From NCBI RefSeq assembly GCF_008065135.1, contig NZ_CP042914.1:3224001-3288000 (forward strand): a stretch of DNA of 64,000 nucleotides, written 5' to 3'. The notes below the pieces were generated by a model. That model was given only the letters and a program-made list of their open reading frames with translations. It had not been told where the DNA came from and did no database searches. The translations under genes and the position numbers were made by a program. Origin of the DNA: Roseimaritima ulvae. GTDB taxonomy: Bacteria; Planctomycetota; Planctomycetia; Pirellulales; Pirellulaceae. This document shows positions 1 through 64,000 of the stretch, piece after piece. The stretch's first letter is position 1; each line of letters starts with the position of its first letter.

Positions 1-547
1 AGACGATCCGGGTGGCCAGATCATCGATGGCGTCTTGCAGTTCGGTTTCCACCGACTGGCCGGCTTCGGGGACAAGTCGACCGCTTTGCGAAAAGGTGAA
101 GGCCAGCGAGTTGTCGGGCAGCAGCTGATTTTGCATCAGGACCTGACCGCTGCGGTCCAACCAAGTGGCTTGCACCGAGACAACGGCATCGAGCGCCCGA
201 GGATCGTCGCCGGAGGTTTCAGTCAGGACCCGTTTGGTCTCGGTTAAGAATCGTACGGTGAGCGTACTGTCGGCTGTGGGATCGCCGGTGACTTTATAAG
301 GCGTACGCTGTTCAATTTCGCGATTCACCGCTTCGGTCAGGCGAACGCCCAAGTCATGACGGAAGGTATCGTTTCGCGCAACCGGCACGTACACCGTGCG
401 GATATCGCTGCGGTACATCGCATGAGGACCGATCTGATAGCCCGCGCAGCCCACGGTCGAGAGCACGCTGACGAGGCACAGGGCCATCGTCCAGACTGGC
501 TGGAGTCGCGTTGGAGCGGTGGGAGGAGCAGGCATTGTCATCACCAT
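1..547 (-). CDS. LptE-like LPS-assembly lipoprotein, C-terminus cut by window edge
   Basis: The visible 182 residues begin with a short basic N-terminus and a hydrophobic segment ending in a weak lipobox (TVGC, Cys34), followed by GYQIG, which is how LptE proteins begin their mature part. The next stretch (IRTVYVPVARN, then LTEAVNREIEQRTPYKV) matches the LptE pattern of a first strand, a helix and a second strand. LptE plugs the LptD outer-membrane pore that inserts lipopolysaccharide. The start at 547 lies 6 bases after the stop of the upstream lipoprotein gene and has CTGAGG upstream; in-frame ATGs at 541 and 535 are also possible. It is the last visible gene of a minus-strand run with recO. 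The role is family knowledge; the divergent lipobox and missing C-terminus limit certainty. Confidence 0.72.
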   Translation of the reverse strand, partial: MVMTMPAPPTAPTRLQPVWTMALCLVSVLSTVGCAGYQIGPHAMYRSDIRTVYVPVARNDTFRHDLGVRLTEAVNREIEQRTPYKVTGDPTADSTLTVRFLTETKRVLTETSGDDPRALDAVVSVQATWLDRSGQVLMQNQLLPDNSLAFTFSQSGRLVPEAGQSVETELQDAIDDLATRIV

Positions 548-553
548 CGGTGC

Positions 554-1825
554 TTACCTCAGCACGGTGCCGCCTTCGGAAAGGATCAGCGGTTTGCTGC
601 GGCGTTCATTGGGAAACGCATCGGACAGCCAAGCGAAACGCTTGGGCGGTAGATCCGGCAGATCGGAAAAGGCTGCCAAACGCTCGCGTGCCTGAGCGGC
701 AAAGGGCGTGTTGGGATGCTTTTCTAGGACTTCCTGGTAGTACACCCGAGCGGCGCCGTATTCTTTGCGTCGTTCACGATAGCGGCCGCGATAGTCCAGT
801 TTTTCAGCTTTCTTGAAGTCGATTTCAGCGGCAATTTTCGCCAGTTCGTCGCTCAGCTGGGGATCATTCATGCGATCCGGGAACCGCCGCCGTGTCTGCC
901 GCAACAATTTTTCCGCTTCGTCCAGCATGATCCCACTGTAGCTGGGCCCGGCATAGATCAACAGTTTGCAGCGGAGACCCATGATGTGGGCGTTGAACTG
1001 GTGTTCGCTGTCGGGAAAGGTTTCCCGCAGGTCCGTGAAGAACTCGTCGGCGTCCTGGTATTTGCCCTGACGCATCTTTTCCACGCCGGCCGCCATCGTG
1101 GCGTCGTCGGATAACACGCCGGTGGGATCGTTGTAGCGGATGTTATCCAATACGCGGATGGCGTGTCCGTCGACATCGAAGAAGGGGCGGGAAGGATCGA
1201 AGAAGTTGACGGGCATCCAACTGCGATCTCCGGCTTTTTCGGTTTCGATCCAGTATTGGCTGATTTCAAACAGACGAGCGGCCGCGCGATCATTGTGGCG
1301 ATTACGAGGGTGTTCCTTCTGCAGCTTGGAAAACATCTCTTCGGCGTCGGTCAGTTGGTCGGCAAAAAAATAGCTCTCGCCGGCCATCAATAGAGCGTCT
1401 TGTTCCAACGCCGATCCTCGATGGGCTTCGCCCGCGCGGACAAACAGCTTGGCGGCCTTTTCGTATTCCTTCTTGGCTTGTTCGCGGGGCAGGTTAGCGG
1501 CCGCGGCAAATACCTGGTCGGCCTCGCGGTATAGCAGCTTCGCCTTCTCGCGGTTTTCCGGTTCGCGGCCGGTCATGTAACTGATCATGCGATTGGTCGA
1601 GCGTTCGGTCGCGGCTCGGATGCCGGTTTCTTCTTCCGGACTGTGAGCAGCCGTTTCGGCAACCACCGTCGGTTGGTGGTCAGGCGGAGGTCCCACCAGC
1701 GACCGCATTCCAGCGGAACTGCGCTCGGTCAGTGTTTGGCAACCGCACAGCGACATGCTCGCTGCCGCTAGCAAGACAAACAACGTCGGGCTCAGCGGAC
1801 GAGGGTTGCAGGTTGATTCAGACAT
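554..1825 (-). CDS. BamD-like TPR outer-membrane lipoprotein
   Basis: The 423-residue product has a signal peptide ending in a clear lipobox (LCGC, Cys29), so it should be lipid-anchored. The mature part is helical and TPR-like: repeated units such as LFVRAGEAHRG, ALLMAGESYFFADQLTDAEEMF and, near the C-terminus, ARVYYQEVLEKHPNTPFAAQA resemble BamD/ComL-type repeats that scaffold outer-membrane protein assembly. It is longer than classical BamD (about 245 residues), with an extra middle section around residues 190-330. I chose the ATG at 1825 because the open frame extends upstream to 2062 only through the recO 3' end and the signal peptide starts here. The stop is 6 bases from the LptE-like start, indicating co-transcription. 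A general TPR lipoprotein is the alternative. Confidence 0.75.
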   Translation of the reverse strand: MSESTCNPRPLSPTLFVLLAAASMSLCGCQTLTERSSAGMRSLVGPPPDHQPTVVAETAAHSPEEETGIRAATERSTNRMISYMTGREPENREKAKLLYREADQVFAAAANLPREQAKKEYEKAAKLFVRAGEAHRGSALEQDALLMAGESYFFADQLTDAEEMFSKLQKEHPRNRHNDRAAARLFEISQYWIETEKAGDRSWMPVNFFDPSRPFFDVDGHAIRVLDNIRYNDPTGVLSDDATMAAGVEKMRQGKYQDADEFFTDLRETFPDSEHQFNAHIMGLRCKLLIYAGPSYSGIMLDEAEKLLRQTRRRFPDRMNDPQLSDELAKIAAEIDFKKAEKLDYRGRYRERRKEYGAARVYYQEVLEKHPNTPFAAQARERLAAFSDLPDLPPKRFAWLSDAFPNERRSKPLILSEGGTVLR

Positions 1826-1851
1826 CCGTGTCCTCAGCAAAATTAAGTCGG

Positions 1852-2619
1852 TTAGGTGTCGACGGAGGTGGGCAGGTAGCGGCTCATTCGAGGTGCGTAA
1901 CCCAGCATTGTGGTTATGTATCGACTCAGCAGCGGTCGCAGTTCGCCGTATATTTTTTCGGCAACGGTTTCCGGGCGGATTGCTTCGGGGCTGAGTAAAA
2001 ATTGCAGCACTCGAAAACTCTCGGCGGACAGGATCTTGGTTTCGCGATGTTGTCGACGGCATCTATCGCACAAGGCACCTCCTGCGAGCAACCCGAATGT
2101 CTGCGCCCCGGCAGTGGGCAGCGGTCCCCCGCAGGCCACACATTGTTGGGTTCCCGGGGCGTGGCCGAGCAAACGCAGGGCTTGCAATTCAAAAAACAGC
2201 AAACTGGCCGCCAACGGGGCGTCTCCGTCGATTCGTTGGATAGTCGCGAGTGTCAGGTCAAATAGTTCGGGATGCGGATCACCTTCGTCGGTCCAATGAC
2301 GGATCATTTCCGCCACGTAGTAACCGGCATACAAACGCTGCAAACGCTGGTGGGCATCCAGGTAAGCTAGCTCGGTGGCCCGAAACCGCCGCTCGAGTTT
2401 GGCTTCGGTCAACAGGTCCAACGTATCGCCGGCTTTGCGGATTAGTACTACGCGACAAAGGGCCAACAGGTCAAGCGAACCTTCAAAGGGACCTTTGGGA
2501 CGCCGCGCGCCTTTGGCCAGGGTCCCCAGTTTGCCAAAGTCACGCGTCAGCAGCGTGACCACGAGACTGGTTTCACTGAATTCGATCGTCCGCAGCACAA
2601 TCGCGTCCGACTTGTCCAT
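1852..2619 (-). CDS. recO: DNA repair protein RecO
   Basis: The 255-residue protein fits RecO, which loads RecA with RecF/RecR and anneals SSB-coated DNA. The N-terminal OB-fold begins with DAIVLRTIEFSETSLVV and contains the typical TRDFGKLGTLAKGARRPKG stretch. The middle is helical, and a zinc-finger lies at Cys160, Cys163, Cys184 and Cys187 (CVACGG and CDRC). Length is normal for the family (about 240-260). It starts 3 bases after the stop of the small TPR gene and ends 26 bases before the BamD-like start, so it sits inside an apparent operon with envelope genes. Confidence 0.93.
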   Translation of the reverse strand: MDKSDAIVLRTIEFSETSLVVTLLTRDFGKLGTLAKGARRPKGPFEGSLDLLALCRVVLIRKAGDTLDLLTEAKLERRFRATELAYLDAHQRLQRLYAGYYVAEMIRHWTDEGDPHPELFDLTLATIQRIDGDAPLAASLLFFELQALRLLGHAPGTQQCVACGGPLPTAGAQTFGLLAGGALCDRCRRQHRETKILSAESFRVLQFLLSPEAIRPETVAEKIYGELRPLLSRYITTMLGYAPRMSRYLPTSVDT

Positions 2620-2622
2620 CGG

Positions 2623-2946
2623 CTATTCGCCTTCGCGCCCCAGCATGGCCAGGTATTCGCTCATTTCACCCGCCGCATGGGTGTCGTTTTGGGCTCGAGC
2701 CTGTTCGATGCCGTCACGGAGAAACCCGCGAGCTTCGTTTACTTGGTCCAAATCGACCAACAGTTGGGCGGCCATAAAGAACGCCGGCACGTAGGGCGGT
2801 TGGTCTTTCGTTAAGGACGTGAAGCCGGCAATCGCTTCGTCGTGCAAGCCTTCGCTCCGCTGTTCCATCGCCAGAGAGTAGCGCAGGAAGGTGTCGCTGG
2901 GATCGTCGGCCAGCATGGCTTCGATTTTGGCGCGTCGGTCGCTCAT
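2623..2946 (-). CDS. small TPR-like protein upstream of recO
   Basis: A 107-residue, probably cytoplasmic protein with no signal peptide. The sequence reads as two or three helical hairpins: FLRYSLAMEQRSEGLHDEAIAGF followed by PAFFMAAQLLVDLDQVNEARGFL, which carry TPR-type small/large residue spacing. Such proteins usually bind partner peptides, but no partner can be named. It heads the minus-strand run TPR, recO, BamD-like, LptE-like; its stop is 3 bases from the recO start, so translation is likely coupled. Function unknown. Confidence 0.8.
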   Translation of the reverse strand: MSDRRAKIEAMLADDPSDTFLRYSLAMEQRSEGLHDEAIAGFTSLTKDQPPYVPAFFMAAQLLVDLDQVNEARGFLRDGIEQARAQNDTHAAGEMSEYLAMLGREGE

Positions 2947-3139
2947 CGGATCTCGGTACGTCGGGGGCAGGATGGGGTGAATTGCAGTTTACCGTTGCCT
3001 AGGCGGGCAGGGCAGAGGGGAGTAAAGCTGGCAGAATCGGATTAATCGGTACAAACCTCCAATTTGGTTCAACTCCTACGATCCCATCCTCCGATACCTG
3101 AGAGCGTAGAAATGTATGTTCCCTTGAAGAGGTTTGCGC

Positions 3140-6019
3140 ATGTTCGGCGGCATAAAACAGACGCTTTGTGCGGTCTTATTGGTGGGGCTGAGCCTAACGG
3201 CGGTCAGCGGCCAAGAGGTCCAAAGCAATCATCCCATCCAGTTGGTTGTGGGTAAGCAGCCCGGTAGCCGCAAGGACATGGTGCGTCGCGCGGCACCCAC
3301 TGGCCGGTCACCGGGGCTATTCAGTCGCTTGATGAACTTGGGACGCGACGGCGACGATGATAACGAAACCGTCACCCCGCTGCCCGATTCGGAGCGCGAG
3401 CCCGCGGATTGGACCGGCGTGCCCTACCACGAGCCTGGCAAACGATCGAGCCATTCGTCTGCTGGCAGTGGCCAACGGGCACCGGTTGTCGATCCGGGTA
3501 GTCCGACCCGCGTGGCCACTCGGCGTTCCACCACGACTCGCCCGCATGCGACCACGACTCGTTCGAATGCGTCGGTGGGTCCGGTCCCCACGCCCCCTCG
3601 TGCCAACCAAGCCTCGGCCGTGCCGACCCCGCCAGCGGTCGATACCCTGCTCGTCCCCACGGCCAAAAGCCAGGTGATCGAAGTAGGCAAAGAGCCCGAT
3701 GAGTTTTCGGCGACGTTCAGCAGCCGCCGCAATTCGCGACGTGAGATCGATCCCTTGGACGCGGCTCTGGTTTCCCCATCGGATCTGAAATCCGCAGCTT
3801 CGGATCGAGCTGTCGCGGGCAATCGAGCGATGGACCTCAGCGAAGTGCCGCACGTTTCACAGCGTCGACTGTCGCCCTCGCCCAAGCCCGCCGCGAGCAA
3901 TGCTCAGGCTCAGTCGAGTCGCAGGACGCAGAGCCCCGCCCTGAGCGCCCCGGCCAGCCCCAGCATGCCACCGAGCCTGGCCGGTGACCGCGCTGTAAGC
4001 TCCCAGCCCGTACCGGCGGCCAAGCCCTCGGTGACGGCCGAGCAGCCCGCTCTGTCCGCCCCGTCGCCGCAACGCGTCGCCGCGAAACCCTCGCCGGGCT
4101 ACCCTCTGTCGCTCGACGCCGGTGGCGTGCCTGCTCGCCCCGATACCGACAAAACCGCAACCAGCAAAACCGCAACCAACAAACCCGCAGCCCCGCTTGC
4201 GGCTTCGCAGCCGGCGACGAAACCGCAGCCGGTCGCCAAACCGCAGCCATCCGTCACGCCCGCGCCGTCGGCGGCTCCGCAAGCGATGGCTTTGAATTCG
4301 GCTGCGGATTCCGCCGCGGTTGGTTCCGGCATCGCGATGCCTCAACCACCTGCGATGGAAATACCTGTTGCCCCGACGCCAGCTGCACCCTCGGCTCCTG
4401 CCGCACCTGCACCCTCGGCTCTGGCCGCACCTTCGACTCCGGCTGCTCCTTCGACTCCGGCCCTGGCGGCAGGCTCGCCCCCGGCGGGAGTTCGGGTGCA
4501 AGCGGAAGGCGGCATTCAACTGCACTCGACCGACGGTTCGCAGCCACCGACCGAGGTCGCCAGCGACGCTCACATGCAGCCCCGCGATACCGCGGCCGGC
4601 GAGGGTCCGCTAGCCAGCGCTCCGGCCGAAGTACCCGGCTTGCGAGTGATCGCCGAAGGGCCTTCGCAGATCATGATTCGGCAAATCACCAAGTACGAAA
4701 TTCGAGTGGAAAACCGTGGGGCCGTTGCGGCGCCGGGCGTTCTGGTACGCACCGCGATTCCGGCATGGATCGGCGTCCGCGGCAATCATGCCACACGTGG
4801 CGAAGTCGAACTGGAACAGGACGGTGGTGCTCGCCATTTGCTGTGGAAGATCGACAACCTGCCGGCTGGTGCCGTCGAACGGTTGAACATGCAAGTGCAA
4901 GCAGAAAAGTCCGGGACCTTCGGCGTGGCCGTCGATTGGACGCTGCTGCCGCAAACGAACAACCTGAAGGTCAACGTTCGTGAACCCAAACTGCAACTGT
5001 TGATCGAAGGCCCGGACCAAGTTGTGTTCGGCGAATCGCAATCGTATAAAGTTCGCGTGTTGAACCCCGGCGACGGCACGGCTGGGAACGTGAAGTTCAC
5101 CTTGTCGCCCAATTCGGCAACGCCGCAAACCCAACAGATCGGTGCCATCCCGCCAGGAAAAGAGGCTCACTTCGAAGTCCAGCTGACGGCTCAGGATCTG
5201 GGTGACCTGAAGATTCATGGGTTGGCAACCGGAGACCTGGAATTGCGAACCGAAGGGTCGAAGACGATCCGTGTAGCGGCCGCCGAACTGGAAGCCGTGT
5301 TGACCGGACCTCCGCTGCGATATCAGAACGGAGAAGCCACCTACAAGCTGAAGATTCAGAACAACGGAGCGGCCACCAGTCGCAACGTAACTGCCAAGCT
5401 GCAGCTGCCCGTGGGCGTCGAATACGTGGGTGGCCTCAAGGGCGTCAAGCTGAACGGCAACACCCTGGCGTGGACCATCGATCAGTTGGAAAGCGGGGCC
5501 GCTCGCGATTTCGAATTCCGCTGCAACATGACCAACACCGGCGCCCATCTGTTGGCCTTTGAATGCCAGGGCACGGCGGCGGGTCGAGCCGCAGTGTCGT
5601 TGACCACTCGGGTGGAGGCGATTGCCGACCTGGTACTGTCGATCAACGATCCGCCCGCTCCGGCCCCGATCGGCGAAGACGTCGTGTACGAGCTGATGAT
5701 CACCAACCGCGGGTCCAAAGCGGCCAATGACGTCCGCGCCCTGACGCACTTCAGCGACCACATCGAACCGGCTCGCGTCGAAGGGCACACCGGCAAGGTC
5801 ACCGTAGGCCAAGTCCTGCTGGATCCGATCCCGCGTATTGAGCCCGGCGAGAAGGTCACCGTTCGCATCATCGCTCGAGCGATGAAGGAAGGCCATCACC
5901 GCTTCCGCGCCGAAATCAGCTGCGGCGAAACGGTCCTGGTGGCCGAAGAAGCGACTCGCTACATGAGCCCGATGGACGAGCAGATCAGTCGTCGCAGCAG
6001 CGATGCGACCAATCGCTAG
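3140..6019 (+). CDS. secreted DUF11 repeat protein with long Pro/Ala-rich linker
   Basis: The 959-residue product starts with a signal peptide (hydrophobic core LCAVLLVGLSLTAVSG). Residues of roughly 90-480 are low-complexity Pro/Ala/Ser/Thr, with short reiterated motifs such as KPQPVAKPQP and APSTPAAPSTPA. The C-terminal half (about 500-940) has at least four Ig-like DUF11/CARDB-type modules, each with phrases like YEIRVENRGAVAAPGV, YKVRVLNPGDGTAGNV and YELMITNRGSKAANDV. These are extracellular beta-sandwich modules common in planctomycete surface proteins. The ATG at 3140 has AAGAGG 7 bases upstream; a TTG two codons earlier is too close to that site. It stands alone, divergent from the recO operon. 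An envelope or cell-surface role is inferred; no enzyme motif is visible. Confidence 0.85.
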   Translation: MFGGIKQTLCAVLLVGLSLTAVSGQEVQSNHPIQLVVGKQPGSRKDMVRRAAPTGRSPGLFSRLMNLGRDGDDDNETVTPLPDSEREPADWTGVPYHEPGKRSSHSSAGSGQRAPVVDPGSPTRVATRRSTTTRPHATTTRSNASVGPVPTPPRANQASAVPTPPAVDTLLVPTAKSQVIEVGKEPDEFSATFSSRRNSRREIDPLDAALVSPSDLKSAASDRAVAGNRAMDLSEVPHVSQRRLSPSPKPAASNAQAQSSRRTQSPALSAPASPSMPPSLAGDRAVSSQPVPAAKPSVTAEQPALSAPSPQRVAAKPSPGYPLSLDAGGVPARPDTDKTATSKTATNKPAAPLAASQPATKPQPVAKPQPSVTPAPSAAPQAMALNSAADSAAVGSGIAMPQPPAMEIPVAPTPAAPSAPAAPAPSALAAPSTPAAPSTPALAAGSPPAGVRVQAEGGIQLHSTDGSQPPTEVASDAHMQPRDTAAGEGPLASAPAEVPGLRVIAEGPSQIMIRQITKYEIRVENRGAVAAPGVLVRTAIPAWIGVRGNHATRGEVELEQDGGARHLLWKIDNLPAGAVERLNMQVQAEKSGTFGVAVDWTLLPQTNNLKVNVREPKLQLLIEGPDQVVFGESQSYKVRVLNPGDGTAGNVKFTLSPNSATPQTQQIGAIPPGKEAHFEVQLTAQDLGDLKIHGLATGDLELRTEGSKTIRVAAAELEAVLTGPPLRYQNGEATYKLKIQNNGAATSRNVTAKLQLPVGVEYVGGLKGVKLNGNTLAWTIDQLESGAARDFEFRCNMTNTGAHLLAFECQGTAAGRAAVSLTTRVEAIADLVLSINDPPAPAPIGEDVVYELMITNRGSKAANDVRALTHFSDHIEPARVEGHTGKVTVGQVLLDPIPRIEPGEKVTVRIIARAMKEGHHRFRAEISCGETVLVAEEATRYMSPMDEQISRRSSDATNR

Positions 6020-6024
6020 CCTAG

Positions 6025-6084
6025 GCAAAAGTAGCATGGGCCCCCGGCCCGTGAGCAAAAGTAGCATGGGCCCCCGGCCCGTGT
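6025..6084. repeat. two tandem copies of a GC-rich gene-end repeat
   Basis: A 30-base unit containing GTAGCATGGGCCCCCGGCCC is repeated twice directly, starting 6 bases after the stop of the DUF11 gene. The core GGGCCCCCGGCCC is nearly self-complementary. The same unit recurs near 25040-25138, 41606, 49120 and 58843, each time between or at the ends of genes. A transcription-end or mobile-repeat role is inferred from position only. Confidence 0.85.
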
Positions 6085-6360
6085 TTATTCTCACCCTCCC
6101 CCCTGGGCATTGGTGTCTACACAAGACGCACCACCCCATTTCGCCCTCCCTCTGGGAGGGTCGCGAGGGGACGAGCGGGGAGGGCTTTTCGGTTTGCAAG
6201 ATGCAGGTATTTCCATCGGCCAAGCCCGGTTGAAGCGGGAGCGACGCAGAAGTCTCAGGTCCAAACTCTGGCGAGTTCGGCTACAATGGGAGTTGCTCCC
6301 GCCTTCCCACGCTGGAGCGGTATTTCCGCCGCCCAGCCCCCGCCTCGGATCGTTCTCAAC
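6085..6360. other. gene-free stretch with a second palindromic repeat type
   Basis: No convincing ORF. About 6138-6183 holds a palindromic gene-end repeat of the CCCTCCCTCTGGGAGGG type, related to copies near 12271, 26880, 49210 and 53330. About 6255-6285 holds AACTCTGGCGAGTTCGGCTAC, a third motif that recurs in this genome. The promoter of the PSCyt gene must lie here, but I see no clear -35/-10 pair. Confidence 0.5.
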
Positions 6361-9009
6361 ATGGGCCGCATCGCTTTCACTTTGATCGCTCGATTCTGCA
6401 CTCATCTCGGCTGGGTCACGCCCTTGCTGTTCTGTTCGGTTGCCCTTGCGGATGAAAAAACCGACTACTTCGAAGCCAAAGTGCGGCCGCTGTTAGTCGA
6501 CCACTGCTACGAATGTCACAGTGTCGAAGCGGACGAATCGGCCGGCGAATTACAGGTCGATACGCGAGCGGCACTGCTAACCGGCGGCACCCGTGGGCCG
6601 GCCATGGTTCCGGGCGATCCAGACGAAAGCCTGTTGCTGCAAGCGGTCTCGTACGACGACCCGGGATTGGAAATGCCACCCGACGGTCAGTTGGAAGACG
6701 AGCAGATCGAAGTGTTGCGGAAATGGATCGCCGATGGAGCCGTCGACCCCCGCAAGCCGGACCCCGCGCCGCCGGAGCCGGAGGAAACCGAGCAAGTCGA
6801 TCCGGCGAACCACTGGGCGTTTCAGCCCTTCCACGCGGCCGTTCCTCCCGCCGATGCCGCGGCGGAGTCCACCAGCGTTCTGGACGCACTGGTGAACGCC
6901 CACCTGCAGGCCGGCGAGCACGGTGTGCAACTCAATCCACCGGCGGCGGCCAAGACGCTCGTTCGCCGCTTGACGTTTGATCTAACCGGTTTGCCCGCAA
7001 CCGCCGCCGAAGTTCAGGCGTTTGTCGAGGACCGCCGCGCCGACGCCTACGAACGTTTGGTAGACCGGCTGCTGGCAACGCCTCAATTTGGCGAACGATT
7101 CGGTCGTCATTGGTTGGACGTCGCGCGTTATGCCGACACGGTGGGCTATACCCTGGCCGGTCGCGAACGTCGACTGGCGGGCAGCGAGCGATACCGGGAT
7201 TGGGTGATCAACGCGTTTAATCAAGACCTGCCCTACGACTCGATGATCCGTTATCAGCTGGCCGCCGATCGGTTGGATCCGGAAAACGCCGCCGGGCACC
7301 TCGACGCGATGGGCTTTATCACCGTCGGTCGCCGGTTTTTGCGAGGCAATGACACCATCGACGACCGCATCGACGTGATCGGCCGCGGCCTGCTGGGGCT
7401 GACGGTCGCCTGCGCCCGTTGCCACGATCACAAATTTGATCCCATTCCGACGATGGACTATTACGCTCTGTTCGGAGTCATGCAGAGCAGTCGTTTGAAG
7501 GAAGACGGGCCCTCACCGTTGATGATGGAAGACCACAAGCCGCATGACGCGCACGTGTTGATTCGCGGTCAAGCGGGAAATCGTGGCCCGGTCGCACCGC
7601 GTCAATTCCTCACGGCGCTACGGAGCGGTGGTTCGGACGATTCGGCGGCGCGATTCAAGACCGGCAGCGGGCGATTGGACTTGGCTGAAAAAATCGCCAC
7701 GGCGGATAATCCGTTAACCGCTCGAGTGATGGTCAACCGCGTGTGGATGCATCTGATCGGCACGCCGTTGGTGGCCACGCCGAGCGATTTTGGCGTTCGC
7801 AGCGCACCGCCCGAAGTGCCCGGCATGCTGGATGACCTGGCCACGTCTTTCGCGGCCGACTGGAGTATCAAACGCTTGGTCCGCCGGATTGTTTGCACGG
7901 ATATTTACCGGCGTTCCTCCGAGGCCAGCGAAGCAGCGATAGCGGCCGATCCGGACAACCTGCGACTGACGCGAGCGAATCGACGGCGACGAGATTTCGA
8001 ATCGCTGAGGGATAGCCTTTTAATGGTGTCCGACCGGCTGGAAACGGTGATCGGCGGCGAACCGGTGGATATTTTGGTCACCCCCACGCCGCCGCGCCGG
8101 ACGGTGTATGCGTTCATCGATCGCCAAAACCTGCCGGGCCTGTTTCGCACCTTTGATTTTGCCAGTCCCGACGCGCACACGCCTCGTCGAGCCTTCACCA
8201 CCGTGCCCCAACAAGCCCTGTTTCTGATGAATGATCCGATGGTCTTGGCATCCGCCGTGCGGGTCGCCGATGGCTGTGCGGAACGGACCGATGAAGCCGC
8301 CATCGAGCACATCTATCGAACCGTGTTGGCGCGGTCGCCCAGCGCGGAGGAACGCGCCGAGGCGCTGGCGTTTCTGGCCCTGCCCGACACGGTTTCCGAA
8401 CCGCTGCCCGACCCCCGCGATCTGTGGCAGTATGGCTTCAGCACCGTCGGTGAAGACAAAACGGCGACCAGCTTTGAACGCTTTACGTATTTCAAAGACG
8501 GTCGCTGGCAACACCCCGAGGCGCCAGAGGGGGGACGGTTTCGATACCTGCAACTGACACGCACCGGAGGTCACCCGGGACCAGGGAATCAGCTGGCCGC
8601 CAATCGTCGCTGGATCGCACCGGCCGATGGCCATTGTGAAGTGATCGGACAAATGGAACATCCTTCGATGCAGGGTAACGGGGTTCAGATCACGATCGCC
8701 AATGGCAACAAAGTACTGTGGGAAACCCACCTGTCGCATCGCCCGCAGCCCTATGGCCCGATCCGGTTTGCGGTCACCAAGGGCGACGCCATCGACTTCC
8801 TGGCCTCCGACCATGGCAGTACGAGTCATGATTCGTTCCGCTGGAAGATCGCCGTTCATTTTGAAGGGGAGCATGGACAGAAAGTTGATTCCGATTCCGA
8901 ACTCGACTTCTCCGGTCCCTACGATCGCAGTGATGAACAACCGCTGTCGCGACGCGAGCAGTTCGCGCATGCCTTGTTGATCAGCAACGAATTTATTTTT
9001 GTGGATTGA
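6361..9009 (+). CDS. planctomycete cytochrome c-like PSCyt1/DUF1549/DUF1553 protein
   Basis: The 882-residue secreted protein belongs to a large planctomycete paralogous family. After a signal peptide (ending near SVALA, residue 30) comes a haem c motif CYECH (Cys49, Cys52, His53) in a PSCyt1 domain with the late axial-ligand type segment LEMPPDGQL. The DUF1549 domain follows, with RRLTFDLTGLPATAAEV and the second CARCH (351-355) in a CHDHKFDPIPT context, then DUF1553 with NPLTARVMVNRVWMHLIG and PRRAFTTVPQQALFLMNDP. An unusual domain of about 180 residues (about 680-860) interrupts the DUF1553 tail before the terminal ALLISNEFIFVD. The ATG at 6361 precedes the signal peptide; an upstream ATG at 6286 would add 25 non-signal residues. 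The next gene starts within a few bases, the standard DUF1501 pairing. Substrate unknown; some relatives are linked to polysaccharide use. Confidence 0.9.
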   Translation: MGRIAFTLIARFCTHLGWVTPLLFCSVALADEKTDYFEAKVRPLLVDHCYECHSVEADESAGELQVDTRAALLTGGTRGPAMVPGDPDESLLLQAVSYDDPGLEMPPDGQLEDEQIEVLRKWIADGAVDPRKPDPAPPEPEETEQVDPANHWAFQPFHAAVPPADAAAESTSVLDALVNAHLQAGEHGVQLNPPAAAKTLVRRLTFDLTGLPATAAEVQAFVEDRRADAYERLVDRLLATPQFGERFGRHWLDVARYADTVGYTLAGRERRLAGSERYRDWVINAFNQDLPYDSMIRYQLAADRLDPENAAGHLDAMGFITVGRRFLRGNDTIDDRIDVIGRGLLGLTVACARCHDHKFDPIPTMDYYALFGVMQSSRLKEDGPSPLMMEDHKPHDAHVLIRGQAGNRGPVAPRQFLTALRSGGSDDSAARFKTGSGRLDLAEKIATADNPLTARVMVNRVWMHLIGTPLVATPSDFGVRSAPPEVPGMLDDLATSFAADWSIKRLVRRIVCTDIYRRSSEASEAAIAADPDNLRLTRANRRRRDFESLRDSLLMVSDRLETVIGGEPVDILVTPTPPRRTVYAFIDRQNLPGLFRTFDFASPDAHTPRRAFTTVPQQALFLMNDPMVLASAVRVADGCAERTDEAAIEHIYRTVLARSPSAEERAEALAFLALPDTVSEPLPDPRDLWQYGFSTVGEDKTATSFERFTYFKDGRWQHPEAPEGGRFRYLQLTRTGGHPGPGNQLAANRRWIAPADGHCEVIGQMEHPSMQGNGVQITIANGNKVLWETHLSHRPQPYGPIRFAVTKGDAIDFLASDHGSTSHDSFRWKIAVHFEGEHGQKVDSDSELDFSGPYDRSDEQPLSRREQFAHALLISNEFIFVD

Positions 9010-9013
9010 TGCC

Positions 9014-10492
9014 GTGCGAAATCAAAATCAATATGAAAACCAACGCGACGCCCAACCGCATTACGCCGCGGTGCCGCTGACGGACGCGCCGCTGGGATTG
9101 TCTCGCCGCACGCTGCTGCGAGCCTGCGGGACGGGGCTGGGCACGCTGGCGCTGAATGATCTATTGGCCGGCGAAGCCGCCGCGGAATCCTCGCCCTTGG
9201 CCGCTCGGCAGCCCCATTTTCCCAGTAAAGCCAAACACGTCATTCATCTGTTCATGAATGGCGGCCCCAGCCATGTCGACACGTTTGACTACAAACCCGA
9301 TCTGAACAAGCACGACGGCAAATCGGCGCCCGGCGGAAACCTGAAAACCGAACGGCCCACCGGCAACGTGTTGGGGTCTCCGTACAGCTTCAAGCCCTAC
9401 GGTGAAAGTGGCATCGAGGTCAGCGAGTTGTTTCAGCATACGGCCGCTCACATCGACGACATTTGCGTGATCAATTCCATGCACGCCAACGTCCCAAATC
9501 ACGAACCGTCGCTGATGTTGATGAACACCGGCGAGTCGCTGCAGGTGCGGCCCAGCATGGGATCGTGGTTGACCTATGGACTGGGGACCGAAAACCAGAA
9601 CCTGCCCGCCTTTGTAGCCATGTGTCCGGGCGGCTATCCGATCAAAGAATCGCAGAACTGGCAGGCGGCATTTCTGCCCGGCAATTACCAAGGCACGTAC
9701 ATCGACAGCAGCCACACCCGCATCGATCGGCTGATCGCCAACATCAATAATCGCCGCGTCAGTCGCCAAGCTCAGCGGCAACAGTTGGACTTTCTCCGTA
9801 ACTTGAATCGACGCCATGCCGGTGATCGCGCCACAGACCAACGTTTGGATTCGCGAGTGGAATCATTCGAATTGGCGTATCGGATGCAGACCGATGCCGC
9901 GGAGGCCTTTGATGTGTCGCGAGAACCGAAACACGTGTTGGAAGCCTACGGTGATGGCGTCCAGGCACGGCAAATCCTGATCGCTCGGCGACTGGTCGAA
10001 CGCGGCGTGCGGTATGTGCAGTTGTGGCACGGTGCGGGCCAGCCTTGGGACAATCACGACGATTTGGAAACCAACCACCGGCGCCTGGCCGGGCAATGTG
10101 ACCGCGCCATCGGGGCCCTGCTGACGGATTTGAAGAAGTCGGGCCTGTTGGAAGAAACGCTGGTCATTTGGGGCGGAGAATTTGGCCGCACGCCGGTGGT
10201 CGAAATGCCTAAGAAAGGCAGCAACCAGGGCAAGATGAATGGCCGCGACCACAACCACCACGGGTTCACGGTGTGGATGGCCGGTGGCGGCGTCAAAGGC
10301 GGCCAGCGGTACGGCAAGACCGATGAATTGGGATTCAAAGCCGTCGAAAACCGCGTGCACGTGCATGATTTGCACGCCACGGTGCTGCGGCTGATGGGCT
10401 TCGACCACAAACGCCTGACCTATCGCTACGCCGGACGCGACTTCCGTCTGACCGACGTCCACGGCCGCATCATCGACGACGTGATCGCGTAG
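9014..10492 (+). CDS. DUF1501 protein with Tat signal
   Basis: About 492 residues. The N-terminus carries a twin-arginine motif (SRRTLLRACG) followed by a hydrophobic segment, so the folded protein is probably exported by Tat, and it belongs to DUF1501, an alkaline-phosphatase-superfamily-like group of planctomycetes. Diagnostic segments are HVIHLFMNGGPSHVDTFDYK, VEFGRTPVVEMPKKG-type text (GGEFGRTPVVE) and DHNHHGFTVWMAGGGVKGG; these His/Asp-rich motifs resemble metal-binding sites of that superfamily. It follows the PSCyt gene with 4 bases between the stop and a GTG at 9014; a TTG at 8999 would overlap the previous stop. The pair is presumably co-transcribed and works together outside the cytoplasm. 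Substrate not known. Confidence 0.88.
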   Translation: MRNQNQYENQRDAQPHYAAVPLTDAPLGLSRRTLLRACGTGLGTLALNDLLAGEAAAESSPLAARQPHFPSKAKHVIHLFMNGGPSHVDTFDYKPDLNKHDGKSAPGGNLKTERPTGNVLGSPYSFKPYGESGIEVSELFQHTAAHIDDICVINSMHANVPNHEPSLMLMNTGESLQVRPSMGSWLTYGLGTENQNLPAFVAMCPGGYPIKESQNWQAAFLPGNYQGTYIDSSHTRIDRLIANINNRRVSRQAQRQQLDFLRNLNRRHAGDRATDQRLDSRVESFELAYRMQTDAAEAFDVSREPKHVLEAYGDGVQARQILIARRLVERGVRYVQLWHGAGQPWDNHDDLETNHRRLAGQCDRAIGALLTDLKKSGLLEETLVIWGGEFGRTPVVEMPKKGSNQGKMNGRDHNHHGFTVWMAGGGVKGGQRYGKTDELGFKAVENRVHVHDLHATVLRLMGFDHKRLTYRYAGRDFRLTDVHGRIIDDVIA

Positions 10493-10552
10493 GCGGCGCC
10501 CTGCGCTACGCTTGCTCCGAAAACGTCTTGGACGGCGGAGCGAATTATTGAC

Positions 10553-10909
10553 GAAAATCTGGCTCCCCTCTCCCTCAAGCAAGCTCATCGGGGCGGAGGG
10601 GATGGGGGATGGACGTTTCATTTGCCGCCGTCCTTATGCGATATTAGCCACAGCTTGCTTGGGGGAGAGGGGCTGGGGGTGAGGGGGAATTCCGCGCGGC
10701 GATGTCCCTGTGACGTTGCTGTTTTGACGTCCATCTATTAGCTCCCAAGCCACTCCTCAACGCTGCTCTGTCGCCCCCTCACCCCCGGCCCCTCTCCCCC
10801 AAAACAAGCCTTTGGAGCGAAGTCGGTTGAGTTAGCCGACGAACGGTAGCGTTGAAATTACTCCTGCTTTGAGCGAGCTTGTATTGAGGGAGAGGGGAGC
10901 CAGATTTTC
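10553..10909. repeat. nested palindromic repeat block in a 600-base gene-free region
   Basis: The gap 10493-11092 has no supported gene. Its core is a nested inverted repeat. The outer arms 10553-10578 and 10884-10909 are perfect 26-base reverse complements (core CTGGCTCCCCTCTCCCTCAA). Inner arms at about 10653-10687 and 10774-10810 are imperfect reverse complements (core GGGGGAGAGGGGCTGGGGGT). The loop between the inner arms is unremarkable AT-richer DNA. The arrangement looks like gene-end repeats inserted into each other. Confidence 0.8.
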
Positions 10910-11026
10910 TCTAGCAATCCACTCACTTTCGCCGCCGGTTTAATCCTTCAGGGCGTCGCGGAACTAAAGGGCGACTCTTCAAAGCTCAGGAGAGTGGAGG
11001 TTTCCCACCGTCTGGCGACGGTAGCT

Positions 11027-11098
11027 ACGATGCGCTTTGTCGGCACGTTGCGCTTTGTCGGTACGATGCGCTTGGTAGCTACGTTGCGCTCGCTACGT
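11027..11098. repeat. four tandem 18-base repeats running into the queE stop
   Basis: Units at 11027, 11045, 11063 and 11081 alternate between ACGATGCGCTTTGTCGGC-like and ACGTTGCGCTTTGTCGGT-like sequences. The last unit contains the queE stop codon at 11093-11095. Read on the minus strand in one frame the array would encode a regular basic peptide (RNVATKRIVPTK), but that frame is not the queE frame and has no start of its own. Confidence 0.8.
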
Positions 11099-11929
11099 GC
11101 CGCGCCGATTTCCGTACCAGTGGATCTGCATGCGGTCGCAGAACCGAAAGCCGTGGGTTTCGCACCAGGGCTGCAGCCATCGCGCTTGCTTCGCCAGTTC
11201 CGCGGTCGAGACGGCTTGGGGCATGATCCAGACATGGTCGGCCGGCAACGCCAAGTCCGTCACCGCTTGCAGCACTTCGGTGGTGTCGGCGGAGGAATCG
11301 AGGACGAATTTGATCTGATAATCGACACTGGCGGCGATCAATTTTTCGATCGCCTGCGGCTGCCAACGACGCTGCTCGTGCATCTGCTCCCAGCGAGCGA
11401 TCGTGCTGCCCGAAACCGTTTGCAGGTGCGACAAGCCGGCGGCGCGAGCCACCGTGGGCGTGCTACTGCTCAGCTTGGGGCTGATCGACATCAGGTCCGC
11501 CGAGACGTCCGGGGCCAGGGTGCCGGCGGTTTCGATCGTCAGGTGCAGGCCGGCCGAACGCAGGCGAGCGACTAATTCTTCGACGCCCTTGAACATCAGC
11601 GGTTCGCCGCCGGTCAGCACCACATGCTGACAATCCGACTCCACCGCTCGCCGCACGATTTCGTCCAGCGATCGCCCCGGGCCTTCGGGATGCCAGGACG
11701 CGTAGGGGGTGTCACAGAACCAGCAGCGTAAATTGCAGCCCGACAAGCGGATAAAATGGCTGGGCGTACCGGTCAGCCGGCCTTCGCCCTGGATACTGTC
11801 AAAACATTCGGCCACGCGGAGTACGCTGGCCCCGCTTCGATTGCCCCTGGTCGAAGCGGCCGAAGAATGCGAGAATCCGAGCACTTTTTCAGGAGAATTC
11901 AACTTTGTCCGACAACTTTCGTGAAACAT
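11093..11929 (-). CDS. queE: 7-carboxy-7-deazaguanine synthase QueE
   Basis: A radical SAM enzyme of the queuosine/7-deazaguanine pathway that converts 6-carboxy-tetrahydropterin to 7-carboxy-7-deazaguanine. The family start (VAECFDSIQGEG) is followed by the iron-sulfur motif CNLRCWFC (Cys65, Cys69, Cys72, CX3CX2C) and the SAM-binding GGEP-type segment VLTGGEPLM. The end is KHWYG-like (RMQIHWYGNRRGT), as in QueE. The longest frame begins at the ATG at 11929 and overlaps the divergent queF start by 25 bases; GTG at 11884 or a start nearer the conserved region (about 11824) is possible, so the first 35 residues are uncertain. It pairs functionally with queF on the other strand. Confidence 0.9.
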   Translation of the reverse strand: MFHESCRTKLNSPEKVLGFSHSSAASTRGNRSGASVLRVAECFDSIQGEGRLTGTPSHFIRLSGCNLRCWFCDTPYASWHPEGPGRSLDEIVRRAVESDCQHVVLTGGEPLMFKGVEELVARLRSAGLHLTIETAGTLAPDVSADLMSISPKLSSSTPTVARAAGLSHLQTVSGSTIARWEQMHEQRRWQPQAIEKLIAASVDYQIKFVLDSSADTTEVLQAVTDLALPADHVWIMPQAVSTAELAKQARWLQPWCETHGFRFCDRMQIHWYGNRRGT

Positions 11930-12261
11930 TAGAAACGTTCGAGAACCCGCGACCGGAGCGGGACTACTGGATTGAAATTCAGTGCCCCGAGTTTACCTCA
12001 GTGTGCCCGAAAACGGGACAGCCCGACTTTGGCACCCTGACGTTCCGCTACGTGGCCGACCAGCACTGCATCGAACTGAAGAGTTTGAAGCTGTATTTAC
12101 AGCGATATCGCTCGGAAGGCATTTTTTACGAACGCATCACCAATCGCATCATGGACGACTTTGTGGCCGTCGTCCAGCCGCGACGCTGCACGCTGGAAAG
12201 CCGCTGGACGCCACGCGGCGGAATCAGCAGCGTGATCACGGTCGAATACCCCGACGCCTAG
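11905..12261 (+). CDS. queF: preQ0 reductase QueF
   Basis: The 118-residue protein is a short, unimodular QueF, the NADPH-dependent enzyme that reduces the nitrile of preQ0 to the amine of preQ1 in queuosine synthesis. Visible motifs are the nucleophile Cys34 in SVCPKTGQPDF, the acid Asp41 seven residues later, the QueF signature ELKSLKLYLQRYR, and the C-terminal RGGISSVI. The start is TTG at 11905 with AGGAG 9 bases upstream. Its 5' end overlaps the longest version of the divergent queE gene, so both may share a promoter region or be mutually constrained. Confidence 0.93.
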   Translation: MSDNFRETLETFENPRPERDYWIEIQCPEFTSVCPKTGQPDFGTLTFRYVADQHCIELKSLKLYLQRYRSEGIFYERITNRIMDDFVAVVQPRRCTLESRWTPRGGISSVITVEYPDA

Positions 12262-12270
12262 CACCAAATA

Positions 12271-12310
12271 CCCTCCCCTCGCTAAGGCTCGACCCTCCCA
12301 GGGGGAGGGT
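12271..12310. repeat. palindromic gene-end repeat between queF and a convergent gene
   Basis: Contains CCTCCCCTCGCTAAGGCTCG followed by ACCCTCCC and its inverse GGGGAGGGT, a hairpin-forming unit with relatives at about 26940, 49210 and 53330. It lies between the converging ends of queF and the DUF6702 gene, consistent with a bidirectional terminator, which is inferred. Confidence 0.7.
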
Positions 12311-12341
12311 GCTAAGTTGAGCGTCGCCTCTGGCGATGCGT

Positions 12342-12881
12342 TTAGCGCGCCGCTGCGGCTTCGGGCAGTGGTTGGCGGGACCGCTGTTTGGTGAACACCA
12401 ACGCGGGGCGCTTGTCGAGCTCCGTGAACACCAACGTGCTGATATGCGTTGGCTCGGTTTTCATGAATAACCGATTTTCGATCCACTGCGGTGCCTCGCC
12501 GGACGCCGGGGTCCACTCGAAATACAGCCACAGGTATTTGCCGCGGTCGTCGGCTTCAAAGCCCACCCAGTGCATGGTGGCGGCTTTGTCGGGACGCTTG
12601 TCCTCGTCTGCTCGGTTGCTGTCGCTTTGGGGCCGCAGCAGCCGCAGGTGTTTGCCAACGTACGCTTTGAGCATCGCGTTGGCGTCCGCTTCATCCATCC
12701 GGTCCAGCACCACCGGGCGGCGGTGCTGGTCGGAGAGGGCGTTATCGAGATCTCGCGGATCGACTCGCAACGCCACTTCATAGCGCTGCGATTCCGTGTT
12801 CCACTGCACCTCGGCCAAGCTGCGATGGTAGGGGTGTACCAGGCAGCTGAAAAGTAACACGAGAAACACGATTAGTTCCAA
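12342..12881 (-). CDS. DUF6702 family protein
   Basis: About 179 residues with an N-terminal hydrophobic segment (IVFLVLLFSCLV), so exported or membrane-anchored. The mature start HPYHRSLAEVQWN followed by EVALRVDPRDLDNAL is the recognisable DUF6702 pattern; the rest is beta-rich and ends in a basic/Ala tail. Function is unknown for the family. The gene's TTG at 12881 overlaps the end of the giant surface-protein gene by 10 bases; a GTG at 12869 with GGA 7 bases upstream is an alternative start. The overlap suggests translational coupling. Confidence 0.75.
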   Translation of the reverse strand: MELIVFLVLLFSCLVHPYHRSLAEVQWNTESQRYEVALRVDPRDLDNALSDQHRRPVVLDRMDEADANAMLKAYVGKHLRLLRPQSDSNRADEDKRPDKAATMHWVGFEADDRGKYLWLYFEWTPASGEAPQWIENRLFMKTEPTHISTLVFTELDKRPALVFTKQRSRQPLPEAAAAR

Positions 12882-15800
12882 ACGTTGGCGACGTCATCGG
12901 CCAGCAGGCTCAGCACGTCGTCGTCGTCTTCTTCACCACCGGTGTTCGATTCGATGGGAGCCACGGTGGGGATCGAATTGGACGAGTTGTCATCGTTGTC
13001 GGTCGATACCACGCGGTCCGCGTCGTCGTCGCCAAAGTCGCCGAACACTTCGTCTGTGCTGCTGACGGCGTTGGTCGTCACCGGTGAAGTCACCAGCGGA
13101 GCACTTTCACCGCTGACCCCGCCGCTGCGGGATTGTTGGTTCAAGTAGTTAATGACTTTGAGGGCGTCAAAGGGCGTGATGAAGGAGTCACCGTCGACGT
13201 CAACGAACAGCGAGTTGGTGGTTGCTGCCGATTCGCCCTGAGCCCCTTCACGGCCCATGCGGTTCAGCGTATTGACCACACCCAGCACGTCGATCGGCGA
13301 AACGTAGCCGTCGGCGTCGACATCCATCGGGTTCAAGCCGTTTTGTAAGGGCGATTCACCCGAAGGCACCGTGATGTCGATCGATTCCACATCGTAACGG
13401 ATCTGGTCGGGATCGACTCGCGAAGGCGGATCGTACAACAGGGTGTCTTGGAAGGGCGAGAAGTCGGCTTTGTCGCCCACAAAGCTGACCGTGCCGGCCG
13501 CGTTGGCACTGAAGAACAACGTGGCCATCAATTCCGGTTCGGCACCCAACGGTCCTGCCGTGCCCTGCGCGTCTCGCTGGAAGGAGCCAAATTCGTTGAT
13601 AAAGCCGGGGGCGGTGATCGTACCCACTGCGGCGTCTTCGTTAAACTGCGTGTCGAAGATGACATCGAAGCCAAAGTCCGTGCCCAATTGGTTGGTGGGC
13701 GAGACCAAATCCTTGTCGTAAAGAATGTCCATATAAGCGGCGAACACACCAAACACGCTGGCTTCGGAAGCTCCACGCAGGTCGTCGACGTAGACCTGAA
13801 CGCCAAACCGGTCGCCCACATTCAGAGACGTGATTGGAGTGGGGTTGTTGATGTCGTCGGTGACTAGGCGGAAGTCCAAGAACACGTCGTCGTCGGCGCC
13901 GGCCGCGCCAACCGCCACGCTGACTTCCGCGGTGCTGCGGAAGCCATCGGCGGTCACGATCACATAGGTGAAGCGATCGACGCCGTTGAAGTTGGCGTTG
14001 GCTCGGTAGTCGATGTAGTCGTCCGAGAGATCATTCGGCGTGCCGCCATCGTTGACCGTGGCGGTACCGCGAGTCGGTGCGGTTTGCAGTCCGAATTCGA
14101 CAATTTCCCCGTTGGGCAGGTCATTGGCCAGCACGTACAGATCCACATCGCTGCCGCCCTCAATCAGGTTGCCGGTTCTGGGATCGATACCATCGGGGTA
14201 CGAATCATCCAGAGCCTTGGTGGCTTGGCCGGTGGCCGGGTTATCAACGATTTCCAGTTCTGCATTGCCGAGTCGCAAACCGCTGACCGGGACCGCCGTG
14301 TTGCTTCCCAGCACCAGCACTTCACTCTGCGGATCGTCCGCCGGGTCGGCTTGGAAGCTGGCGACGCCCGCTTGCACGGCCTGCATCTTTACGGTGAACA
14401 ATACCACAGGATCTTCGTGAGTAGTCAATGAAGAGCCTAAAGGCTGCGTGCCACCGATTTCATTCAGCAATCCGGGCGTGTCCGCATCGCCTTGTTGGAA
14501 GGTCGCCCCGCTGAACAGCGGTCCAAAGGTAATGTCGAAGGGATACCCGTTGGTGGCCCCGGTTACCGGAACCGGTGCGACTAATTCATCGGTGTACAGC
14601 AGGTCCAAGAAGGCACTGCCAACACCTTGTTGGGCTAGAAACGCGGGGTCACGAATGTCGTCGACCAGCACCGACAGATAGAATTCTTCACCGACGGTTA
14701 CGTTGTCGATGATGCGGTTGTCTTGCTCATCGCGAAGTTCGAAGGAGAAGGCCATCTGATCGTCATCACGAGCTCCAGGCAGCACGTTGATGGTGACCTC
14801 AGCCATGCTGGTCTGCCCCAAGCTGTCGGTAACCGAGTACATAAATTGTTCGGTACCGGCAAAGCCGTTGGCCGGAGTGTATCGCAGGGACTGCCCACCG
14901 CCGACAAGGTTCACCGTACCGCCCTGGTCGCCTTGACCAAAGGAGGCGATCGACAAACCGCCGTTGACGCTGGCGATGTCGTTGTCCAGCACGTTCAGTG
15001 GCCGGTTCTGCGCATTGGCGGGCACTTCATAACTGTCGTCGACGGCAATCGGTTGAGCGGTCTGGAAGGTGACATTAATCAACACCTCTCCGGCTTGCTC
15101 GCCAAGGCCGGGCACGTTGACAAAGTAGGTGACTCGGTCGAGTCCGACGAAACCATTAGGCGGCGTGTAGAGGATGTCCTGCGAGTCGCTGGAGATGCGG
15201 GCGGTGCCGCTGGTCAAACTGGTGTCCAGGCGACTGATCGAAAGCGTGGTGCCGGCCAGTTGGAAATCGTTGTCCAACACGCTCAGAGGAACCGAAACGC
15301 TGTTTCGCGGAACGCTGAATTGGTCATCGACCACCACATCGGCAGTGGCCTGGATGTTAAAGACATGGTCTTCGACTTCACCCGAATCGGCCGATCCGGT
15401 GGGGCCAAGATCCGTCGTGTAACTGTAACGGAAGCGACCGACGATCTCGCCCGTAGCCGTGCCCGCGGGAATGGCAACCGGCAGGTCGGTCGGTGGCGTC
15501 GTGCCCAGTAATTCGTTGACAAAAATCTGCTCGGCATCTTCAAACACGCCGTCGCGATCGAAGTCCAACCAGCCCTGCAGATACGCCGAGCGACCGGTGG
15601 TATTGGTCGCCGAAACGGTTAGGGTTCCGGTTTCACCTGGCGCCAAAGGCACCAACGATTGCACGCCGTCTTCATCGTTCAGGACCGTGCCGTCCAACTG
15701 CAGCGGGCCGTTGAGGTCGTCGAAGTCGGCACCGTCACTGTGCGTACCATCCAGCTCGCGGTCAGGCTCGACACTGCCCAGTCCCAGTCCCGCCACGATG

Positions 15801-17962
15801 CCGTGGTTAGGGCCGTCATCATCCGCCGTCACGGCATAACCGTCCGGAGCATCGCCCCAGTCGCGGGCTGGCAGGTTGCCGAAGTTGTAGTTGTCGGCTA
15901 ACGCTGTGCCATCAAACACAACAATGTGTTCCCCGGAGACCGGGAAGGTTTGCAGGAACCCAGCCTCGACAACTTCGCGAATCGTATAAGTGCCTGGGCC
16001 AGGGAAGTTGATGTTGTAGGTGCCGTCTTCCGCTGTGATCGCTCGCGGTTCCCCGATGTCAGGAGCGTCGTTCCCATTCAAATCCAGGTAAACGTAGACG
16101 CCTTCGATACCCGGTTCATTCGTTTCTCGCGTACCGTTGCCGTTCAAGTCGGCAAACTTGGTGCCCGTGATGTCCGAGCGGGTACGGACGACACCAAAAT
16201 CGATACCACTGACCGTGCCGCTGGCGGGGATCGTGACTTGCTGGCTCGTTGCCGTACTGGCCGTAGAATTAGCGGGCAGGACAAATCCGATATTGACCGT
16301 ACCCGGTGCTCCGCTCAACACATACGTACCGTCATCGGAGGTCACGGCCCGCGGTTCAGACGAATCGAACTGGCCGTTGCCGTTGACGTCGGCAAACACC
16401 GTCACCCCTGCTAGACCCTCGTCTCCTACGCCCGATCCGTTAGCGTTCGTGTCGGAAAACACGCGTCCAGTCACCATGCCGCCAGCCGTTCCGGTCGACA
16501 GGGCAAAAGCCAGAGAGGCTGCCGGACGCTCAAAACCTAAGTAGCCTTCTACTAAACTGAACCGATCCACATCTGGGAAGATAAGCTGTTCGTCGTCTTC
16601 GGTACCAAAGATACCGTCCGGCCCCAATTCAAAGTCGAACGCTTGAACCGGAGGTCCAGGACCATCAATCAAGGAACCGACATTATTGGTGCCGTCGGTA
16701 TGGTACAGGCCAAACGAGTGTCCCAGTTCGTGCGACACGGTCACGGCAATAGTCTGCGCAACCAGATCCAACGTACTTTCGGCACCGGAAACCTGGATGC
16801 CTGCCGTGTAAGGTAGCACCTCATCCAACGGCGAAAATACCAGCTCGGAGGTATCAAAGTTGCCTACGTCAATGGTCTCTGATACGCCCAGCAGCGGCAA
16901 AGGGGCGGAGATATCGGCATTGGTACCGCCAACGATAACTCGGGTCACGTTAGCCACGCCCAGCGGATCGGCGTGGTCGCGACTGTTGAGAATGCGAATG
17001 CCAAACTGCCCAGGAATCCCAGTCAGATCATAGCTGCCGTTGCCGCCAAGATTGGCAACACCTTCATTATAATCTTCTTCTACACGCTCCAAAATCTTGT
17101 CGATCAGCTCGTCTTCGTCCCGCGTCAACAAGCCAAAGTTGGTCATGTAGTCGACCAACCCGTCGACACGGATTGTTCCGGTGCTTGGGACCGGGTTGGC
17201 TGGGTCGCTGAAGTCAATGGGGAACAGATCTGATTTTGCTCCCACGTAGCCGTCGAAATCAACAAAAACAATCTGCTCCGTGCCGATGGGCTGGCTTTCT
17301 AAGAATGGCCGATAGGTTCGCAGACCAAGGGTGTACGAAGCGGACACACCGTTTGTCGCTACGCGGAAATAGTAGGTGCCAGACTCCGGTACCACTTGAG
17401 CCCCTACGACGGCGCCGAGGGTTTGCAGCGGCGAATTGTCAGGAAGAGACAGCGGATTAGAAGTGTTGCTCTCGACCGCGAACCAACGTCGACCATCTTC
17501 GTAGAACAGGTCGATGCCTCCTACACCGCCCTGTCCGGCCACATCCAAAATATCGCCAGCCCGAAGCTCCGCCTTGTAAAAGTCGACATCTTCGGGCTGT
17601 TGCGTCGGATTGTTAGTCTGCACCAGCGATAGCGTGCCACCCACGTCTACGATCGGCTCTTGATCCGCCGCCGTCCCCAACGGCAGCAACTCGGCATCGA
17701 TTAATCGATCGTTTAATCCGGTTTGCCCAACCGATTCCGCTTCCATAAAATTGAACGCGGACACGGAACCTATGTTGGCCGGCTGAACCGTGTCGCTGAC
17801 AATCGCAGCCGGATTAACGTTGCCTAACACTGGGTCGGCCACCGCAGCTGCCAGCAATTGACGAGCTTCCAAGCCTTCTAGCGTTAGGCGACGCTTGGCA
17901 CGCGTGGACTGAACGGTTCGTGACCGGCGACGTTTGGCTTTGTTGTTGGCTGACTTCACCAT
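12872..17962 (-). CDS. giant LEPR-XLL surface protein with metzincin, GEVED and dockerin domains
   Basis: The 1,696-residue protein has a basic N-terminus followed by the planctomycete LEPR-XLL type export segment (LTLEGLEARQLLA, residues 27-38). Next come a pre-peptidase-like beta domain (about 95-215) and a reprolysin/metzincin-type domain with HELGHSFGLYH at 411-421 (HExxHxxGxxH, zinc site complete). Two SdrD/B-like repeats follow (about 495-680, with DLNGNG and DVNGNG turns), then a GEVED domain (about 698-860), tandem cadherin-like/Ig-like domains (about 870-1065 and 1300-1400), and two cohesin-like segments (near 1100-1230 and 1415-1520). The C-terminus carries dockerin-type calcium loops (DVDADGYVSPIDVL at about 1546 and DVDGDSFITPFDAL at about 1590) and an acidic tail. 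It is probably a calcium-dependent extracellular protein with protease activity. The ATG at 17962 has AGGG nearby. The next gene overlaps its stop. Confidence 0.9.
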   Translation of the reverse strand: MVKSANNKAKRRRSRTVQSTRAKRRLTLEGLEARQLLAAAVADPVLGNVNPAAIVSDTVQPANIGSVSAFNFMEAESVGQTGLNDRLIDAELLPLGTAADQEPIVDVGGTLSLVQTNNPTQQPEDVDFYKAELRAGDILDVAGQGGVGGIDLFYEDGRRWFAVESNTSNPLSLPDNSPLQTLGAVVGAQVVPESGTYYFRVATNGVSASYTLGLRTYRPFLESQPIGTEQIVFVDFDGYVGAKSDLFPIDFSDPANPVPSTGTIRVDGLVDYMTNFGLLTRDEDELIDKILERVEEDYNEGVANLGGNGSYDLTGIPGQFGIRILNSRDHADPLGVANVTRVIVGGTNADISAPLPLLGVSETIDVGNFDTSELVFSPLDEVLPYTAGIQVSGAESTLDLVAQTIAVTVSHELGHSFGLYHTDGTNNVGSLIDGPGPPVQAFDFELGPDGIFGTEDDEQLIFPDVDRFSLVEGYLGFERPAASLAFALSTGTAGGMVTGRVFSDTNANGSGVGDEGLAGVTVFADVNGNGQFDSSEPRAVTSDDGTYVLSGAPGTVNIGFVLPANSTASTATSQQVTIPASGTVSGIDFGVVRTRSDITGTKFADLNGNGTRETNEPGIEGVYVYLDLNGNDAPDIGEPRAITAEDGTYNINFPGPGTYTIREVVEAGFLQTFPVSGEHIVVFDGTALADNYNFGNLPARDWGDAPDGYAVTADDDGPNHGIVAGLGLGSVEPDRELDGTHSDGADFDDLNGPLQLDGTVLNDEDGVQSLVPLAPGETGTLTVSATNTTGRSAYLQGWLDFDRDGVFEDAEQIFVNELLGTTPPTDLPVAIPAGTATGEIVGRFRYSYTTDLGPTGSADSGEVEDHVFNIQATADVVVDDQFSVPRNSVSVPLSVLDNDFQLAGTTLSISRLDTSLTSGTARISSDSQDILYTPPNGFVGLDRVTYFVNVPGLGEQAGEVLINVTFQTAQPIAVDDSYEVPANAQNRPLNVLDNDIASVNGGLSIASFGQGDQGGTVNLVGGGQSLRYTPANGFAGTEQFMYSVTDSLGQTSMAEVTINVLPGARDDDQMAFSFELRDEQDNRIIDNVTVGEEFYLSVLVDDIRDPAFLAQQGVGSAFLDLLYTDELVAPVPVTGATNGYPFDITFGPLFSGATFQQGDADTPGLLNEIGGTQPLGSSLTTHEDPVVLFTVKMQAVQAGVASFQADPADDPQSEVLVLGSNTAVPVSGLRLGNAELEIVDNPATGQATKALDDSYPDGIDPRTGNLIEGGSDVDLYVLANDLPNGEIVEFGLQTAPTRGTATVNDGGTPNDLSDDYIDYRANANFNGVDRFTYVIVTADGFRSTAEVSVAVGAAGADDDVFLDFRLVTDDINNPTPITSLNVGDRFGVQVYVDDLRGASEASVFGVFAAYMDILYDKDLVSPTNQLGTDFGFDVIFDTQFNEDAAVGTITAPGFINEFGSFQRDAQGTAGPLGAEPELMATLFFSANAAGTVSFVGDKADFSPFQDTLLYDPPSRVDPDQIRYDVESIDITVPSGESPLQNGLNPMDVDADGYVSPIDVLGVVNTLNRMGREGAQGESAATTNSLFVDVDGDSFITPFDALKVINYLNQQSRSGGVSGESAPLVTSPVTTNAVSSTDEVFGDFGDDDADRVVSTDNDDNSSNSIPTVAPIESNTGGEEDDDDVLSLLADDVANVWN

Positions 17963-18325
17963 CTAGTCCCTGCTCGATTTAACGGAGCATCGCATCTCGA
18001 TGCGATCCAAGTAGGTTTTTCTGAATTGCGAAATCTAGTCCGCTGGCGGCGTGCGAACGCACACCCAAAAGCTGTATCGACTGCTGCCAACGAGTAGTTT
18101 CGGTAAAATGGGGTAATTCGGGTGCCTGGATAAGTTGCGACCCCGATTCTAGTTACGGCCCCTACACTGTCAACGAAACGCTTTTCTTGCGATGCGCAAT
18201 TCCGCTACGAAGTTCCGCCAACCAGCTAAAAAAGCCGGCACAACCGTCGCAACCCGCTATACCGGGGGGCGAGAGTGGGGGTAGGGAGGGACATTGCGGG
18301 ATTGGTTGGCTGTAGGAGCCGCGGC
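17963..18325. other. gene-free stretch upstream of the giant surface-protein gene
   Basis: No ORF or RNA gene is convincing. Two short palindromes are visible: GCATCGCATCTCGATGCG near 17988-18006 and TTGCGATGCGCAA near 18188-18200. Either could bind a regulator of the giant gene, which starts at 17962 and must have its promoter here; no consensus promoter is clear. Confidence 0.4.
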
Positions 18326-19123
18326 CTATTCTAACTTGCGCCCCTGAATTTTCGCCACAATTTTGGCAGATGTCATTCGCGGCAGCCAACGGGTGGCCAA
18401 AGTGCCCCAGCGATTGAAGATTCCCGGGGTAATATTGCGTTTGCCTCTCCGGAATCCCCGGTATCCGGCCGCCGCCACGACTTCCGGTGGCAGGGAATTG
18501 CGATCGAACACGCCCAGTGAGCCGATTCCGCTGCGGCTGGCAAACTCCGACGCCACCGGCCCGGGCGCCAGCGAGCTGACCGTTAGCGGCGTTTCCCGCA
18601 ATTCGTACCGCAGGGCATCGGAAAACGACTGCACGTAGGCTTTGCTGGCGTAGTACACGGCCATCAACGGGCCCGGCGGGAAAGCGGCCACCGATGAAAC
18701 GTTTAAAATGCCTCCGCGGCCGCGCTGCAGCATGTCCGGCAACAGGCGGTGCGTCAGTTCGGTTAAGGCTGCTACGTTGACGGCGATCATGGCCATTTGC
18801 AGCGAGCGTTTGGATTCGGCAAATTGGCCCAAAATGCCAAATCCGGCGTTGTTGACCAACACGTCAACGTTCAACTGCATCGCCGCAATGGCCTGACACA
18901 ATTCGGCCGGTCCTTCGGTTTTTGACAAATCCACAGGGATCACCTCGACCCGCACATCAAACGCTTCCCGTACGCCCGCAGCGACCTGTTCCAATTCGAT
19001 CCGTCGCCGAGCCGCCAAGATCAGATCTGCGCCATCGGCAGCAAAGCAATGCGCAAGCGCCGCCCCAATGCCCGAGCTGGCACCTGTAATCAAAACCGTT
19101 TCGCGAACATCCAAATCAGACAC
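18326..19123 (-). CDS. short-chain dehydrogenase/reductase
   Basis: A 265-residue classical SDR with an N-terminal Rossmann fold: TGASSGIG at 13-20 (NAD(P) binding), NNAG at 91-94, Asn116, Ser143 in NVSS, and the catalytic pair Tyr157-x3-Lys161. The residues after the second strand (AARRR) favour NADP. The substrate cannot be told; relatives act on fatty acyl, steroid-like or sugar ketones. The start is GTG at 19123. The gene stands alone on the minus strand, 360 bases downstream of the giant-gene promoter region and preceded by repeat-rich DNA. Confidence 0.9.
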   Translation of the reverse strand: MSDLDVRETVLITGASSGIGAALAHCFAADGADLILAARRRIELEQVAAGVREAFDVRVEVIPVDLSKTEGPAELCQAIAAMQLNVDVLVNNAGFGILGQFAESKRSLQMAMIAVNVAALTELTHRLLPDMLQRGRGGILNVSSVAAFPPGPLMAVYYASKAYVQSFSDALRYELRETPLTVSSLAPGPVASEFASRSGIGSLGVFDRNSLPPEVVAAAGYRGFRRGKRNITPGIFNRWGTLATRWLPRMTSAKIVAKIQGRKLE

Positions 19124-19218
19124 GGGAAGTTTGAAGTTTGAAGTTTGAGATTTGAAATCTGCTGACTCTAACGGAATCTTTGTACGCGTCCGGTAACGAT
19201 TTGTCAGGCTTCGGGCAA

Positions 19219-19419
19219 CCGGGCAATCGTTTAACCCCTAGCCGCAGGCGTCGGCGCGGGCAAGCGAAAACGTTAGCGACCTTGCCGGTGGCGTCGAACC
19301 ATTCGTGTCGACTGCAATGCTAGGGCGCGCGGACGCCTGCGCCTGCGGAGGCTGCTGAATGAGTCGCTCCACGACTAACTCAGCGGCCTCCTCCGGCTAC
19401 GGGTTAAACGATTGCTCGG
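19219..19419. repeat. 201-base inverted-repeat element
   Basis: Two 26-base arms, 19219-19244 and 19394-19419, are reverse complements with two mismatches (core GCAATCGTTTAACCC). Inside, a second hairpin is formed around 19349-19393 (GAGGCTGCTGAATGAG against CTCAGCGGCCTC). It encodes no protein. It resembles a non-autonomous element or a large REP-type unit. The surrounding 496-base gap 19124-19619 holds no gene. Confidence 0.7.
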
Positions 19420-19456
19420 CTTTGTACGGCCCATACATCGATTTCGTTCGAGTCAC

Positions 19457-19543
19457 GATTTGAGATTTGAGATTTGAGATTTGAGATTTGAGAATTGAGA
19501 ATTGAGAATTGAGAATTGAGAATTGAGATTTGAGATTTGAGAT
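19457..19543. repeat. 7-base satellite, GAGATTT/GAGAATT
   Basis: About twelve heptamers: a first block of GAGATTT, a middle block of GAGAATT and a final block of GAGATTT. A shorter related run (GTTTGAA) stands at about 19129-19155. A similar 7-base array occurs at 41389-41473 with different sequence. Slipped-strand expansion is likely; no coding frame crosses it. Confidence 0.85.
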
Positions 19544-19619
19544 GCCGGAGCCCAATGTTTTCCTAACCCACTAACCCACTAACCCCATTTCAAACTTCCC
19601 TCTTCACCCTTCAAACTTC

Positions 19620-19829
19620 CTACGGGGGGTCGTAGCCGCCGGGGTTCCAGGGATGGCAGCGGGCGATTCGCCAGACGGTTTTCAGGCCGCCGCGGAAGAA
19701 TCCGTAGCGGCCGATGGCTTCGATCGCATATTGGCTGCAGGTCGGCGAAAACCGGCAGCAGGGACCGATCCACGGGCTGATGCCAACTTGGTAGCAGCGA
19801 ATGGCGAAAATGGCCATCGCACGCAACAT
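19620..19829 (-). CDS. yidD: membrane protein insertion efficiency factor YidD
   Basis: The 69-residue protein has the YidD signature: N-terminal amphipathic hydrophobic segment ([18 protein letters not shown]), then [16 protein letters not shown] with the conserved cysteines, and a C-terminal [12 protein letters not shown]. YidD sits on the inner face of the membrane and helps YidC insert proteins. The frame is open upstream to 19952, but the ATG at 19829 has CGGAGG 10 bases upstream and matches the family start. Usually it lies in an rpmH-rnpA-yidD-yidC cluster; here those partners are absent. Confidence 0.92.
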
Positions 19830-20049
19830 GGCTATGGGGCCTCCGGGGCGAAGATCATCGGTAAACGGTGTTGAGTCGCAGTTTTCAGCCGCGGCCAAGC
19901 GGCGACCACGTTTCGCTAGATCATAGCGGAACAGTTGATCATAGCGGAGCATCGGTCCAGCGGCTCCTTTTTGGGGCTCCCCCGCCGTGGTTCCGCCGAG
20001 CTAGAATGAACGTTCCCTGGATTGAGCTGCTCTTGCTGAGACGACACCG

Positions 20050-21852
20050 ATGATTTTTTCTGGCCCCTTCGCAAATGCTCGACAAGAACAGGACGGAGGG
20101 CGACCGATCGGCTGGACCATTGCCGCCTGTGTGGCCGCTTTTATTGTCCCCACGCTGATTGTGTTGGCCGGTTTGATCGCACACGTGCTGGGCGGCCGGC
20201 TAGCCGAGTCGCCGGTGGCCTTGGGCGGGCGATTGTCGATTCCCCTGCCCGCCGCTTGGTTGGAATTGCCGGCGGTGCAGCAATTGGCGGTGCTGGTGGG
20301 CACCGCCGCGGTGTTGGCCGTATTGCTGTCCTGGTTGCTGTGGCGGACGCATCTGGGCTTGCTGCGTCGCAGTCGTGAGACGATTGAATCGTTCCACCGC
20401 CGGATTCTGCAGCAAAGTCTGGTCCGGGCTCAAACCGAAGGCGCCACCGCGCAGCGGCCGCGAGTCGAAGAGTTGATTGCGACCCAATTGCCGATCTTGC
20501 GTTCGGGGCTGGTCGCGTGGTGGCGGACGGTGCCGCGATCGGTGTTGGTGCTGGTCAGTTGTGTGTTGTTGGCCCTGTTGGTGGATGTGTGGCTGGCGCT
20601 ATTAGCAGTGGTCAGCGGTGTCTTCGTGTGGCGGCTGTACCTATGGCTGTCCGACGAGGAGGCGGTGCAGACGATCGATTGGGAATTGGGGCGTTCGCAA
20701 CAGCACCTGGTCGAACTGGTGCAACAGGCGCCTCTGCTGGCGCGGTTGCAAACTCGAGCCAACGTTAGCGAAGCCTTCGATGAAGAACTGCTGCGGATGC
20801 GGCGACGCCATGGCACGGTTGATGCTCGGGCATCCCGCGTGATCCCGCTGGTCGCCCTGGCGGCGATGATTGCCGTCTGTGTTTTGATGTTGGCTCTGGG
20901 CGTCAATCGCTTCAGCGTGTCCAGCGTAATGGGATTGCCGGCGGCGGTGGTGCTGGGATTATCGCTGGCCGCCGCGGCGGCGGCGTCGATGCGGTTGTGG
21001 CAGACCTTCCACCGCGCCCGCGCGGCCTATGAAGCCGCAGCCATGGTGTATCGCTTTTTGGACGGCGAGCAGGACGCGCAGCACGGCGAACGGGTCGGCA
21101 TCAGCGGGCTCCGCGATGCCGTCGAACTGGACAACGTGACGCTGACCAACGACGCCGGCAAAGCGATCCTCAGCAGTCTGACATTGCGATTGGAACCGGG
21201 CAGCATGGTGGCCGTGCTGGGCACCGATGCGGTGTCGACTTCGGCGTTGATCGAGCTGCTGTTGGGATTCGGCAAGCCCAGCGTGGGGAAGCTGGCCATC
21301 GATGGAATCCCGCTGGACGAAATCCATTCCAACTCCTTGTCCCGCCAGGTTTCCTGGGTCGGACAGGACGGACCGATTTGGCAGGGAACGATTTCGGAAA
21401 ATCTGTTGGGAATGGACGCCAATGGCGGGGAAGTCGCGATGCAGGAAGCCCTGCGGCGAGCCGGCATCTATGAACAGCTGAGCGAGTTGAGCGATGGGCT
21501 GCGGACGGTCTTGGCGCCCGACGACGAACGGCTCGACGGCCCCACCCGATATGCCATCGGCGTGGCCCGCGCCCTGTTGCGACGGCCAGCCATCGTGGTG
21601 GTCCAAGAACCCGAAGCCGAAGAAGCGATCGGCGATGATCCCTGCCTGGATTCGCTGCTGTTCCTGGCTCAAAACGGTTCGCTGGTGATCATCGTGCCGC
21701 AGCGATTGCGGACGCTGCGAGCGGCCGACCGCGTGATCCTGCTTAACGGCAACCGCTTGGCCGGCGAAGGCAAACACGATGACCTGTTAGCGGGCAGCGA
21801 TTTATACCGGCATCTCAATTACCTGTTGTTCAATCCCTACCGCTCCCTGTAG
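20050..21852 (+). CDS. ABC exporter-type protein with degenerate ATPase domain
   Basis: A 600-residue fusion of a membrane domain and a nucleotide-binding-type domain. Hydrophobic segments lie near residues 24-46, 78-98, 160-195, 265-282 and 300-318; the ABC-type domain spans about 355-595. The layout is that of a half-size exporter (about 580-600 residues), but key residues are lost. The Walker A region reads GTDAVSTS (391-398), with Thr397 where lysine is needed. The signature LSGGQ is LDGPT (495-499). Walker B has Gln519 for aspartate (VVVQEPE). The H-loop histidine is Gln551. The Q-loop (VGQD) and the ARALLRRP helix persist. The fold is therefore kept while ATP hydrolysis is very unlikely. 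It faces the convergent exopolysaccharide gene. The frame is intact, so it is not a simple pseudogene. Confidence 0.88.
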   Translation: MIFSGPFANARQEQDGGRPIGWTIAACVAAFIVPTLIVLAGLIAHVLGGRLAESPVALGGRLSIPLPAAWLELPAVQQLAVLVGTAAVLAVLLSWLLWRTHLGLLRRSRETIESFHRRILQQSLVRAQTEGATAQRPRVEELIATQLPILRSGLVAWWRTVPRSVLVLVSCVLLALLVDVWLALLAVVSGVFVWRLYLWLSDEEAVQTIDWELGRSQQHLVELVQQAPLLARLQTRANVSEAFDEELLRMRRRHGTVDARASRVIPLVALAAMIAVCVLMLALGVNRFSVSSVMGLPAAVVLGLSLAAAAAASMRLWQTFHRARAAYEAAAMVYRFLDGEQDAQHGERVGISGLRDAVELDNVTLTNDAGKAILSSLTLRLEPGSMVAVLGTDAVSTSALIELLLGFGKPSVGKLAIDGIPLDEIHSNSLSRQVSWVGQDGPIWQGTISENLLGMDANGGEVAMQEALRRAGIYEQLSELSDGLRTVLAPDDERLDGPTRYAIGVARALLRRPAIVVVQEPEAEEAIGDDPCLDSLLFLAQNGSLVIIVPQRLRTLRAADRVILLNGNRLAGEGKHDDLLAGSDLYRHLNYLLFNPYRSL

Positions 21853-21999
21853 TACGTCAGGCTTTCTAGCCTGACCGGACCGCTCGCTGTAGTACGTCCA
21901 GGCTTTCTAGCCTGACCGGACCGCTCCCTGTAGTACGTCAGGCTTTCTAGCCTGACCGGGTGCGGATTTATGTCAGCCTGGAAAGGCTGACGTACCTTA
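21847..21999. repeat. three direct copies plus one inverted copy of a GTACGTCAGGCTTT repeat
   Basis: Units beginning TGTAGTACGTCAGGCTTTCT occur at 21848, 21887 and 21928, each with the hairpin AGGCTTTCTAGCCT; an inverted copy (CAGCCTGGAAAGGCTGACGT) occupies 21974-21993. The block lies between convergent genes, and both their stop codons (21850-21852 and 21997-21999) fall at its edges. A bidirectional terminator role is inferred. Confidence 0.85.
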
Positions 22000-23187
22000 G
22001 AAACTGATCTGCTCGACGGAGACGCCTTCGAAGGGCACGATGCCGTAGATGCCGTCGGTAAACACCTGTTGAACGAAATCGTTCAGGACTCGGATCGGCG
22101 ACTTGGGCACAATCACCACGTCTCCGTCCCGCAACCAGATTTCGTCGGCCGGCGTGGGACGCTTGCCCAGCACGGCGCCCTGCAAGTCCAACATCGTGGC
22201 CACCAATCGCCAGTCGTCGGCTCGCCGCAGCACGACCACCTGACGCATGTTGGCGCCGCGTTGATAGCCGCCGGCCATGGCGATCGCGCCCAGCACGGTG
22301 GTTGGGGTATCCATTTGGAAGCGGTTGGACTGTCCGACTTCACCCAGTACGTAGACGAAGTGGGGGGCCTGTTGCGCCAAGATCGGTTCGACTTCCAAGC
22401 CGACCACGATCTGCTGATAACGCAGATTAATTTCCTGCTTCAATTCGCTCAGCGACAGCCCTTGCGCGCTAACCGCTCCCACGCCTGGCAGACGAATCTT
22501 GCCGTCGGGCGTGACCCGCACCGTCACGGCTTGCTGCTGTAGTCCGCTCTGACCACCCACGGCGTTGCGGATGTCTTCGGCCAAGGTGTTGGTTTTGACG
22601 GGCGTCACGTCGATGGCCGGTTCGTTGTAAAACCGTTGGTACTTTTTCTCCAGCAACCGCCGCAGTTGGTCGACGGTCAGCCCGGCAGCGTGTACCTGTC
22701 CCAACAGACGGACGGTGATCGTGCCATCGGGTTGGATCTGCAATCCCGATTCCAACGTCCCCCGCTGCAAGTCTTCGTTGGAAATCGATTCGATCAGGAC
22801 TTCATCGCCCACCGTCATGCGGTACTCCCCGCTGGTTTGCCGACGGGTGATCAAATAGATCAGCTGGATCTCGTCGTTGGGACGCAGCCGATACTCGGCC
22901 AGATGCGCTAATCGCGGCGGCCCGGCGTACTCCCCCTGGGCATAAGCCTGGAAGTTCATCGGCTTCATGTCGCTCCACCGCGCCTCCGCACCGCTGCAGG
23001 TGTTGCAGTCAACGCCCTGGATGCAGGGCTGGCAACCGCCCGGACAGGGCTGACCGGGATACTGAGCCCAAGCCGGCGACAGTGCGCCGAGCCAAGTGGC
23101 CAGGGCGATCGCCACAGCGGCCGTGAGCGAAGTAGCGGATTGTCGTAACGAACGAGGTGCCGCAAGACGGCAATGGTCAGCATGCAT
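21997..23187 (-). CDS. polysaccharide export protein, Wza/SLBB type
   Basis: About 396 residues with an N-terminal signal peptide (ATWLGALSPAWAQ) and no lipobox. A cysteine cluster (five Cys in PCPGGCQPC and DCNTC) follows. The Poly_export domain starts at YRLRPNDEIQLIY and continues with IQPDGTITVRLLGQV and LTVDQLRRLLEKKY. A second soluble ligand-binding beta-grasp (SLBB) unit includes VTPDGKIRLPGVGAV. The C-terminus has PTTVLGAIAMAGGYQRGANM and LRDGDVVIVPKSPI, typical of outer-membrane exopolysaccharide channels. I prefer the ATG at 23187, 8 bases after the preceding stop with GGAAG upstream; the frame extends to 23220. It forms an operon with the upstream gene. Confidence 0.88.
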   Translation of the reverse strand: MHADHCRLAAPRSLRQSATSLTAAVAIALATWLGALSPAWAQYPGQPCPGGCQPCIQGVDCNTCSGAEARWSDMKPMNFQAYAQGEYAGPPRLAHLAEYRLRPNDEIQLIYLITRRQTSGEYRMTVGDEVLIESISNEDLQRGTLESGLQIQPDGTITVRLLGQVHAAGLTVDQLRRLLEKKYQRFYNEPAIDVTPVKTNTLAEDIRNAVGGQSGLQQQAVTVRVTPDGKIRLPGVGAVSAQGLSLSELKQEINLRYQQIVVGLEVEPILAQQAPHFVYVLGEVGQSNRFQMDTPTTVLGAIAMAGGYQRGANMRQVVVLRRADDWRLVATMLDLQGAVLGKRPTPADEIWLRDGDVVIVPKSPIRVLNDFVQQVFTDGIYGIVPFEGVSVEQISF

Positions 23188-23194
23188 CACGCGA

Positions 23195-24688
23195 TTACTT
23201 CCAAAATTGTGAGACGGCATCGGCGACGCGGCCCAAGGGCCCTTTTGATTCGGCGGGCTGCACGGGAGCGGCCGGGGTGGGAGTCGGAGCGGGCGGAGCG
23301 GCGACCGGTTGAGGGAGCGGCTGCAGTTGCGGCTGCGCTGCCAGTGGACGCTGCGGTTGCCCTATGGGTTGACGCTGCGGCGGAGCGGTCGGCTGGGAAA
23401 ACGCCGCAAATTGTTGCGGGCTGAGCGCGTAGACTTGGGGTTGGGGAGCCGGCTCGGGCGGGATCGGCTGCAAGCTGGCGAACATCGCCTGAGCGCCATG
23501 CAGGTCCCCGCGCTGACGCAGCGTTTCAGCCAAGTTGACACCGGCCGAACGAGTGGGATGCAGGCGAAAACTATGCTCCAGAGCCCACTGTGCCTCTTCC
23601 AGCAAGCCTTGCTGCAACAGTTGAAAACCGAGTTCGTTGGCGACCACCGGATCATGGGGACCGGCCTGAATCGCCGCTCGTAACAAACTGATGACCATCG
23701 CGTCGCGGAGCGTACCGGGCGATTCACTTTGTCGCTCCACCTGCGACAGCACCACCAGGGCTTCGATGGCAATCGGATTGGAATCGGCTACTTCGGCCAA
23801 CTGGCTGCGAGCATAGTCCAGGTAGATGTCCGTCGCCCGGCTGCCGTTCAGCTGCGATGTATCGCAGTCTTTCAAAATCGTGGTTTGGTGAGACGCGGCC
23901 ATGCGGGCAATGGCTTCGGGACCGACCGGCCCAAACCGTCCCGCAAAATCCTCCGACTCACGCAGCGCCGTACGAGCGGCCTGCAAGGCGGTCGCCGAAG
24001 ACACGGTGCCGGTCAGCAGATCATTGGCGTCGGCGATCAGCCGCAGCGTTTCAAAAGCCGAGCCGCGAGCCGACAACAGGGTGCCACGATCCAGCTGACG
24101 ACGGGCCTGTGCAAGTTGATCCGCGGCCTGTTGTGCCAGACGACGGGCCGTCATCGTGGACACGTTGGGCGCGGGGGCGGCGACCATCCGCGCTTGCGTG
24201 GCGCCCAGGATTTCTCGGCTGACCTGCTGCGCCAATGCTCGTTTTCGCAACCACCGCGAGTCCGCGGGCGAACGCTCGCCGGCAAACTCGTTATCGCCGC
24301 TCCGCCACGCTAGGGCGTTTAGCGGTTTCGCGATAGACGCTTGTTCGGGGCGGGCGACCGGCGGCGCGGTTTGGGTGGCGTCCCCAGGCGCAGTGTCGGG
24401 CAGCTGCGGCAGCGCAGCGATGTCGATCGTCGGAGCAGCGGGGGATATACCGGGTTCGCGAACCGGGCGGAAAGCCGCCACCGCGGTGGTCGGCTCTCGC
24501 ACCGCCAAGAACGGTCGCGACGCGTCGCTGGGCGATGCCGCATCCGCCGGCGGTTCGGCAAACACCGGCTCATGAATGGCCAGCGAGGGCGAATCCGCCA
24601 ATGCCCCCAGCGGCATCGCGCCGCTGAGCACCACCCATCCCATCAGGATGCGCTGCAACAGTCGTCGTCGACTTGTGCTGTCTTCCAT
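23195..24688 (-). CDS. exported protein of unknown function, TPR-like C-terminal half
   Basis: The 497-residue product begins with basic residues and a signal peptide (ILMGWVVLSGAMPLGALA). Residues 30-150 are Ala/Pro-rich. The centre is helical, and about 300-420 reads like TPR repeats (NELGFQLLQQGLLEEAQWALEHSFRLHP, then ETLRQRGDLHGAQAMFASL). The C-terminus is Gln/Pro-rich, with PQ-rich repeats, and ends in a small amphipathic piece. It precedes the polysaccharide export gene by 7 bases, which suggests a role in the same envelope or exopolysaccharide process. ATG at 24688; a GTG at 24694 is possible. No enzyme motif seen. Confidence 0.7.
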   Translation of the reverse strand: MEDSTSRRRLLQRILMGWVVLSGAMPLGALADSPSLAIHEPVFAEPPADAASPSDASRPFLAVREPTTAVAAFRPVREPGISPAAPTIDIAALPQLPDTAPGDATQTAPPVARPEQASIAKPLNALAWRSGDNEFAGERSPADSRWLRKRALAQQVSREILGATQARMVAAPAPNVSTMTARRLAQQAADQLAQARRQLDRGTLLSARGSAFETLRLIADANDLLTGTVSSATALQAARTALRESEDFAGRFGPVGPEAIARMAASHQTTILKDCDTSQLNGSRATDIYLDYARSQLAEVADSNPIAIEALVVLSQVERQSESPGTLRDAMVISLLRAAIQAGPHDPVVANELGFQLLQQGLLEEAQWALEHSFRLHPTRSAGVNLAETLRQRGDLHGAQAMFASLQPIPPEPAPQPQVYALSPQQFAAFSQPTAPPQRQPIGQPQRPLAAQPQLQPLPQPVAAPPAPTPTPAAPVQPAESKGPLGRVADAVSQFWK

Positions 24689-24887
24689 GACCACTTGTCT
24701 GTCGGGAGTAAGGCGGTGTGTGCCAGCCGCGGGCGGGCTTCATCCTTGAAACCAGTGCAAGCCGGATAGGCCCAGAGGGCTAGAGCTGTTTGATCGGAAG
24801 ATTCGAAGAGCCGGGGCAGCAAAACGCCCCCCCACAATGGCTGAAAGCCGGCGATCCACCGGGAATCCGGCGCAACCGCTACATCCC

Positions 24888-25139
24888 GACTCAGCCACGT
24901 AGCATGGAGTCTTCCACGTAGCATGGGTCCCCGGCCCGTGTATGAGAAAAATCGCCGCGCGGTTGCGGGAGTGCAATGTGGCTGGAGTTGTTAGGCGTTT
25001 TGCAATTTGCAACTTGCAATCCCACGCGCCTCTTCTCACACGGGCCGGGGGCCCATGCTACTTGCGGCTCTTCTCACACGGGCCGGGGGCCCATGCTACT
25101 TGCGAGGCTTGTCACACGGGCCGGGGGCCCATGCTACGC
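24888..25139. repeat. cluster of GC-rich gene-end repeats in a 464-base gene-free region
   Basis: The gap 24689-25152 has no gene. It holds a partial plus-strand copy near 24898-24941 and three minus-orientation copies (ACGGGCCGGGGGCCCATGCT) at about 25040, 25078 and 25117, with a 38-base period and varying 12-15-base spacers. All match the unit at 6025. The rest of the gap must hold the promoter of the exopolysaccharide operon; none is clear. Confidence 0.8.
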
Positions 25140-25152
25140 TACGCCGCGGTAA

Positions 25153-25632
25153 CTAATCGTCGAGGATGTTCTTGTTGGTATTGGGTTGGTTGGGATTGCG
25201 ACGACTTAGCCCCGCGCGGTCCATCAGTGAGCGGCGGAGCAGTTCTTCGGCGTCGTCGTCATCGGGCGGCGGGGTGCCAAAGGCGCCCAACTTCTGCGGA
25301 TCGTACTCCACGTTGAAGTCGTGTTTGGCGATCGACAGCACACAACCCGGGTCCAACCGCTTGCGAAAGATGCGGCGACCGTCCACCTTGGTGCCGTTGC
25401 GACTGCTTAAATCGCGCACGAACCAGTAACCGCTCTCCAGCGACATCCGGCAGTGTTGTCCCGATACGTTGGCGAACTTTAACGAGATGTCGCAGGATTC
25501 GCGGCGACCGAGCACCAGTTTGGATTTGAACAATGGAATCGGATCCCCGCCTCCGCAGGGAACCAATTCTCCCATGTCTTGGCCTTCATGTGATCCGTAT
25601 GTGGAATCCGAGCGATCCGATGAGGTGGGCAT
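25153..25632 (-). CDS. FHA domain protein
   Basis: A 159-residue cytoplasmic protein with one forkhead-associated domain (about residues 33-115), which binds phosphothreonine. The FHA core is visible: LVLGRRESCDI, VSGQHCRMSL, and WFVRDLSSRNGTKVDGRR with the Gly-Arg, Ser-x-x-His-like and SRNGT binding residues. After it comes an acidic stretch (PPPDDDDAEE) and a basic Asn-rich tail. Planctomycetes pair such proteins with Ser/Thr kinases, and this window has one at 54997, but no direct link is shown. It is divergent from the radical SAM gene. Confidence 0.9.
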   Translation of the reverse strand: MPTSSDRSDSTYGSHEGQDMGELVPCGGGDPIPLFKSKLVLGRRESCDISLKFANVSGQHCRMSLESGYWFVRDLSSRNGTKVDGRRIFRKRLDPGCVLSIAKHDFNVEYDPQKLGAFGTPPPDDDDAEELLRRSLMDRAGLSRRNPNQPNTNKNILDD

Positions 25633-25723
25633 GCTGTTAAACTATCCGCAAGATGGTTCGGGTGGTAAGCGTCCTCCAATTGTCTATTGTTTCCGAAAAA
25701 AAGCCGTGTGACTACGGATTCTG

Positions 25724-26854
25724 ATGAATAAACCTTCAAAAAAACCAGGGGATGCCGTCATATCCACCCCTAAGCCCAACGTTGACGGTTTTGACGAAAC
25801 CGCTTGGATGGACGAGGGTCTGCTGTTTAATGCTTTTGGGGCAGCCCTGCGGCGACGGTTTGGGGGGCGGATTCAACGGGTCAGCATCGATGCCGGATTT
25901 ACCTGTCCGAATGTCGACGGAGCGGTCACGCGCGGCGGCTGCAACTTTTGTGACAATCGTTCGTTCAGCCCCAGTCGCCGGGTACGTTTGGCCAGCGTTC
26001 TGGAACAACTCAATCGCGGCATCACGTCGGTCCGGGCTCGCTACAACAAAGTCGCCGGCTTTATCGCTTATCTGCAACCGGCCACCAACACCTACGGCCC
26101 GCTGGACCAGTTGGAAACGCTGTACCGAGCGGCTCTGGACGTGTCGCCAGACGTGGTCGGATTGGCGATCGGCACCCGTCCCGATTGTGTCCCCGACGAG
26201 GTGCTGGATTTGATCGATGCATTGGCCCAGCAGCACTATGTATCGCTGGAATACGGCATGCAATCTATCCACGACCGCAGCTTGGACTGGATGAACCGCG
26301 GTCACTACCATGCCAGCATGGTCGATGCCATGCGTCGCAGCCGAGGTCGCAGGTTCGAGACTTGCGCTCACGTGATTTTGGGAATCCCGGGCGAAGACCA
26401 CGCCGACATGATGGCGACAGCGGACCAGATCGGACCGCTGGGCGTCGACGCGGTCAAGCTGCACAACCTGTATGCCGTCCGCGGCACGCCGCTGGGTGAC
26501 CAGGTGCTGGCCGGCGACGTGCAGATGCTCGACCGCCAGGGCTACGTGTCGGCCGTGGTGGATTTTCTGGAACGCATTCCGTCGCGGGTGATCGTCGAAA
26601 GGGTCAGCGGCGACGCGCCGCCGGATTTTTTAATCGAGCCCCGCTGGTGTCTGGAAAAGTCGGCGCTGCGGCTGGAAATCGAAAATGAATTCAAACGCCG
26701 CGGAACGCGCCAGGGTGATCGTTACGTCGCCGGGGCCTATCAAGTCACAGAGCACGGGCAAGACGCGGAGCACACGGTGGCCGCTGACCAGACGCCGGCC
26801 GCCATCCGGCAGCGAATCGGGCAATCCCGCACGCTGCCGGTGTTGAAGTTTTAA
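25724..26854 (+). CDS. TIGR01212/YhcC-type radical SAM protein
   Basis: The 376-residue protein matches the YhcC/TIGR01212 radical SAM family. The cluster-binding cysteines are unusually spaced: Cys61, Cys73 and Cys76 (CX11CX2C, ending in GGCNFCDN), which is characteristic. Other family text includes FIAYLQPATNTYGPLDQLETLY, IGTRPDCVPDEVLDLI, VSLEYGMQSIHDRSLDWMNRGH and HVILGIPGEDHADMM. The reaction is unknown; relatives of this shape modify RNA or tetrapyrroles in some reports. The ATG at 25724 follows a short AT-rich leader. It has its own promoter region opposite the FHA gene. Confidence 0.9.
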   Translation: MNKPSKKPGDAVISTPKPNVDGFDETAWMDEGLLFNAFGAALRRRFGGRIQRVSIDAGFTCPNVDGAVTRGGCNFCDNRSFSPSRRVRLASVLEQLNRGITSVRARYNKVAGFIAYLQPATNTYGPLDQLETLYRAALDVSPDVVGLAIGTRPDCVPDEVLDLIDALAQQHYVSLEYGMQSIHDRSLDWMNRGHYHASMVDAMRRSRGRRFETCAHVILGIPGEDHADMMATADQIGPLGVDAVKLHNLYAVRGTPLGDQVLAGDVQMLDRQGYVSAVVDFLERIPSRVIVERVSGDAPPDFLIEPRWCLEKSALRLEIENEFKRRGTRQGDRYVAGAYQVTEHGQDAEHTVAADQTPAAIRQRIGQSRTLPVLKF

Positions 26855-26867
26855 CGGGGGCAGAATC

Positions 26868-26996
26868 CCTTCACTCTCCCTCTGGGCGAGTCGAGCGTCA
26901 GCGAGGAGAGGGCGACCGCGCCGCGGCCAGAATTATAAGAACCTCCCCTCGTTAAGGCTCGACCCTCCCTGGAAAAGGAGGGTCCAAAGTCTGGCG
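26868..26996. repeat. paired palindromic gene-end repeats
   Basis: About 26870-26915 holds CACTCTCCCTCTGGGCGAGT and about 26941-26990 holds CCTCCCCTCGTTAAGGCTCG plus ACCCTCCC with its inverse, then AAGTCTGGCGACTTCGGCTA. These are three repeat types found in several gaps of this window, here between the converging radical SAM and xseB genes. Confidence 0.7.
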
Positions 26997-27015
26997 ACTT
27001 CGGCTACCAGCGGCT

Positions 27016-27375
27016 TTAAAACAACGCCGGATCGTCGTCGTCCAGGTCCGTCTTGCGACGGGCCCGTGGGTTGGACGCCGGTTTGCTGCCGCGCTGGCTG
27101 GCTGTGGGAGTGTCGTCGAGCGGTTCCAGGATGGGGTTCCCTTCGGCGTCGAAGCCCGAGAGCTGTTCGACGCGTCGCTCGGCGGCTTTTAAATGCTGAT
27201 GACACTCCTTCAGCCGCTGGATGCCCTTTTCATAAGCATCCAAGGATTGCTCCAGTCCCAGTTCGCCGCTTTCCAATTCGCTGACGATCTGTTCCAGATC
27301 GGCCAGCGAAGTTTCAAACGTCGGCGTTTTATCGGCTTTGGAGGCCGCTTTTTTCTTCGCCAAGACTAGCTGCAC
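27016..27375 (-). CDS. xseB: exodeoxyribonuclease VII small subunit XseB
   Basis: About 119 residues. The XseB core is visible: FETSLADLEQIVSELESGELGLEQSLDAYEKG followed by RLKECHQHLKAAERRVEQL, a short helical hairpin of some 65 residues that binds XseA to form a nuclease of single-stranded DNA. The N-terminal basic part and a C-terminal acidic/basic tail (ARRKTDLDDDDPALF) extend it. The GTG at 27375 overlaps the nrdJ stop by 10 bases; TTG at 27363 is an alternative that keeps the AKKK start. The catalytic partner xseA lies about 30 kb away at 57635. Coupling to nrdJ suggests co-expression. Confidence 0.9.
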   Translation of the reverse strand: MQLVLAKKKAASKADKTPTFETSLADLEQIVSELESGELGLEQSLDAYEKGIQRLKECHQHLKAAERRVEQLSGFDAEGNPILEPLDDTPTASQRGSKPASNPRARRKTDLDDDDPALF

Positions 27376-30300
27376 CCCATGCTGTTGCCACAGTTATGAC
27401 AGAGGTAGCAGTTGCCGTTGCGGACCGTGATGCTGCCACAGTTGTCACAGCTGGGCGCGTCGCTTTGGAAGCGGGCGAATTGATCGCTGCGACCGGCCGG
27501 CGCCGATTTGCCTTCTTCCAGTCCCAGGTTGCGGCTGACACCGGCACGTTCCAGAGCCGCCAGATCCAGCTTGGCACCGGTGAATCGAGCCGAGGTGCTG
27601 GTCGAATCGATGACCGGTCCGTTGCCGCCCAGTTTGGCCGTCGAGCCGTTGGCGTCGCTGGACTTCTTGGCTTCGCCGCCGTTGGTGGAAGCCGCCGGAG
27701 TGGGGGCCGGTGCGGACGGCACACTGGCTTCGCGATACCCGGCCAGGAAGTGAATGCCCAGGTAGCGGAAGATATAATCGACCACGCTCTTGGCGATCCG
27801 GATGTCCGGGTTGGTGGTGTGACCCATGGGCTCAAACCGCGTGTGGCTGAACTTGTTGACCAACACTTCCAAGGGCACGCCGTACTGCAGGGCCATACTG
27901 ATCGCGGTTCCGAAGGCGTCCATGATGCCGCCGATGGTGCTGCCTTCTTTGGCCATGGTGATAAACAATTCACCGGGGCGTCCGTCGGGGTACAAGCCCA
28001 CGCACAGATAACCTTCGTGACCGCCGATGCTGAACTTATGCGTCAAGCTTTGACGGGTGTCCTGCAAGCGTTCGCGGCGCGGTTTGTAGACGATCTTTTC
28101 GACCGTCTTGGTGATCACTTCGGTGGCCGCTTGAACGTCTTTGTCGTCGCTCTTGGTGTTCAGCGGTTGCGATTGTTTACTGCCGTCACGGTAGATGGCA
28201 ATCGCTTTCAAACCCAGTTCCCAACCCCAGAAGTAGGCGTCGGCGATGTCCTGAGGCGTAACGTCGTTGGGCATGTTGACCGTTTTGCTGATCGCTCCGG
28301 AGAGGAACGGTTGAGCGGCGGCCATCATGGTGACGTGAGCTTGCCAAGGGATGCTGCGGACCCCGCCGGCGGGCTTGAAGGCACAGTCAAACACGGGCAG
28401 GTGATCGTCCTTCAGCTCCGGAGCCCCTTCGATCGTGTCGTGTTGATCGATGTACTGGATGATGGCCTTGATTTGCGGTTCGTCGTAGCCCAGCGTCCGC
28501 AACCCAGCGGCGACGGTGCCATTGACGATCTTCAACATTCCGCCGCCGGCCAGCTGTTTGTACTTGACCAAGGCGATGTCCGGTTCGATCCCCGTGGTAT
28601 CGCAGTCCATCATGAAACTGATCGTGCCGGTGGGCGCCAAGACGGTGGCCTGGGCGTTGCGGAAACCGTGCTTTTCGCCCAGTTCCAGCACCTTGTCCCA
28701 CAGTTTGCGAGCGGCGTCTTTCAGCTCCGCCGGGCCTTCGTCGCGAATCTCTTCGACCGCGTCGCGATGCATTTGCATCACGCCCAGCATCGGTTTTTCG
28801 TTGTCCGCATAGCCTTCGAAGGGACCCACCACGCCGGCGATTTCCGCGCTGGTCAGGTTGGCCGTGCCGTGCAGCAAAGCCGTCAACGAACCGCAGACGC
28901 TGCGAGCCGCATCGGAATCGTAAGGTATACCGGAGGTCATGATCACGCTGCCCAGATTGCTGTATCCGAGTCCCAGGGGGCGGAAGCGATGGCTGTTGCG
29001 AGCGATATCGTCCGTCGGATAGCTGGCGTGGTCGACCAGGATTTCCTGAGCGATGAAGAAGATCCGAGCCGCCTTCTGGAAACGCTCGGCGTCGAACGAA
29101 CCATCGCCGCGAACGAACTTTTGCAAGTTGATCGAGGCCAGGTTACAAGCCGTATTGTCCAGGAACATGTACTCGCTGCACGGATTCGAAGCGTTGATCC
29201 GGCCACTGTTGGGACAGGTGTGCCAGCGATTGATCGTGCTGTCGTATTGCACACCGGGGTCGCCGCAATGCCAGGCGCATTCGGCCATCTGATTCAGCAG
29301 TTCTTTGGCATCGTATTCCGGCGGATCCAAGTCGGCCGCCTTGCTGTCGATCCACCGCGTCTTCCAACGTTTGCCTTCGCGGACCGCTTGCATGTAGTCG
29401 TCCGTTACCCGCACCGACAGGTTGGCGTTTTGGAAGCAGACCGAGGAGTAGGCTTCGCCGTTGAAGTTCGCTTCGTAGCCTTCGCGGATCAGCGCGTGGG
29501 CCTTCTTCTCTTCGTTCCACTTGCTCTGAACGAATTCCAACACGTCCGGGTGCCAGACCTTCAAGGATTGCATCTTGGCCGCGCGACGCGTCTTGCCACC
29601 GCTCTTGACCACTCCGGCGATCGAATCATAAACCCGCATAAAGGACAACGGACCCGAGGGCGTGCCGCCGCCGGACAAGCGTTCGCGGCAGGAGCGGATG
29701 GTGGACAGGTCGGTGCCGGTGCCGCTGCCAAATTTGAACAACATCGCTTCGCTGCAAGCCAGCCGCATGATGTCTTCCATGTTGTCTTCAACCGCTTGGA
29801 TGAAGCACGCCGAACCCTGCGGGAACTCGTACGGGTTTTCCGGCTGATCGACTTCGCCCAATTCACGGTTCCAACGCCAGTTGCATTTCGCTCCCTCGAC
29901 GCCGTACTGATGAAACAATCCGACATTGAACCACACCGGACTGTTAAAGGCCCCGTGCTGATGGACGCACAGCCAAGTCAGGTCGCGGTAGAAGTTTTCG
30001 CCGTCTTCGGGGCTGTCGAAATAACCGTCCTGCAAACCCCAGTCGGCGATCGTGCGGGTCACGCGATGCACCAATTGACGAACGCTCCGCTCACGTTCAC
30101 CCGGATTGCTCGGATCGCCGTAAAAATACTTGCTGACCACCACGTTGGTTGCCAGTTGCGACCAATCGGCCGGGACTTCACAGTCGTTCTGCGAGAACAA
30201 AGCGTTGCCCGACTCGTCTTTGATCGCTGCGCTGCGAAGCTCCCATTCGGTGGTGTCAAACGGGCTGTCCACGTCCTGGGGACAGAAGTCCGCCTGAATG

Positions 30301-30425
30301 TTCAACCCCGGACCGCGTGTTTCAAGTGCGGAGCCAAATTGCCCACGAGCGTACTCGATGCCTTGCTGCTGTTGCAGTCGGGCTTGCAGGTCGGCGCGCG
30401 CAGGGGTGGAAATGACCGATGCCAT
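27366..30425 (-). CDS. nrdJ: vitamin B12-dependent (class II) ribonucleotide reductase
   Basis: The 1,019-residue enzyme converts ribonucleotides to deoxyribonucleotides with adenosylcobalamin. Family motifs: GSGTGTDLSTIRS in the barrel start, ASNPCSEYMFLDNTACNLASINL around the active-site Cys/Glu region, and VLAPTGTISFMMDCDTTGIEPD. The C-terminal part has VGLYPDGRPGELFITMAKEG (dimer/adenosyl-binding type region) and a zinc-ribbon-like end with CDNCG, CYLCHNCG and a terminal Cys pair that re-reduces the site. The ATG at 30425 has AGGAG 8 bases upstream. The leader of about 200 bases carries two NrdR-type boxes. It is followed by overlapping xseB. The length is normal for the large NrdJ type. 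Confidence 0.96.
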   Translation of the reverse strand: MASVISTPARADLQARLQQQQGIEYARGQFGSALETRGPGLNIQADFCPQDVDSPFDTTEWELRSAAIKDESGNALFSQNDCEVPADWSQLATNVVVSKYFYGDPSNPGERERSVRQLVHRVTRTIADWGLQDGYFDSPEDGENFYRDLTWLCVHQHGAFNSPVWFNVGLFHQYGVEGAKCNWRWNRELGEVDQPENPYEFPQGSACFIQAVEDNMEDIMRLACSEAMLFKFGSGTGTDLSTIRSCRERLSGGGTPSGPLSFMRVYDSIAGVVKSGGKTRRAAKMQSLKVWHPDVLEFVQSKWNEEKKAHALIREGYEANFNGEAYSSVCFQNANLSVRVTDDYMQAVREGKRWKTRWIDSKAADLDPPEYDAKELLNQMAECAWHCGDPGVQYDSTINRWHTCPNSGRINASNPCSEYMFLDNTACNLASINLQKFVRGDGSFDAERFQKAARIFFIAQEILVDHASYPTDDIARNSHRFRPLGLGYSNLGSVIMTSGIPYDSDAARSVCGSLTALLHGTANLTSAEIAGVVGPFEGYADNEKPMLGVMQMHRDAVEEIRDEGPAELKDAARKLWDKVLELGEKHGFRNAQATVLAPTGTISFMMDCDTTGIEPDIALVKYKQLAGGGMLKIVNGTVAAGLRTLGYDEPQIKAIIQYIDQHDTIEGAPELKDDHLPVFDCAFKPAGGVRSIPWQAHVTMMAAAQPFLSGAISKTVNMPNDVTPQDIADAYFWGWELGLKAIAIYRDGSKQSQPLNTKSDDKDVQAATEVITKTVEKIVYKPRRERLQDTRQSLTHKFSIGGHEGYLCVGLYPDGRPGELFITMAKEGSTIGGIMDAFGTAISMALQYGVPLEVLVNKFSHTRFEPMGHTTNPDIRIAKSVVDYIFRYLGIHFLAGYREASVPSAPAPTPAASTNGGEAKKSSDANGSTAKLGGNGPVIDSTSTSARFTGAKLDLAALERAGVSRNLGLEEGKSAPAGRSDQFARFQSDAPSCDNCGSITVRNGNCYLCHNCGNSMGCS

Positions 30426-30630
30426 GATAAAGACTCCTAAAGGTTCGTCCGTGGGTTGTCACTCGCCGCCTTCAAAATCTGCGTCTTGCAGGGCGGGCAG
30501 TACAACCTGTCGAGATAGAAAGATCAGTGTTCGCCTGTTTATCACTCTATCGTAATGGAATCCGATGCCAAGTTGGGGGTGAAAAGGCCCCTCCCAACCC
30601 GTTTCCTCAGAATCACTACAAAGGGTGAAA

Positions 30631-30678
30631 CCACTACTGGTAGTGCTTGCAAAGCATGCGAGGCACTACATGTGGGGC
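30631..30678 (-). promoter_or_regulatory. tandem NrdR-box-like operator upstream of nrdJ
   Basis: Two 16-base elements, CCACTACTGGTAGTGC at 30631-30646 and GCACTACATGTGGGGC at 30663-30678, begin 32 bases apart. The known NrdR pattern has an ACxA...TxGT palindrome in pairs about three helical turns apart, which fits. The first element has a perfect CACTAC/GTAGTG inverted repeat. A weaker relative lies at about 30613. They are about 205 bases upstream of nrdJ. The sequence match and spacing are seen; NrdR binding is inferred. Confidence 0.6.
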
Positions 30679-30988
30679 TGGGAACAATTTAGCGATCGGC
30701 CTTAGGGTGTCAAATAGAATCTTCACAAAGCCTCAAAGCCTTGCCCTGGTTGGACTTAGCGCATATTTGCTAGCGAAGCCACGGCGGGCTCGGTTCCGCA
30801 CCCTCGATCGCAAGTCGTTTGCGGAAGGAGGCTTAGGGGAAAACGGCGGGCTGTGTGGGGACTTTGGGGAAAAGTTGTCGGAAACGAAAAAGATTGCCAG
30901 CTCACGCGGGACCGTGGGCGGACTAGGTAAACCACTCCGGACGGGGCAAGTCTGCCGGCTGGACGCGCTCCGTCCACGGGGCGTCTGA

Positions 30989-31116
30989 TACTTTGTTCAG
31001 GTTAAACTATTGGGTAGCCGATCTCGCCAGAGATTGGCTGAGGGCGGCAGAAAGGTGCAAGTCTGACAACGCTCGGCTACGGCCAGCCCCTAAGATCAAA
31101 TGCTGACTCAGCCCTA
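30989..31116. repeat. MITE-like element, diverged copy 1
   Basis: This 128-base stretch shares its interior with the element at 33375-33504: GGTAGCCGATCTCGCCAGAG, then AAGTCTG and CCTAAGATCAAAT. TA dinucleotides border it and the ends are eroded versions of the perfect terminal repeats of copy 2. Its right end overlaps the stop codon of the small Cys-rich gene. The rest of the 688-base gap 30426-31113 holds no supported gene; a 113-residue ORF there (30647) is rejected. Confidence 0.7.
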
Positions 31117-31404
31117 TTGATTCTTGTCCGGTTTCTCGGGTTTGCACAGCAAACGCTTGTGCGATGCCGTACGGCCGCATTTGCGACACACGAAGCGAGC
31201 CGCATGGGCTTCGGCCAGCAGATCTTCCAGGTGGGCCGCCACGGTATCTTTGCTCCATTTGCAAATCGACCGTTTGGGCAATTTCGAGGGCTCGTGATCA
31301 GCGTTCAGAATACACCTGTAGAGATGAATGGTACCATTCGGGGAGCGGGTGGAACGTCCTATTGTAGTCGATTGGAATGTGGCTACCTTTTTCCCGTTCC
31401 CCAA
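31114..31404 (-). CDS. small Cys-rich (half zinc-ribbon) protein
   Basis: The supported part is the C-terminal half of a 96-residue frame: SICKWSKDTVAAHLEDLL followed by ARFVCRKCGRTASHKRLLC, which looks like a CxxC-containing zinc-ribbon end with a third Cys. The first 40 residues look non-conserved and the true start may be internal (near 31300, for example CTG or TTG in that area); no good ribosome site decides it. It lies divergent from the antiporter gene. The stop codon falls in the adjacent MITE-like element. Similar small proteins occur in planctomycetes to my knowledge; function unknown. Confidence 0.55.
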   Translation of the reverse strand: MGNGKKVATFQSTTIGRSTRSPNGTIHLYRCILNADHEPSKLPKRSICKWSKDTVAAHLEDLLAEAHAARFVCRKCGRTASHKRLLCKPEKPDKNQ

Positions 31405-31441
31405 AACTCTCGGTCGACTTGCCCCTCACTCGGCGTACTCC

Positions 31442-33319
31442 ATGGAATTGCTGTCGTACCTCGCTCTTGTACCCGCTCTGGGGATTCTTGCGCAGTGGCT
31501 TGCCTGGCGAACGCGTTTGCCGTCGATTTTGCTGCTGTTGGCCTTTGGGATCGTGCTGGGGCAATTTATTGACCCGGATCAATTATTGGACCGCTTGACC
31601 GGGGCCGCCCGGTTGGCGGAGCTGACGGGCGAGACCTCGCAGGTGGGGCCCGCGTTGCTGTTTCCCTTGGTGTCCTTGTCGGTGGCGATCATTTTGTTCG
31701 AAGGCGGGTTGTCGCTGCAGTTGCGAGAGCTGCGGGAGGCCGGTGCGCCAACGTTTCGCTTGGTCACCGTGGGGGCGCTGTTGACGTTGGCGCTAACCGC
31801 TGTGGCGGCGCACTGGATTTTGGATTTCCCCTGGCGGCTATCGTTGCTATTGGGCGCCATCCTGACGGTCACCGGGCCCACGGTGATCGGCCCGCTGCTG
31901 CGACAGATCCGCCCCAGCCGGCGAGTGGCGTCGACGTTGAAGTGGGAGGGCATCGTGATCGATCCGGTGGGCGCGGTGTTGGCGGTTCTGGTGTTCGAAG
32001 AAATCGTGCTCAGCCAAGGCGCCTCGCTGAACTTTTCCGCCACCGTGTTGCTGCTCACCAAGATCACACTGATCGGGACCATGCTGGGTGTCTTGGGCGG
32101 GTTCTTCTTGGCCTCGGCACTGCGACGTTATTGGTTGCCCGATCATCTGCACGGGATCGCGGCCTTGGGGCTGGCGTTGGCGATGTTTGCGCTCAGCAAT
32201 CACTTTGCCGAAGAGTCAGGATTGATCGCAGTGACGGTGATGGGTGTATGGTTGGCGAATCAGAAGCACATGGAAATCGAGCATGTGATTGAATTCAAAG
32301 AGCATCTGCGGACGCTGCTGATCGGCTGTTTGTTTATCTTGCTGGGGTCCCGTTTGGATCCGATGCAAGTCGTCGCGCTGGGGCTGCCGGGACTGGGCTT
32401 TTTGGCGATCATGATTTTGCTGATCCGGCCGCTGTCGGTCTTTGGATCGCTGTGGGGCACCGCCTTGAGCTGGCAGGAAAAAGCGTTCATCTCCTCGATG
32501 GCGCCGCGGGGCATCGTGGCGGCGGCGGTCAGCAGCGTGTTTGCACTTAAACTGCAGCAATCGCACGGCGGCGACACGACGCATCTGGAAGGCTTGGATG
32601 AACAAGCACAGTTGCTCAGCACCGTAACCTTCTTGGTGATTATCGGCACGGTCACGCTGTACGGATTGGTGTCCGGCACGATTGCCCGCAAGTTGGGGTT
32701 GGCACGCCCTAACCCGCAAGGCTTACTGATCGCCGGCGCCGACGCCTGGGTCCGCCGGCTCGCCAAAGCTTTGACGGATTTAAAGGTCGACGTGTTGTTG
32801 GTGGATTTGAACTACAACAAAGTGGCCGCCGCCAAGATGGATGGGATCCGCGCAGAATGTCTGAATATCCTCAGCGATCACGCTCGCGAAGAACTTTCGC
32901 TCGATGGCATCGGCAGATTCCTGGCGATGACCCCGAACGACGAAGTCAATTCGTTGGCCGTCCGCGAGTATCAATCGGTCTTTGGCCGTGCTGAAACCTA
33001 CCAGTTGGACTTTACCAAACGCTCCAGCGCCGATTCGCGGTCGTTATCCGAATCGTTGAGCGCTCGGGTGTTGTTCGGCGAGAAACACACGTTTTCCTCG
33101 CTGCGCGATAAACTCAATGATGGGGCGGTTATCAAATCGACCACCCTCAGCGACGCGTTTTCGATGGACGATTTTCGCCAACGCAACGGCGACGACGCCC
33201 TACTACTGTTCCTGCTCTCTCCCGGTGGAAACTTGCAAATCAATACCCTCGACCGGCCCTTGGAAGCCCAACCGGGCGACACCCTGGTGTTTCTGGTGTC
33301 GTTGAGGGTTGAGGGTTGA
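31442..33319 (+). CDS. CPA1-type cation:proton antiporter with TrkA-N domain
   Basis: The 625-residue membrane protein has about 12 hydrophobic segments through residue 410, with an NhaP-like core: SLSVAIILFEGGLSLQLREL, LLLGAILTVTGPTVIGPLLRQ and KWEGIVIDPVGAVLAVLVFEE. The C-terminal cytoplasmic part (about 425-540) is a TrkA-N Rossmann domain (LLIAGADAWVRRLAKALTDL), then a TrkA-C-like end at about 600-625 (LDRPLEAQPGDTLVFLVSL). Such proteins exchange Na+ or K+ for protons; the regulatory domain may bind nucleotides. The frame is open from 31328, but the first hydrophobic segment and ATG at 31442 mark the start. Two MITE-like copies flank it. Confidence 0.9.
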   Translation: MELLSYLALVPALGILAQWLAWRTRLPSILLLLAFGIVLGQFIDPDQLLDRLTGAARLAELTGETSQVGPALLFPLVSLSVAIILFEGGLSLQLRELREAGAPTFRLVTVGALLTLALTAVAAHWILDFPWRLSLLLGAILTVTGPTVIGPLLRQIRPSRRVASTLKWEGIVIDPVGAVLAVLVFEEIVLSQGASLNFSATVLLLTKITLIGTMLGVLGGFFLASALRRYWLPDHLHGIAALGLALAMFALSNHFAEESGLIAVTVMGVWLANQKHMEIEHVIEFKEHLRTLLIGCLFILLGSRLDPMQVVALGLPGLGFLAIMILLIRPLSVFGSLWGTALSWQEKAFISSMAPRGIVAAAVSSVFALKLQQSHGGDTTHLEGLDEQAQLLSTVTFLVIIGTVTLYGLVSGTIARKLGLARPNPQGLLIAGADAWVRRLAKALTDLKVDVLLVDLNYNKVAAAKMDGIRAECLNILSDHAREELSLDGIGRFLAMTPNDEVNSLAVREYQSVFGRAETYQLDFTKRSSADSRSLSESLSARVLFGEKHTFSSLRDKLNDGAVIKSTTLSDAFSMDDFRQRNGDDALLLFLLSPGGNLQINTLDRPLEAQPGDTLVFLVSLRVEG

Positions 33320-33374
33320 GGGGAGCGCGGAAAGACGAAAAGGACACAAGGGACCAAAATGACAACTAGCAACT

Positions 33375-33504
33375 AGTGCTGTGTCATCATTTAAATTTAG
33401 GGTAGCCGATCTCGCCAGAGATTGGATCGAGGCGGCAAAAAGGTCCAAAGTCTGGCGACTTCGGCTACAGCCAGACCCTAAGATCAAATCTTGACACAGC
33501 ACTA
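33375..33504. mobile_element. MITE-like element, intact copy 2
   Basis: A 130-base element with perfect 13-base terminal inverted repeats: TAGTGCTGTGTCA at 33375-33387 and TGACACAGCACTA at 33492-33504; imperfect complementarity continues inward for about 16 bases (TCATTTAAATTTAGGG against AGATTTGATCTTAGGG). The outermost TA on each side could be the target duplication used by Tc1/mariner-IS630 elements. It has no coding capacity. It differs from the diverged copy at 30989. Confidence 0.75.
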
Positions 33505-33526
33505 ACAACCAACAACCAACTCCCCA

Positions 33527-34066
33527 ATGCCTCCTCCTAAACGTCTTCAGCGGTTCTATGCACGCTCGGTGTTCTATCCCACGTTGTGGTGGAATATGCT
33601 CCATGGCCGGGTGCTGAAAATTCGCCATTGGTCCACACGGATTGATGCCAACTTAATCGTGGGGGCTTATCCCTTTGCACGCGACGTTCCGAAAATGGCT
33701 GCCGACGGCGTTCGGGCGGTAGTTAATACCTGCGAAGAGTATCCCGGTCCGGTGGATGCGTATGCTTTGGCGGGGATCGAACAGTTGCATATCCCCACGA
33801 CCGACTTTACGCACCCCCGATTGGAAGACATCGAGCAGGCGGTGGAGTTTATCGAGCAGCACGCGCAGGGCGGCGCAACCACGTACGTGCACTGCAAAGC
33901 CGGCCGAGCGCGCAGCGCCACTGTGGCGCTGTGTTGGCTGGTCAAGTATCGCGGGATGTCGGCCGAGGATGCTCAATCGACGCTGCTGAAGCTGCGCCCG
34001 CACGTCAATCCCCGGGTCGCCCAGCGTCCGGTCGTGCAGGACTTTGTTGCCAAGCTCGACGCGTAG
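33527..34066 (+). CDS. dual-specificity phosphatase-like protein
   Basis: A 179-residue protein of the cysteine phosphatase superfamily. The catalytic loop HCKAGRARS has His122, Cys123 and Arg129 (HCX5R with the following Ser), and a general-acid candidate lies upstream in PTTDFTHP. The start region has amphipathic aromatic residues (LWWNMLHG) typical of membrane-peripheral PTPMT1-like enzymes, which remove phosphate from phosphatidylglycerophosphate; that family fits the fold but not conclusively, and a protein tyrosine/serine phosphatase is possible. The ATG at 33527 is 22 bases after the MITE-like element. It stands alone before a gene-free gap. Confidence 0.85.
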   Translation: MPPPKRLQRFYARSVFYPTLWWNMLHGRVLKIRHWSTRIDANLIVGAYPFARDVPKMAADGVRAVVNTCEEYPGPVDAYALAGIEQLHIPTTDFTHPRLEDIEQAVEFIEQHAQGGATTYVHCKAGRARSATVALCWLVKYRGMSAEDAQSTLLKLRPHVNPRVAQRPVVQDFVAKLDA

Positions 34067-34171
34067 GGGTAATCGCGCCGCGCGGCGGGACCTCGCGTTA
34101 ACGCCCAATGTCATCTACTTTGGCGCCGCGAGATCCATGGCCAGCAATCAAAGGGCGGTCGCCCAGCAGGT

Positions 34172-34345
34172 TTCAGCCGCGAAGCGGCGGCGTCATGTAG
34201 CCATGGGCGCGAGCCCATGGAAGGTGAAGCCAGATGACGCAAAGTCCCAACGGGACGACATTAATTTGGGGCTGCCGCGAACTGCTGTCGCCCCGTTGGG
34301 GCTTGGTGCGCGTGGATTTTCCCCAACCATGGGCTGGCGCCCATG
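34172..34345. repeat. two inverted copies of a GTAGCCATGGGCGC repeat
   Basis: In the 369-base gene-free gap 34067-34435, GCGTCATGTAGCCATGGGCG at about 34189-34208 and its inverse CATGGGCTGGCGCCCATGGC near 34328-34347 form inverted units with the internal palindrome CCATGGGCGCGAGCCCATGG. A related copy stands at 41519 and another at 49361. No ORF in the gap is convincing. Confidence 0.65.
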
Positions 34346-34435
34346 GCTACATGCCGTCGTCCCTTCGGGACTGAGAACAAAGTTGCTCGACAGGGTTTAA
34401 AGCGCCCGCACGGTGCCAAAGTAGATGGCATTGGC

Positions 34436-35431
34436 CTAACGCCGCGGATGCGCCGTTGGCGGGTTGGCGACGTATTGCGGCCCGACCGCCATTTGCAGGG
34501 CGCCGGGGACGACGCGAAACCCGGTCGGCGGTTCATCGACGGCTTCGCCATCGATTGAAAACCGCATCGGGGGCTGTGAGTCGAACCGCAGACTGCGAGC
34601 TTGTCGATAACGCACCAGATCGGAATGGATGTAGTCCGAGATCGCGTACTGCACCACCAACGCTGGCACGTCCAGAAGCTCGCCGTCGCGAATTAAAATC
34701 AAATCCAGCAGACCGTCCTCGGGGTTGGCGCGCGGAGCCAGTTGCAAATGTCCCGCGTTGGTGCGACCGTTGGCCACGATCACATTCCACACCGACCAGG
34801 ACTCTTCGCTGCCATCGTCCAGGCGGATCTTCGCTTCAAACTCTTTGAGGTCCGTCAGCACGCTGATGGCACCGCGGAGGTAGCATAACGGTCCCCAACG
34901 CTGTTTGACTTCGCGCGTTAGTTGCCGAGTGACTTCGTCGCTATTGCCGCCGGCAGCCATGTTGGCGAACCACCGCCGCCGCTGTTCGGTTTGCAATTCG
35001 ATCACATCGATTCTTCGGCGCTCACCCCCAAACGCCACGCTGGCGGCTAACGCCAAGTCATCGGGGATGGCCAAAGTTTGCGCGAAGTCGTTGGCCGTGC
35101 CGATCGGCAGGACGGCAAAGCTGGGGCGTTGGCGAAGCGGCATCAGACCGTTGACCGCGGCGTTGACCGTCCCATCGCCACCGGCTGCGATCACGTGGGT
35201 GAATCCTTGCTGGATCGCCTCGGCAGCCAGCTGCTGAATGTGCTCGGCGTGTTGGGTATCGACCAGCCGCACGTCGCGGAGCGCGGCCAACTGCTGACGA
35301 AGCTGCCCGGCGGCGGCAGCGCGGCCGCTGTGCGGGTTCCAAAGCACCAGCGTGGGCTCGGTGGCGGCGATTGCCGACGTGGCAGACGCTGCGGGAATCG
35401 TCGCGAAGGTTGTCGCCAAGTTCGGAATCAC
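34436..35431 (-). CDS. YegS/diacylglycerol kinase-family lipid kinase
   Basis: A 331-residue DAGK-catalytic-domain protein. The nucleotide motif GGDGT is at 84-88 (AAGGDGTVN) with IGTANDFAQTL shortly after (the GTxNDFA motif), and the second lobe carries GLLDLILIRD. The family phosphorylates diacylglycerol, ceramide-like lipids or related polyols; the substrate here is unknown. The GTG at 35431 overlaps the stop of the sensor kinase by 4 bases (GTGA), so the two are translated together. An early Ala-rich N-terminus (residues 1-25) may be non-functional. Confidence 0.9.
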   Translation of the reverse strand: MIPNLATTFATIPAASATSAIAATEPTLVLWNPHSGRAAAAGQLRQQLAALRDVRLVDTQHAEHIQQLAAEAIQQGFTHVIAAGGDGTVNAAVNGLMPLRQRPSFAVLPIGTANDFAQTLAIPDDLALAASVAFGGERRRIDVIELQTEQRRRWFANMAAGGNSDEVTRQLTREVKQRWGPLCYLRGAISVLTDLKEFEAKIRLDDGSEESWSVWNVIVANGRTNAGHLQLAPRANPEDGLLDLILIRDGELLDVPALVVQYAISDYIHSDLVRYRQARSLRFDSQPPMRFSIDGEAVDEPPTGFRVVPGALQMAVGPQYVANPPTAHPRR

Positions 35432-37773
35432 TGCTCTGGTGGGGTGTTAGGAAGCGTAAATCGAATCTTCGTCCCATGGTCCTCGGTGGGTTCGATCCAA
35501 ATCCGGCCACCGTGCCGCTGGATGATCCGCCGGCAAATTGCCAGTCCAATTCCCGTGCCGGGAAATTCTTCGCTGCGATGCAATCGTCGAAATATTTCAA
35601 ACACGCGTTCACGGTCCTCCGCGGGAATGCCGATTCCGTTGTCCTGGACGGTAATCGTCCACTGATCTGGCTGCTGGACTGCCGAAACATGGATCTCCGG
35701 CAGCCGCTCGCGGCAATATTTAAGGGCGTTCCCGATTAGGTTTTGCAGTACTCGCGAAAGCTGTGCCGGATCGCCAGAAACTTGCGGCAAATTGTCCCGC
35801 GTGACGCGGCCCTCGCTGTCTTTGATCGCGGCTTGCAACAACGCCACGGCATCGTCGCAGGTGTCGTTCAAATCGACGCGTTGCGGCGGCATGGCCTGAG
35901 AATCGACCCGGGAGAATTCCAGCAGGTCACGGATTAACTGGTTCATCCGTTGCACGCCGCCGACGATTCGATTGATGTACCCATCGGCCGTCTCGTCCAG
36001 TTGGCCTTCGTACTCGTTTTTCAGAAATTGCGAAAAACCGGAAATGGCTCGCAGTGGAGCCTGCAGATCGTGGGAGGCCAGCGACGCGAAATGCTGGAGA
36101 TCCAAATTGCTCTGCTGCAACGCTTCGTTCGCGGCGGCAAGGGCCGTATTGAGGCGTTCCAATTCTTGTTGAGTTTCGATGCGTTCGGTGATGTCCACGT
36201 GTACACCTATGACCCGGGTAGGGTTGCCGTCGGCGTCAAAGAAGGCGCGGCCCTGCGAGAGGATCCAGCGATAGGATCCGTCGGAGCAGCGCATCCGGAA
36301 GGTCGGTCGGAAGGCATCGATTCGGCCGGCAAAGTAGTCATGTACGTAGGCAACCGACCGCTCACGATCCTCCGGATGCAAACGCGATTCCCAATCATTG
36401 AAGTGGTTCCATTGCAGGTCGGCGGAATACCCCAGCTGCAATTTGTACGTTGCCGAGTAATAGACTTCGTTGGTCTGTGCGTTCCAGTCCCACAGACCGA
36501 TGTTGGCACCGGTTAGGGCGAGTTCCAGGCGGTCTCGGGCATGGACCAGTTCGGCGCTTCGCTGGGCGACTCGTGATTCCAATTCGTTTTGCCATTCGCG
36601 TTGGCGCCGTTCCAATTCTTTGCGGTCGGTGATGTCCAAGAAGGTCACCACGCAGCCCTCAATATCATCATCACGGGCGACGGGAAAGGACCAATATTCG
36701 GCGTCAAAAGGCGTGCCGTCTTTGCGCCAAAACACCTCGTCATCAATGTGCACTTCATGGCCTTGACGAAAGGCCTGGTAGATATGGCATTCCTCCGGCG
36801 GGATCGGCGTACCATCCGCTTGGGAATGATGAATTAAGTGGTGCATGGAAGCACCTAATAAATCCGCCGCCGAGTCATACCCAAGCAATCGCGCGCATGC
36901 CGCATTGGCAAAGGTGCAGTGCCCGGCCAGATCCAGTCCATAGATACCTTCGGCGGTCGAGTCCAGCAGGTTGGTGATCGTCCGTTCGCGATCGCGAAGA
37001 GCAGCCAGCATCCGGCGGTGCGATGTCATGTCACGGATGAAACCGCTGAATTGGTCATGGCTGCCGCTTTCCAGTCGAGCGATGCTCAATTCGATCGGAA
37101 ACTCACTGCCGTCGCGATGCAGGGCGGACAGCTCCAAACGTTGATTCAAAGCTCGGGCCGGACCGCCGCTGCGCATCCGCTGCAAACCCCGACGATGGTC
37201 CTCGCGGAATTGGGAAGGAATGATCAATGTCTCGAGTGACCTGCCGATGGCCTCATCGGCCATCCAGCCAAAGGTCCGCTCGGCTTGGCAGTTCCAGCTA
37301 GTGACGACGCCTTGATCATCGATCGTGATCACCGCGTCCAGAGCTGAGTCGATGGTCAAGCGGTATCGCTGCTCGGCTTCACGCAACTTTTCACGCTGAC
37401 TTTCCAGCTCTCCGATCAATTGCTGTTTGCCCCGCACAGTCTGGGCTTGCAGGTCGACCAACCACCGCATGCGATCGGAAAAAAAAGCGGCCATCGCAAT
37501 CGCCGCTAGCGCCAAGCCGCGGTTTACCAGGGCATTGTTCCCCGCCGGATCGGCCGCGGACAACCACCAGCCAAGGCAAGTCATGAGCAGGCAAACCGCA
37601 GCCAGCAGCCACACTGCAGCGCGCCGTCCCGAGGCGTGCGCCAAACCGATGGCCACGATATAAAGTACCGGGACGGCGACTCCGCGAACCAACAACAGAT
37701 CGGTGGCAAATACGATCGCCGCCGCACACACGGCAAAGGCGAGCACAGTTCGGGAGGAAAAATACCGTGGCAA
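35428..37773 (-). CDS. membrane PAS-domain sensor histidine kinase
   Basis: The 781-residue protein has hydrophobic segments in residues 8-100, probably four membrane helices, then three PAS units. The first spans about 135-260 (AVITIDDQGVVTSWN), the second about 265-390 with ITNLLDSTAEGIYGLD, and the third about 410-530 with IGLWDWNAQTNEVYYS and the PAC end GVHVDITERIE. The kinase core has the phosphoacceptor His568 (LASHDLQAPL), the N box NLIGNALKY, the G1 box DNGIGIP, and GTGIGLAICRRI. It signals to an unknown partner; the divergent receiver protein is a candidate. The start is TTG at 37773 with AGGAG 8 bases upstream. The downstream lipid-kinase gene is coupled by overlap. Confidence 0.92.
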   Translation of the reverse strand: MPRYFSSRTVLAFAVCAAAIVFATDLLLVRGVAVPVLYIVAIGLAHASGRRAAVWLLAAVCLLMTCLGWWLSAADPAGNNALVNRGLALAAIAMAAFFSDRMRWLVDLQAQTVRGKQQLIGELESQREKLREAEQRYRLTIDSALDAVITIDDQGVVTSWNCQAERTFGWMADEAIGRSLETLIIPSQFREDHRRGLQRMRSGGPARALNQRLELSALHRDGSEFPIELSIARLESGSHDQFSGFIRDMTSHRRMLAALRDRERTITNLLDSTAEGIYGLDLAGHCTFANAACARLLGYDSAADLLGASMHHLIHHSQADGTPIPPEECHIYQAFRQGHEVHIDDEVFWRKDGTPFDAEYWSFPVARDDDIEGCVVTFLDITDRKELERRQREWQNELESRVAQRSAELVHARDRLELALTGANIGLWDWNAQTNEVYYSATYKLQLGYSADLQWNHFNDWESRLHPEDRERSVAYVHDYFAGRIDAFRPTFRMRCSDGSYRWILSQGRAFFDADGNPTRVIGVHVDITERIETQQELERLNTALAAANEALQQSNLDLQHFASLASHDLQAPLRAISGFSQFLKNEYEGQLDETADGYINRIVGGVQRMNQLIRDLLEFSRVDSQAMPPQRVDLNDTCDDAVALLQAAIKDSEGRVTRDNLPQVSGDPAQLSRVLQNLIGNALKYCRERLPEIHVSAVQQPDQWTITVQDNGIGIPAEDRERVFEIFRRLHRSEEFPGTGIGLAICRRIIQRHGGRIWIEPTEDHGTKIRFTLPNTPPEQ

Positions 37774-38038
37774 ACAACCGGCTCCTAGACAAGGACTTGG
37801 GTCCCCATTCTAGCCTTGCCAGCACCGGCCGGGGGGGCGGCAGCCAAGCCACGGTCGGCAGGCCCGGTCTGCCGCTGGGACGGGGGAGCCTGTTAAAAGC
37901 AGCCCAGTTCTGCCAGAATGGTTACACCCGTTTGGTGATTTCGTTTACCCCACGGGTGCTGTCGTCACTGTTGCCTCCCCTTGGAGCGCAGTGGCGTGGA
38001 TAGCGAACGGGGCGAACGCGTATGAAAAGAGGTGGGGT

Positions 38039-39169
38039 GTGGAGCCGATCAGAGTGCTGTTGGTGGAGGACAGCGAAACCGACGCCATCGTGATCACCGC
38101 GCATCTGCGTAGCAGTGGATTGTTCAAAATTTCCCACGTGCCCAGTTTGTACGCGGCCTGTGAATCCCTACAGCACAATCACACGGATGTCGTCATTCTG
38201 GATCTGAATCTGCCGGATTCGGCCGGGCTGGCAACCTATGAGTCTTTGCACCTGCGGTTTCCTGCTGCTCCGGTCGTCATTCTCAGCGGGCAAGAAGACC
38301 AGCAGTTGGCCGTCGCTGCGGTCGCCAAGGGGGCGCAGGATTATGTGCCCAAAGAGTCCGCTGATAAACCGCTGTTGGTGCGCTCGCTGCGGTACGCGAT
38401 CGAACGTCAAGCGAGGCTGCTGGCCGAACGCCGAAATCTGTTGATCGAAAGCGACCTGGAAGTTGCTCGGCGAATTCAACAACGGATGCTGCCTGTCGAA
38501 CCGCCTCAGATCCCAGGCTATGACATCGCGGCGGTGTGTCGCCCGACGGCGGCCTGTGGCGGCGATTTCTTTGACTTCATCCAACGCGCCGATGGTACCT
38601 GGGACGTGTTGGTTGCCGATGTCAGCAGTCACGGGTTCGGACCTGCCCTGATCATGGTGGGCACGCGGCGAATTCTCCGCACCTGCTCGGCTTTTCACGA
38701 TGACCTCGGCAAGATCTTAACCATCGCGAGCGAGGCGGTGGCGGAAGACACTTTTGGCGAACACTTTGTCACTGTGTTCTACGCACGTGTGCAGCCTCGA
38801 GAACGGGTGTTCACCTATTCCGCCGCCGGGCATCCGGTGTGGGTGGTGACCGCCCGTGGAGACGTCATCTCGCTCGACTGCGACGGCTTTCCACTGGGCT
38901 TGGTTCCCGAAACTCAATACTGCAATATCGATTCGCGGCAGTTGCATCCCGGTGACATCCTGTTCATGCCCACCGACGGAAGTTACGAGGCGATCAACTC
39001 GGCGGGCGAAATATTCGGCCAACAGCAAGTTCTCGATCTGGTGGTTCAATCACGCGAGCAGCCGGCAGCCGTTATTCGCGATCGCCTGCTGGCGGCCGTC
39101 ACCACCTTCTGCGAACCAGAGGTGCCGCAGGATGATGTCACGTTGGTGCTGATCAAGGTCTGTGAGTAG
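38039..39169 (+). CDS. response regulator with SpoIIE-type PP2C phosphatase domain
   Basis: A 376-residue protein. The receiver domain (about 1-125) begins PIRVLLVEDSETD and its phosphoacceptor is Asp55 (VILDLNLPD), with the conserved Lys in KESADKP. A coiled-coil stretch (LLAERRNLLIESDLEVARRIQQRM) leads to a SpoIIE/PP2C domain of about 165-375 with metal-binding text (ACGGDFFDF, VADVSSHG, TDGSYEA). Such proteins dephosphorylate anti-sigma-antagonist proteins in partner-switching systems. I take GTG at 38039 because AAGAGG stands 6 bases upstream and the receiver starts there; longer frames are possible from 37991. It diverges from the sensor kinase. Confidence 0.9.
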   Translation: MEPIRVLLVEDSETDAIVITAHLRSSGLFKISHVPSLYAACESLQHNHTDVVILDLNLPDSAGLATYESLHLRFPAAPVVILSGQEDQQLAVAAVAKGAQDYVPKESADKPLLVRSLRYAIERQARLLAERRNLLIESDLEVARRIQQRMLPVEPPQIPGYDIAAVCRPTAACGGDFFDFIQRADGTWDVLVADVSSHGFGPALIMVGTRRILRTCSAFHDDLGKILTIASEAVAEDTFGEHFVTVFYARVQPRERVFTYSAAGHPVWVVTARGDVISLDCDGFPLGLVPETQYCNIDSRQLHPGDILFMPTDGSYEAINSAGEIFGQQQVLDLVVQSREQPAAVIRDRLLAAVTTFCEPEVPQDDVTLVLIKVCE

Positions 39170-39272
39170 CGATCTGGTCTGCCCCCAACACGAGTGTTTT
39201 GGTCCGCATGGAAATTGGGGTAGCCGATCTCCCCAGAGTCTCGATGGGGGGCTGCCATGGTGTGGGCGCATG

Positions 39273-39310
39273 AAAAAAGCCGTCACCACTGGAGTCAGTG
39301 AAGACGGCTT
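39273..39310 (-). terminator. intrinsic terminator downstream of tRNA-Pro
   Basis: On the minus strand AAGCCGTC pairs with GACGGCTT around a partly base-paired interior and is followed by a run of six T. It begins 3 bases after the tRNA 3' end, so it terminates the tRNA transcript. Confidence 0.85.
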
Positions 39311-39313
39311 CAG

Positions 39314-39388
<75 letters not shown>

Positions 39389-39481
39389 CGGGGCAACCAA
39401 TCGTTGCCGGTTGAGTTGAGGAAGTGTAGTTCCCGGAGCAAGTTTTGGGTAGACGGGTTGAGAAGGATTTCTGTGGGAACT

Positions 39482-40537
39482 TTAAGCCGCCGCCGCGTGC
39501 TGGCTGCCCATCAGACTCTGCAGCCGCTCGAACTCTTCGGGACTGGAGAAATGGATGGTGATTTTGCCTCGGCCCTTGGCGGTTTCGCGGATTTCGACTT
39601 TGGTCCCCAGCTGCATTTTAAGGTCTTGCTGTAGGGACTGGATATGAGCCGAGACGGTTCGCTTCTTTTTCGCCGGAGCCGTACTGGCCTGGCCGGACTC
39701 TTGGCGATCCTCCTCTTCCAGCAGTGCCGCAACGTGGTGTTCCGTCGCTCGCACGCTCCACTTTTCTTCTTCGATCTGTTTCGCAAGCGCCACCTGCTGA
39801 GCCTCGTCACCGAGCGGCAGCAATGCACGAGCATGGCTGGAGGTGATGCGTTCGCTGTTGATCTGGTCGATCACTGCTTGCGGCAGTTCCAGCAATCGCA
39901 TCAGGTTAGCGATCGTGCTGCGATCGATTTTCAGTCGCTGGGCAAACTCGTCCTGGGTGCACTGGTGTTCGTCGATATAGCGGCGGAAGGACATGGCCTT
40001 TTCGATGGCATTCAGATCTTTCCGTTGCAGGTTTTCAATAATCGCCAGCTCTGCGACCAAACGGTCATCGGCTTCGCGAATATCGGCGCGGACGGTGGGC
40101 AGGCCGGCGTGGATACAAGCTCGCAGCCGTCGTTCGCCGCTGATCAGCTGGTACCGTTCGCCGACTTTGCGAACGATCACTGGCTGCAGTTGTTCGTGCT
40201 CTTTGAGGCTTTCCGCGAGCGACGCGATTTCGGATTCGTTGAACTCGCGACGTGGCTGGAAAGGATTGTTGTCGATCTCGTAGACGCTGAGCTCCACGCT
40301 GCGGTCGCCGGCGGCCGGATCGCTAGGAGCGGACTCTGGCGGGGCTTTTGCTGTGGGAGCCGCGGGAGCCTTGGTGGCGGCCGGAGGGGTGGGCCCTGGC
40401 TTGCGGGGCTTCTCGGCCGCGGCCGGACGCGATGGCTGGTCTTGTGAGGAACCGTGTTCCTCATCCAGCGGCGTTCCCAACAACGCGGCCAGGCCTTTTC
40501 CCAAACGACGGTCTTTGGTTCCCGTAGGATTACTCAC
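39482..40537 (-). CDS. parB: chromosome-partitioning protein ParB
   Basis: The 351-residue CTP-dependent DNA clamp loads at parS and spreads along the chromosome. After a Pro/Ala-rich N-terminal linker, the ParB/Spo0J core has NPFQPRREFNESEIASLAESL, the ISGERRLRA-type motif (YQLISGERRLRACIHAG) for CTP binding, and QDEFAQRLKIDRSTIANLMRLLELP as the HTH that reads parS. The C-terminal dimerisation end is short and includes LQQDLKMQLGTKVEI. The GTG at 40537 follows GGAGG by 9 bases and overlaps the parA stop by 8 bases, so translation is coupled. Confidence 0.95.
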   Translation of the reverse strand: MSNPTGTKDRRLGKGLAALLGTPLDEEHGSSQDQPSRPAAAEKPRKPGPTPPAATKAPAAPTAKAPPESAPSDPAAGDRSVELSVYEIDNNPFQPRREFNESEIASLAESLKEHEQLQPVIVRKVGERYQLISGERRLRACIHAGLPTVRADIREADDRLVAELAIIENLQRKDLNAIEKAMSFRRYIDEHQCTQDEFAQRLKIDRSTIANLMRLLELPQAVIDQINSERITSSHARALLPLGDEAQQVALAKQIEEEKWSVRATEHHVAALLEEEDRQESGQASTAPAKKKRTVSAHIQSLQQDLKMQLGTKVEIRETAKGRGKITIHFSSPEEFERLQSLMGSQHAAAA

Positions 40538-41276
40538 GCTCAAGTACCTCCATGCATAACTGTGTATAGGCGAACGCACCGCGGCTGCGGGGCGAGTATT
40601 CGAAAACGCTTTGCCCATGACTGGGCGCTTCACTGAGAGATACGTCGCGGGGGACCACGGTGTCAAACACAATGTCCCCGAAGAACTCACGGACTTCCTG
40701 ATCCACCTCGTGGGTCAATTCCAGGCCGGGATCGTACATGGTCAGCAAGATGCCGCCAAAAGTCAGTCGGCCGTCGGTCTGATGGATCGCCCGACGGATC
40801 ACCTGGATCAACTGGGTCAGTCCCTCCATGGCGAAATACTCGCACTGGATGGGCATCAGTACTTCGGTGCTGGCTGCCAGGGCGGCCTGCGTCAAAGTCC
40901 CGATGCTAGGCGGGCAATCCAATAGCACGTATTGATAAGCGTGCAGGCCGTCGTCCAAGTGTTGCCGAAGGCGATCCGCTTCCGGGCCGTCGGTGTGAGC
41001 CAATTGGTCAACATCGTGGAACGTCCGGCTGCCCGGCAGCAGGTGCAAATCCGCTATTTCGGTCTCCACGATGCTGTCGCGGATCGGCTGATTGCGGACC
41101 AACGGATGCCCATCGGTCGGCCGACAGCCCAAGGCACTAGTGGCATTGCACTGCGGATCCATATCGATCAGCAGCACACGCTGGCCGGCCAGAGCCAGCG
41201 CAGCGGACAGATTGACCGCCGTCGTGGTCTTGCCGACACCGCCCTTCTGATTCGCTACGCAAAGGATCTTGTTCAC
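40530..41276 (-). CDS. parA: ParA/Soj chromosome-partitioning ATPase
   Basis: A 248-residue deviant Walker-type ATPase that oscillates on the nucleoid to segregate ParB-parS complexes. It has the sandwich P-loop KGGVGKTT near residue 12 with the second lysine and LIDMDPQCNATSAL as Walker B, then LLDCPPSIGTL. No N-terminal DNA-binding domain is present, as in chromosomal ParA/Soj. GTG at 41276 is the start. The gene is followed by parB with an 8-base overlap. Two parS-like sites lie upstream. Confidence 0.95.
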   Translation of the reverse strand: MNKILCVANQKGGVGKTTTAVNLSAALALAGQRVLLIDMDPQCNATSALGCRPTDGHPLVRNQPIRDSIVETEIADLHLLPGSRTFHDVDQLAHTDGPEADRLRQHLDDGLHAYQYVLLDCPPSIGTLTQAALAASTEVLMPIQCEYFAMEGLTQLIQVIRRAIHQTDGRLTFGGILLTMYDPGLELTHEVDQEVREFFGDIVFDTVVPRDVSLSEAPSHGQSVFEYSPRSRGAFAYTQLCMEVLERE

Positions 41277-41359
41277 AACCGCTATTTCGCTTCAAAGGCT
41301 TCCGTGCCCAAACGACGCAAAGCCAATTGTACGCTGGAACCCGGTTTGGAAAGAATGCC

Positions 41360-41375
41360 AGTTTCGCGTGAAACC
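41360..41375. promoter_or_regulatory. parS-like site 1
   Basis: AGTTTCGCGTGAAACC matches the bacterial parS consensus TGTTTCACGTGAAACA at 13 of 16 positions, keeping the GTTTC...GAAAC palindrome. It sits 84 bases upstream of the parA start. It is a probable nucleation site for ParB; binding is inferred. Confidence 0.75.
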
Positions 41376-41388
41376 AGGGTTAGGGCGG

Positions 41389-41473
41389 GAGTGAGGAGTG
41401 AGGAGTGAGGAGTGAGGAGTGAGGAGTGAGGAGTGACGGGGGACGGGGGACGGGGGACGGGGGACGGGGGACG
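41389..41473. repeat. two 7-base satellite arrays, GAGGAGT then ACGGGGG
   Basis: About 41391-41436 holds six GAGGAGT heptamers, and about 41434-41470 holds five ACGGGGG heptamers directly after. Both arrays keep the 7-base period seen at 19457. They lie between the two parS-like sites in the 460-base gene-free gap 41277-41736. No coding frame uses them. Confidence 0.85.
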
Positions 41474-41500
41474 AGAAGCGAGCGAGGGAGGGACGGGCGC

Positions 41501-41628
41501 ATCAGCCGCGAAGCGGCGGCGTCATGTAGCCATGGGCGCCAGCCCATGGATCGGGAAGCCCCCAAGAGCGCAAAGCCCCAACGGGGCGACATGACTGAGC
41601 GGCCTGCACGGGCCGGGGGCCCATGCTA
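41501..41628. repeat. GTAGCCATGGGCGC repeat followed by a GGGCCCCCGGCCC repeat
   Basis: About 41502-41550 holds GCCGCGAAGCGGCGGCGTCA with CCATGGGCGCCAGCCCATGG, as at 34189. About 41606-41628 holds ACGGGCCGGGGGCCCATGCT, the unit at 6025. The second parS-like site follows at 41656. Confidence 0.75.
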
Positions 41629-41655
41629 CGTCTCTGACCCTTGTGAAAAGATATC

Positions 41656-41671
41656 GGTTTCGCGTGAAACC
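41656..41671. promoter_or_regulatory. parS-like site 2
   Basis: GGTTTCGCGTGAAACC shares the core GTTTCGCGTGAAACC with site 1 and matches parS at 13 of 16 positions. It is about 380 bases upstream of parA, just after the DUF1015 stop region. Two close sites make a chance match unlikely; role inferred. Confidence 0.75.
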
Positions 41672-41736
41672 GCGACTGGGCCGAGTTGGCGGGCGGCGAC
41701 GGGGCGCCGCCCGCTTAAACAACAATCACCAGCCAA

Positions 41737-43068
41737 CTAGCTCAGCGGCTTGAACACCAGGCCGCTCAGCAGTTTCGGGTAGAAATACGTGCTCTTGGCG
41801 GGCATGCGTTCTTTGTGCAGGCTGATCGCTTCGACGTGTTCCAGTTCCGCGGGCATCACGATGGCTGCCAGCGTGAAAGGATCGTTCGATTCGTTCTCGC
41901 TCAACGTGCCTTCGCCCTTCAGGCCGTCGACGGTTTCGTCCACTAGATGCACGTAGGTCGGTTTGGGGTGACCGGCGGCGCCCAGCAGGTCGTCGATCAC
42001 CAAGCGATGCAACAAGCTCACACCCAGCCCGCGCCAGTCGTCGCTGCGTTCGGGGGCCAGCTGCTGCATCTTGGCGGCGGCCGCATCGGTAGCTTCGCAC
42101 AGCAACCATTTCTTGTCGCCGGTGGCGTACAAACCGATCAGCCCCTGTTCGTTGGCGATTTCCATTTCTTCCCAAACCTGAGCGGCCGCTTCAGGGCCTT
42201 CGCCGACAATCCGGCAATCAAAGCAATCGCCCAGCCGTTCGATGATTTGATCGGAGGTGAAGGAGTCGGTGCCGCGGATCAAGCGGTGCGTGGGCAAGAC
42301 GATCATGCCGGGATCGTTCATGCTGACGCACATCGTCATCACAAAGTTGGCCGGATGATTGGAGGGCAATTCGCCTTCGGTCTCGGTCAGGTAGTCGCGG
42401 TAGTTGCAGGCGGTTTCGTAGCGGTGGTGCCCGTCGGCAACAAACATCGGCTTGTCGGCCAGGATCGCCGACACTTCGCTGATGACCTTCAAATCCGTAA
42501 CCGGCCAGAGCGTGTGTTTGACGCCCAGGTGATCGGTCGCTTCCATTCCGGCGGTGCCCGCAACGGCTTCGTCCAGCAGGTTCTGAGCGGCGTTGTCTGG
42601 ATCAGGGTAGAGTCCAAAGATCTGGCTGCAGTTGGCCTTGCAGGCCTTGGTCAGTTTCAGGCGATCGACTTTGGCTTTGGGATGCGTTTCTTCGTGGGGA
42701 TAGATATTTCCTTCGCCGAATCGCTGCAGCCGCACGCCCCCCATAAATCCGCGCCGCGTGAAGGTTTGACCGGCGTACTCAAATTGTTGGTGGTATACAT
42801 AGATCGCCGGATCGCCTTCGGTTTCCAGCACACCTTCCGCTTGCCATTGCTTGAAGAAGCGGGCCGCTCGCTCGTACTTGGCGTCTTCCCCGTCGCCCGG
42901 TTCGCTGCGGTTCAGAATGATGCGGATCACATTGGCGGGATGCTTTTCGTACAGTTCCGACTGCAGGTCGGGATCGATCACATCATAGGGCGGTGCGATG
43001 ACGTCCGACAGCGAGCCCACGTGACCTAGGTTGTAGCGAACACCTCGGAAAGCTTGAATTTCAGGCAT
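41737..43068 (-). CDS. DUF1015 protein
   Basis: The 443-residue cytoplasmic protein is a full-length DUF1015 member. Typical features are the N-terminal IAPPYDVID, GRYNLGH-type text (VRYNLGHVGSL), and KHPANVIRIILN. Next are IYVYHQQFEYAGQTFTRRGF, then NIYPHEETHPKAKVDRLKL, and FVADGHHRYETACNYRDY with its His/Tyr cluster. The reaction is unknown; the family is often next to SerA/SerC genes in bacteria. The stop is near the second parS-like site. The ATG at 43068 lies 150 bases downstream of the ahcY stop and after its terminator, so it is transcribed separately. Confidence 0.9.
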   Translation of the reverse strand: MPEIQAFRGVRYNLGHVGSLSDVIAPPYDVIDPDLQSELYEKHPANVIRIILNRSEPGDGEDAKYERAARFFKQWQAEGVLETEGDPAIYVYHQQFEYAGQTFTRRGFMGGVRLQRFGEGNIYPHEETHPKAKVDRLKLTKACKANCSQIFGLYPDPDNAAQNLLDEAVAGTAGMEATDHLGVKHTLWPVTDLKVISEVSAILADKPMFVADGHHRYETACNYRDYLTETEGELPSNHPANFVMTMCVSMNDPGMIVLPTHRLIRGTDSFTSDQIIERLGDCFDCRIVGEGPEAAAQVWEEMEIANEQGLIGLYATGDKKWLLCEATDAAAAKMQQLAPERSDDWRGLGVSLLHRLVIDDLLGAAGHPKPTYVHLVDETVDGLKGEGTLSENESNDPFTLAAIVMPAELEHVEAISLHKERMPAKSTYFYPKLLSGLVFKPLS

Positions 43069-43157
43069 GGTTTTATGGTCATGGTTGGAGGGGGGGGAAA
43101 TAGGCCGGAAAGCTTACCGGATGACACGTATGTTGGAAGGGGAAGCGGTCGGGCACG

Positions 43158-43189
43158 AAAAAACCCGAACCTTCTTTGGAAGGTTCGGG
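43158..43189 (-). terminator. intrinsic terminator of ahcY
   Basis: A perfect 11-base-pair stem, CCCGAACCTTC with GAAGGTTCGGG, around the loop (TTTG on the plus strand) is followed on the minus strand by six T (43163-43158). It lies 30 bases after the ahcY stop. Confidence 0.93.
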
Positions 43190-43218
43190 CGACGTTGATC
43201 AAGCGGGGTGGCGAGAGC

Positions 43219-44556
43219 CTAGTAGCGGTAGTGATCCGGCTTGTAGGGGCCATCGACCGGAACGCCGATGTAGTCGGCTTGTTCTTCGGTCAAGCGGGTC
43301 AATTTGACGCCCAGCTTATCCAGGTGCAAGCGAGCCACCTCTTCGTCCAGCCGCTTGGGCAGCATGTGCACCGCGACGGAGTATTGGTCGGCACGCGCCC
43401 ACAGTTCGATTTGAGCCAAGACCTGGTTGGTGAACGAGGTGCTCATCACAAAACTGGGATGACCGGTGGCACAGCCCAAGTTGACCAAGCGGCCCTTGGC
43501 CAGCACGATCACGCTGTTGCCGTTGGCGAACGTGTAGCGTTCGACGGCGCCGACGTCGGCCGGTTTGATTTCTTCTTTGGTAACCTTGCCGGCGGCGACT
43601 TGCGATTCCAACCAAGCGATATCGATTTCGGTATCGAAGTGACCGATGTTGCAGACGATCGCATCATTGGGCATCTTTTCCAGATGTTCGCCCATGATGA
43701 TGTCTTTGTTACCGGTGGTGGTCACAAACAGGTTGCCTTCCAGGCAAGCGTTTTCCATGGTCGTGACTTCAAAACCTTCCATCGCTGCTTGCAGCGCGTT
43801 GATGGGGTCGATTTCGGTCACGATCACGCGACAGCCGTAACGTTGCAGCGAGTGAGCACAGCCCTTGCCAACATCGCCATAGCCGCAGACCACGGCGACT
43901 TTCCCGGCCAGCATCAGGTCGGTGGCTCGTTTGACGCCGTCGGCCAGCGATTCGCGGCAGCCGTACAAGTTGTCGAACTTGCTCTTGGTGGCCGAGTCGT
44001 TGACGTTGATGGCGGGTACTTTCAGCTCGCCTTTGCGGTTCAGGACTTCCAAGCGGTGGATGCCGGCGGTCGTTTCTTCGCTCAGGCCGCGAATGTTCGA
44101 CAGTAATTCGGGGAAGCGGTCATGCACCATGGCGGTCAAATCGCCGCCATCGTCCAAGATCATGTTCAACGGTTCGCCCGAAGGGAACGTCAACGTTTGC
44201 TCGATGCACCACTCGAATTCTTCTTCGGTCATGCCCTTCCAGGCGTAGACGGGAATCCCGGCGGCGGCGATGGCTGCGGCGGCTTGGTCCTGAGTGCTGA
44301 AAATATTGCAGCTGCTCCAGGTGACTTCCGCCCCCAATTCAACCAGCGTTTCGATCAGCACGGCCGTTTGAATGGTCATGTGCAGGCAGCCGGCGATCCG
44401 GGCACCCTTGAGCGGTTTGTCTTTGCCGTACTTCTCACGCAGAGCCATCAAACCAGGCATTTCATTTTCAGCCAGTTTGATTTCCTTGCGCCCGTACTCG
44501 GCAAGCTCGATGTCTTTGACTTTGTACGGAAGACGGGTCGTTTCGACCTGTGACAC
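43219..44556 (-). CDS. ahcY: adenosylhomocysteinase
   Basis: The 445-residue NAD-bound enzyme hydrolyses S-adenosylhomocysteine to homocysteine and adenosine, removing the product inhibitor of methyltransferases. Visible: [16 protein letters not shown] in the substrate domain, [16 protein letters not shown], the NAD-binding [13 protein letters not shown], and [10 protein letters not shown]. The C-terminal tail KPDHYRY inserts into the neighbouring subunit. The usual length is about 430-480. The GTG at 44556 follows AGGAG by 8 bases. A perfect terminator follows. I saw no SAH riboswitch in the leader. Confidence 0.97.
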
Positions 44557-44700
44557 GGTGCAATCTCCTGGAATGCAAGAATGGTTGGTTTAAGGCACAG
44601 GCATATTATGCCGATCGGCAACGGTTTGTCAGGGGCGTCCGGGGAATTAAGCCGCCTTTTTCTTTCCGCGCGAGCCCTTACGGCAGCCGCCGAACGGGCC

Positions 44701-45381
44701 TTAATCGGTCGGCGGCAAGCTATGGGCGGTCCGGCAAAACGCTTCGATTAATGCTTTATTCTTGATCCCTCGCGGCTGCTCGACGCCCGAGGCCACATCC
44801 ACCCCGAACGGACACGCCTGTTTGATAGCAATTCCCAGTGTCTCCGGGGTTAGGCCGCCGGCCAGCATCCACCGGAACGGGGCGTCCGCGGCCCAGCGTC
44901 CGATCCCCGACCAGTCCAGCCGATGACCGACGCCCCCAAAGCTGCCTCCGGCATCGGCGTCCAGCAGAATCCCGCAACCCGCCTGCTGCCAGGGGGCGAC
45001 CCGGTGATCGATGTCCGAGGGCGCGAGCGGATCGGTGGGTAAACGAATAGCGCGAATCACCGGCAGGGATTCGTCAAGCAGGCGTTGAGCGTCGTCGAGC
45101 GATTCGTCACCGTGCAGCTGGACCGCAGAGAGTTGCAACTCGTCGGCGACGCGGCGAAGGCTCGGGATGGGCTCGTTGACGAACACGCCCACGGTCCGCA
45201 AACCCAGCTCCCTGGCCGCCTCCGCCAGCTCGCCGCGCCGCTTATCTTCGGGCAGGTACCGCACGCTGGGTGGATGGAAGTTCAGCCCCACCGCATCGGC
45301 GCCGGCGTCGGCGGCGGCCTGCAGGTCGGAGAGTTTGCGCACGCCGCAAATCTTAACGCGAAAGCCAAATGCTGTCGTCAT
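44701..45381 (-). CDS. trpF: phosphoribosylanthranilate isomerase
   Basis: The 226-residue (beta/alpha)8 enzyme performs an Amadori rearrangement in tryptophan synthesis. Catalytic Cys is in VKICGVRKLSD (strand 1) and the general acid region is LLDADAGGSFGGVGHRLDW (family LLDxxxxGxxGGTG), with LQLSAVQLHGDE and MLAGGLTPETLG as phosphate-binding and barrel motifs. Its ATG at 45381 is divergent from the next plus-strand gene. No other trp gene is nearby, so the pathway is dispersed. Confidence 0.94.
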   Translation of the reverse strand: MTTAFGFRVKICGVRKLSDLQAAADAGADAVGLNFHPPSVRYLPEDKRRGELAEAARELGLRTVGVFVNEPIPSLRRVADELQLSAVQLHGDESLDDAQRLLDESLPVIRAIRLPTDPLAPSDIDHRVAPWQQAGCGILLDADAGGSFGGVGHRLDWSGIGRWAADAPFRWMLAGGLTPETLGIAIKQACPFGVDVASGVEQPRGIKNKALIEAFCRTAHSLPPTD

Positions 45382-45491
45382 AACCGTTACGTTTTCCTTA
45401 ACCCCACCAAGGAGGATGAGCCGATTTGAAGGGATGTTCCGCGAAAGCTTGTTTCGAGAGCCACGTTTCGACCCATTCTGGCGCCGTCCCT

Positions 45492-46271
45492 ATGATGCGA
45501 ACCATCCCATGTCTTCGGCCGCGGCTGCGACGTTCTGCCGTCGTGGCCGCAGCGGTCATGCTGAGCGGGTTCGCCGTGTCCTCGCTGCGGTCGGATCGCC
45601 AAATCGTGCGGGTGACGACGTCCACGGGCTGGCAAACCTATCACGTTCCGGTCGATTCGCCGAACCTGGCCTCGCTGCGAAAAACGCTCGCCCAACGCGC
45701 CGTCACACGTCGCGTACGCAAGCCGGACGAATACTATCGAGCTGCTTGGAGACTTCAAGCGGCTACGTATTATTTGCAGCGTTCTGAACAACAATTTACG
45801 GCTGACACTTCGGGCGGCCAACCGCCTCCGTCGGTGATCCAAGCTGCCTACAAATCCCCGTCTGGGGATTCGAAAGCCGCCGCGGCAAACCTGGCACATT
45901 GGCGGCTGCAGTACGCCAACGCCGAGCGTGAGTTCGAAGCCGTGGCCGCGCGGTTGCCGGCTGCTCAGGGCGACGCATCGCCGCAGGCGGAAGCGAACCG
46001 GCAACCGGTTGTGCTGGGACCGTTGGTGGCCGCCGCGCCGACGGCTGCGGAAACGCTGGCTTTGGCGATGTTGGGATTGGCGGCCGGTTGGGGGTACTAC
46101 CGCGCCGGCCAACGTCGGCCGGCGGCGATTCTGCTGCACACCGACCGCAAGGTGATCGTCCAAAGCGAATGGGTGGTCGAATCCCGATCAGGGCTAGGGC
46201 GGCAATTAAAACGGATCGATCAGCTGGCCTGGATCAGCGCGGTCATCGCCCTGTTGGTCTGGTTTTGCTAA
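45492..46271 (+). CDS. membrane protein of unknown function
   Basis: A 259-residue protein with an N-terminal signal-anchor (AVVAAAVMLSGFAVSSL), an extracytoplasmic or helical middle (AAWRLQAATYYLQRSEQQF and NLAHWRLQYANAEREFEAVA), a membrane segment at about 195-215 (TLALAMLGLAAGWGYYRAG) and a C-terminal hydrophobic end (WISAVIALLVWF). No family is recognised. ATG at 45492; a second ATG follows at 45495. It is convergent with pckA, separated by 22 bases. Confidence 0.7.
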   Translation: MMRTIPCLRPRLRRSAVVAAAVMLSGFAVSSLRSDRQIVRVTTSTGWQTYHVPVDSPNLASLRKTLAQRAVTRRVRKPDEYYRAAWRLQAATYYLQRSEQQFTADTSGGQPPPSVIQAAYKSPSGDSKAAAANLAHWRLQYANAEREFEAVAARLPAAQGDASPQAEANRQPVVLGPLVAAAPTAAETLALAMLGLAAGWGYYRAGQRRPAAILLHTDRKVIVQSEWVVESRSGLGRQLKRIDQLAWISAVIALLVWFC

Positions 46272-46293
46272 CAGCGGCTACGCAGAACCATCC

Positions 46294-47880
46294 CTACCCC
46301 CGCGGTCCGGCGGCGGCGATTTCGTCGTCGGCACCGGTTTCGTATTTTTCAAAGTTCTGTCGGAACAGGTCGGCCAGGCGGCGGGCCGCGGTTTCGTAGC
46401 CCTCGTCGTCCCCCCAGGCGTTCTTCGGCCACAGCAGTTCCGAGGGCACGTTGGGACAGGTTTGGGGAACTTCGAAACCGAACATCGGATCGGTCTGGGT
46501 TGGAGCTTCCGCCAAGCTGCCATCGTGGATGGCGTCGATGATGGCCCGCGTGTGAGGCAAGCTCATCCGCTGTCCCACACCCGCTCCTCCACCACTCCAT
46601 CCGGTGTTGACCAGCCAAGCTCGCGAGCCGTGTCGTTGCATCCGCTCGGCCAGCAGTTCCGCATACTTGGTAGGATGCCAAACTAAAAATGCAGCGCCAA
46701 AGCACGCGCTGAAGGTGGCGGTGGGTTCGTTAACCCCCATTTCCGTTCCCGCCACCTTGGCCGTGTAGCCGCTGATGTAGTGATACATCGCTTGTTGCGG
46801 CGTCAGGCAACTGACCGGAGGCAGCACGCCAAACGCATCGCAGGTCAAGAAGATAATGTTTTGGGGATGGCCGCCGACACAGGGTTGTTTGGCCCGCTCG
46901 ATAAAGTCGATGGGGTAGGCGACGCGGGTGTTTTCGGTGATCGAGGCGTCGTCGTAGTTCACCACGTGGGTGCCGTCGTCGTAGACCACGTTTTCCAGCA
47001 CGGCACCGAAGCGAATCGCTTGATAGATCTCCGGTTCATTTTCTGGACTCAGGTGGATGACTTTGGCATAGCAACCGCCTTCGATATTAAAGATGCCCTG
47101 ATCGGTCCAGCAGTGCTCGTCGTCGCCAATCAGTTGGCGATGGGGATCGGTCGACAGCGTGGTCTTTCCCGTTCCCGACAACCCAAAGAACAAGCTAACG
47201 TCGCCCGCGTCACCTTCGTTGGCACTGCAGTGCATGCTCAGCACCCCTTGCTTGGGCATCAGGTAGTTCATCACCGTGAACACGCCCTTCTTCATTTCGC
47301 CGGCGTATTGGGTACCCAGGATGACCATTTCGCGATGCTCGAAACTGAGGTCCACGCTGGTTTTGCTGGTCATTTGTGACGTGTACGGATTGGCAGGGAA
47401 ACTGCCGGCGTTCAGGATCACCATGTCCGGGTCGCCGAAGTCGGCCAACTGCTCGGCGGAGGGGCGGATCAGCATGTTGTGCATAAATAGCGCATGGTAG
47501 GCGCTTTCGGCGATCACCCGGACGCGCAACTGATGGTCCGGGTCCCAGCCGGCAAACCCGTCGAAAACGAACAAGCGGGGGCGAGTGTTGAGGTAATCGA
47601 TGGCTCGTTGGCGATTGATCGCGAAGGAGCGGTCGGTCAAGCGGATATTGATGTCGCCCCACCAGATATCGTCACTGGTCTGAGGCTCATCGACGATGCG
47701 TTTGTCTTTGGGGCTGCGACCCGTCTTGTCCCCGCTCCGCGTTGCCAGGGCCCCGCTGGCGGCAATCACCGCATGGTGGTCGGCGACGGCATACTCATAC
47801 AAGCGGGCCGGCATGGCGTTACGAATTACATCATCAACGTGCAAACCGTACTGACTCAAATCGATCGGGTTCAGGCTCAT
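46294..47880 (-). CDS. pckA: phosphoenolpyruvate carboxykinase (ATP)
   Basis: The 528-residue enzyme makes phosphoenolpyruvate from oxaloacetate, the entry step of gluconeogenesis. The phosphate-binding loop FFGLSGTGKTTLSTDPHR (about 230-247), the metal/substrate region FNIEGGCYAKVIHL, and ATFSACFGAAFLVWHP are seen. The length fits the ATP-type family. The frame is open upstream to 47964, but the ATG at 47880 (MSLNPIDLSQ) fits the N-terminus of the family. It diverges from fba, 197 bases away, so gluconeogenic genes share an upstream region. Confidence 0.95.
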   Translation of the reverse strand: MSLNPIDLSQYGLHVDDVIRNAMPARLYEYAVADHHAVIAASGALATRSGDKTGRSPKDKRIVDEPQTSDDIWWGDINIRLTDRSFAINRQRAIDYLNTRPRLFVFDGFAGWDPDHQLRVRVIAESAYHALFMHNMLIRPSAEQLADFGDPDMVILNAGSFPANPYTSQMTSKTSVDLSFEHREMVILGTQYAGEMKKGVFTVMNYLMPKQGVLSMHCSANEGDAGDVSLFFGLSGTGKTTLSTDPHRQLIGDDEHCWTDQGIFNIEGGCYAKVIHLSPENEPEIYQAIRFGAVLENVVYDDGTHVVNYDDASITENTRVAYPIDFIERAKQPCVGGHPQNIIFLTCDAFGVLPPVSCLTPQQAMYHYISGYTAKVAGTEMGVNEPTATFSACFGAAFLVWHPTKYAELLAERMQRHGSRAWLVNTGWSGGGAGVGQRMSLPHTRAIIDAIHDGSLAEAPTQTDPMFGFEVPQTCPNVPSELLWPKNAWGDDEGYETAARRLADLFRQNFEKYETGADDEIAAAGPRG

Positions 47881-48077
47881 CGTGGGCTTCTGTGCTGAAA
47901 TGGGAGGAGCGGGAGGACGCATCATAACCGTTGGCCGTACTTGCCAGAAACCGGTTAGGTGCAATAATCAACCCCTCGACCGATCAACGCACCCTACGTG
48001 GGGCAACGCGCCCATATTGGGGATCGCCCGGTAAACCATTTTTATTTCTGCGTTCTACTTCCCCTGAGGAAATTGCC

Positions 48078-49100
48078 ATGGCACTGGTGCCGCTTCGTGT
48101 CGTCCTGGATCACGCTGCCGAAAACGACTACGGCGTTGCTGCATTCAACGTCAACAACATGGAACAGATCCAAGCGATTATGGAGGCCGCCGAGGCCACC
48201 GACTCGCCGGTCATCATCCAAGCTTCCCGTGGCGCGCGAGCTTACTCGCAAGACGCCTACCTGCGTCACTTGATGTTGGCCGCTGTGGAACTGTATCCCC
48301 ACATCCCCACGGTCATGCATCAGGACCACGGCAACAGCCCGGACACCTGCTTGTCGGCGATCGAAAACGGCTTCACCAGTGTGATGATGGACGGATCGCT
48401 GGAAGCCGACGGCAAGACGCCGGCCAGCTATGAATACAACGTCAAAGTGACCGCGGAAGTCGTCAAAATGGCGCACGCTCGTGGCGTTTCGGTGGAAGGC
48501 GAACTGGGCTGCTTGGGATCGCTGGAAAGCGGCGAAGGCGAACAGGAAGACGGACACGGTGCCGTCGGACAACTGACCCACGATCAATTGCTGACCGATC
48601 CCGATGAAGCCGAACGCTTTGTCGCCGAAACCGGCTGTGACGCCTTGGCCGTTGCCATCGGTACCAGCCATGGCGCCTACAAGTTCACCAAGAAACCGAC
48701 CGGCGAAGTCTTGGCCATGGATCGTATCGAAGCGATTCACGCCAAACTGCCCAACACCCACCTGGTGATGCACGGCAGCAGCAGCGTCCCCCAGGACCTG
48801 CAAGACATCATCAATCAGTACGGCGGTTCGATGAAGCAAACCTACGGCGTGCCGGTTGAAGAAATTCAACGCGGTATCAAGAGCGGTGTGCGGAAGATCA
48901 ATGTCGATACCGACTGCCGCATGGCGATCACCGGTGCGATCCGGAAAGTGCTCAGCGAATCGCCCGAGAAGTTTGACCCGCGTGACTACCTCAAACCGGC
49001 TCGCGCCGCGATGAAGGACGTCTGCATCGCTCGCATGACCGCCTTCGGTCAAGCCGGCAACGGTTCCAAACTGCAAAAGACGCTGACCGCCACCGCGTAG
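48078..49100 (+). CDS. fba: class II fructose-bisphosphate aldolase
   Basis: The 340-residue zinc enzyme condenses triose phosphates in gluconeogenesis and glycolysis. It has the family start [20 protein letters not shown], metal-ligand His in [12 protein letters not shown] (H81-Q-D-H84), [12 protein letters not shown], and [10 protein letters not shown] with the conserved His, plus VMHGSSSVP. It is a class II long form (CbbA/Fba type). The ATG at 48078 follows GAGGA by 7 bases; upstream ORF extension from 47931 has no conserved text. It diverges from pckA. Confidence 0.96.
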
Positions 49101-49116
49101 CGTTCTCCGCCCGCCA

Positions 49117-49386
49117 AGTAGCATGGGCCCCCGGCCCGTGCACAGCAGGCTTCAGCCGCGAGGGACGTGAAAGGTATGTCTGCAGCATTGGACCTTGGGC
49201 CGCTTGCTTCACCCTCCCTTTTAAGGAGGGTCGAGCCTTAGCGAGGGGAGGTTCTTATGCGGCGGCGCGGTTGCCCTCTCCTCGCTGACGCTCGACTCTC
49301 CCAGAGGGAGAGTGAAGTGAATCCGTCATGAATACACTTCACGTCCAAAGCGGCGGCGGGATGTAGCCATGGGCGCGAGCCCATGG
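49117..49386. repeat. three kinds of gene-end repeat in a gene-free gap
   Basis: The gap 49101-49422 holds AAGTAGCATGGGCCCCCGGC at 49118, then a long hairpin (ACCCTCCCTTTTAAGGAGGG, about 49211-49230) plus its relative near 49270-49305 (CTCTCCCAGAGGGAGAG), and TGTAGCCATGGGCGCGAGCC at 49362-49381. No gene is seen. The first unit starts 17 bases after the fba stop. Confidence 0.75.
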
Positions 49387-49422
49387 ACCCGGTGCCAGTG
49401 TCTAAGCGTGGGGGGAATCGAA

Positions 49423-50877
49423 ATGTTGATCGGATCCCTGCTGCGACATGCGACCGAGCGTCCTCGTGACCCGGCGCTGTGGGTTGAGCACCGCTGGTGG
49501 TGCTGGCAAGAATTATTGCAAGCGGTGCTGGCCAACGCAGACCGCTTGACCGGCTACCCCTCCGGGGCTCGGTTCGTAACAACCTTCGCCAATGATGCCC
49601 GAGCCGTGGTTGGCGCGCTGTCGTTGATGGTTGACGGGCATGTCGAAGTCCCGCTGGGAGATCAGCACTCTGCGGAACATGTTCAATCCGTCCGCAGTCG
49701 CAGTAACGCAGCCGCTCAACTCAGCTGCCAAGACGTCGGGCTGGCCGTCGCTGGCGATCCGAACGTCGGGATCAAGCGTTTGCAGCGGAGTTTGCAGGAT
49801 CGCCGTCCTGACGACGATGCCTTGATTCTGTGGACCAGCGGAACCACGGCCCGGCCGCGAGGCGTGGTGCTGTCCTGCGGCGCACTGTTTGCCAACGCGT
49901 CGGGGAAGTTGGACGCCGTGCCCCAGACGCCCCGGCAGCGGCGGTTGACGGTGTTGCCGCTGTGGCATTCGTTTGCCAGGACCTGCGATCTGGGCACTTG
50001 GCTGATCAGCGGCGGTGCGCTGGCCGTCACTCTGGGCTGGAAGGGGATGTTGGCGTCGGCCCCGGCGGTGCAACCGCAATTGGTCTCGGTGGTGCCCAGT
50101 TTAGTAAAGCGGATGTTGGCCGCAGGCGGCGCGGAACTCGACGCGCAAATGCGCCAGTGGGGACTGGGCCAACTGCAAATTCTCGCCTGCGGCGGTGCGG
50201 CGTTGGCGGCGGAAGACTATCGGCGACTGACAGCGCTGGGGCTCTGCGTGATCCATGGCTACGGTTTGACCGAAGCCGGACCGACGATCTGTTCGGCTAG
50301 TCCCGACACGGTTCGCCCCGGCTATGTGGGGCGACCGATCCGCGACACGCAGATTCGCATCGACGCCAACGGGGAACTGTGGGCGCGGGGGCCGGGACTG
50401 ATGACTCGCTATCTGGATGATCCAGCGGCCACCGCGGCGGTCCTCCAAAACGGTTGGCTAAGGACGGGCGACTTGGCTCTGCAGGATGCTGATGGCATGG
50501 TGCGAATTCTAGGGCGTCGCGACGAGACGATCGTGTGCAGCAACGGCTTGAAGCTACAGCCGCTGGAAGTCGAGCAGATGCTGCAGCGGTCGGAGGCCGT
50601 GCAACATGCCGTGCTTTGGCAAGACGACGCGGACCAGTTGGTGGCGATCATCGAACCCGCCCAGTATGCGAAGCCGGCCGTCGATGTCGTGCAGGAACTG
50701 GAGTCATTGGCCGCGCAACTAGTTTCGTGGAAGCGGCCGCGGCGTTGGGCGATTCTTTCGCAGCCGCTAGCGCCCGAAGAGCGGACGGCCAAGGGGACGC
50801 CGAAGCGGCGGATTGTGGGCCCGCGCTACGCGCCAACCGCTACCACCTTTGCAACCGGTAAAGCTTCCCCGGGGTGA
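49423..50877 (+). CDS. AMP-binding acyl-CoA synthetase-like protein
   Basis: The 484-residue protein is an ANL-superfamily adenylate-forming enzyme. Motifs: the P-loop-like LWTSGTTARPRG (usually TSGTTGxPK), the A5-like GYGLTEAGP, the A7-like TGDLALQDADG, and the A10-like region near the end with lysine (AKGTPKRR). An N-terminal domain gives acid binding; the substrate is unknown (a carboxylate such as a fatty acid). It is shorter than typical 500-550-residue acyl-CoA ligases. ATG at 49423 has GGGGGA upstream; the preceding frame from 49369 overlaps repeats. Confidence 0.88.
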   Translation: MLIGSLLRHATERPRDPALWVEHRWWCWQELLQAVLANADRLTGYPSGARFVTTFANDARAVVGALSLMVDGHVEVPLGDQHSAEHVQSVRSRSNAAAQLSCQDVGLAVAGDPNVGIKRLQRSLQDRRPDDDALILWTSGTTARPRGVVLSCGALFANASGKLDAVPQTPRQRRLTVLPLWHSFARTCDLGTWLISGGALAVTLGWKGMLASAPAVQPQLVSVVPSLVKRMLAAGGAELDAQMRQWGLGQLQILACGGAALAAEDYRRLTALGLCVIHGYGLTEAGPTICSASPDTVRPGYVGRPIRDTQIRIDANGELWARGPGLMTRYLDDPAATAAVLQNGWLRTGDLALQDADGMVRILGRRDETIVCSNGLKLQPLEVEQMLQRSEAVQHAVLWQDDADQLVAIIEPAQYAKPAVDVVQELESLAAQLVSWKRPRRWAILSQPLAPEERTAKGTPKRRIVGPRYAPTATTFATGKASPG

Positions 50878-50904
50878 GGGCGGCTGGGGACGGTTTTCTG
50901 TCTG

Positions 50905-50924
50905 GTAACGCTTGGGGGCGTTAC
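50905..50924. other. short hairpin after the AMP-binding gene
   Basis: GTAACGC and GCGTTAC form a 7-base-pair stem with a six-base loop (TTGGGG), 28 bases after the stop. No T-tract follows, so it is a weak terminator or a structural element only. Confidence 0.4.
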
Positions 50925-50950
50925 TAGTATCGAATGCGAACCCGCCTGGT

Positions 50951-51008
50951 GTAGCCGAACTCGCCAGAGTTTGGCCGGCAACCGTAGCCGAACTCGCTAG
51001 AGTTTCCA
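50951..51008. repeat. two direct copies of a GTAGCCGAACTCGCCAGAG repeat
   Basis: GTAGCCGAACTCGCCAGAGT at about 50951 and GTAGCCGAACTCGCTAGAGT at about 50987, 36 bases apart. The motif also occurs inside the MITE-like elements (31014 and 33402). They precede the glycosyltransferase gene in a 160-base gap. Confidence 0.75.
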
Positions 51009-51039
51009 CCGGCCGCCCCGATTTCGCCGAGCCCCCTCG

Positions 51040-51897
51040 ATGGCTAATACCCCCACGACCCAAAATTCGGACGGCGGCGACGCCGGTAACCTGCGGTCCT
51101 TACGCGCCCCGCAAGTCGGTGAATTGAGCGAACCGCAGGGCAGCCGCTTCCGGCCCGCCAAAGTTTGGCTCGCCTTGCCGGCCTACAACGAACAGCAGGC
51201 GTTGCCGGAACTGATGGAACGGATCGGCGAAGCTTTTGCGGACAGCGGGATGCCCTATGAGGTCGTCATCGTCGACGATGGCAGCCAGGACGACACCCTC
51301 CGCATCGCCTGTCAGTGGTCGTTCCAAATGCCGATTCACGTGTTGCAGCATGTCCGCAACGAAGGACTGGGGGTGACCATCCGCGACGCGCTGCGCGAAG
51401 CAACCGATCGCGCCGGAGAACGCGACATCATCGTGACCATGGACGCCGACAATACCCATCCGCCGGGACTGATCGCGCGGATGGTGGAAAACATCGGCGA
51501 AGGTTGTGATGTAGTGATCGCTTCACGGTTTCAAAATGGCGCTCGTGTGATCGGTGTGCCACCCAACCGCGCCCTGCTCAGCATTGGCGCTCGGCTGCTA
51601 TTCACGCTGTTGTTTCCCACCCGCGGCGTCCGCGACTACACCAGTGGCTTCCGAGCTTACCGGGCGGCCGCCCTGCGTCGCGCTTTTGAAACCTATGGCG
51701 ACGACTTTGTTGGCGAACGCGGATTCTCTTGCATGTCCGACATCTTGCTCAAGCTGCGGGCCCAAGGCTGTATGTTTGGTGAAGTCCCCTTGCGGTTGCG
51801 GTACGATCAAAAGGGCGGAGCCAGCAAGATGCAAGTCTTCAAAACCATCTGGCTAACGGTGCGGTTACTGACCCGTCGGCGTTTCGGCAATCCATAA
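51040..51897 (+). CDS. family 2 glycosyltransferase
   Basis: The 285-residue GT-A enzyme begins with a variable 40-residue N-terminus, then LALPAYNEQQALPELME, the metal/nucleotide motifs VIVDDGSQDDT and MDADNTHPPG (DXD type), and VRDYTSGFRAYRAAAL with FSCMSDILLKL, as in dolichyl-phosphate mannosyl/glucosyl transferases. No C-terminal membrane helices are seen, so it may act at the membrane surface, on a lipid carrier or glycan. The downstream FAD oxidoreductase begins 15 bases after its stop, so it is a two-gene operon. Substrate unknown. Confidence 0.88.
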   Translation: MANTPTTQNSDGGDAGNLRSLRAPQVGELSEPQGSRFRPAKVWLALPAYNEQQALPELMERIGEAFADSGMPYEVVIVDDGSQDDTLRIACQWSFQMPIHVLQHVRNEGLGVTIRDALREATDRAGERDIIVTMDADNTHPPGLIARMVENIGEGCDVVIASRFQNGARVIGVPPNRALLSIGARLLFTLLFPTRGVRDYTSGFRAYRAAALRRAFETYGDDFVGERGFSCMSDILLKLRAQGCMFGEVPLRLRYDQKGGASKMQVFKTIWLTVRLLTRRRFGNP

Positions 51898-51912
51898 GGA
51901 AAAGCATCCGCG

Positions 51913-53283
51913 GTGACTCCCACTCCTAAATCTCGCTGGCTGGTGGTCGGTGGCGGCATGATGGGCTTGACCTTGGCCCATCGCCTGGCCGCGCGCGGTC
52001 AACAGGTTACCGTCTGCGATGCCGCGCCCCGGTTTGGCGGCTTGACCAGTGCCTGGAACCTGAATGATGTCGTCTGGGATCGCTTCTACCATGTGACGCT
52101 GATGAGCGACACGCATCTGCGCGAGTTGCTGGCGGATATCGACCTCGAACGCGAACTCCGTTGGGTCGAAACGAAGACCGGTTTCTATTCCGGCGGCCAG
52201 CTTTACTCGATGTCTAACACGATGGAATTCCTGCGGTTCCCACCGCTGAATCTGATCGAAAAATTGCGGCTCGGCGGCACCATCTTTCTCGCATCCAAAA
52301 TTAAGAATTGGAAACGCTTGGAACAGATCCCCGTGGCCACTTGGCTGCAGCGCTGGTCCGGCAAGGGAACCTTTCAAAAGATCTGGCTGCCATTGCTCCG
52401 CGCCAAGTTGGGCGAGACCTACAAGCAGACGTCGGCGGCCTTCATCTGGGCGCACATCTCGCGGATGTATAAGGCGCGGCGGAGCGGTATGAAAGTCGAA
52501 ATGTTTGGCTACGTGCCCGGCGGCTATGCGCGGATCCTGGAACGGATCAGCGAAGTGCTACAGCAACAAGACGTGCGGATGTTGGCCAGCCATAGCGTTC
52601 GCTCGATCCGCAAACTGGAAGATCAACAGCTGGAAGTGGACTTCGGCTCCGGACGCGTAGAAACCTTTGACAATGTCGTCTTGACCATCCCCTCGCCGGT
52701 GATCGCCGAAGTTTGTGCGGATCTTCGTCCCCACGAAAGCCAACGCCTGACCAACACCCAGTACATGGGCGTGGTCTGCACTTCGCTGCTGATGAAGAAA
52801 CCGCTCAGTCCGTATTACGTCACCAACATCACCGACGATGTGCCGATGACGGCCGTGATCGAAATGTCTGCGATCGTCGACTCGGAGCAAGAGCTGGGCG
52901 GCAACGCCTTGCTGTACCTGCCCAAGTACCTGCCGCAGGATGATCCCGGGTTACAGGAATCGGATGAAGACATCGAGGAGCGTTTTCTTAGCACGCTCGA
53001 ACGCATGTATCCTCAGTTCTCACGCGAGGACGTGCTGGCGATCCGGACCGCGCGAGCGAAGTACGTGATGGCGCTGCCCACGCTGGGCTATAGCGACCGC
53101 TTGGCACCGGTCGTGACCAGCGTGCCGGGCCTGTACGCGCTCAACGCCGCTCACATCGTCAAAGGCAATTTGAACGTCAATGAAACCATCGAACTGGGCG
53201 ACGAAAAACTCGAGGGCGAAGTCTGGCCGGACTTTTTGAAGCGGGCCGGTGCGGTTAGTGCTGCCGTCCTTTCGGTCGTCTAG
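51913..53283 (+). CDS. NAD(P)/FAD-dependent oxidoreductase (amine-oxidase-like)
   Basis: The 456-residue flavoprotein has the FAD-binding dinucleotide motif VVGGGMMGLTLAHRLAARG at the N-terminus, then the RFGGLTSAW segment typical of amine oxidase/protoporphyrinogen oxidase-type enzymes, and DVVWDRFYHVTLMSD. The C-terminal Rossmann end contains YALNAAHIVKGNLNVNETIELG. It is probably UDP-galactopyranose-mutase/phytoene-desaturase-like in fold; the substrate cannot be told. The start is GTG at 51913 with AAGGA upstream. Linked to the glycosyltransferase, so glycan or lipid-sugar modification is a reasonable guess. Confidence 0.85.
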   Translation: MTPTPKSRWLVVGGGMMGLTLAHRLAARGQQVTVCDAAPRFGGLTSAWNLNDVVWDRFYHVTLMSDTHLRELLADIDLERELRWVETKTGFYSGGQLYSMSNTMEFLRFPPLNLIEKLRLGGTIFLASKIKNWKRLEQIPVATWLQRWSGKGTFQKIWLPLLRAKLGETYKQTSAAFIWAHISRMYKARRSGMKVEMFGYVPGGYARILERISEVLQQQDVRMLASHSVRSIRKLEDQQLEVDFGSGRVETFDNVVLTIPSPVIAEVCADLRPHESQRLTNTQYMGVVCTSLLMKKPLSPYYVTNITDDVPMTAVIEMSAIVDSEQELGGNALLYLPKYLPQDDPGLQESDEDIEERFLSTLERMYPQFSREDVLAIRTARAKYVMALPTLGYSDRLAPVVTSVPGLYALNAAHIVKGNLNVNETIELGDEKLEGEVWPDFLKRAGAVSAAVLSVV

Positions 53284-53299
53284 GGCGACCACTGGCTTC

Positions 53300-53397
53300 G
53301 TCGCGTTTCACCCTCCCCTGGGACGTGAAATGAATTACTGCAGCATTGGACCTTGGGGCCGCTTCCTTCACCCTCCCAGGGGGAGGGTGAAATGAGG
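53300..53397. repeat. palindromic gene-end repeats between convergent genes
   Basis: TTTCACCCTCCCCTGGGACG (53308-53327) and CACCCTCCCAGGGGGAGGGT (53370-53389) form hairpin-type units of the family at 6138, 12271 and 49210. They lie between the oxidoreductase and HTH-protein stops. Confidence 0.75.
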
Positions 53398-53461
53398 CGG
53401 TAAGGCAATTTAATGCGATTGAGTCAAGCGGCAAGCACGACGGAAGCACGTAATGCTCGCA

Positions 53462-54604
53462 CTACAACCGTTGGATTCGGCGACGAATCGCTTCGGCGGA
53501 TAGTTTGATGACTTTGGGAGCTGCCGAGAGATTGGTTTCCAGCAGGTCGGTTTCTTCTTCGTCGACGGCGTATTGGACGATGTAGGCTCCGATTTGCAAA
53601 CCGGCTTCTTCGTATACCGGCGGCCAGAACTCTTCACTGCGGCTGGCCAACGTCTTGGCCAACAAACGCGTGGCGCGTCCCGAAAAGCCGCTTAACACCA
53701 ATTCGATGCGTCCCAGCGGTTCGCGATAGATGTAGAACACCAAGGCAGCGTCGGTGGTCCGGTCGCCGCCGGCCCAGACCCATTTGCCGTTGTCCTGTTC
53801 GTAGTAGATGCCCGGCTTGTCGAGTTTTTCGTTCTTGCTCAATTGCACGCCGGCGGACGCCGCGTCGGGCTTGGGATCGTTCTCGCGATAGCGGAGAAAG
53901 AAGGGGCAGGCGCGGCTGGAGGAATCGTCCAGATCGTCTTCGCTGGCGAAGGGCGTGCAACCGAAGGCTTCGGCAAAGATCATTTCCGCAACCGGATTAC
54001 TTTTTACGCTACCGATGCACACCAATGCCTTGTCACCTTGAGTACCGGCAAAGGCCTCATGAACCCGGCGAGCGCGACCCTGCGACTCTTCCAACGCCAC
54101 ATGTCCGGGACTCCAGACCAGTGTTTGCTGCAACCGTTCGGGTTGCGCCAGTTGTGAGCGGTCCTCTTCCTCGATCTCCCCGCTCGGCGGAGCGATCATT
54201 TTGGCGTTCCCACCTAGGGTCGAAATGCCGTTGAGCATTTCGCCGACGAGCACCGAGTCCGAGGCGACGACCCAGGCGTTGCCCGAATCGGACTCTTCTT
54301 GTCGCACGCCCACACAAATCTCGATGCTCTTTCGCCGAGCCAGCGTTTCCCAGAAATTCTCGGGCTTGACCGCAAACAGCGCCCCGGGAAGTTCGCTGGC
54401 TCGCGCATGACCGTGATCGATCAAGTAATCGCAAAGTTTTGAGAGCGCTTCCAGTGGGATGTATTTGGCTTCGTTTTTCAGTAACGCCGCCACCTGATGC
54501 CGGTCCAGGCCCGTGTGCTCCACGATCGCTTTAATGGTTCCGGGCCGTTTGCGACGATCGGGACTGTGCCCGAGTAGTTCCGCCAATCGAAAGGCATAAC
54601 GCAT
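53462..54604 (-). CDS. HTH-domain protein of unknown function
   Basis: A 380-residue protein. Residues about 15-70 look like a Cro/C1-type helix-turn-helix (RPGTIKAIVEHTGLDRHQVAALL, then YIPLEALSKLCDYLIDHG). From about 85 to 380 there is an alpha/beta domain without an obvious relative: IEICVGVRQEESDSGNAWVVASD, then ALVCIGSVKSNPVAEMIFAEAFG and IELVLSGFSGRATRLLAKTLA; the last looks like a nucleotide or ligand fold. It may be a DNA-binding sensor. ATG at 54604 is followed upstream by a 392-base gap. It converges with the glycosyltransferase operon. Confidence 0.7.
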   Translation of the reverse strand: MRYAFRLAELLGHSPDRRKRPGTIKAIVEHTGLDRHQVAALLKNEAKYIPLEALSKLCDYLIDHGHARASELPGALFAVKPENFWETLARRKSIEICVGVRQEESDSGNAWVVASDSVLVGEMLNGISTLGGNAKMIAPPSGEIEEEDRSQLAQPERLQQTLVWSPGHVALEESQGRARRVHEAFAGTQGDKALVCIGSVKSNPVAEMIFAEAFGCTPFASEDDLDDSSSRACPFFLRYRENDPKPDAASAGVQLSKNEKLDKPGIYYEQDNGKWVWAGGDRTTDAALVFYIYREPLGRIELVLSGFSGRATRLLAKTLASRSEEFWPPVYEEAGLQIGAYIVQYAVDEEETDLLETNLSAAPKVIKLSAEAIRRRIQRL

Positions 54605-54996
54605 GGCTACTAAAATCCCGTTAGGACGTTGAAAACGCTGTGTGATGTTAGTTTAACTTCCCTCATCTCGCTGGCAAGTCAACCTCTGTTGAGCTCGATC
54701 GGGCAATTTAATTGATTTTCCCTAACGGCGGTCAAAACGCCGGAACAGCATTCTGGCTCTTGCTAGTCCCTTTGTGATCGGCGAGCCCCTCGGTAGCGCT
54801 GTGTTTCCCTGGGAATGTTGCTCATGGAGGGGGTGCGGTATCCGCCCGGAGCACGTGTTTCGAGACGGCTCAGCGTTCGTCGAGAAAGCGGCTACCAAAA
54901 TTGGGTGGTACATTTGTCGATCGCCTGCGTTTAGAGTGAGGATGCCCCTCACTCCTCCTCCTTGGTCTCTTCCATTCCGTCGCCTGCGGATGTTTT
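54605..54996. other. gene-free divergent promoter region
   Basis: No supported gene. It must contain promoters for both the HTH gene (minus) and the kinase-Hsp70 gene (plus). The first 100 bases are AT-richer than the surroundings (GTTAGTTTAACTTCCC near 54649, then AATTTAATTGATTTTCCC near 54704). No clear operator. Confidence 0.4.
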
Positions 54997-57594
54997 GTGT
55001 CTGATACCGATCCCCCATCCAACGATGCGCCCTCGGACGATTCCTGGTCCGGTCCCGGGCCGCTCCATGACCAGCCCACCTTGGCGTCGGATACGGCCAA
55101 TGACGCGGGCGATTTCGATCTGCAAGTAGCGGCGGTCGACATCCCCACGGAAATTGCTGGATATCGGATTGAGCGACTGATCGGCAGTGGCGGTATGGGC
55201 CGGGTGTATCTGGCGGTGCATGGCCCGATGGAGCGGACCGTGGCTCTGAAGACGCTGTCGGCCGACCGGATGGGCAGTGAGAAATCGATCAGCCGTTTCT
55301 ATAGCGAAGTCCGGGCGGCGGGTCGGCTGTTGCACCCCAATATCGTGACGGCCTTTGATGCCGGGGAAGCCGAAGGCATTCACTTCCTGGCGATGGAATT
55401 CGTGGATGGTCCGACGCTCAGCACGGTGGTCGCCGAATCCGGACCGCTCAGCGTCTCGGTGGCCGTGGATATTCTGCAGCAAGCCGCCACGGGGTTGTTG
55501 TACGCGCACCAAGCTTCGATCGTGCACCGCGACATCAAGCCCGGCAACTTGATGCGGGCTCCGAACAACGTCGTCAAGCTGGTCGATTTGGGCTTGGCCA
55601 CCGTGGGAGCCGACGTCCGCGACCAATTGGACTCGGGCCGCCTGATCGGGACGGTGGAATACATGGCGCCCGAGCAGTTGGACCAAGCCGATCGCGCGGA
55701 CGCACGCTCCGATATTTACGCGTTGGGGGCTACGTTCTATTTTCTGCTGACCGGAAGCACGCCCTATGAAGGCCCGTTGCTCGAGCAGATTCGCGGCCAT
55801 CGCGAAGGTCCCGTGCCCGATCTGTGCGCCGTCCGCCACGATGTCGACGTGCGGCTCGATCACGTGTTGCGACGGATGATGGCCAAACGACCTCAAGATC
55901 GATACGCCAGCTTGGCCGAACTGTTGGAGGACCTGGAACACTGGCGGCACGGGGACGCACAGCGCAGCGGGGTGTTGATCGTCGAACCGTCGGCTGCCGA
56001 AGTTCCCACCCGCTTCAGCGACACCACTTCGACTGCTTCGTCCGATGTGCTGGGAATCGATCTGGGCATGTTCTACGGTTCGGCTGCCAAGGCCAACCCG
56101 GTCGGTCAGATCGAACCGCTGTTTGCCGGCGGTGACGACAAACCGCTGCTGCGTCTGGCCATTGGCAGCCGTCGGGACAAGGTGTTCTTTGGGGCCGCGG
56201 CGATGGCTTACCGCAATACCCATCCACAACGCGTGACGCATTGTCTGCCGTTGTACATCGGACAAGCGGTCGTCGAACGCCGAGTAGCCGGAGAATGTTG
56301 TCCGCCCGAAGTGCTGTTGGCGATGATGCTGCGACATCTGGGCGAGAACGCTTGGACCGGCCAATCACCGCCACGGGCCGCGGCTGTCACGATTCCCTCT
56401 TGCTACGACCAAATCCATCGTCGCGGCATGCTCCAGGCTTGCCAGGTGGCCGGCATGAAAGAGGTGCGTCTGATCGACCGCAGTGTGGCTGCCGCTCAGG
56501 CCGTGTTGATGGATGAGATGACGGACGATCCCGATTCACTATCGATCGAACCTCAAAACCAGTTGGTCGTCTGTATCGTCGGCAACACCACCGAAGTGGT
56601 GCTGCTGCGGAGGGTCGCCGGCCGTGTGCAACAATTGGCGATCGCCGGTCGCTGGCATACGGGGGTCTTGAACTGGCAACAAAAATTGGTCGATCTTGCG
56701 GCCGAGCAGTGTTTGCGAAAATACAAAGTCGATCCGCGGCGATCATTGGCCGATGCCACCGCCCTGCAGATCGCATGCGAACGGTCGCTGAACCAGTTGA
56801 TGCTGCAGAACTCCACGCGGATTCGCTTTAAGGCCGAAAACGAACTGCGCGAATTGGAAATCAGCCGCGACGCAATGTTCGCTGTGGGACACGGTTGGCT
56901 GAGCAGTTTCGGGGAGATGCTGCGTCAGGTAACGACCGACGAACGGCTGGAAGGACAACCGATCCATAAATGCATCACCGTCGGGCAGATGTCAAAAATG
57001 CGACCGATCCGCCGGATGTTGCGATCCGCCGTGGGGCCGCAGGCTTCATTTGTGGCCGTGGAACGTGCGGACCTGGCTCGTGGGGCGGCGATTGCCGTGG
57101 CCGGTGAACTGCCGGGCCGCGATGGCATTCCTCTGCCCCCATTGGCCTGTACGCCGCATGACCTGGGCGTCTTGGTGCTGGCCGACCGCAGCGAGAAGAA
57201 GCACGTCCGTCCGATTGTTCCTCAAGGCACCGCTCTGCCCGCCCGCACCCATCGACGGCTGAACCCCGCCGGTCATGGCGACGATCCTCAGACCCTGAGT
57301 GTTGCCGAAGCGACCGATTGGGAAGCCACCAAATGGCGCTCGCTGGGCAGCCACCGCTTGCCGGCCGCGGCTTCCAGTGCCGGCTCCGCTTCGTCTTCCT
57401 CCGCCGCGCCGGTAGAATTAGGCTTCGAAGTCGACAGCAACGGTTTGTTGGCGATTCGGATCCGGGATCCGGCATCGGGGCAAACCGATCGACTGCCGAC
57501 CTTGCCTCAGCCGACATTGAGCTCCGCTGAAATCAGGCATTGGCAACAATGGATCAACGATCTGGGCGTGTTCCACGGCCGTGTCTTTTCCTAA
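54997..57594 (+). CDS. Ser/Thr protein kinase fused to an Hsp70-like domain
   Basis: The 865-residue protein begins with an acidic, Ser/Pro-rich stretch and a complete Hanks-type kinase (about 55-315): glycine loop GSGGMG at 63-68, Lys85 in VALKTL, the HRD triad His177-Arg-Asp179 with KPGN at 181-184, DLG (for DFG) at 197-199 and APE at 224-226. A second half (about 350-720) resembles an Hsp70/DnaK ATPase: GIDLG at 353-357, then AVTIPSCYDQIHRRGML with ACQVAGMKEVRLIDRSVAAA (like the Hsp70 helix IIB region). The second phosphate loop is degraded (CIVGNTTEVVLL instead of DLGGGTFDVS). The C-terminus of about 150 residues is unknown. The start is GTG at 54997. Kinase activity is likely; the chaperone part may be a scaffold or partial ATPase. 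Confidence 0.88.
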   Translation: MSDTDPPSNDAPSDDSWSGPGPLHDQPTLASDTANDAGDFDLQVAAVDIPTEIAGYRIERLIGSGGMGRVYLAVHGPMERTVALKTLSADRMGSEKSISRFYSEVRAAGRLLHPNIVTAFDAGEAEGIHFLAMEFVDGPTLSTVVAESGPLSVSVAVDILQQAATGLLYAHQASIVHRDIKPGNLMRAPNNVVKLVDLGLATVGADVRDQLDSGRLIGTVEYMAPEQLDQADRADARSDIYALGATFYFLLTGSTPYEGPLLEQIRGHREGPVPDLCAVRHDVDVRLDHVLRRMMAKRPQDRYASLAELLEDLEHWRHGDAQRSGVLIVEPSAAEVPTRFSDTTSTASSDVLGIDLGMFYGSAAKANPVGQIEPLFAGGDDKPLLRLAIGSRRDKVFFGAAAMAYRNTHPQRVTHCLPLYIGQAVVERRVAGECCPPEVLLAMMLRHLGENAWTGQSPPRAAAVTIPSCYDQIHRRGMLQACQVAGMKEVRLIDRSVAAAQAVLMDEMTDDPDSLSIEPQNQLVVCIVGNTTEVVLLRRVAGRVQQLAIAGRWHTGVLNWQQKLVDLAAEQCLRKYKVDPRRSLADATALQIACERSLNQLMLQNSTRIRFKAENELRELEISRDAMFAVGHGWLSSFGEMLRQVTTDERLEGQPIHKCITVGQMSKMRPIRRMLRSAVGPQASFVAVERADLARGAAIAVAGELPGRDGIPLPPLACTPHDLGVLVLADRSEKKHVRPIVPQGTALPARTHRRLNPAGHGDDPQTLSVAEATDWEATKWRSLGSHRLPAAASSAGSASSSSAAPVELGFEVDSNGLLAIRIRDPASGQTDRLPTLPQPTLSSAEIRHWQQWINDLGVFHGRVFS

Positions 57595-57634
57595 GCTCTC
57601 TCGTACCTCTCCCTTTGCGCAACCCCGCTGATTT

Positions 57635-58822
57635 ATGTCTTCGCCCTGGACCGTCTCGCAGTTAACCGAACGCGTCAAATCGACGCTCGAATCCAGCTTT
57701 CCCAAAATCAGCGTGCAGGGCGAAGTCACGGACCTGTCCCGTCCCTCCAGCGGCCATTTGTACTTTACGCTCAAGGATTCGCGAGCCCAAATTCGCGGCA
57801 TCATTTGGCGCAGCACCGCGGCCCGCTTGCCATTTAAAATCGCCAACGGGCAGGAACTGATCTGCTGGGGCGATGTGGAGGTCTACGCGGCCCGTGGCAG
57901 TTACCAACTGGTGATTCGCAAAGCGGTGCCGCAGGGGATGGGCAGCCTGCAGTTGGCGTTTGAACAATTGCGTCAGCGGTTGGCGGCCGAGGGCTTGTTC
58001 GAACCCGGACGCAAACAACCGATCCCCGCCTTTCCTCGCCGCGTGGGGTTTGTGACCAGTCCCGGCGGCGCGGCGATTCGCGATTTTCTGGAAGTCGCCG
58101 CGCGGCGTTCGGCGGCCGTGCAAATCGTCTTGATTCCGGCTCAGGTGCAAGGCGACGGCGGGGCGGAGAGCATTTGCCGAGGGATCGCCGCCGCCCACCA
58201 GATCCGACCGCAACTCGACGCCCTGGTCGTGGGCCGCGGGGGCGGCAGCCTGGAAGACCTGTGGTGCTTTAATGAAGAGCCGGTGGTGCGAGCGATCGCG
58301 GCCGCTCGGTTGCCTACTGTCTCGGCCGTGGGCCACGAAATCGATGTCACGCTGGCCGACCTGGTGGCCGATCGCCGCGCGCTGACGCCCAGCGAAGCGG
58401 CAGAGCTGTTGGTGCCCTCGGCCGAAGAATTAACGCAGTCCTTGCGAACATTGCAGCAGCGTTTGCTGCGGCCTGTCCAGCACCGCCTGCAAAACCTTCG
58501 CGACCGCTTGCAAGCCGTCGAATCGCGGACCGTGTTTTCGCGGCCGCACGACGGCGTCAAGCAACTTCGTCGGCGACTGGACGAACTGGACCTGCGAGCC
58601 GGACGCGCGGTGCGGTACGATTGCGATCGGGCTCGGCAGCGACTCGGTACCGCCACCGCCTCGCTGGAAGCGCTCAGTCCCTTGGCCGTGCTGCATCGCG
58701 GCTACAGCGTGACCACCGATGCAACCACTGGCAAACCGCTCCGCGACGCCGACCAAGTAAACGCCGGCGACCAGATCACCACCCGCCTAGAAGCAGGCAC
58801 CATCCGCAGTCGGGTGGAGTGA
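57635..58822 (+). CDS. xseA: exodeoxyribonuclease VII large subunit XseA
   Basis: The 395-residue catalytic subunit of the single-strand exonuclease. It has the OB-fold N-terminus (VKSTLESSFPKISVQGEVTDL), then LVIRKAVPQGMGSLQLAFEQ and the conserved nuclease region PRRVGFVTSPGGAAIRDFL, LVVGRGGGSLEDLWCFNEE and VSAVGHEIDVTLADLVADRRA. The helical C-terminus ends AVLHRGYSVTTD. The ATG at 57635 is 40 bases after the kinase-Hsp70 stop. Its small subunit is 30 kb away at 27016. Confidence 0.95.
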   Translation: MSSPWTVSQLTERVKSTLESSFPKISVQGEVTDLSRPSSGHLYFTLKDSRAQIRGIIWRSTAARLPFKIANGQELICWGDVEVYAARGSYQLVIRKAVPQGMGSLQLAFEQLRQRLAAEGLFEPGRKQPIPAFPRRVGFVTSPGGAAIRDFLEVAARRSAAVQIVLIPAQVQGDGGAESICRGIAAAHQIRPQLDALVVGRGGGSLEDLWCFNEEPVVRAIAAARLPTVSAVGHEIDVTLADLVADRRALTPSEAAELLVPSAEELTQSLRTLQQRLLRPVQHRLQNLRDRLQAVESRTVFSRPHDGVKQLRRRLDELDLRAGRAVRYDCDRARQRLGTATASLEALSPLAVLHRGYSVTTDATTGKPLRDADQVNAGDQITTRLEAGTIRSRVE

Positions 58823-58842
58823 GGGAACTCGCCCCCTCCCAA

Positions 58843-58905
58843 GTAGCATGGGCCCCCGGCCCGTGGAGTTCTAGCAGCAAGCCCACGGGCCAGGGGCCCA
58901 TGCTA
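58843..58905. repeat. inverted pair of GGGCCCCCGGCCC repeats between convergent genes
   Basis: GTAGCATGGGCCCCCGGCCC at 58843-58862 faces CACGGGCCAGGGGCCCATGC near 58883-58902, with about 18 bases between. The stop codon of the downstream minus-strand GTPase gene (58903-58905) is in the second copy. A bidirectional terminator hairpin is inferred. Confidence 0.85.
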
Positions 58906-60717
58906 CGCGCCTCCGGCGCTTAACAAGAACTCGGCGTCGGCCAACTGCGAGTTGTTCCAGCGCAACCTTAACACGCCCTCGCGCTGCAAGCGGGTGATCG
59001 TTTCATCGTGCCGGCGTCGGATGTGGTCTTCCGCGGCGTTGACGCTGCTGGCTCGCTGGCTCCAGGTGATCACCAGCATCGCGAACAGCGAGGTCGGCAA
59101 CAACGACAGCAGCAAACTGGTTAGCAACATCGACAACTCTGGCCGGGGGAAGCGTTCCAGCGGTCCGCCACCATCACGGAAGGTTTCGTAGCTGGCCGTG
59201 ACATACTGGCCATATAGTGACAACACGGGGGCTGCCATAAATCCCCAAAAGATCGCCGTCCCAATCATCGCCAATAGCATTACCAACCAGGACGATAGGG
59301 CGCGGCGACGAATCTCTTCGTCGAAAATCCGCTGCGATTCTTCTTGTAAGGCATCGATGCCCGCCAGGTAAGCGACCTGAGGATCGGCTTCCTCCTCGAC
59401 GTCGACCGCGTGGTCATCTTGGTCCGACACCGCCGACATTAACTCTCGCAGTTGATCATGAAACCTCGCGATTGGCGGCCCCAACCGGTCGACCACCGCG
59501 GCGCTGCTGCGCCGCCGCAGACCGTCACGGAGGTCTCGTTCGACGTCCCCACTGCGATTTAGGTTGCGGGCGCTGGTCCAGGCCGCGGTGATCAGCGAGG
59601 GCAGGCTGCCCGACAGCGACAGCACCACGCGATCCCAGGCACCGTGGGTCAAATTAAACAGACCCAACAGCGTGCGGTACGGAAACCAGATGGCGGCCGT
59701 GTCGGTCAGCAGGGACAGTCGCAGTTTGGAGCGGATGCCGGCGCGCAATGCTTCTCGCCCCCCGACCAGCGACAAAGCCACGTCGCGGGGCAGCTGTTGG
59801 GCTTCGGCGTTTAATTGTTCGACCGCTCGGGTCAGCCCCGGCAGGTGTTCGCTGAGCGTCGTCCGCAGGGATTCACGGAACCGTGCATCGACGGCCGCCA
59901 GACGAATTCGGCGCCGTCGGTCGTCCGTCAGGTGTCCGTCCAGGTAGGGCCTTAGCAGTCGGGTGAGTTGAGCCAGGGCGGTGGACGCGGCGCTGGCTTC
60001 GTCGATCGACTGGACGTCGAAATCAGGGATCAGGATGGGGGCCAAGATGGTTCCCGCCGGGGCGGCGGAGCGCATTCGCGCCACCAATGTATCGGCGTCG
60101 GCCGCCAGTTCGGGATCGTCGGCATCGCGGACGGCATTGATCACCGGCACCACCAATGTGCCTTCGCCCAGGGTGGTCAGCACGCTGACGGTTTGGCTGC
60201 GCAGTTGATCGCGGCGGACCACCATGATCAGCACGGCCGCTAAGGCCAGCGCTCGCCGCGCCGTTTCGGCGATTTCCTGATCGTCATCGGTGGCCCCGGG
60301 CGTGTCCACCAACACGTACGGGCCTCCCAATGCGTGCATCGAAGCCGCATCACAATGCAGGAAACGTTCGCGTCGTTGATCCAGATCGGTGGGCGGTTGC
60401 GGTCCGATCCAGGTCAGCCGCCGCGTGGATTCGTCGTCGCGGTTACCGCTGGGGATCGCCTGTTCGGCGGCGGTGCCGCGGACCACCTGTTTGGCCAGCC
60501 AGGATTTGCCCTGTCCGGCAGCGCCTACGATCGCGACCACCGTGGCTCCCACCGCGCGGTCTTGCATGATGGAGCGTCGGGAGAGTCGATGGTCGGCGCA
60601 CAGTCCCGCCACGTCGCGTCCCGCCGGGCTGTCGCCCAATACCGTCACCGCGGCACGGCGCACACGCTGCAGAAACCGGTCGCCGGGATCGGTAAATTCC
60701 AGTTCGGATTCGATCAT
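58903..60717 (-). CDS. membrane-anchored P-loop GTPase, second gene of the pair
   Basis: A 604-residue protein with a P-loop of the form GxxxxGKS (GAAGQGKS at 65-72) and a G3-type DTPG at 138-141, with DQLRSQTV-like switch text nearby; the G4 motif is not classical (VINAVRDADD). The centre is a long helical domain (LPGLTRAVEQLNAEAQQL, then YRTLLGLFNL). Two membrane segments sit near 480-512 (WLVMLLAMIGTAIFWGFM) and 540-565 (MLLTSLLLSLLPTSLFAMLVI), so the C-terminus is membrane-anchored. It overlaps the preceding GTPase gene by 4 bases (ATGA). It resembles bacterial dynamin-like or YcjX-type membrane GTPases without a clear match. Start ATG at 60717. Confidence 0.8.
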   Translation of the reverse strand: MIESELEFTDPGDRFLQRVRRAAVTVLGDSPAGRDVAGLCADHRLSRRSIMQDRAVGATVVAIVGAAGQGKSWLAKQVVRGTAAEQAIPSGNRDDESTRRLTWIGPQPPTDLDQRRERFLHCDAASMHALGGPYVLVDTPGATDDDQEIAETARRALALAAVLIMVVRRDQLRSQTVSVLTTLGEGTLVVPVINAVRDADDPELAADADTLVARMRSAAPAGTILAPILIPDFDVQSIDEASAASTALAQLTRLLRPYLDGHLTDDRRRRIRLAAVDARFRESLRTTLSEHLPGLTRAVEQLNAEAQQLPRDVALSLVGGREALRAGIRSKLRLSLLTDTAAIWFPYRTLLGLFNLTHGAWDRVVLSLSGSLPSLITAAWTSARNLNRSGDVERDLRDGLRRRSSAAVVDRLGPPIARFHDQLRELMSAVSDQDDHAVDVEEEADPQVAYLAGIDALQEESQRIFDEEIRRRALSSWLVMLLAMIGTAIFWGFMAAPVLSLYGQYVTASYETFRDGGGPLERFPRPELSMLLTSLLLSLLPTSLFAMLVITWSQRASSVNAAEDHIRRRHDETITRLQREGVLRLRWNNSQLADAEFLLSAGGA

Positions 60718-62798
60718 TTATTTGTCAGTCGAGGAAGTTGTTCTTGGAGTTCGGTTTCGAATGCCTTGCGTGTTCGCCACAGGATCATGGCTTCCCCGAC
60801 GGGCTCGTGTTGGCGGATCGAAGGCAGCGGCAGGGCGATGTCTTTGTTGCCCACTGTGACATGCATCGGCTCGGTGGTGCGGGGCACGCCCAGGGTATCG
60901 CACAGCACGGCCGTGAAGTCGCTCAACTGCTGCATGGCGGCCTGTTGCCCGACGCTATTGGTCGTTTGCTTGCCGCTCCAATACGTGGCGAATGCACTCA
61001 ACCCCGCCGCGGCCAGCAGTTCGGGAATCGATGCCGAAGCCACCAGCATCGTGCCGCCGAAGTCGACCGGGATCAGCAACACCGCGCCAAAGGCCGCCAG
61101 GGAAGCGGTCAGAGGCGTTAGGCCGGCGGATAGCTTCTTGGTGATCGGGACCTCTTTCCACATCTGCCGCACCGAGTCGTCCAGCCGCTTGGCATCCAGA
61201 GCCGTGAAATCGTCCCGTTCAAATCGTTCGATCGTTTCGGTGGACAACCGCGTTAACTGTTCGCCATCGGGATGGCCTGCCAAGCGGTCCACGGCGCCGT
61301 GTTGCCGCAAGGCGTAATCCAATCGCTCGGCCGTCAGGATGCCTCCGAATTCGCCTTTGGTCATCGATTGCCGCACCTCGTTGGCTTTCTGGCGAGCCAC
61401 CGCGGTGGGGACGATCTGGCGAAATAGGTCTTTGGTGCCGCCGATGACCTTAGACACATACGCGTTCATCCGCACACCCCAACGAGCGTACCAGGGAGCG
61501 GAAGCCGAAAACGCATCGGTCAATTGACGCACAATCCGTTCGGATTGATGCAGCCTCAGTTCGATAATTTGGCCGCCGGGTTGGCGGTTGGCGAAAAATT
61601 CCAAGGCCGATGCCAACAACATCTGCCGCACCCGCTCCGCTTCGCGTTCACAGGCTTCCGCTCCGGCTTGCAAAGCCCCCAGCCCTTGGTCCCATACCGC
61701 GGTTCGCAACGCCGCCTCCAACGCGATCCGAAACCGGTTGAACAATTTGGCGCGATCCAGTTGCCGTGGTAATTGATTCAAAAACCGATCGCGGGAAATC
61801 GCCGCCGGTGGATGATCGTCGGGGTTATCGGTCAACGAGAAAAACACCGGCAGCGGGTCGTCGTCGCTGTCGGACCGCCGGGGAGCGTCGGGGTCGGTGG
61901 GGATATAGGGACGACTCTTGTCGATGTCAAAATCATAGGCCGCGTAAATCGTTTCCACGCGATACTGTTCCGCCAAGGGTTGGAAGGTCTCCCAAACCTG
62001 GTCGGGTGACTGGCGGGGGCGAATTTTGTTGACCGCCAGCAGACGCGGTACGCCGGGCATCAGGTCGGAGGCGATTCGCAGATGGTCGGCCAGGTCGCGG
62101 TCGCGAAACTGTTCGGGCGTCGTGACCACCAGAAACGCCGAACACAGCGTCGCCGCGCGGCCTAACAGATCGCGTCGAGTCTCCGGATCGCCGCGGCCAA
62201 ACGAACTGTCCGACACGATATCCGGACAATCCAACAGCCCCACGCCGGCCTCGTCCAAGCCCGGGTCGGTGGCTACCAAGGGCACCGACAACAGCGCCGG
62301 GTCGCCGGCGTCGTTGTTGTATTGGCGATGCGCGGTTGCCAGGTCGTCGGACAACATCTCCGGCGGCTGGCCGAGCGTTTCTCCGATCCGGCTGAGCAAC
62401 AAGCCCCACAGTTCGGCATCATTCCGCCAGGCTTCGGGCAGCCACAGCACAAAGCGGTGTGTGCCTTCGCGGTTGTTGGCGCCTCGCAGCGAACGCCGCT
62501 GCCCTGCAGGGCTTAGAAAACTAGCCACCAAGCTGGTTTTGCCGCTGTTCAACATACCCGCGATCGCCACCGTCGGTTGTTCGGCCAGCGGGGCCGCCCG
62601 TTCCAGCTGGCGGCCGGCGGCGAGCACTCCCTCGGCGGCTTGAGCATCGATCCGCCGCAACGCGGTGAGGAAACTTTCGCGTCCCGGATTCGGATACAGC
62701 CGTTCGGCCGCCGCTCGCCGGTCATCGTCTTCGAGCAACGGCAACAGCTGCGCCCATCTCACATGTTGCTCGTCGCGAGTTTTTCCGAATCCAAACAT
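60714..62798 (-). CDS. dynamin-like P-loop GTPase, first gene of the pair
   Basis: About 694 residues. A P-loop GMLNSGKTS (81-89) is followed by a G3-type DCPD (LLDCPDIVSD) and a G4-type NKIR (AVNKIRPRQSP). The C-terminal third has long helices (ERIVRQLTDAFSASAPW, then KANEVRQSMTKGEF) and a hydrophobic pair (LTASLAAFGAVLLIPVDF and PELLAAAGLSAFATYW at about 585-625), a possible membrane hairpin. The pattern GTPase head, helical stalk, membrane hairpin is that of bacterial dynamin-like proteins. ATG at 62798 is preferred; TTG at 62807 is possible. It is translated with the second GTPase through the 4-base overlap. Confidence 0.8.
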   Translation of the reverse strand: MFGFGKTRDEQHVRWAQLLPLLEDDDRRAAAERLYPNPGRESFLTALRRIDAQAAEGVLAAGRQLERAAPLAEQPTVAIAGMLNSGKTSLVASFLSPAGQRRSLRGANNREGTHRFVLWLPEAWRNDAELWGLLLSRIGETLGQPPEMLSDDLATAHRQYNNDAGDPALLSVPLVATDPGLDEAGVGLLDCPDIVSDSSFGRGDPETRRDLLGRAATLCSAFLVVTTPEQFRDRDLADHLRIASDLMPGVPRLLAVNKIRPRQSPDQVWETFQPLAEQYRVETIYAAYDFDIDKSRPYIPTDPDAPRRSDSDDDPLPVFFSLTDNPDDHPPAAISRDRFLNQLPRQLDRAKLFNRFRIALEAALRTAVWDQGLGALQAGAEACEREAERVRQMLLASALEFFANRQPGGQIIELRLHQSERIVRQLTDAFSASAPWYARWGVRMNAYVSKVIGGTKDLFRQIVPTAVARQKANEVRQSMTKGEFGGILTAERLDYALRQHGAVDRLAGHPDGEQLTRLSTETIERFERDDFTALDAKRLDDSVRQMWKEVPITKKLSAGLTPLTASLAAFGAVLLIPVDFGGTMLVASASIPELLAAAGLSAFATYWSGKQTTNSVGQQAAMQQLSDFTAVLCDTLGVPRTTEPMHVTVGNKDIALPLPSIRQHEPVGEAMILWRTRKAFETELQEQLPRLTNK

Positions 62799-63109
62799 TT
62801 CCAACAACCAGTGCGTAATATTCTATAGGGGCTACGAAGTATAAGCGTACCAACGATACGACGCTTTGGCAGCGTCGCCTTGAAATCTCGTGACACTCTG
62901 TCGCACGACTGTTTGGTATCAATTCCGCCATAACTATTCGGCACATCACGCAATGGTGACCTACCGTTTAGGGTCCGGCAGCGAACGGCCATGCTCCTTT
63001 TCACAACGATGTTGTTTTTCCGCAACAGTCAATGTTTCGAATAAGCATCGAGCCGGGGCAGAGTCGCAGCCCTCGTATTGACGCAAACTCTTGCCACAGA
63101 ACGACTTCT
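62799..63109. other. divergent promoter region of the GTPase pair and rpoD
   Basis: No gene of support. The first 60 bases upstream of the GTPase start are AT-rich (AATATTCTATAGGGGCTACG near 62817), with TATAGG as a possible -10-like element. A second AT-richer part precedes rpoD. No operator is evident. Confidence 0.4.
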
Positions 63110-64000
63110 ATGATTTCTACTTATTCAGCAGGCAGCTTCGGCACCCCGAGTGCATTGATGGTCGGTTCAGTTGACAGCGACGAGAACCAGCACCCCGGGG
63201 AGATGGACGACATGGCAAAACGAATGGGCCGCAGCCTTCAAGATGATGCTTACGATGCTGACGAATCGGTACAACGCCGCAGTCGCGTGATGGGGATGGC
63301 GTTCGCCGATGAACAGGGTTCGCTGTCGGTCGCCGACGATGAACTGGAACCGCGTCGCCGCGAGTTGGTTGGCGACCCCACCGAAGACCCGGTTCGCATG
63401 TACCTGATGCAAATGGGCCAAATCCCGTTACTCAGCCGTGACCAAGAAGTTTCCGCGGCCAAGCAGATCGAAAAGACTCGCGAACGCTACCGGCACTCCA
63501 TGCTGTGCACCGACTTTTTGCTGCAAGGCGCCTGCAAACTGCTCGAACAGGTCCGTGACAAACAGTTGCGTCTCGATCGCACGATCGAAGTCAGCGTCAC
63601 TAACAAAAAAGAAAAAGTCGCGATCATGAAGCGGATCGTGCCCAACGTCCGCACGCTCAAACACCTGCTGGCTGAAAACCAACCCGATTATTTCACGGCC
63701 ATTAATCGCACGTTGCCGATGGCCCGTCGCCGCGCCGCTTGGCGCCGGCTGACCATTCGCCGCAACAAAGCCGTGCGATTGGTCGAGGAAATGAACCTCC
63801 GCACCAATCGTTTGCAACCGCTGTTCGATAAGCTCGAAGAAGCTTCCAAGCGGATGACGGAAATTCGCGATCTGTTGGCTCACCCAGAACTGCTGGGGGG
63901 AGCCGGGATGCCCAGCGATCACGAACTGTACGCCGAACTGCATTATCTGATGCGGATGACCTTCGAATCGCCGCGGACACTGGCTCGCCGTGTGCAACGC
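63110..64000 (+). CDS. rpoD: primary sigma factor RpoD, 5' part, cut by window edge
   Basis: 297 codons run open to the window end. After a non-conserved acidic N-terminus the sigma region 1.2 appears at residue 93: DPVRMYLMQMGQIPLLSR, with EVSAAKQIEKTRERYRHSM, the RpoD/SigA form. The following helical section (about 130-297, for example KLLEQVRDKQLRLDRTI) is the non-conserved region before region 2, which is beyond the edge. RpoD directs RNA polymerase to housekeeping promoters. ATG at 63110 has no clear ribosome site; later ATGs are possible. The product is not in the supplied ORF lengths because it lacks a stop here; the frame was read directly. Confidence 0.9.
   Translation, partial: MISTYSAGSFGTPSALMVGSVDSDENQHPGEMDDMAKRMGRSLQDDAYDADESVQRRSRVMGMAFADEQGSLSVADDELEPRRRELVGDPTEDPVRMYLMQMGQIPLLSRDQEVSAAKQIEKTRERYRHSMLCTDFLLQGACKLLEQVRDKQLRLDRTIEVSVTNKKEKVAIMKRIVPNVRTLKHLLAENQPDYFTAINRTLPMARRRAAWRRLTIRRNKAVRLVEEMNLRTNRLQPLFDKLEEASKRMTEIRDLLAHPELLGGAGMPSDHELYAELHYLMRMTFESPRTLARRVQR

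Follow-up and report, generated by a model that had tools for sequence, protein, structure and literature searches.

An overlapping gene pair of Roseimaritima ulvae predicted to encode two divergent, membrane-anchored dynamin-like proteins

Within a window of 64,000 nucleotides from the planctomycete Roseimaritima ulvae (the whole stretch of DNA analysed here), two overlapping genes, denoted A and B, encode P-loop proteins that are probably the paired components of a dynamin-like, hetero-oligomeric machine anchored in the membrane, with a predicted fold and a presumed heteromeric assembly. The pair is best read as a divergent form of the paired dynamin-like proteins of bacteria, one that would act in the same way; we do not claim formal membership. 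A preliminary description of this region had reported two P-loop genes that overlap by four bases and encode long helical stalks and C-terminal hydrophobic segments; all of these features were recovered, and both genes are intact (Table 1).

Table 1. Positions in the window of the two genes, their motifs and their neighbours
Feature	Positions	Strand	Description
ORF named xseA in the preliminary description	57635-58822	plus	flanks the pair
Gene B	58903-60717	minus	intact P-loop ORF, 604 aa; predicted dynamin-like fold
B hydrophobic helix 2	59059..59136	minus	residues about 528-553; probably transmembrane
B hydrophobic helix 1	59215..59292	minus	residues about 476-501; probably transmembrane
B G3 motif DTPG	60295..60306	minus	residues 138-141
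B Walker A / G1 GAAGQGKS	60502..60525	minus	residues 65-72
ATGA overlap, A stop and B start	60714..60717	minus	4 bases, read 60717-60714
Gene A	60714-62798	minus	intact P-loop ORF, 694 aa; predicted dynamin-like fold and hydrophobic hairpin
A C-terminal helix	60738..60767	minus	residues 678-687; inside the mitofusin alignment range (range ends only)
A hydrophobic hairpin	60990..61121	minus	residues 560-603; putative membrane-inserting part
A G3-like motif DCPD	62220..62231	minus	residues 190-193; lacks Gly
A Walker A / G1 GMLNSGKTS	62532..62558	minus	residues 81-89
Sigma-70-type ORF	63032, runs past window end	plus	flanks the pair

The start of gene A was taken as ATG; the mechanically called frame begins at a TTG 9 bases upstream. 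Frames are full-length across relatives, with identities of 76-82% to congeners and 24-58% to other family members for A, and of 72-78% and 21-56%, respectively, for B, which indicates that both are real genes; the two broken copies, one of each gene, are in draft contigs. Full-length A and B genes are adjacent at 51 loci, with a gap of -10 to 50 bases at 47 of these, and the gap of -4 recurs in 11 of the 51 pairs. The ATGA overlap may serve translational coupling. In a sample of 100 genomes of the family, strong matches to A and to B occurred in the identical 30 genomes and the other 70 gave a strong match to neither, in line with conservation of the pair, which the preliminary description had asked to be checked. 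The two genes are adjacent in 21 of the 30 co-carrying genomes and apart in 9, with both retained. The correlation between the A and B distances (0.918 over 42 shared rows) carries no evidential weight because shared descent alone could yield such a value.

The unit is clade-restricted, not core, and its presence is patchy within the family. The assignment to the chromosomal core in the preliminary description was therefore too strong, given the 70 family genomes that lack a strong match and the samples of the phylum (199 genomes), where a strong match was found in the own genome only; because scoring in these phylum samples was capped at 5 or 6 candidates for each genome, absence there is weak evidence. 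A diverged pair is present in one Pseudomonadota symbiont (L139), around which no other full-length match was detected in 274 genomes of its class and 96 of its family, itself included; these samples otherwise gave just P-loop matches of 36 to 69 columns. The branch of L139 in a quick tree of A is very long, and its placement is unsure. The occurrence of the pair in a single family, as far as these samples extend, and in this symbiont weakens the suggested tie to the internal membranes of planctomycetes. A second match in the own genome covered 42 residues (E 0.12), and another was rejected as a relative since it contains CxxCH motifs and no P-loop.

The genomic setting is mostly genus-local. 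The preliminary description had placed the pair beside rpoD and xseA, and a sigma-70-type ORF does flank it; among relatives, however, a sigma-70 gene is nearby at just 6 of 73 loci and an xseA homologue at 1 of 73. Accordingly, we rejected a meaningful link between rpoD and the pair, although it is seen in L139 as well.

The P-loops are invariant in the alignments: G81, G86 and K87 of A in 65/65 rows, and G65, G70 and K71 of B in 48/48, the one B that has lost the P-loop standing outside the alignments behind this count. In B, the G3 motif DxPG is present, with D138 kept in 48/48 rows and P140 and G141 in 46/48, whereas in A the expected DxPG is replaced by DCPD (D190 in 64/65 rows, P192 and D193 in 65/65). 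Candidate switch threonines of G2, assigned by position alone, are T113 of A (65/65) and T98 of B (45/48). The canonical G4 [NT]KxD is absent from both alignments. In A, N257 is kept in all 65 rows and K258 in 38, and the residue at 260 is one of R, P, K and E, never D; in B, columns 195-202 contain no conserved K, and D201 is found in 26/48 rows only. Because the NKxD motif is absent from both proteins, and with DCPD in place of DxPG in A, the earlier designation as GTPases is unproven, and the nucleotide may be other than GTP.

Both families have two hydrophobic segments each, upstream of the C-terminal helix. In A, the 19-residue windows 560-578 and 585-603 have family mean hydropathies of 2.05 and 1.62; the B windows, 483-501 and 532-550, likewise hold as family averages. 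The AlphaFold models (pLDDT 85 for A and 83 for B) contain long helices at 349-402 in A and at 263-291, 293-318 and 389-431 in B.

Structural comparison supports a predicted dynamin-superfamily fold for both models, as had been proposed. Foldseek searches against the PDB gave SynDLP as the best match of A (9.7e-7), followed by Drp1, IniA, EHD, Fzo1 and the Cj-DLP pair 5owv, and BDLP 2j69 as the best match of B (5.4e-8), followed by Drp1, MxA, SynDLP, Fzo1 and LeoA. At E up to 0.001, dynamin-superfamily or EHD chains account for 34/34 rows for A and 42/43 for B, with low whole-chain TM-scores of about 0.14-0.33. In VIA-align, A matched MFN1 5yew best (Z 18.3, rmsd 6.6, 316 residues aligned, model range 7..694), whereas Era reached a Z of about 13. 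Dynamin rows limited to the head align just 205-240 residues of A, so some 80-100 residues beyond the head are matched by MFN1. The best row of B was Fzo1 9kff (Z 18.1, rmsd 4.0, 261 aligned, model range 8..603), less than 2 Z units ahead of EF-Tu (Z 16.4). A neck, formed by the head-flanking and C-terminal helices, and a long trunk are present in the predicted models, as judged from alignments and secondary structure rather than from coordinates; for B this does not extend to every mitofusin row, some of which reach the head and the next helix only. Neither an ordinary soluble GTPase nor an unconserved pair, the outcomes that the preliminary description had named as contradicting it, was found.

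Profile searches recognise this similarity poorly. Pfam gave no match for A and a sole family above the cut-off, MMR_HSR1, for B; Dynamin_N did not exceed its cut-off (no match for A; 13.6 bits vs 27 for B), and its highest score seen was 22.3 bits, for the B of L139. At E up to 0.1, Dynamin_N weakly matched 17/48 relatives of B and 6/65 of A, less often than AAA_22 (31/48) and MMR_HSR1 (28/48) in the former or AAA_16 and MMR_HSR1 (8/65 each) in the latter. Searched against the own genome, Dynamin_N gave one frame above the cut-off, of 486 aa with two GTPase stretches, which we take to be Der, and B at E 0.19; this search was unspecific because all 14 control genomes also gave matches. Profile comparison of A with B was weak (probability 5%, E 0.0076). 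YcjX/YcjF, DUF3482/DUF2868 and SrfC were rejected as the identity of the pair: neither protein matches any of them in Pfam at E up to 1, and the list of 15 families for A relatives lacks them. In the two lists for B relatives (49 and 36 families, the first 25 of each covered), YcjX/YcjF and DUF3482/DUF2868 are absent and Virul_Fac (SrfC, PF10139) occurs once, in L139.

Under the model that we favour, each subunit would comprise a P-loop nucleotide-binding head, a neck built from the helices before and after the head together with the C-terminal helix, a long helical trunk, and a hydrophobic hairpin inserted into the inner membrane. Paired heads would bind and hydrolyse nucleotide and swing against the trunk, so that the membrane could be tethered, bent, fused or cut, as in mitofusins and Campylobacter DLP1/DLP2. 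The tubulation or fusion of membranes suggested in the preliminary description remains conjectural.

The pair could instead be a membrane-anchored P-loop switch that regulates or gates an envelope complex, such as an ExbB/TolQ-family channel encoded behind B, and does not reshape membranes. B carries an MMR_HSR1 domain, EF-Tu and Era fit it nearly as well as Fzo1, and a MotA_ExbB gene (Pfam 1.1e-27) directly follows B at 27/73 loci and also comes after B in five family genomes with A elsewhere. ExbB-family genes (E up to 1e-10) are, however, found in all 100 sampled family genomes with or without A and B; in Roseimaritima ulvae none follows B, the best one lying ~110 kb from the pair, and the predicted neck, trunk and hairpin would be unexpected in a simple switch. 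We consider this explanation unlikely. A combined reading, in which a mitofusin-like integral-membrane heteromer, its heads lacking the guanine-specificity motif, partners an inner-membrane channel of the ExbB/TolQ family and shapes, fuses or cuts the envelope of FtsZ-less planctomycetes, appears improbable.

A role in defence or stress response, in which the pair, like LeoABC or Bacillus DynA, would engage membranes when phage infect or damage occurs, would be compatible with the patchy presence in the family and with a weak match of B to the PADLOC LeoA profile (E 0.0051), and DynA is reported to shield against phage (PMC8844932). Yet tblastn with A as the only query matched none of 72,556 plasmid and 50,697 phage records, the relatives from one genus group together in the quick A tree, and none of the neighbours, viewed outside the PADLOC scan, stood out as a defence gene; this role is very improbable. 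Ordinary soluble ribosome- or assembly-type GTPases, adjacent by chance, would account for MMR_HSR1 in B and for its good scores with EF-Tu, Era and Der-like chains, but hardly for the two strongly hydrophobic segments of each family, the dynamin-type chains heading the structural lists or the strict co-occurrence, and we give this possibility almost no credence.

Planctomycetes are noted for unusual membranes and for division without FtsZ. No planctomycete dynamin pair appeared in the literature searched, at the level of titles and abstract openings. If A and B work as predicted, culturable planctomycetes, among them Rhodopirellula and Roseimaritima, possess a mitofusin-shaped pair that goes unnoticed by profile libraries, bacterial dynamin pairs extend to this phylum, and a dynamin-like system whose nucleotide motifs are altered becomes available. 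The pair would also illustrate that divergent dynamins can escape Dynamin_N searches.

Among known systems, the similarity to Virul_Fac is confined to the P-loop region of the L139 B (E 1.1e-4), over 52 residues, in 1 of 48 B relatives, at 21.1 bits vs a cut-off of 28.1; neither A nor B of Roseimaritima ulvae matches this family in Pfam. EHD proteins, a dynamin-like branch labelled ATPase in PDB titles, resemble A (EHD2 and EHD4; Foldseek 5.8e-6 to 9.7e-6, VIA-align Z 13.8-14.5) but have an EH domain and are not known to have a transmembrane hairpin. Mitofusin and Fzo1, the best VIA-align rows, have a membrane hairpin in the trunk, as is predicted for A and B; unlike A and B, they are eukaryotic proteins of the outer mitochondrial membrane with canonical GTPase motifs, and the identity is 11%. 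Bacterial DLPs are mostly operon pairs, according to two publications (PMC6104087, PMC6162298), and A and B likewise lie side by side (the ATGA overlap, the 51 loci and the 21 of 30 genomes). Similarly to Campylobacter jejuni Cj-DLP1/DLP2 and Nostoc BDLP, these adjacent genes encode a predicted head, neck, trunk and hydrophobic part; BDLP is the best structural match of B, and both models match 5owv/5oxf. A and B differ from these pairs in the identity of 11-14% in structural alignments, the absence of G4 and the two hydrophobic segments in both partners.

The two P-loop genes (A and B) with a 4-base overlap that the preliminary description had reported are indeed present: both are intact, and the overlap reads ATGA. 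Searches of Pfam, NCBIfam and PADLOC at E values up to 1 gave no match for gene A and, for gene B, one match above the cut-off, MMR_HSR1 (3.9e-5), below which lay weak matches including LeoA (0.0051) and Dynamin_N (0.072). PHROGs matches of gene B were of P-loop length only, and sequence comparison of A and B with the PDB, singly or as profiles, produced no informative relative.

Genes A and B in the window and hydrophobic windows of their products
Feature	Position	Strand	Remarks
Gene A	60714-62798	minus	intact; motif GMLNSGKTS
Gene B	58903-60717	minus	intact; motifs GAAGQGKS and DTPG
A hydrophobic windows	residues 560-578, 585-603		family hydropathy
B hydrophobic windows	residues 483-501, 532-550		about 30 residues between

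Structure models of A, built from 65 sequences, and of B, from 48, reached a mean pLDDT of 84.8 and 83.1 and a pTM of 0.76 and 0.63, respectively; the fold was judged from alignments and the secondary structure of the models. Of the Foldseek matches with E values no higher than 0.001, dynamin-superfamily or EHD chains accounted for all 34 with A and for 42 of 43 with B, the exception being 2www. With VIA-align, A reached Z 18.3 on MFN1, compared to about 13 for plain GTPases; this alignment spans residues 7 to 694 with 316 residues aligned, as against 205-240 in head-only dynamin rows, an extent that fits a dynamin neck in the model. For B, the margin between Fzo1 (Z 18.1) and EF-Tu (16.4) is narrow, so that assignment of its trunk leans on the BDLP match and helix order. 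Because whole-chain TM-scores are low, the trunks are compared only loosely.

The C-terminal hydrophobic segments described earlier for both proteins hold across the families: in each, two hydrophobic windows precede the C-terminal helix. Those of A are separated by a P-x-D-x-G turn (P577, D579 and G581 in at least 90%). The P-loop lysine is invariant (65/65 in A, 48/48 in B). The label "GTPases", however, is not borne out. G4 is missing in A, where N257 is kept but R, P, K or E occupies position 260 across 65 rows, and in B, which has no conserved K and D201 in only 26/48; furthermore, A has DCPD in place of the dynamin DxPG. On these motifs, the name GTPase should best be dropped provisionally for both proteins. 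In one genome (G218), the P-loop is lost in B and kept in A, which, from sequence, suggests an indispensable NTPase role for A in that genome. This divergent pair copy (L062, L031) matches A and B twice each, 6.9 kb apart with identical scores, through either duplication or an assembly effect.

Strong A matches were found in 30 of 100 sampled genomes of the window's family (17 of 68 genera), and the identical 30 strongly match B. The chance of two random sets coinciding so is 3e-26 by genome and 2e-16 by genus, kinship of the genomes making the true figure less extreme. Short, weak B matches in G206, G223, G281 and G278 were rejected as noise. By match coordinates, A and B lie next to each other in 21 of the 30 genomes and apart in nine (G204, G211, G235, G256, G269, G274, G284, G285 and G295), all of which retain both. 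In eight of these, the stretch of 1.0 to 1.5 kb that follows A contains no B; in the other, G295, 25 kb of contig follow A and B lies on a different contig. Across 199-genome phylum samples, a limited first-pass search gave a strong match in the own genome only, and A had no match in plasmid or phage collections. In a genome of the same order (G167), a 418-aa ORF overlaps a second one that is at least 630 aa long (L150, 1-3133, minus strand), the latter matching MMR_HSR1 (3e-7) and appearing hydrophobic near its C-terminus by eye; the two are possibly another two-gene membrane NTPase unit.

Scanning an 84,980-species genome collection with the A profile yielded 93 confirmed stretches, 80 of them taken in; 77 are planctomycete by record title, including Rhodopirellula baltica and R. 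europaea, in a scan built on planctomycete-derived peptide patterns that remote kin in other groups would escape. Full-length A occurs in 73 loci, with a B match in 56; both genes are complete and adjacent in 51, the gap being -10 to 50 bases in 47. Nine of the 17 loci without a B match have more than 9 kb behind A, and three, ending within 1.1 kb of A, are uninformative.

Three stretches bear other titles: L108 ("bacterium"), L142 ("Verrucomicrobia", on a contig of 4.9 kb) and L139, titled Candidatus Thiobius zoothamnicola (Pseudomonadota), a gammaproteobacterial symbiont. In L139, A has 709 aa and B 594 aa, at 27% and 22% identity to the window proteins, and their genes overlap by one base. 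By reading, its contig codes for polynucleotide phosphorylase, ClpA-like proteins and RpoD, the rpoD gene lying behind B. A quick tree of A tentatively places L139 on a very long branch between the two planctomycete groups. Because L139 carries the pair, a planctomycete invention is not demonstrated. The same symbiont genome encodes a clear Dynamin_N protein (L147, 1432-2928, plus strand; 3.2e-13) with a weak A-profile match (1.6e-5).

The neighbourhood of rpoD and xseA reported for the window is infrequent, with a sigma-70 gene near the pair in 6/73 loci and an xseA homologue in one. The gene found most frequently beside the pair belongs to the MotA/TolQ/ExbB family (MotA_ExbB, 1.1e-27); it lies directly behind B on the same strand in 27/73 loci (upstream of A in one further locus) and in L065 overlaps B by ATGA. 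Among the 30 family genomes with both A and B, 15 have this gene behind B, five of them with A elsewhere. A required role is nevertheless disfavoured, because such genes (E up to 1e-10) occur in all 100 family genomes and the best copy in the window's genome (69% identical) lies about 110 kb off. Beside the ExbB/TolQ-family genes behind B at L065 13956-14822 and L095 14096-14884, no ExbD/TolR gene was noticed in the ORF lists of the two loci. Ahead of A lies a kinase gene in 14/73 loci (Pkinase 4.5e-51, weak dCache) and a presumably CoaX-like gene in nine. At 54997-57594 (plus strand), the window itself encodes a single protein with Ser/Thr kinase (Pkinase 8.8e-44) and HSP70-like (4.5e-27) domains.

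Taken together, the modelled architecture and strict pairing make it probable that A and B form a two-subunit dynamin-like machine. Our confidence is slightly tempered by the profile matches of the relatives, among which AAA and MMR_HSR1 are more frequent than Dynamin_N. Of the dynamin-type pair originally proposed, the predicted fold and co-occurrence in 30 of 100 family genomes stand; G4 and a Dynamin_N match above cut-off are lacking, and we therefore describe the unit as a variant working like a DLP pair and not as a certified DLP member. Planctomycetes lack FtsZ, according to PMC4910669; a tie of the pair to their division is speculation, since no pair was detected in 70 of the 100 family genomes. 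Most bacterial DLPs are described as operon pairs lying side by side (PMC6104087), and PMC6162298 describes partners that divide labour, one of them being membrane-binding. In the A/B unit, both partners carry hydrophobic segments.
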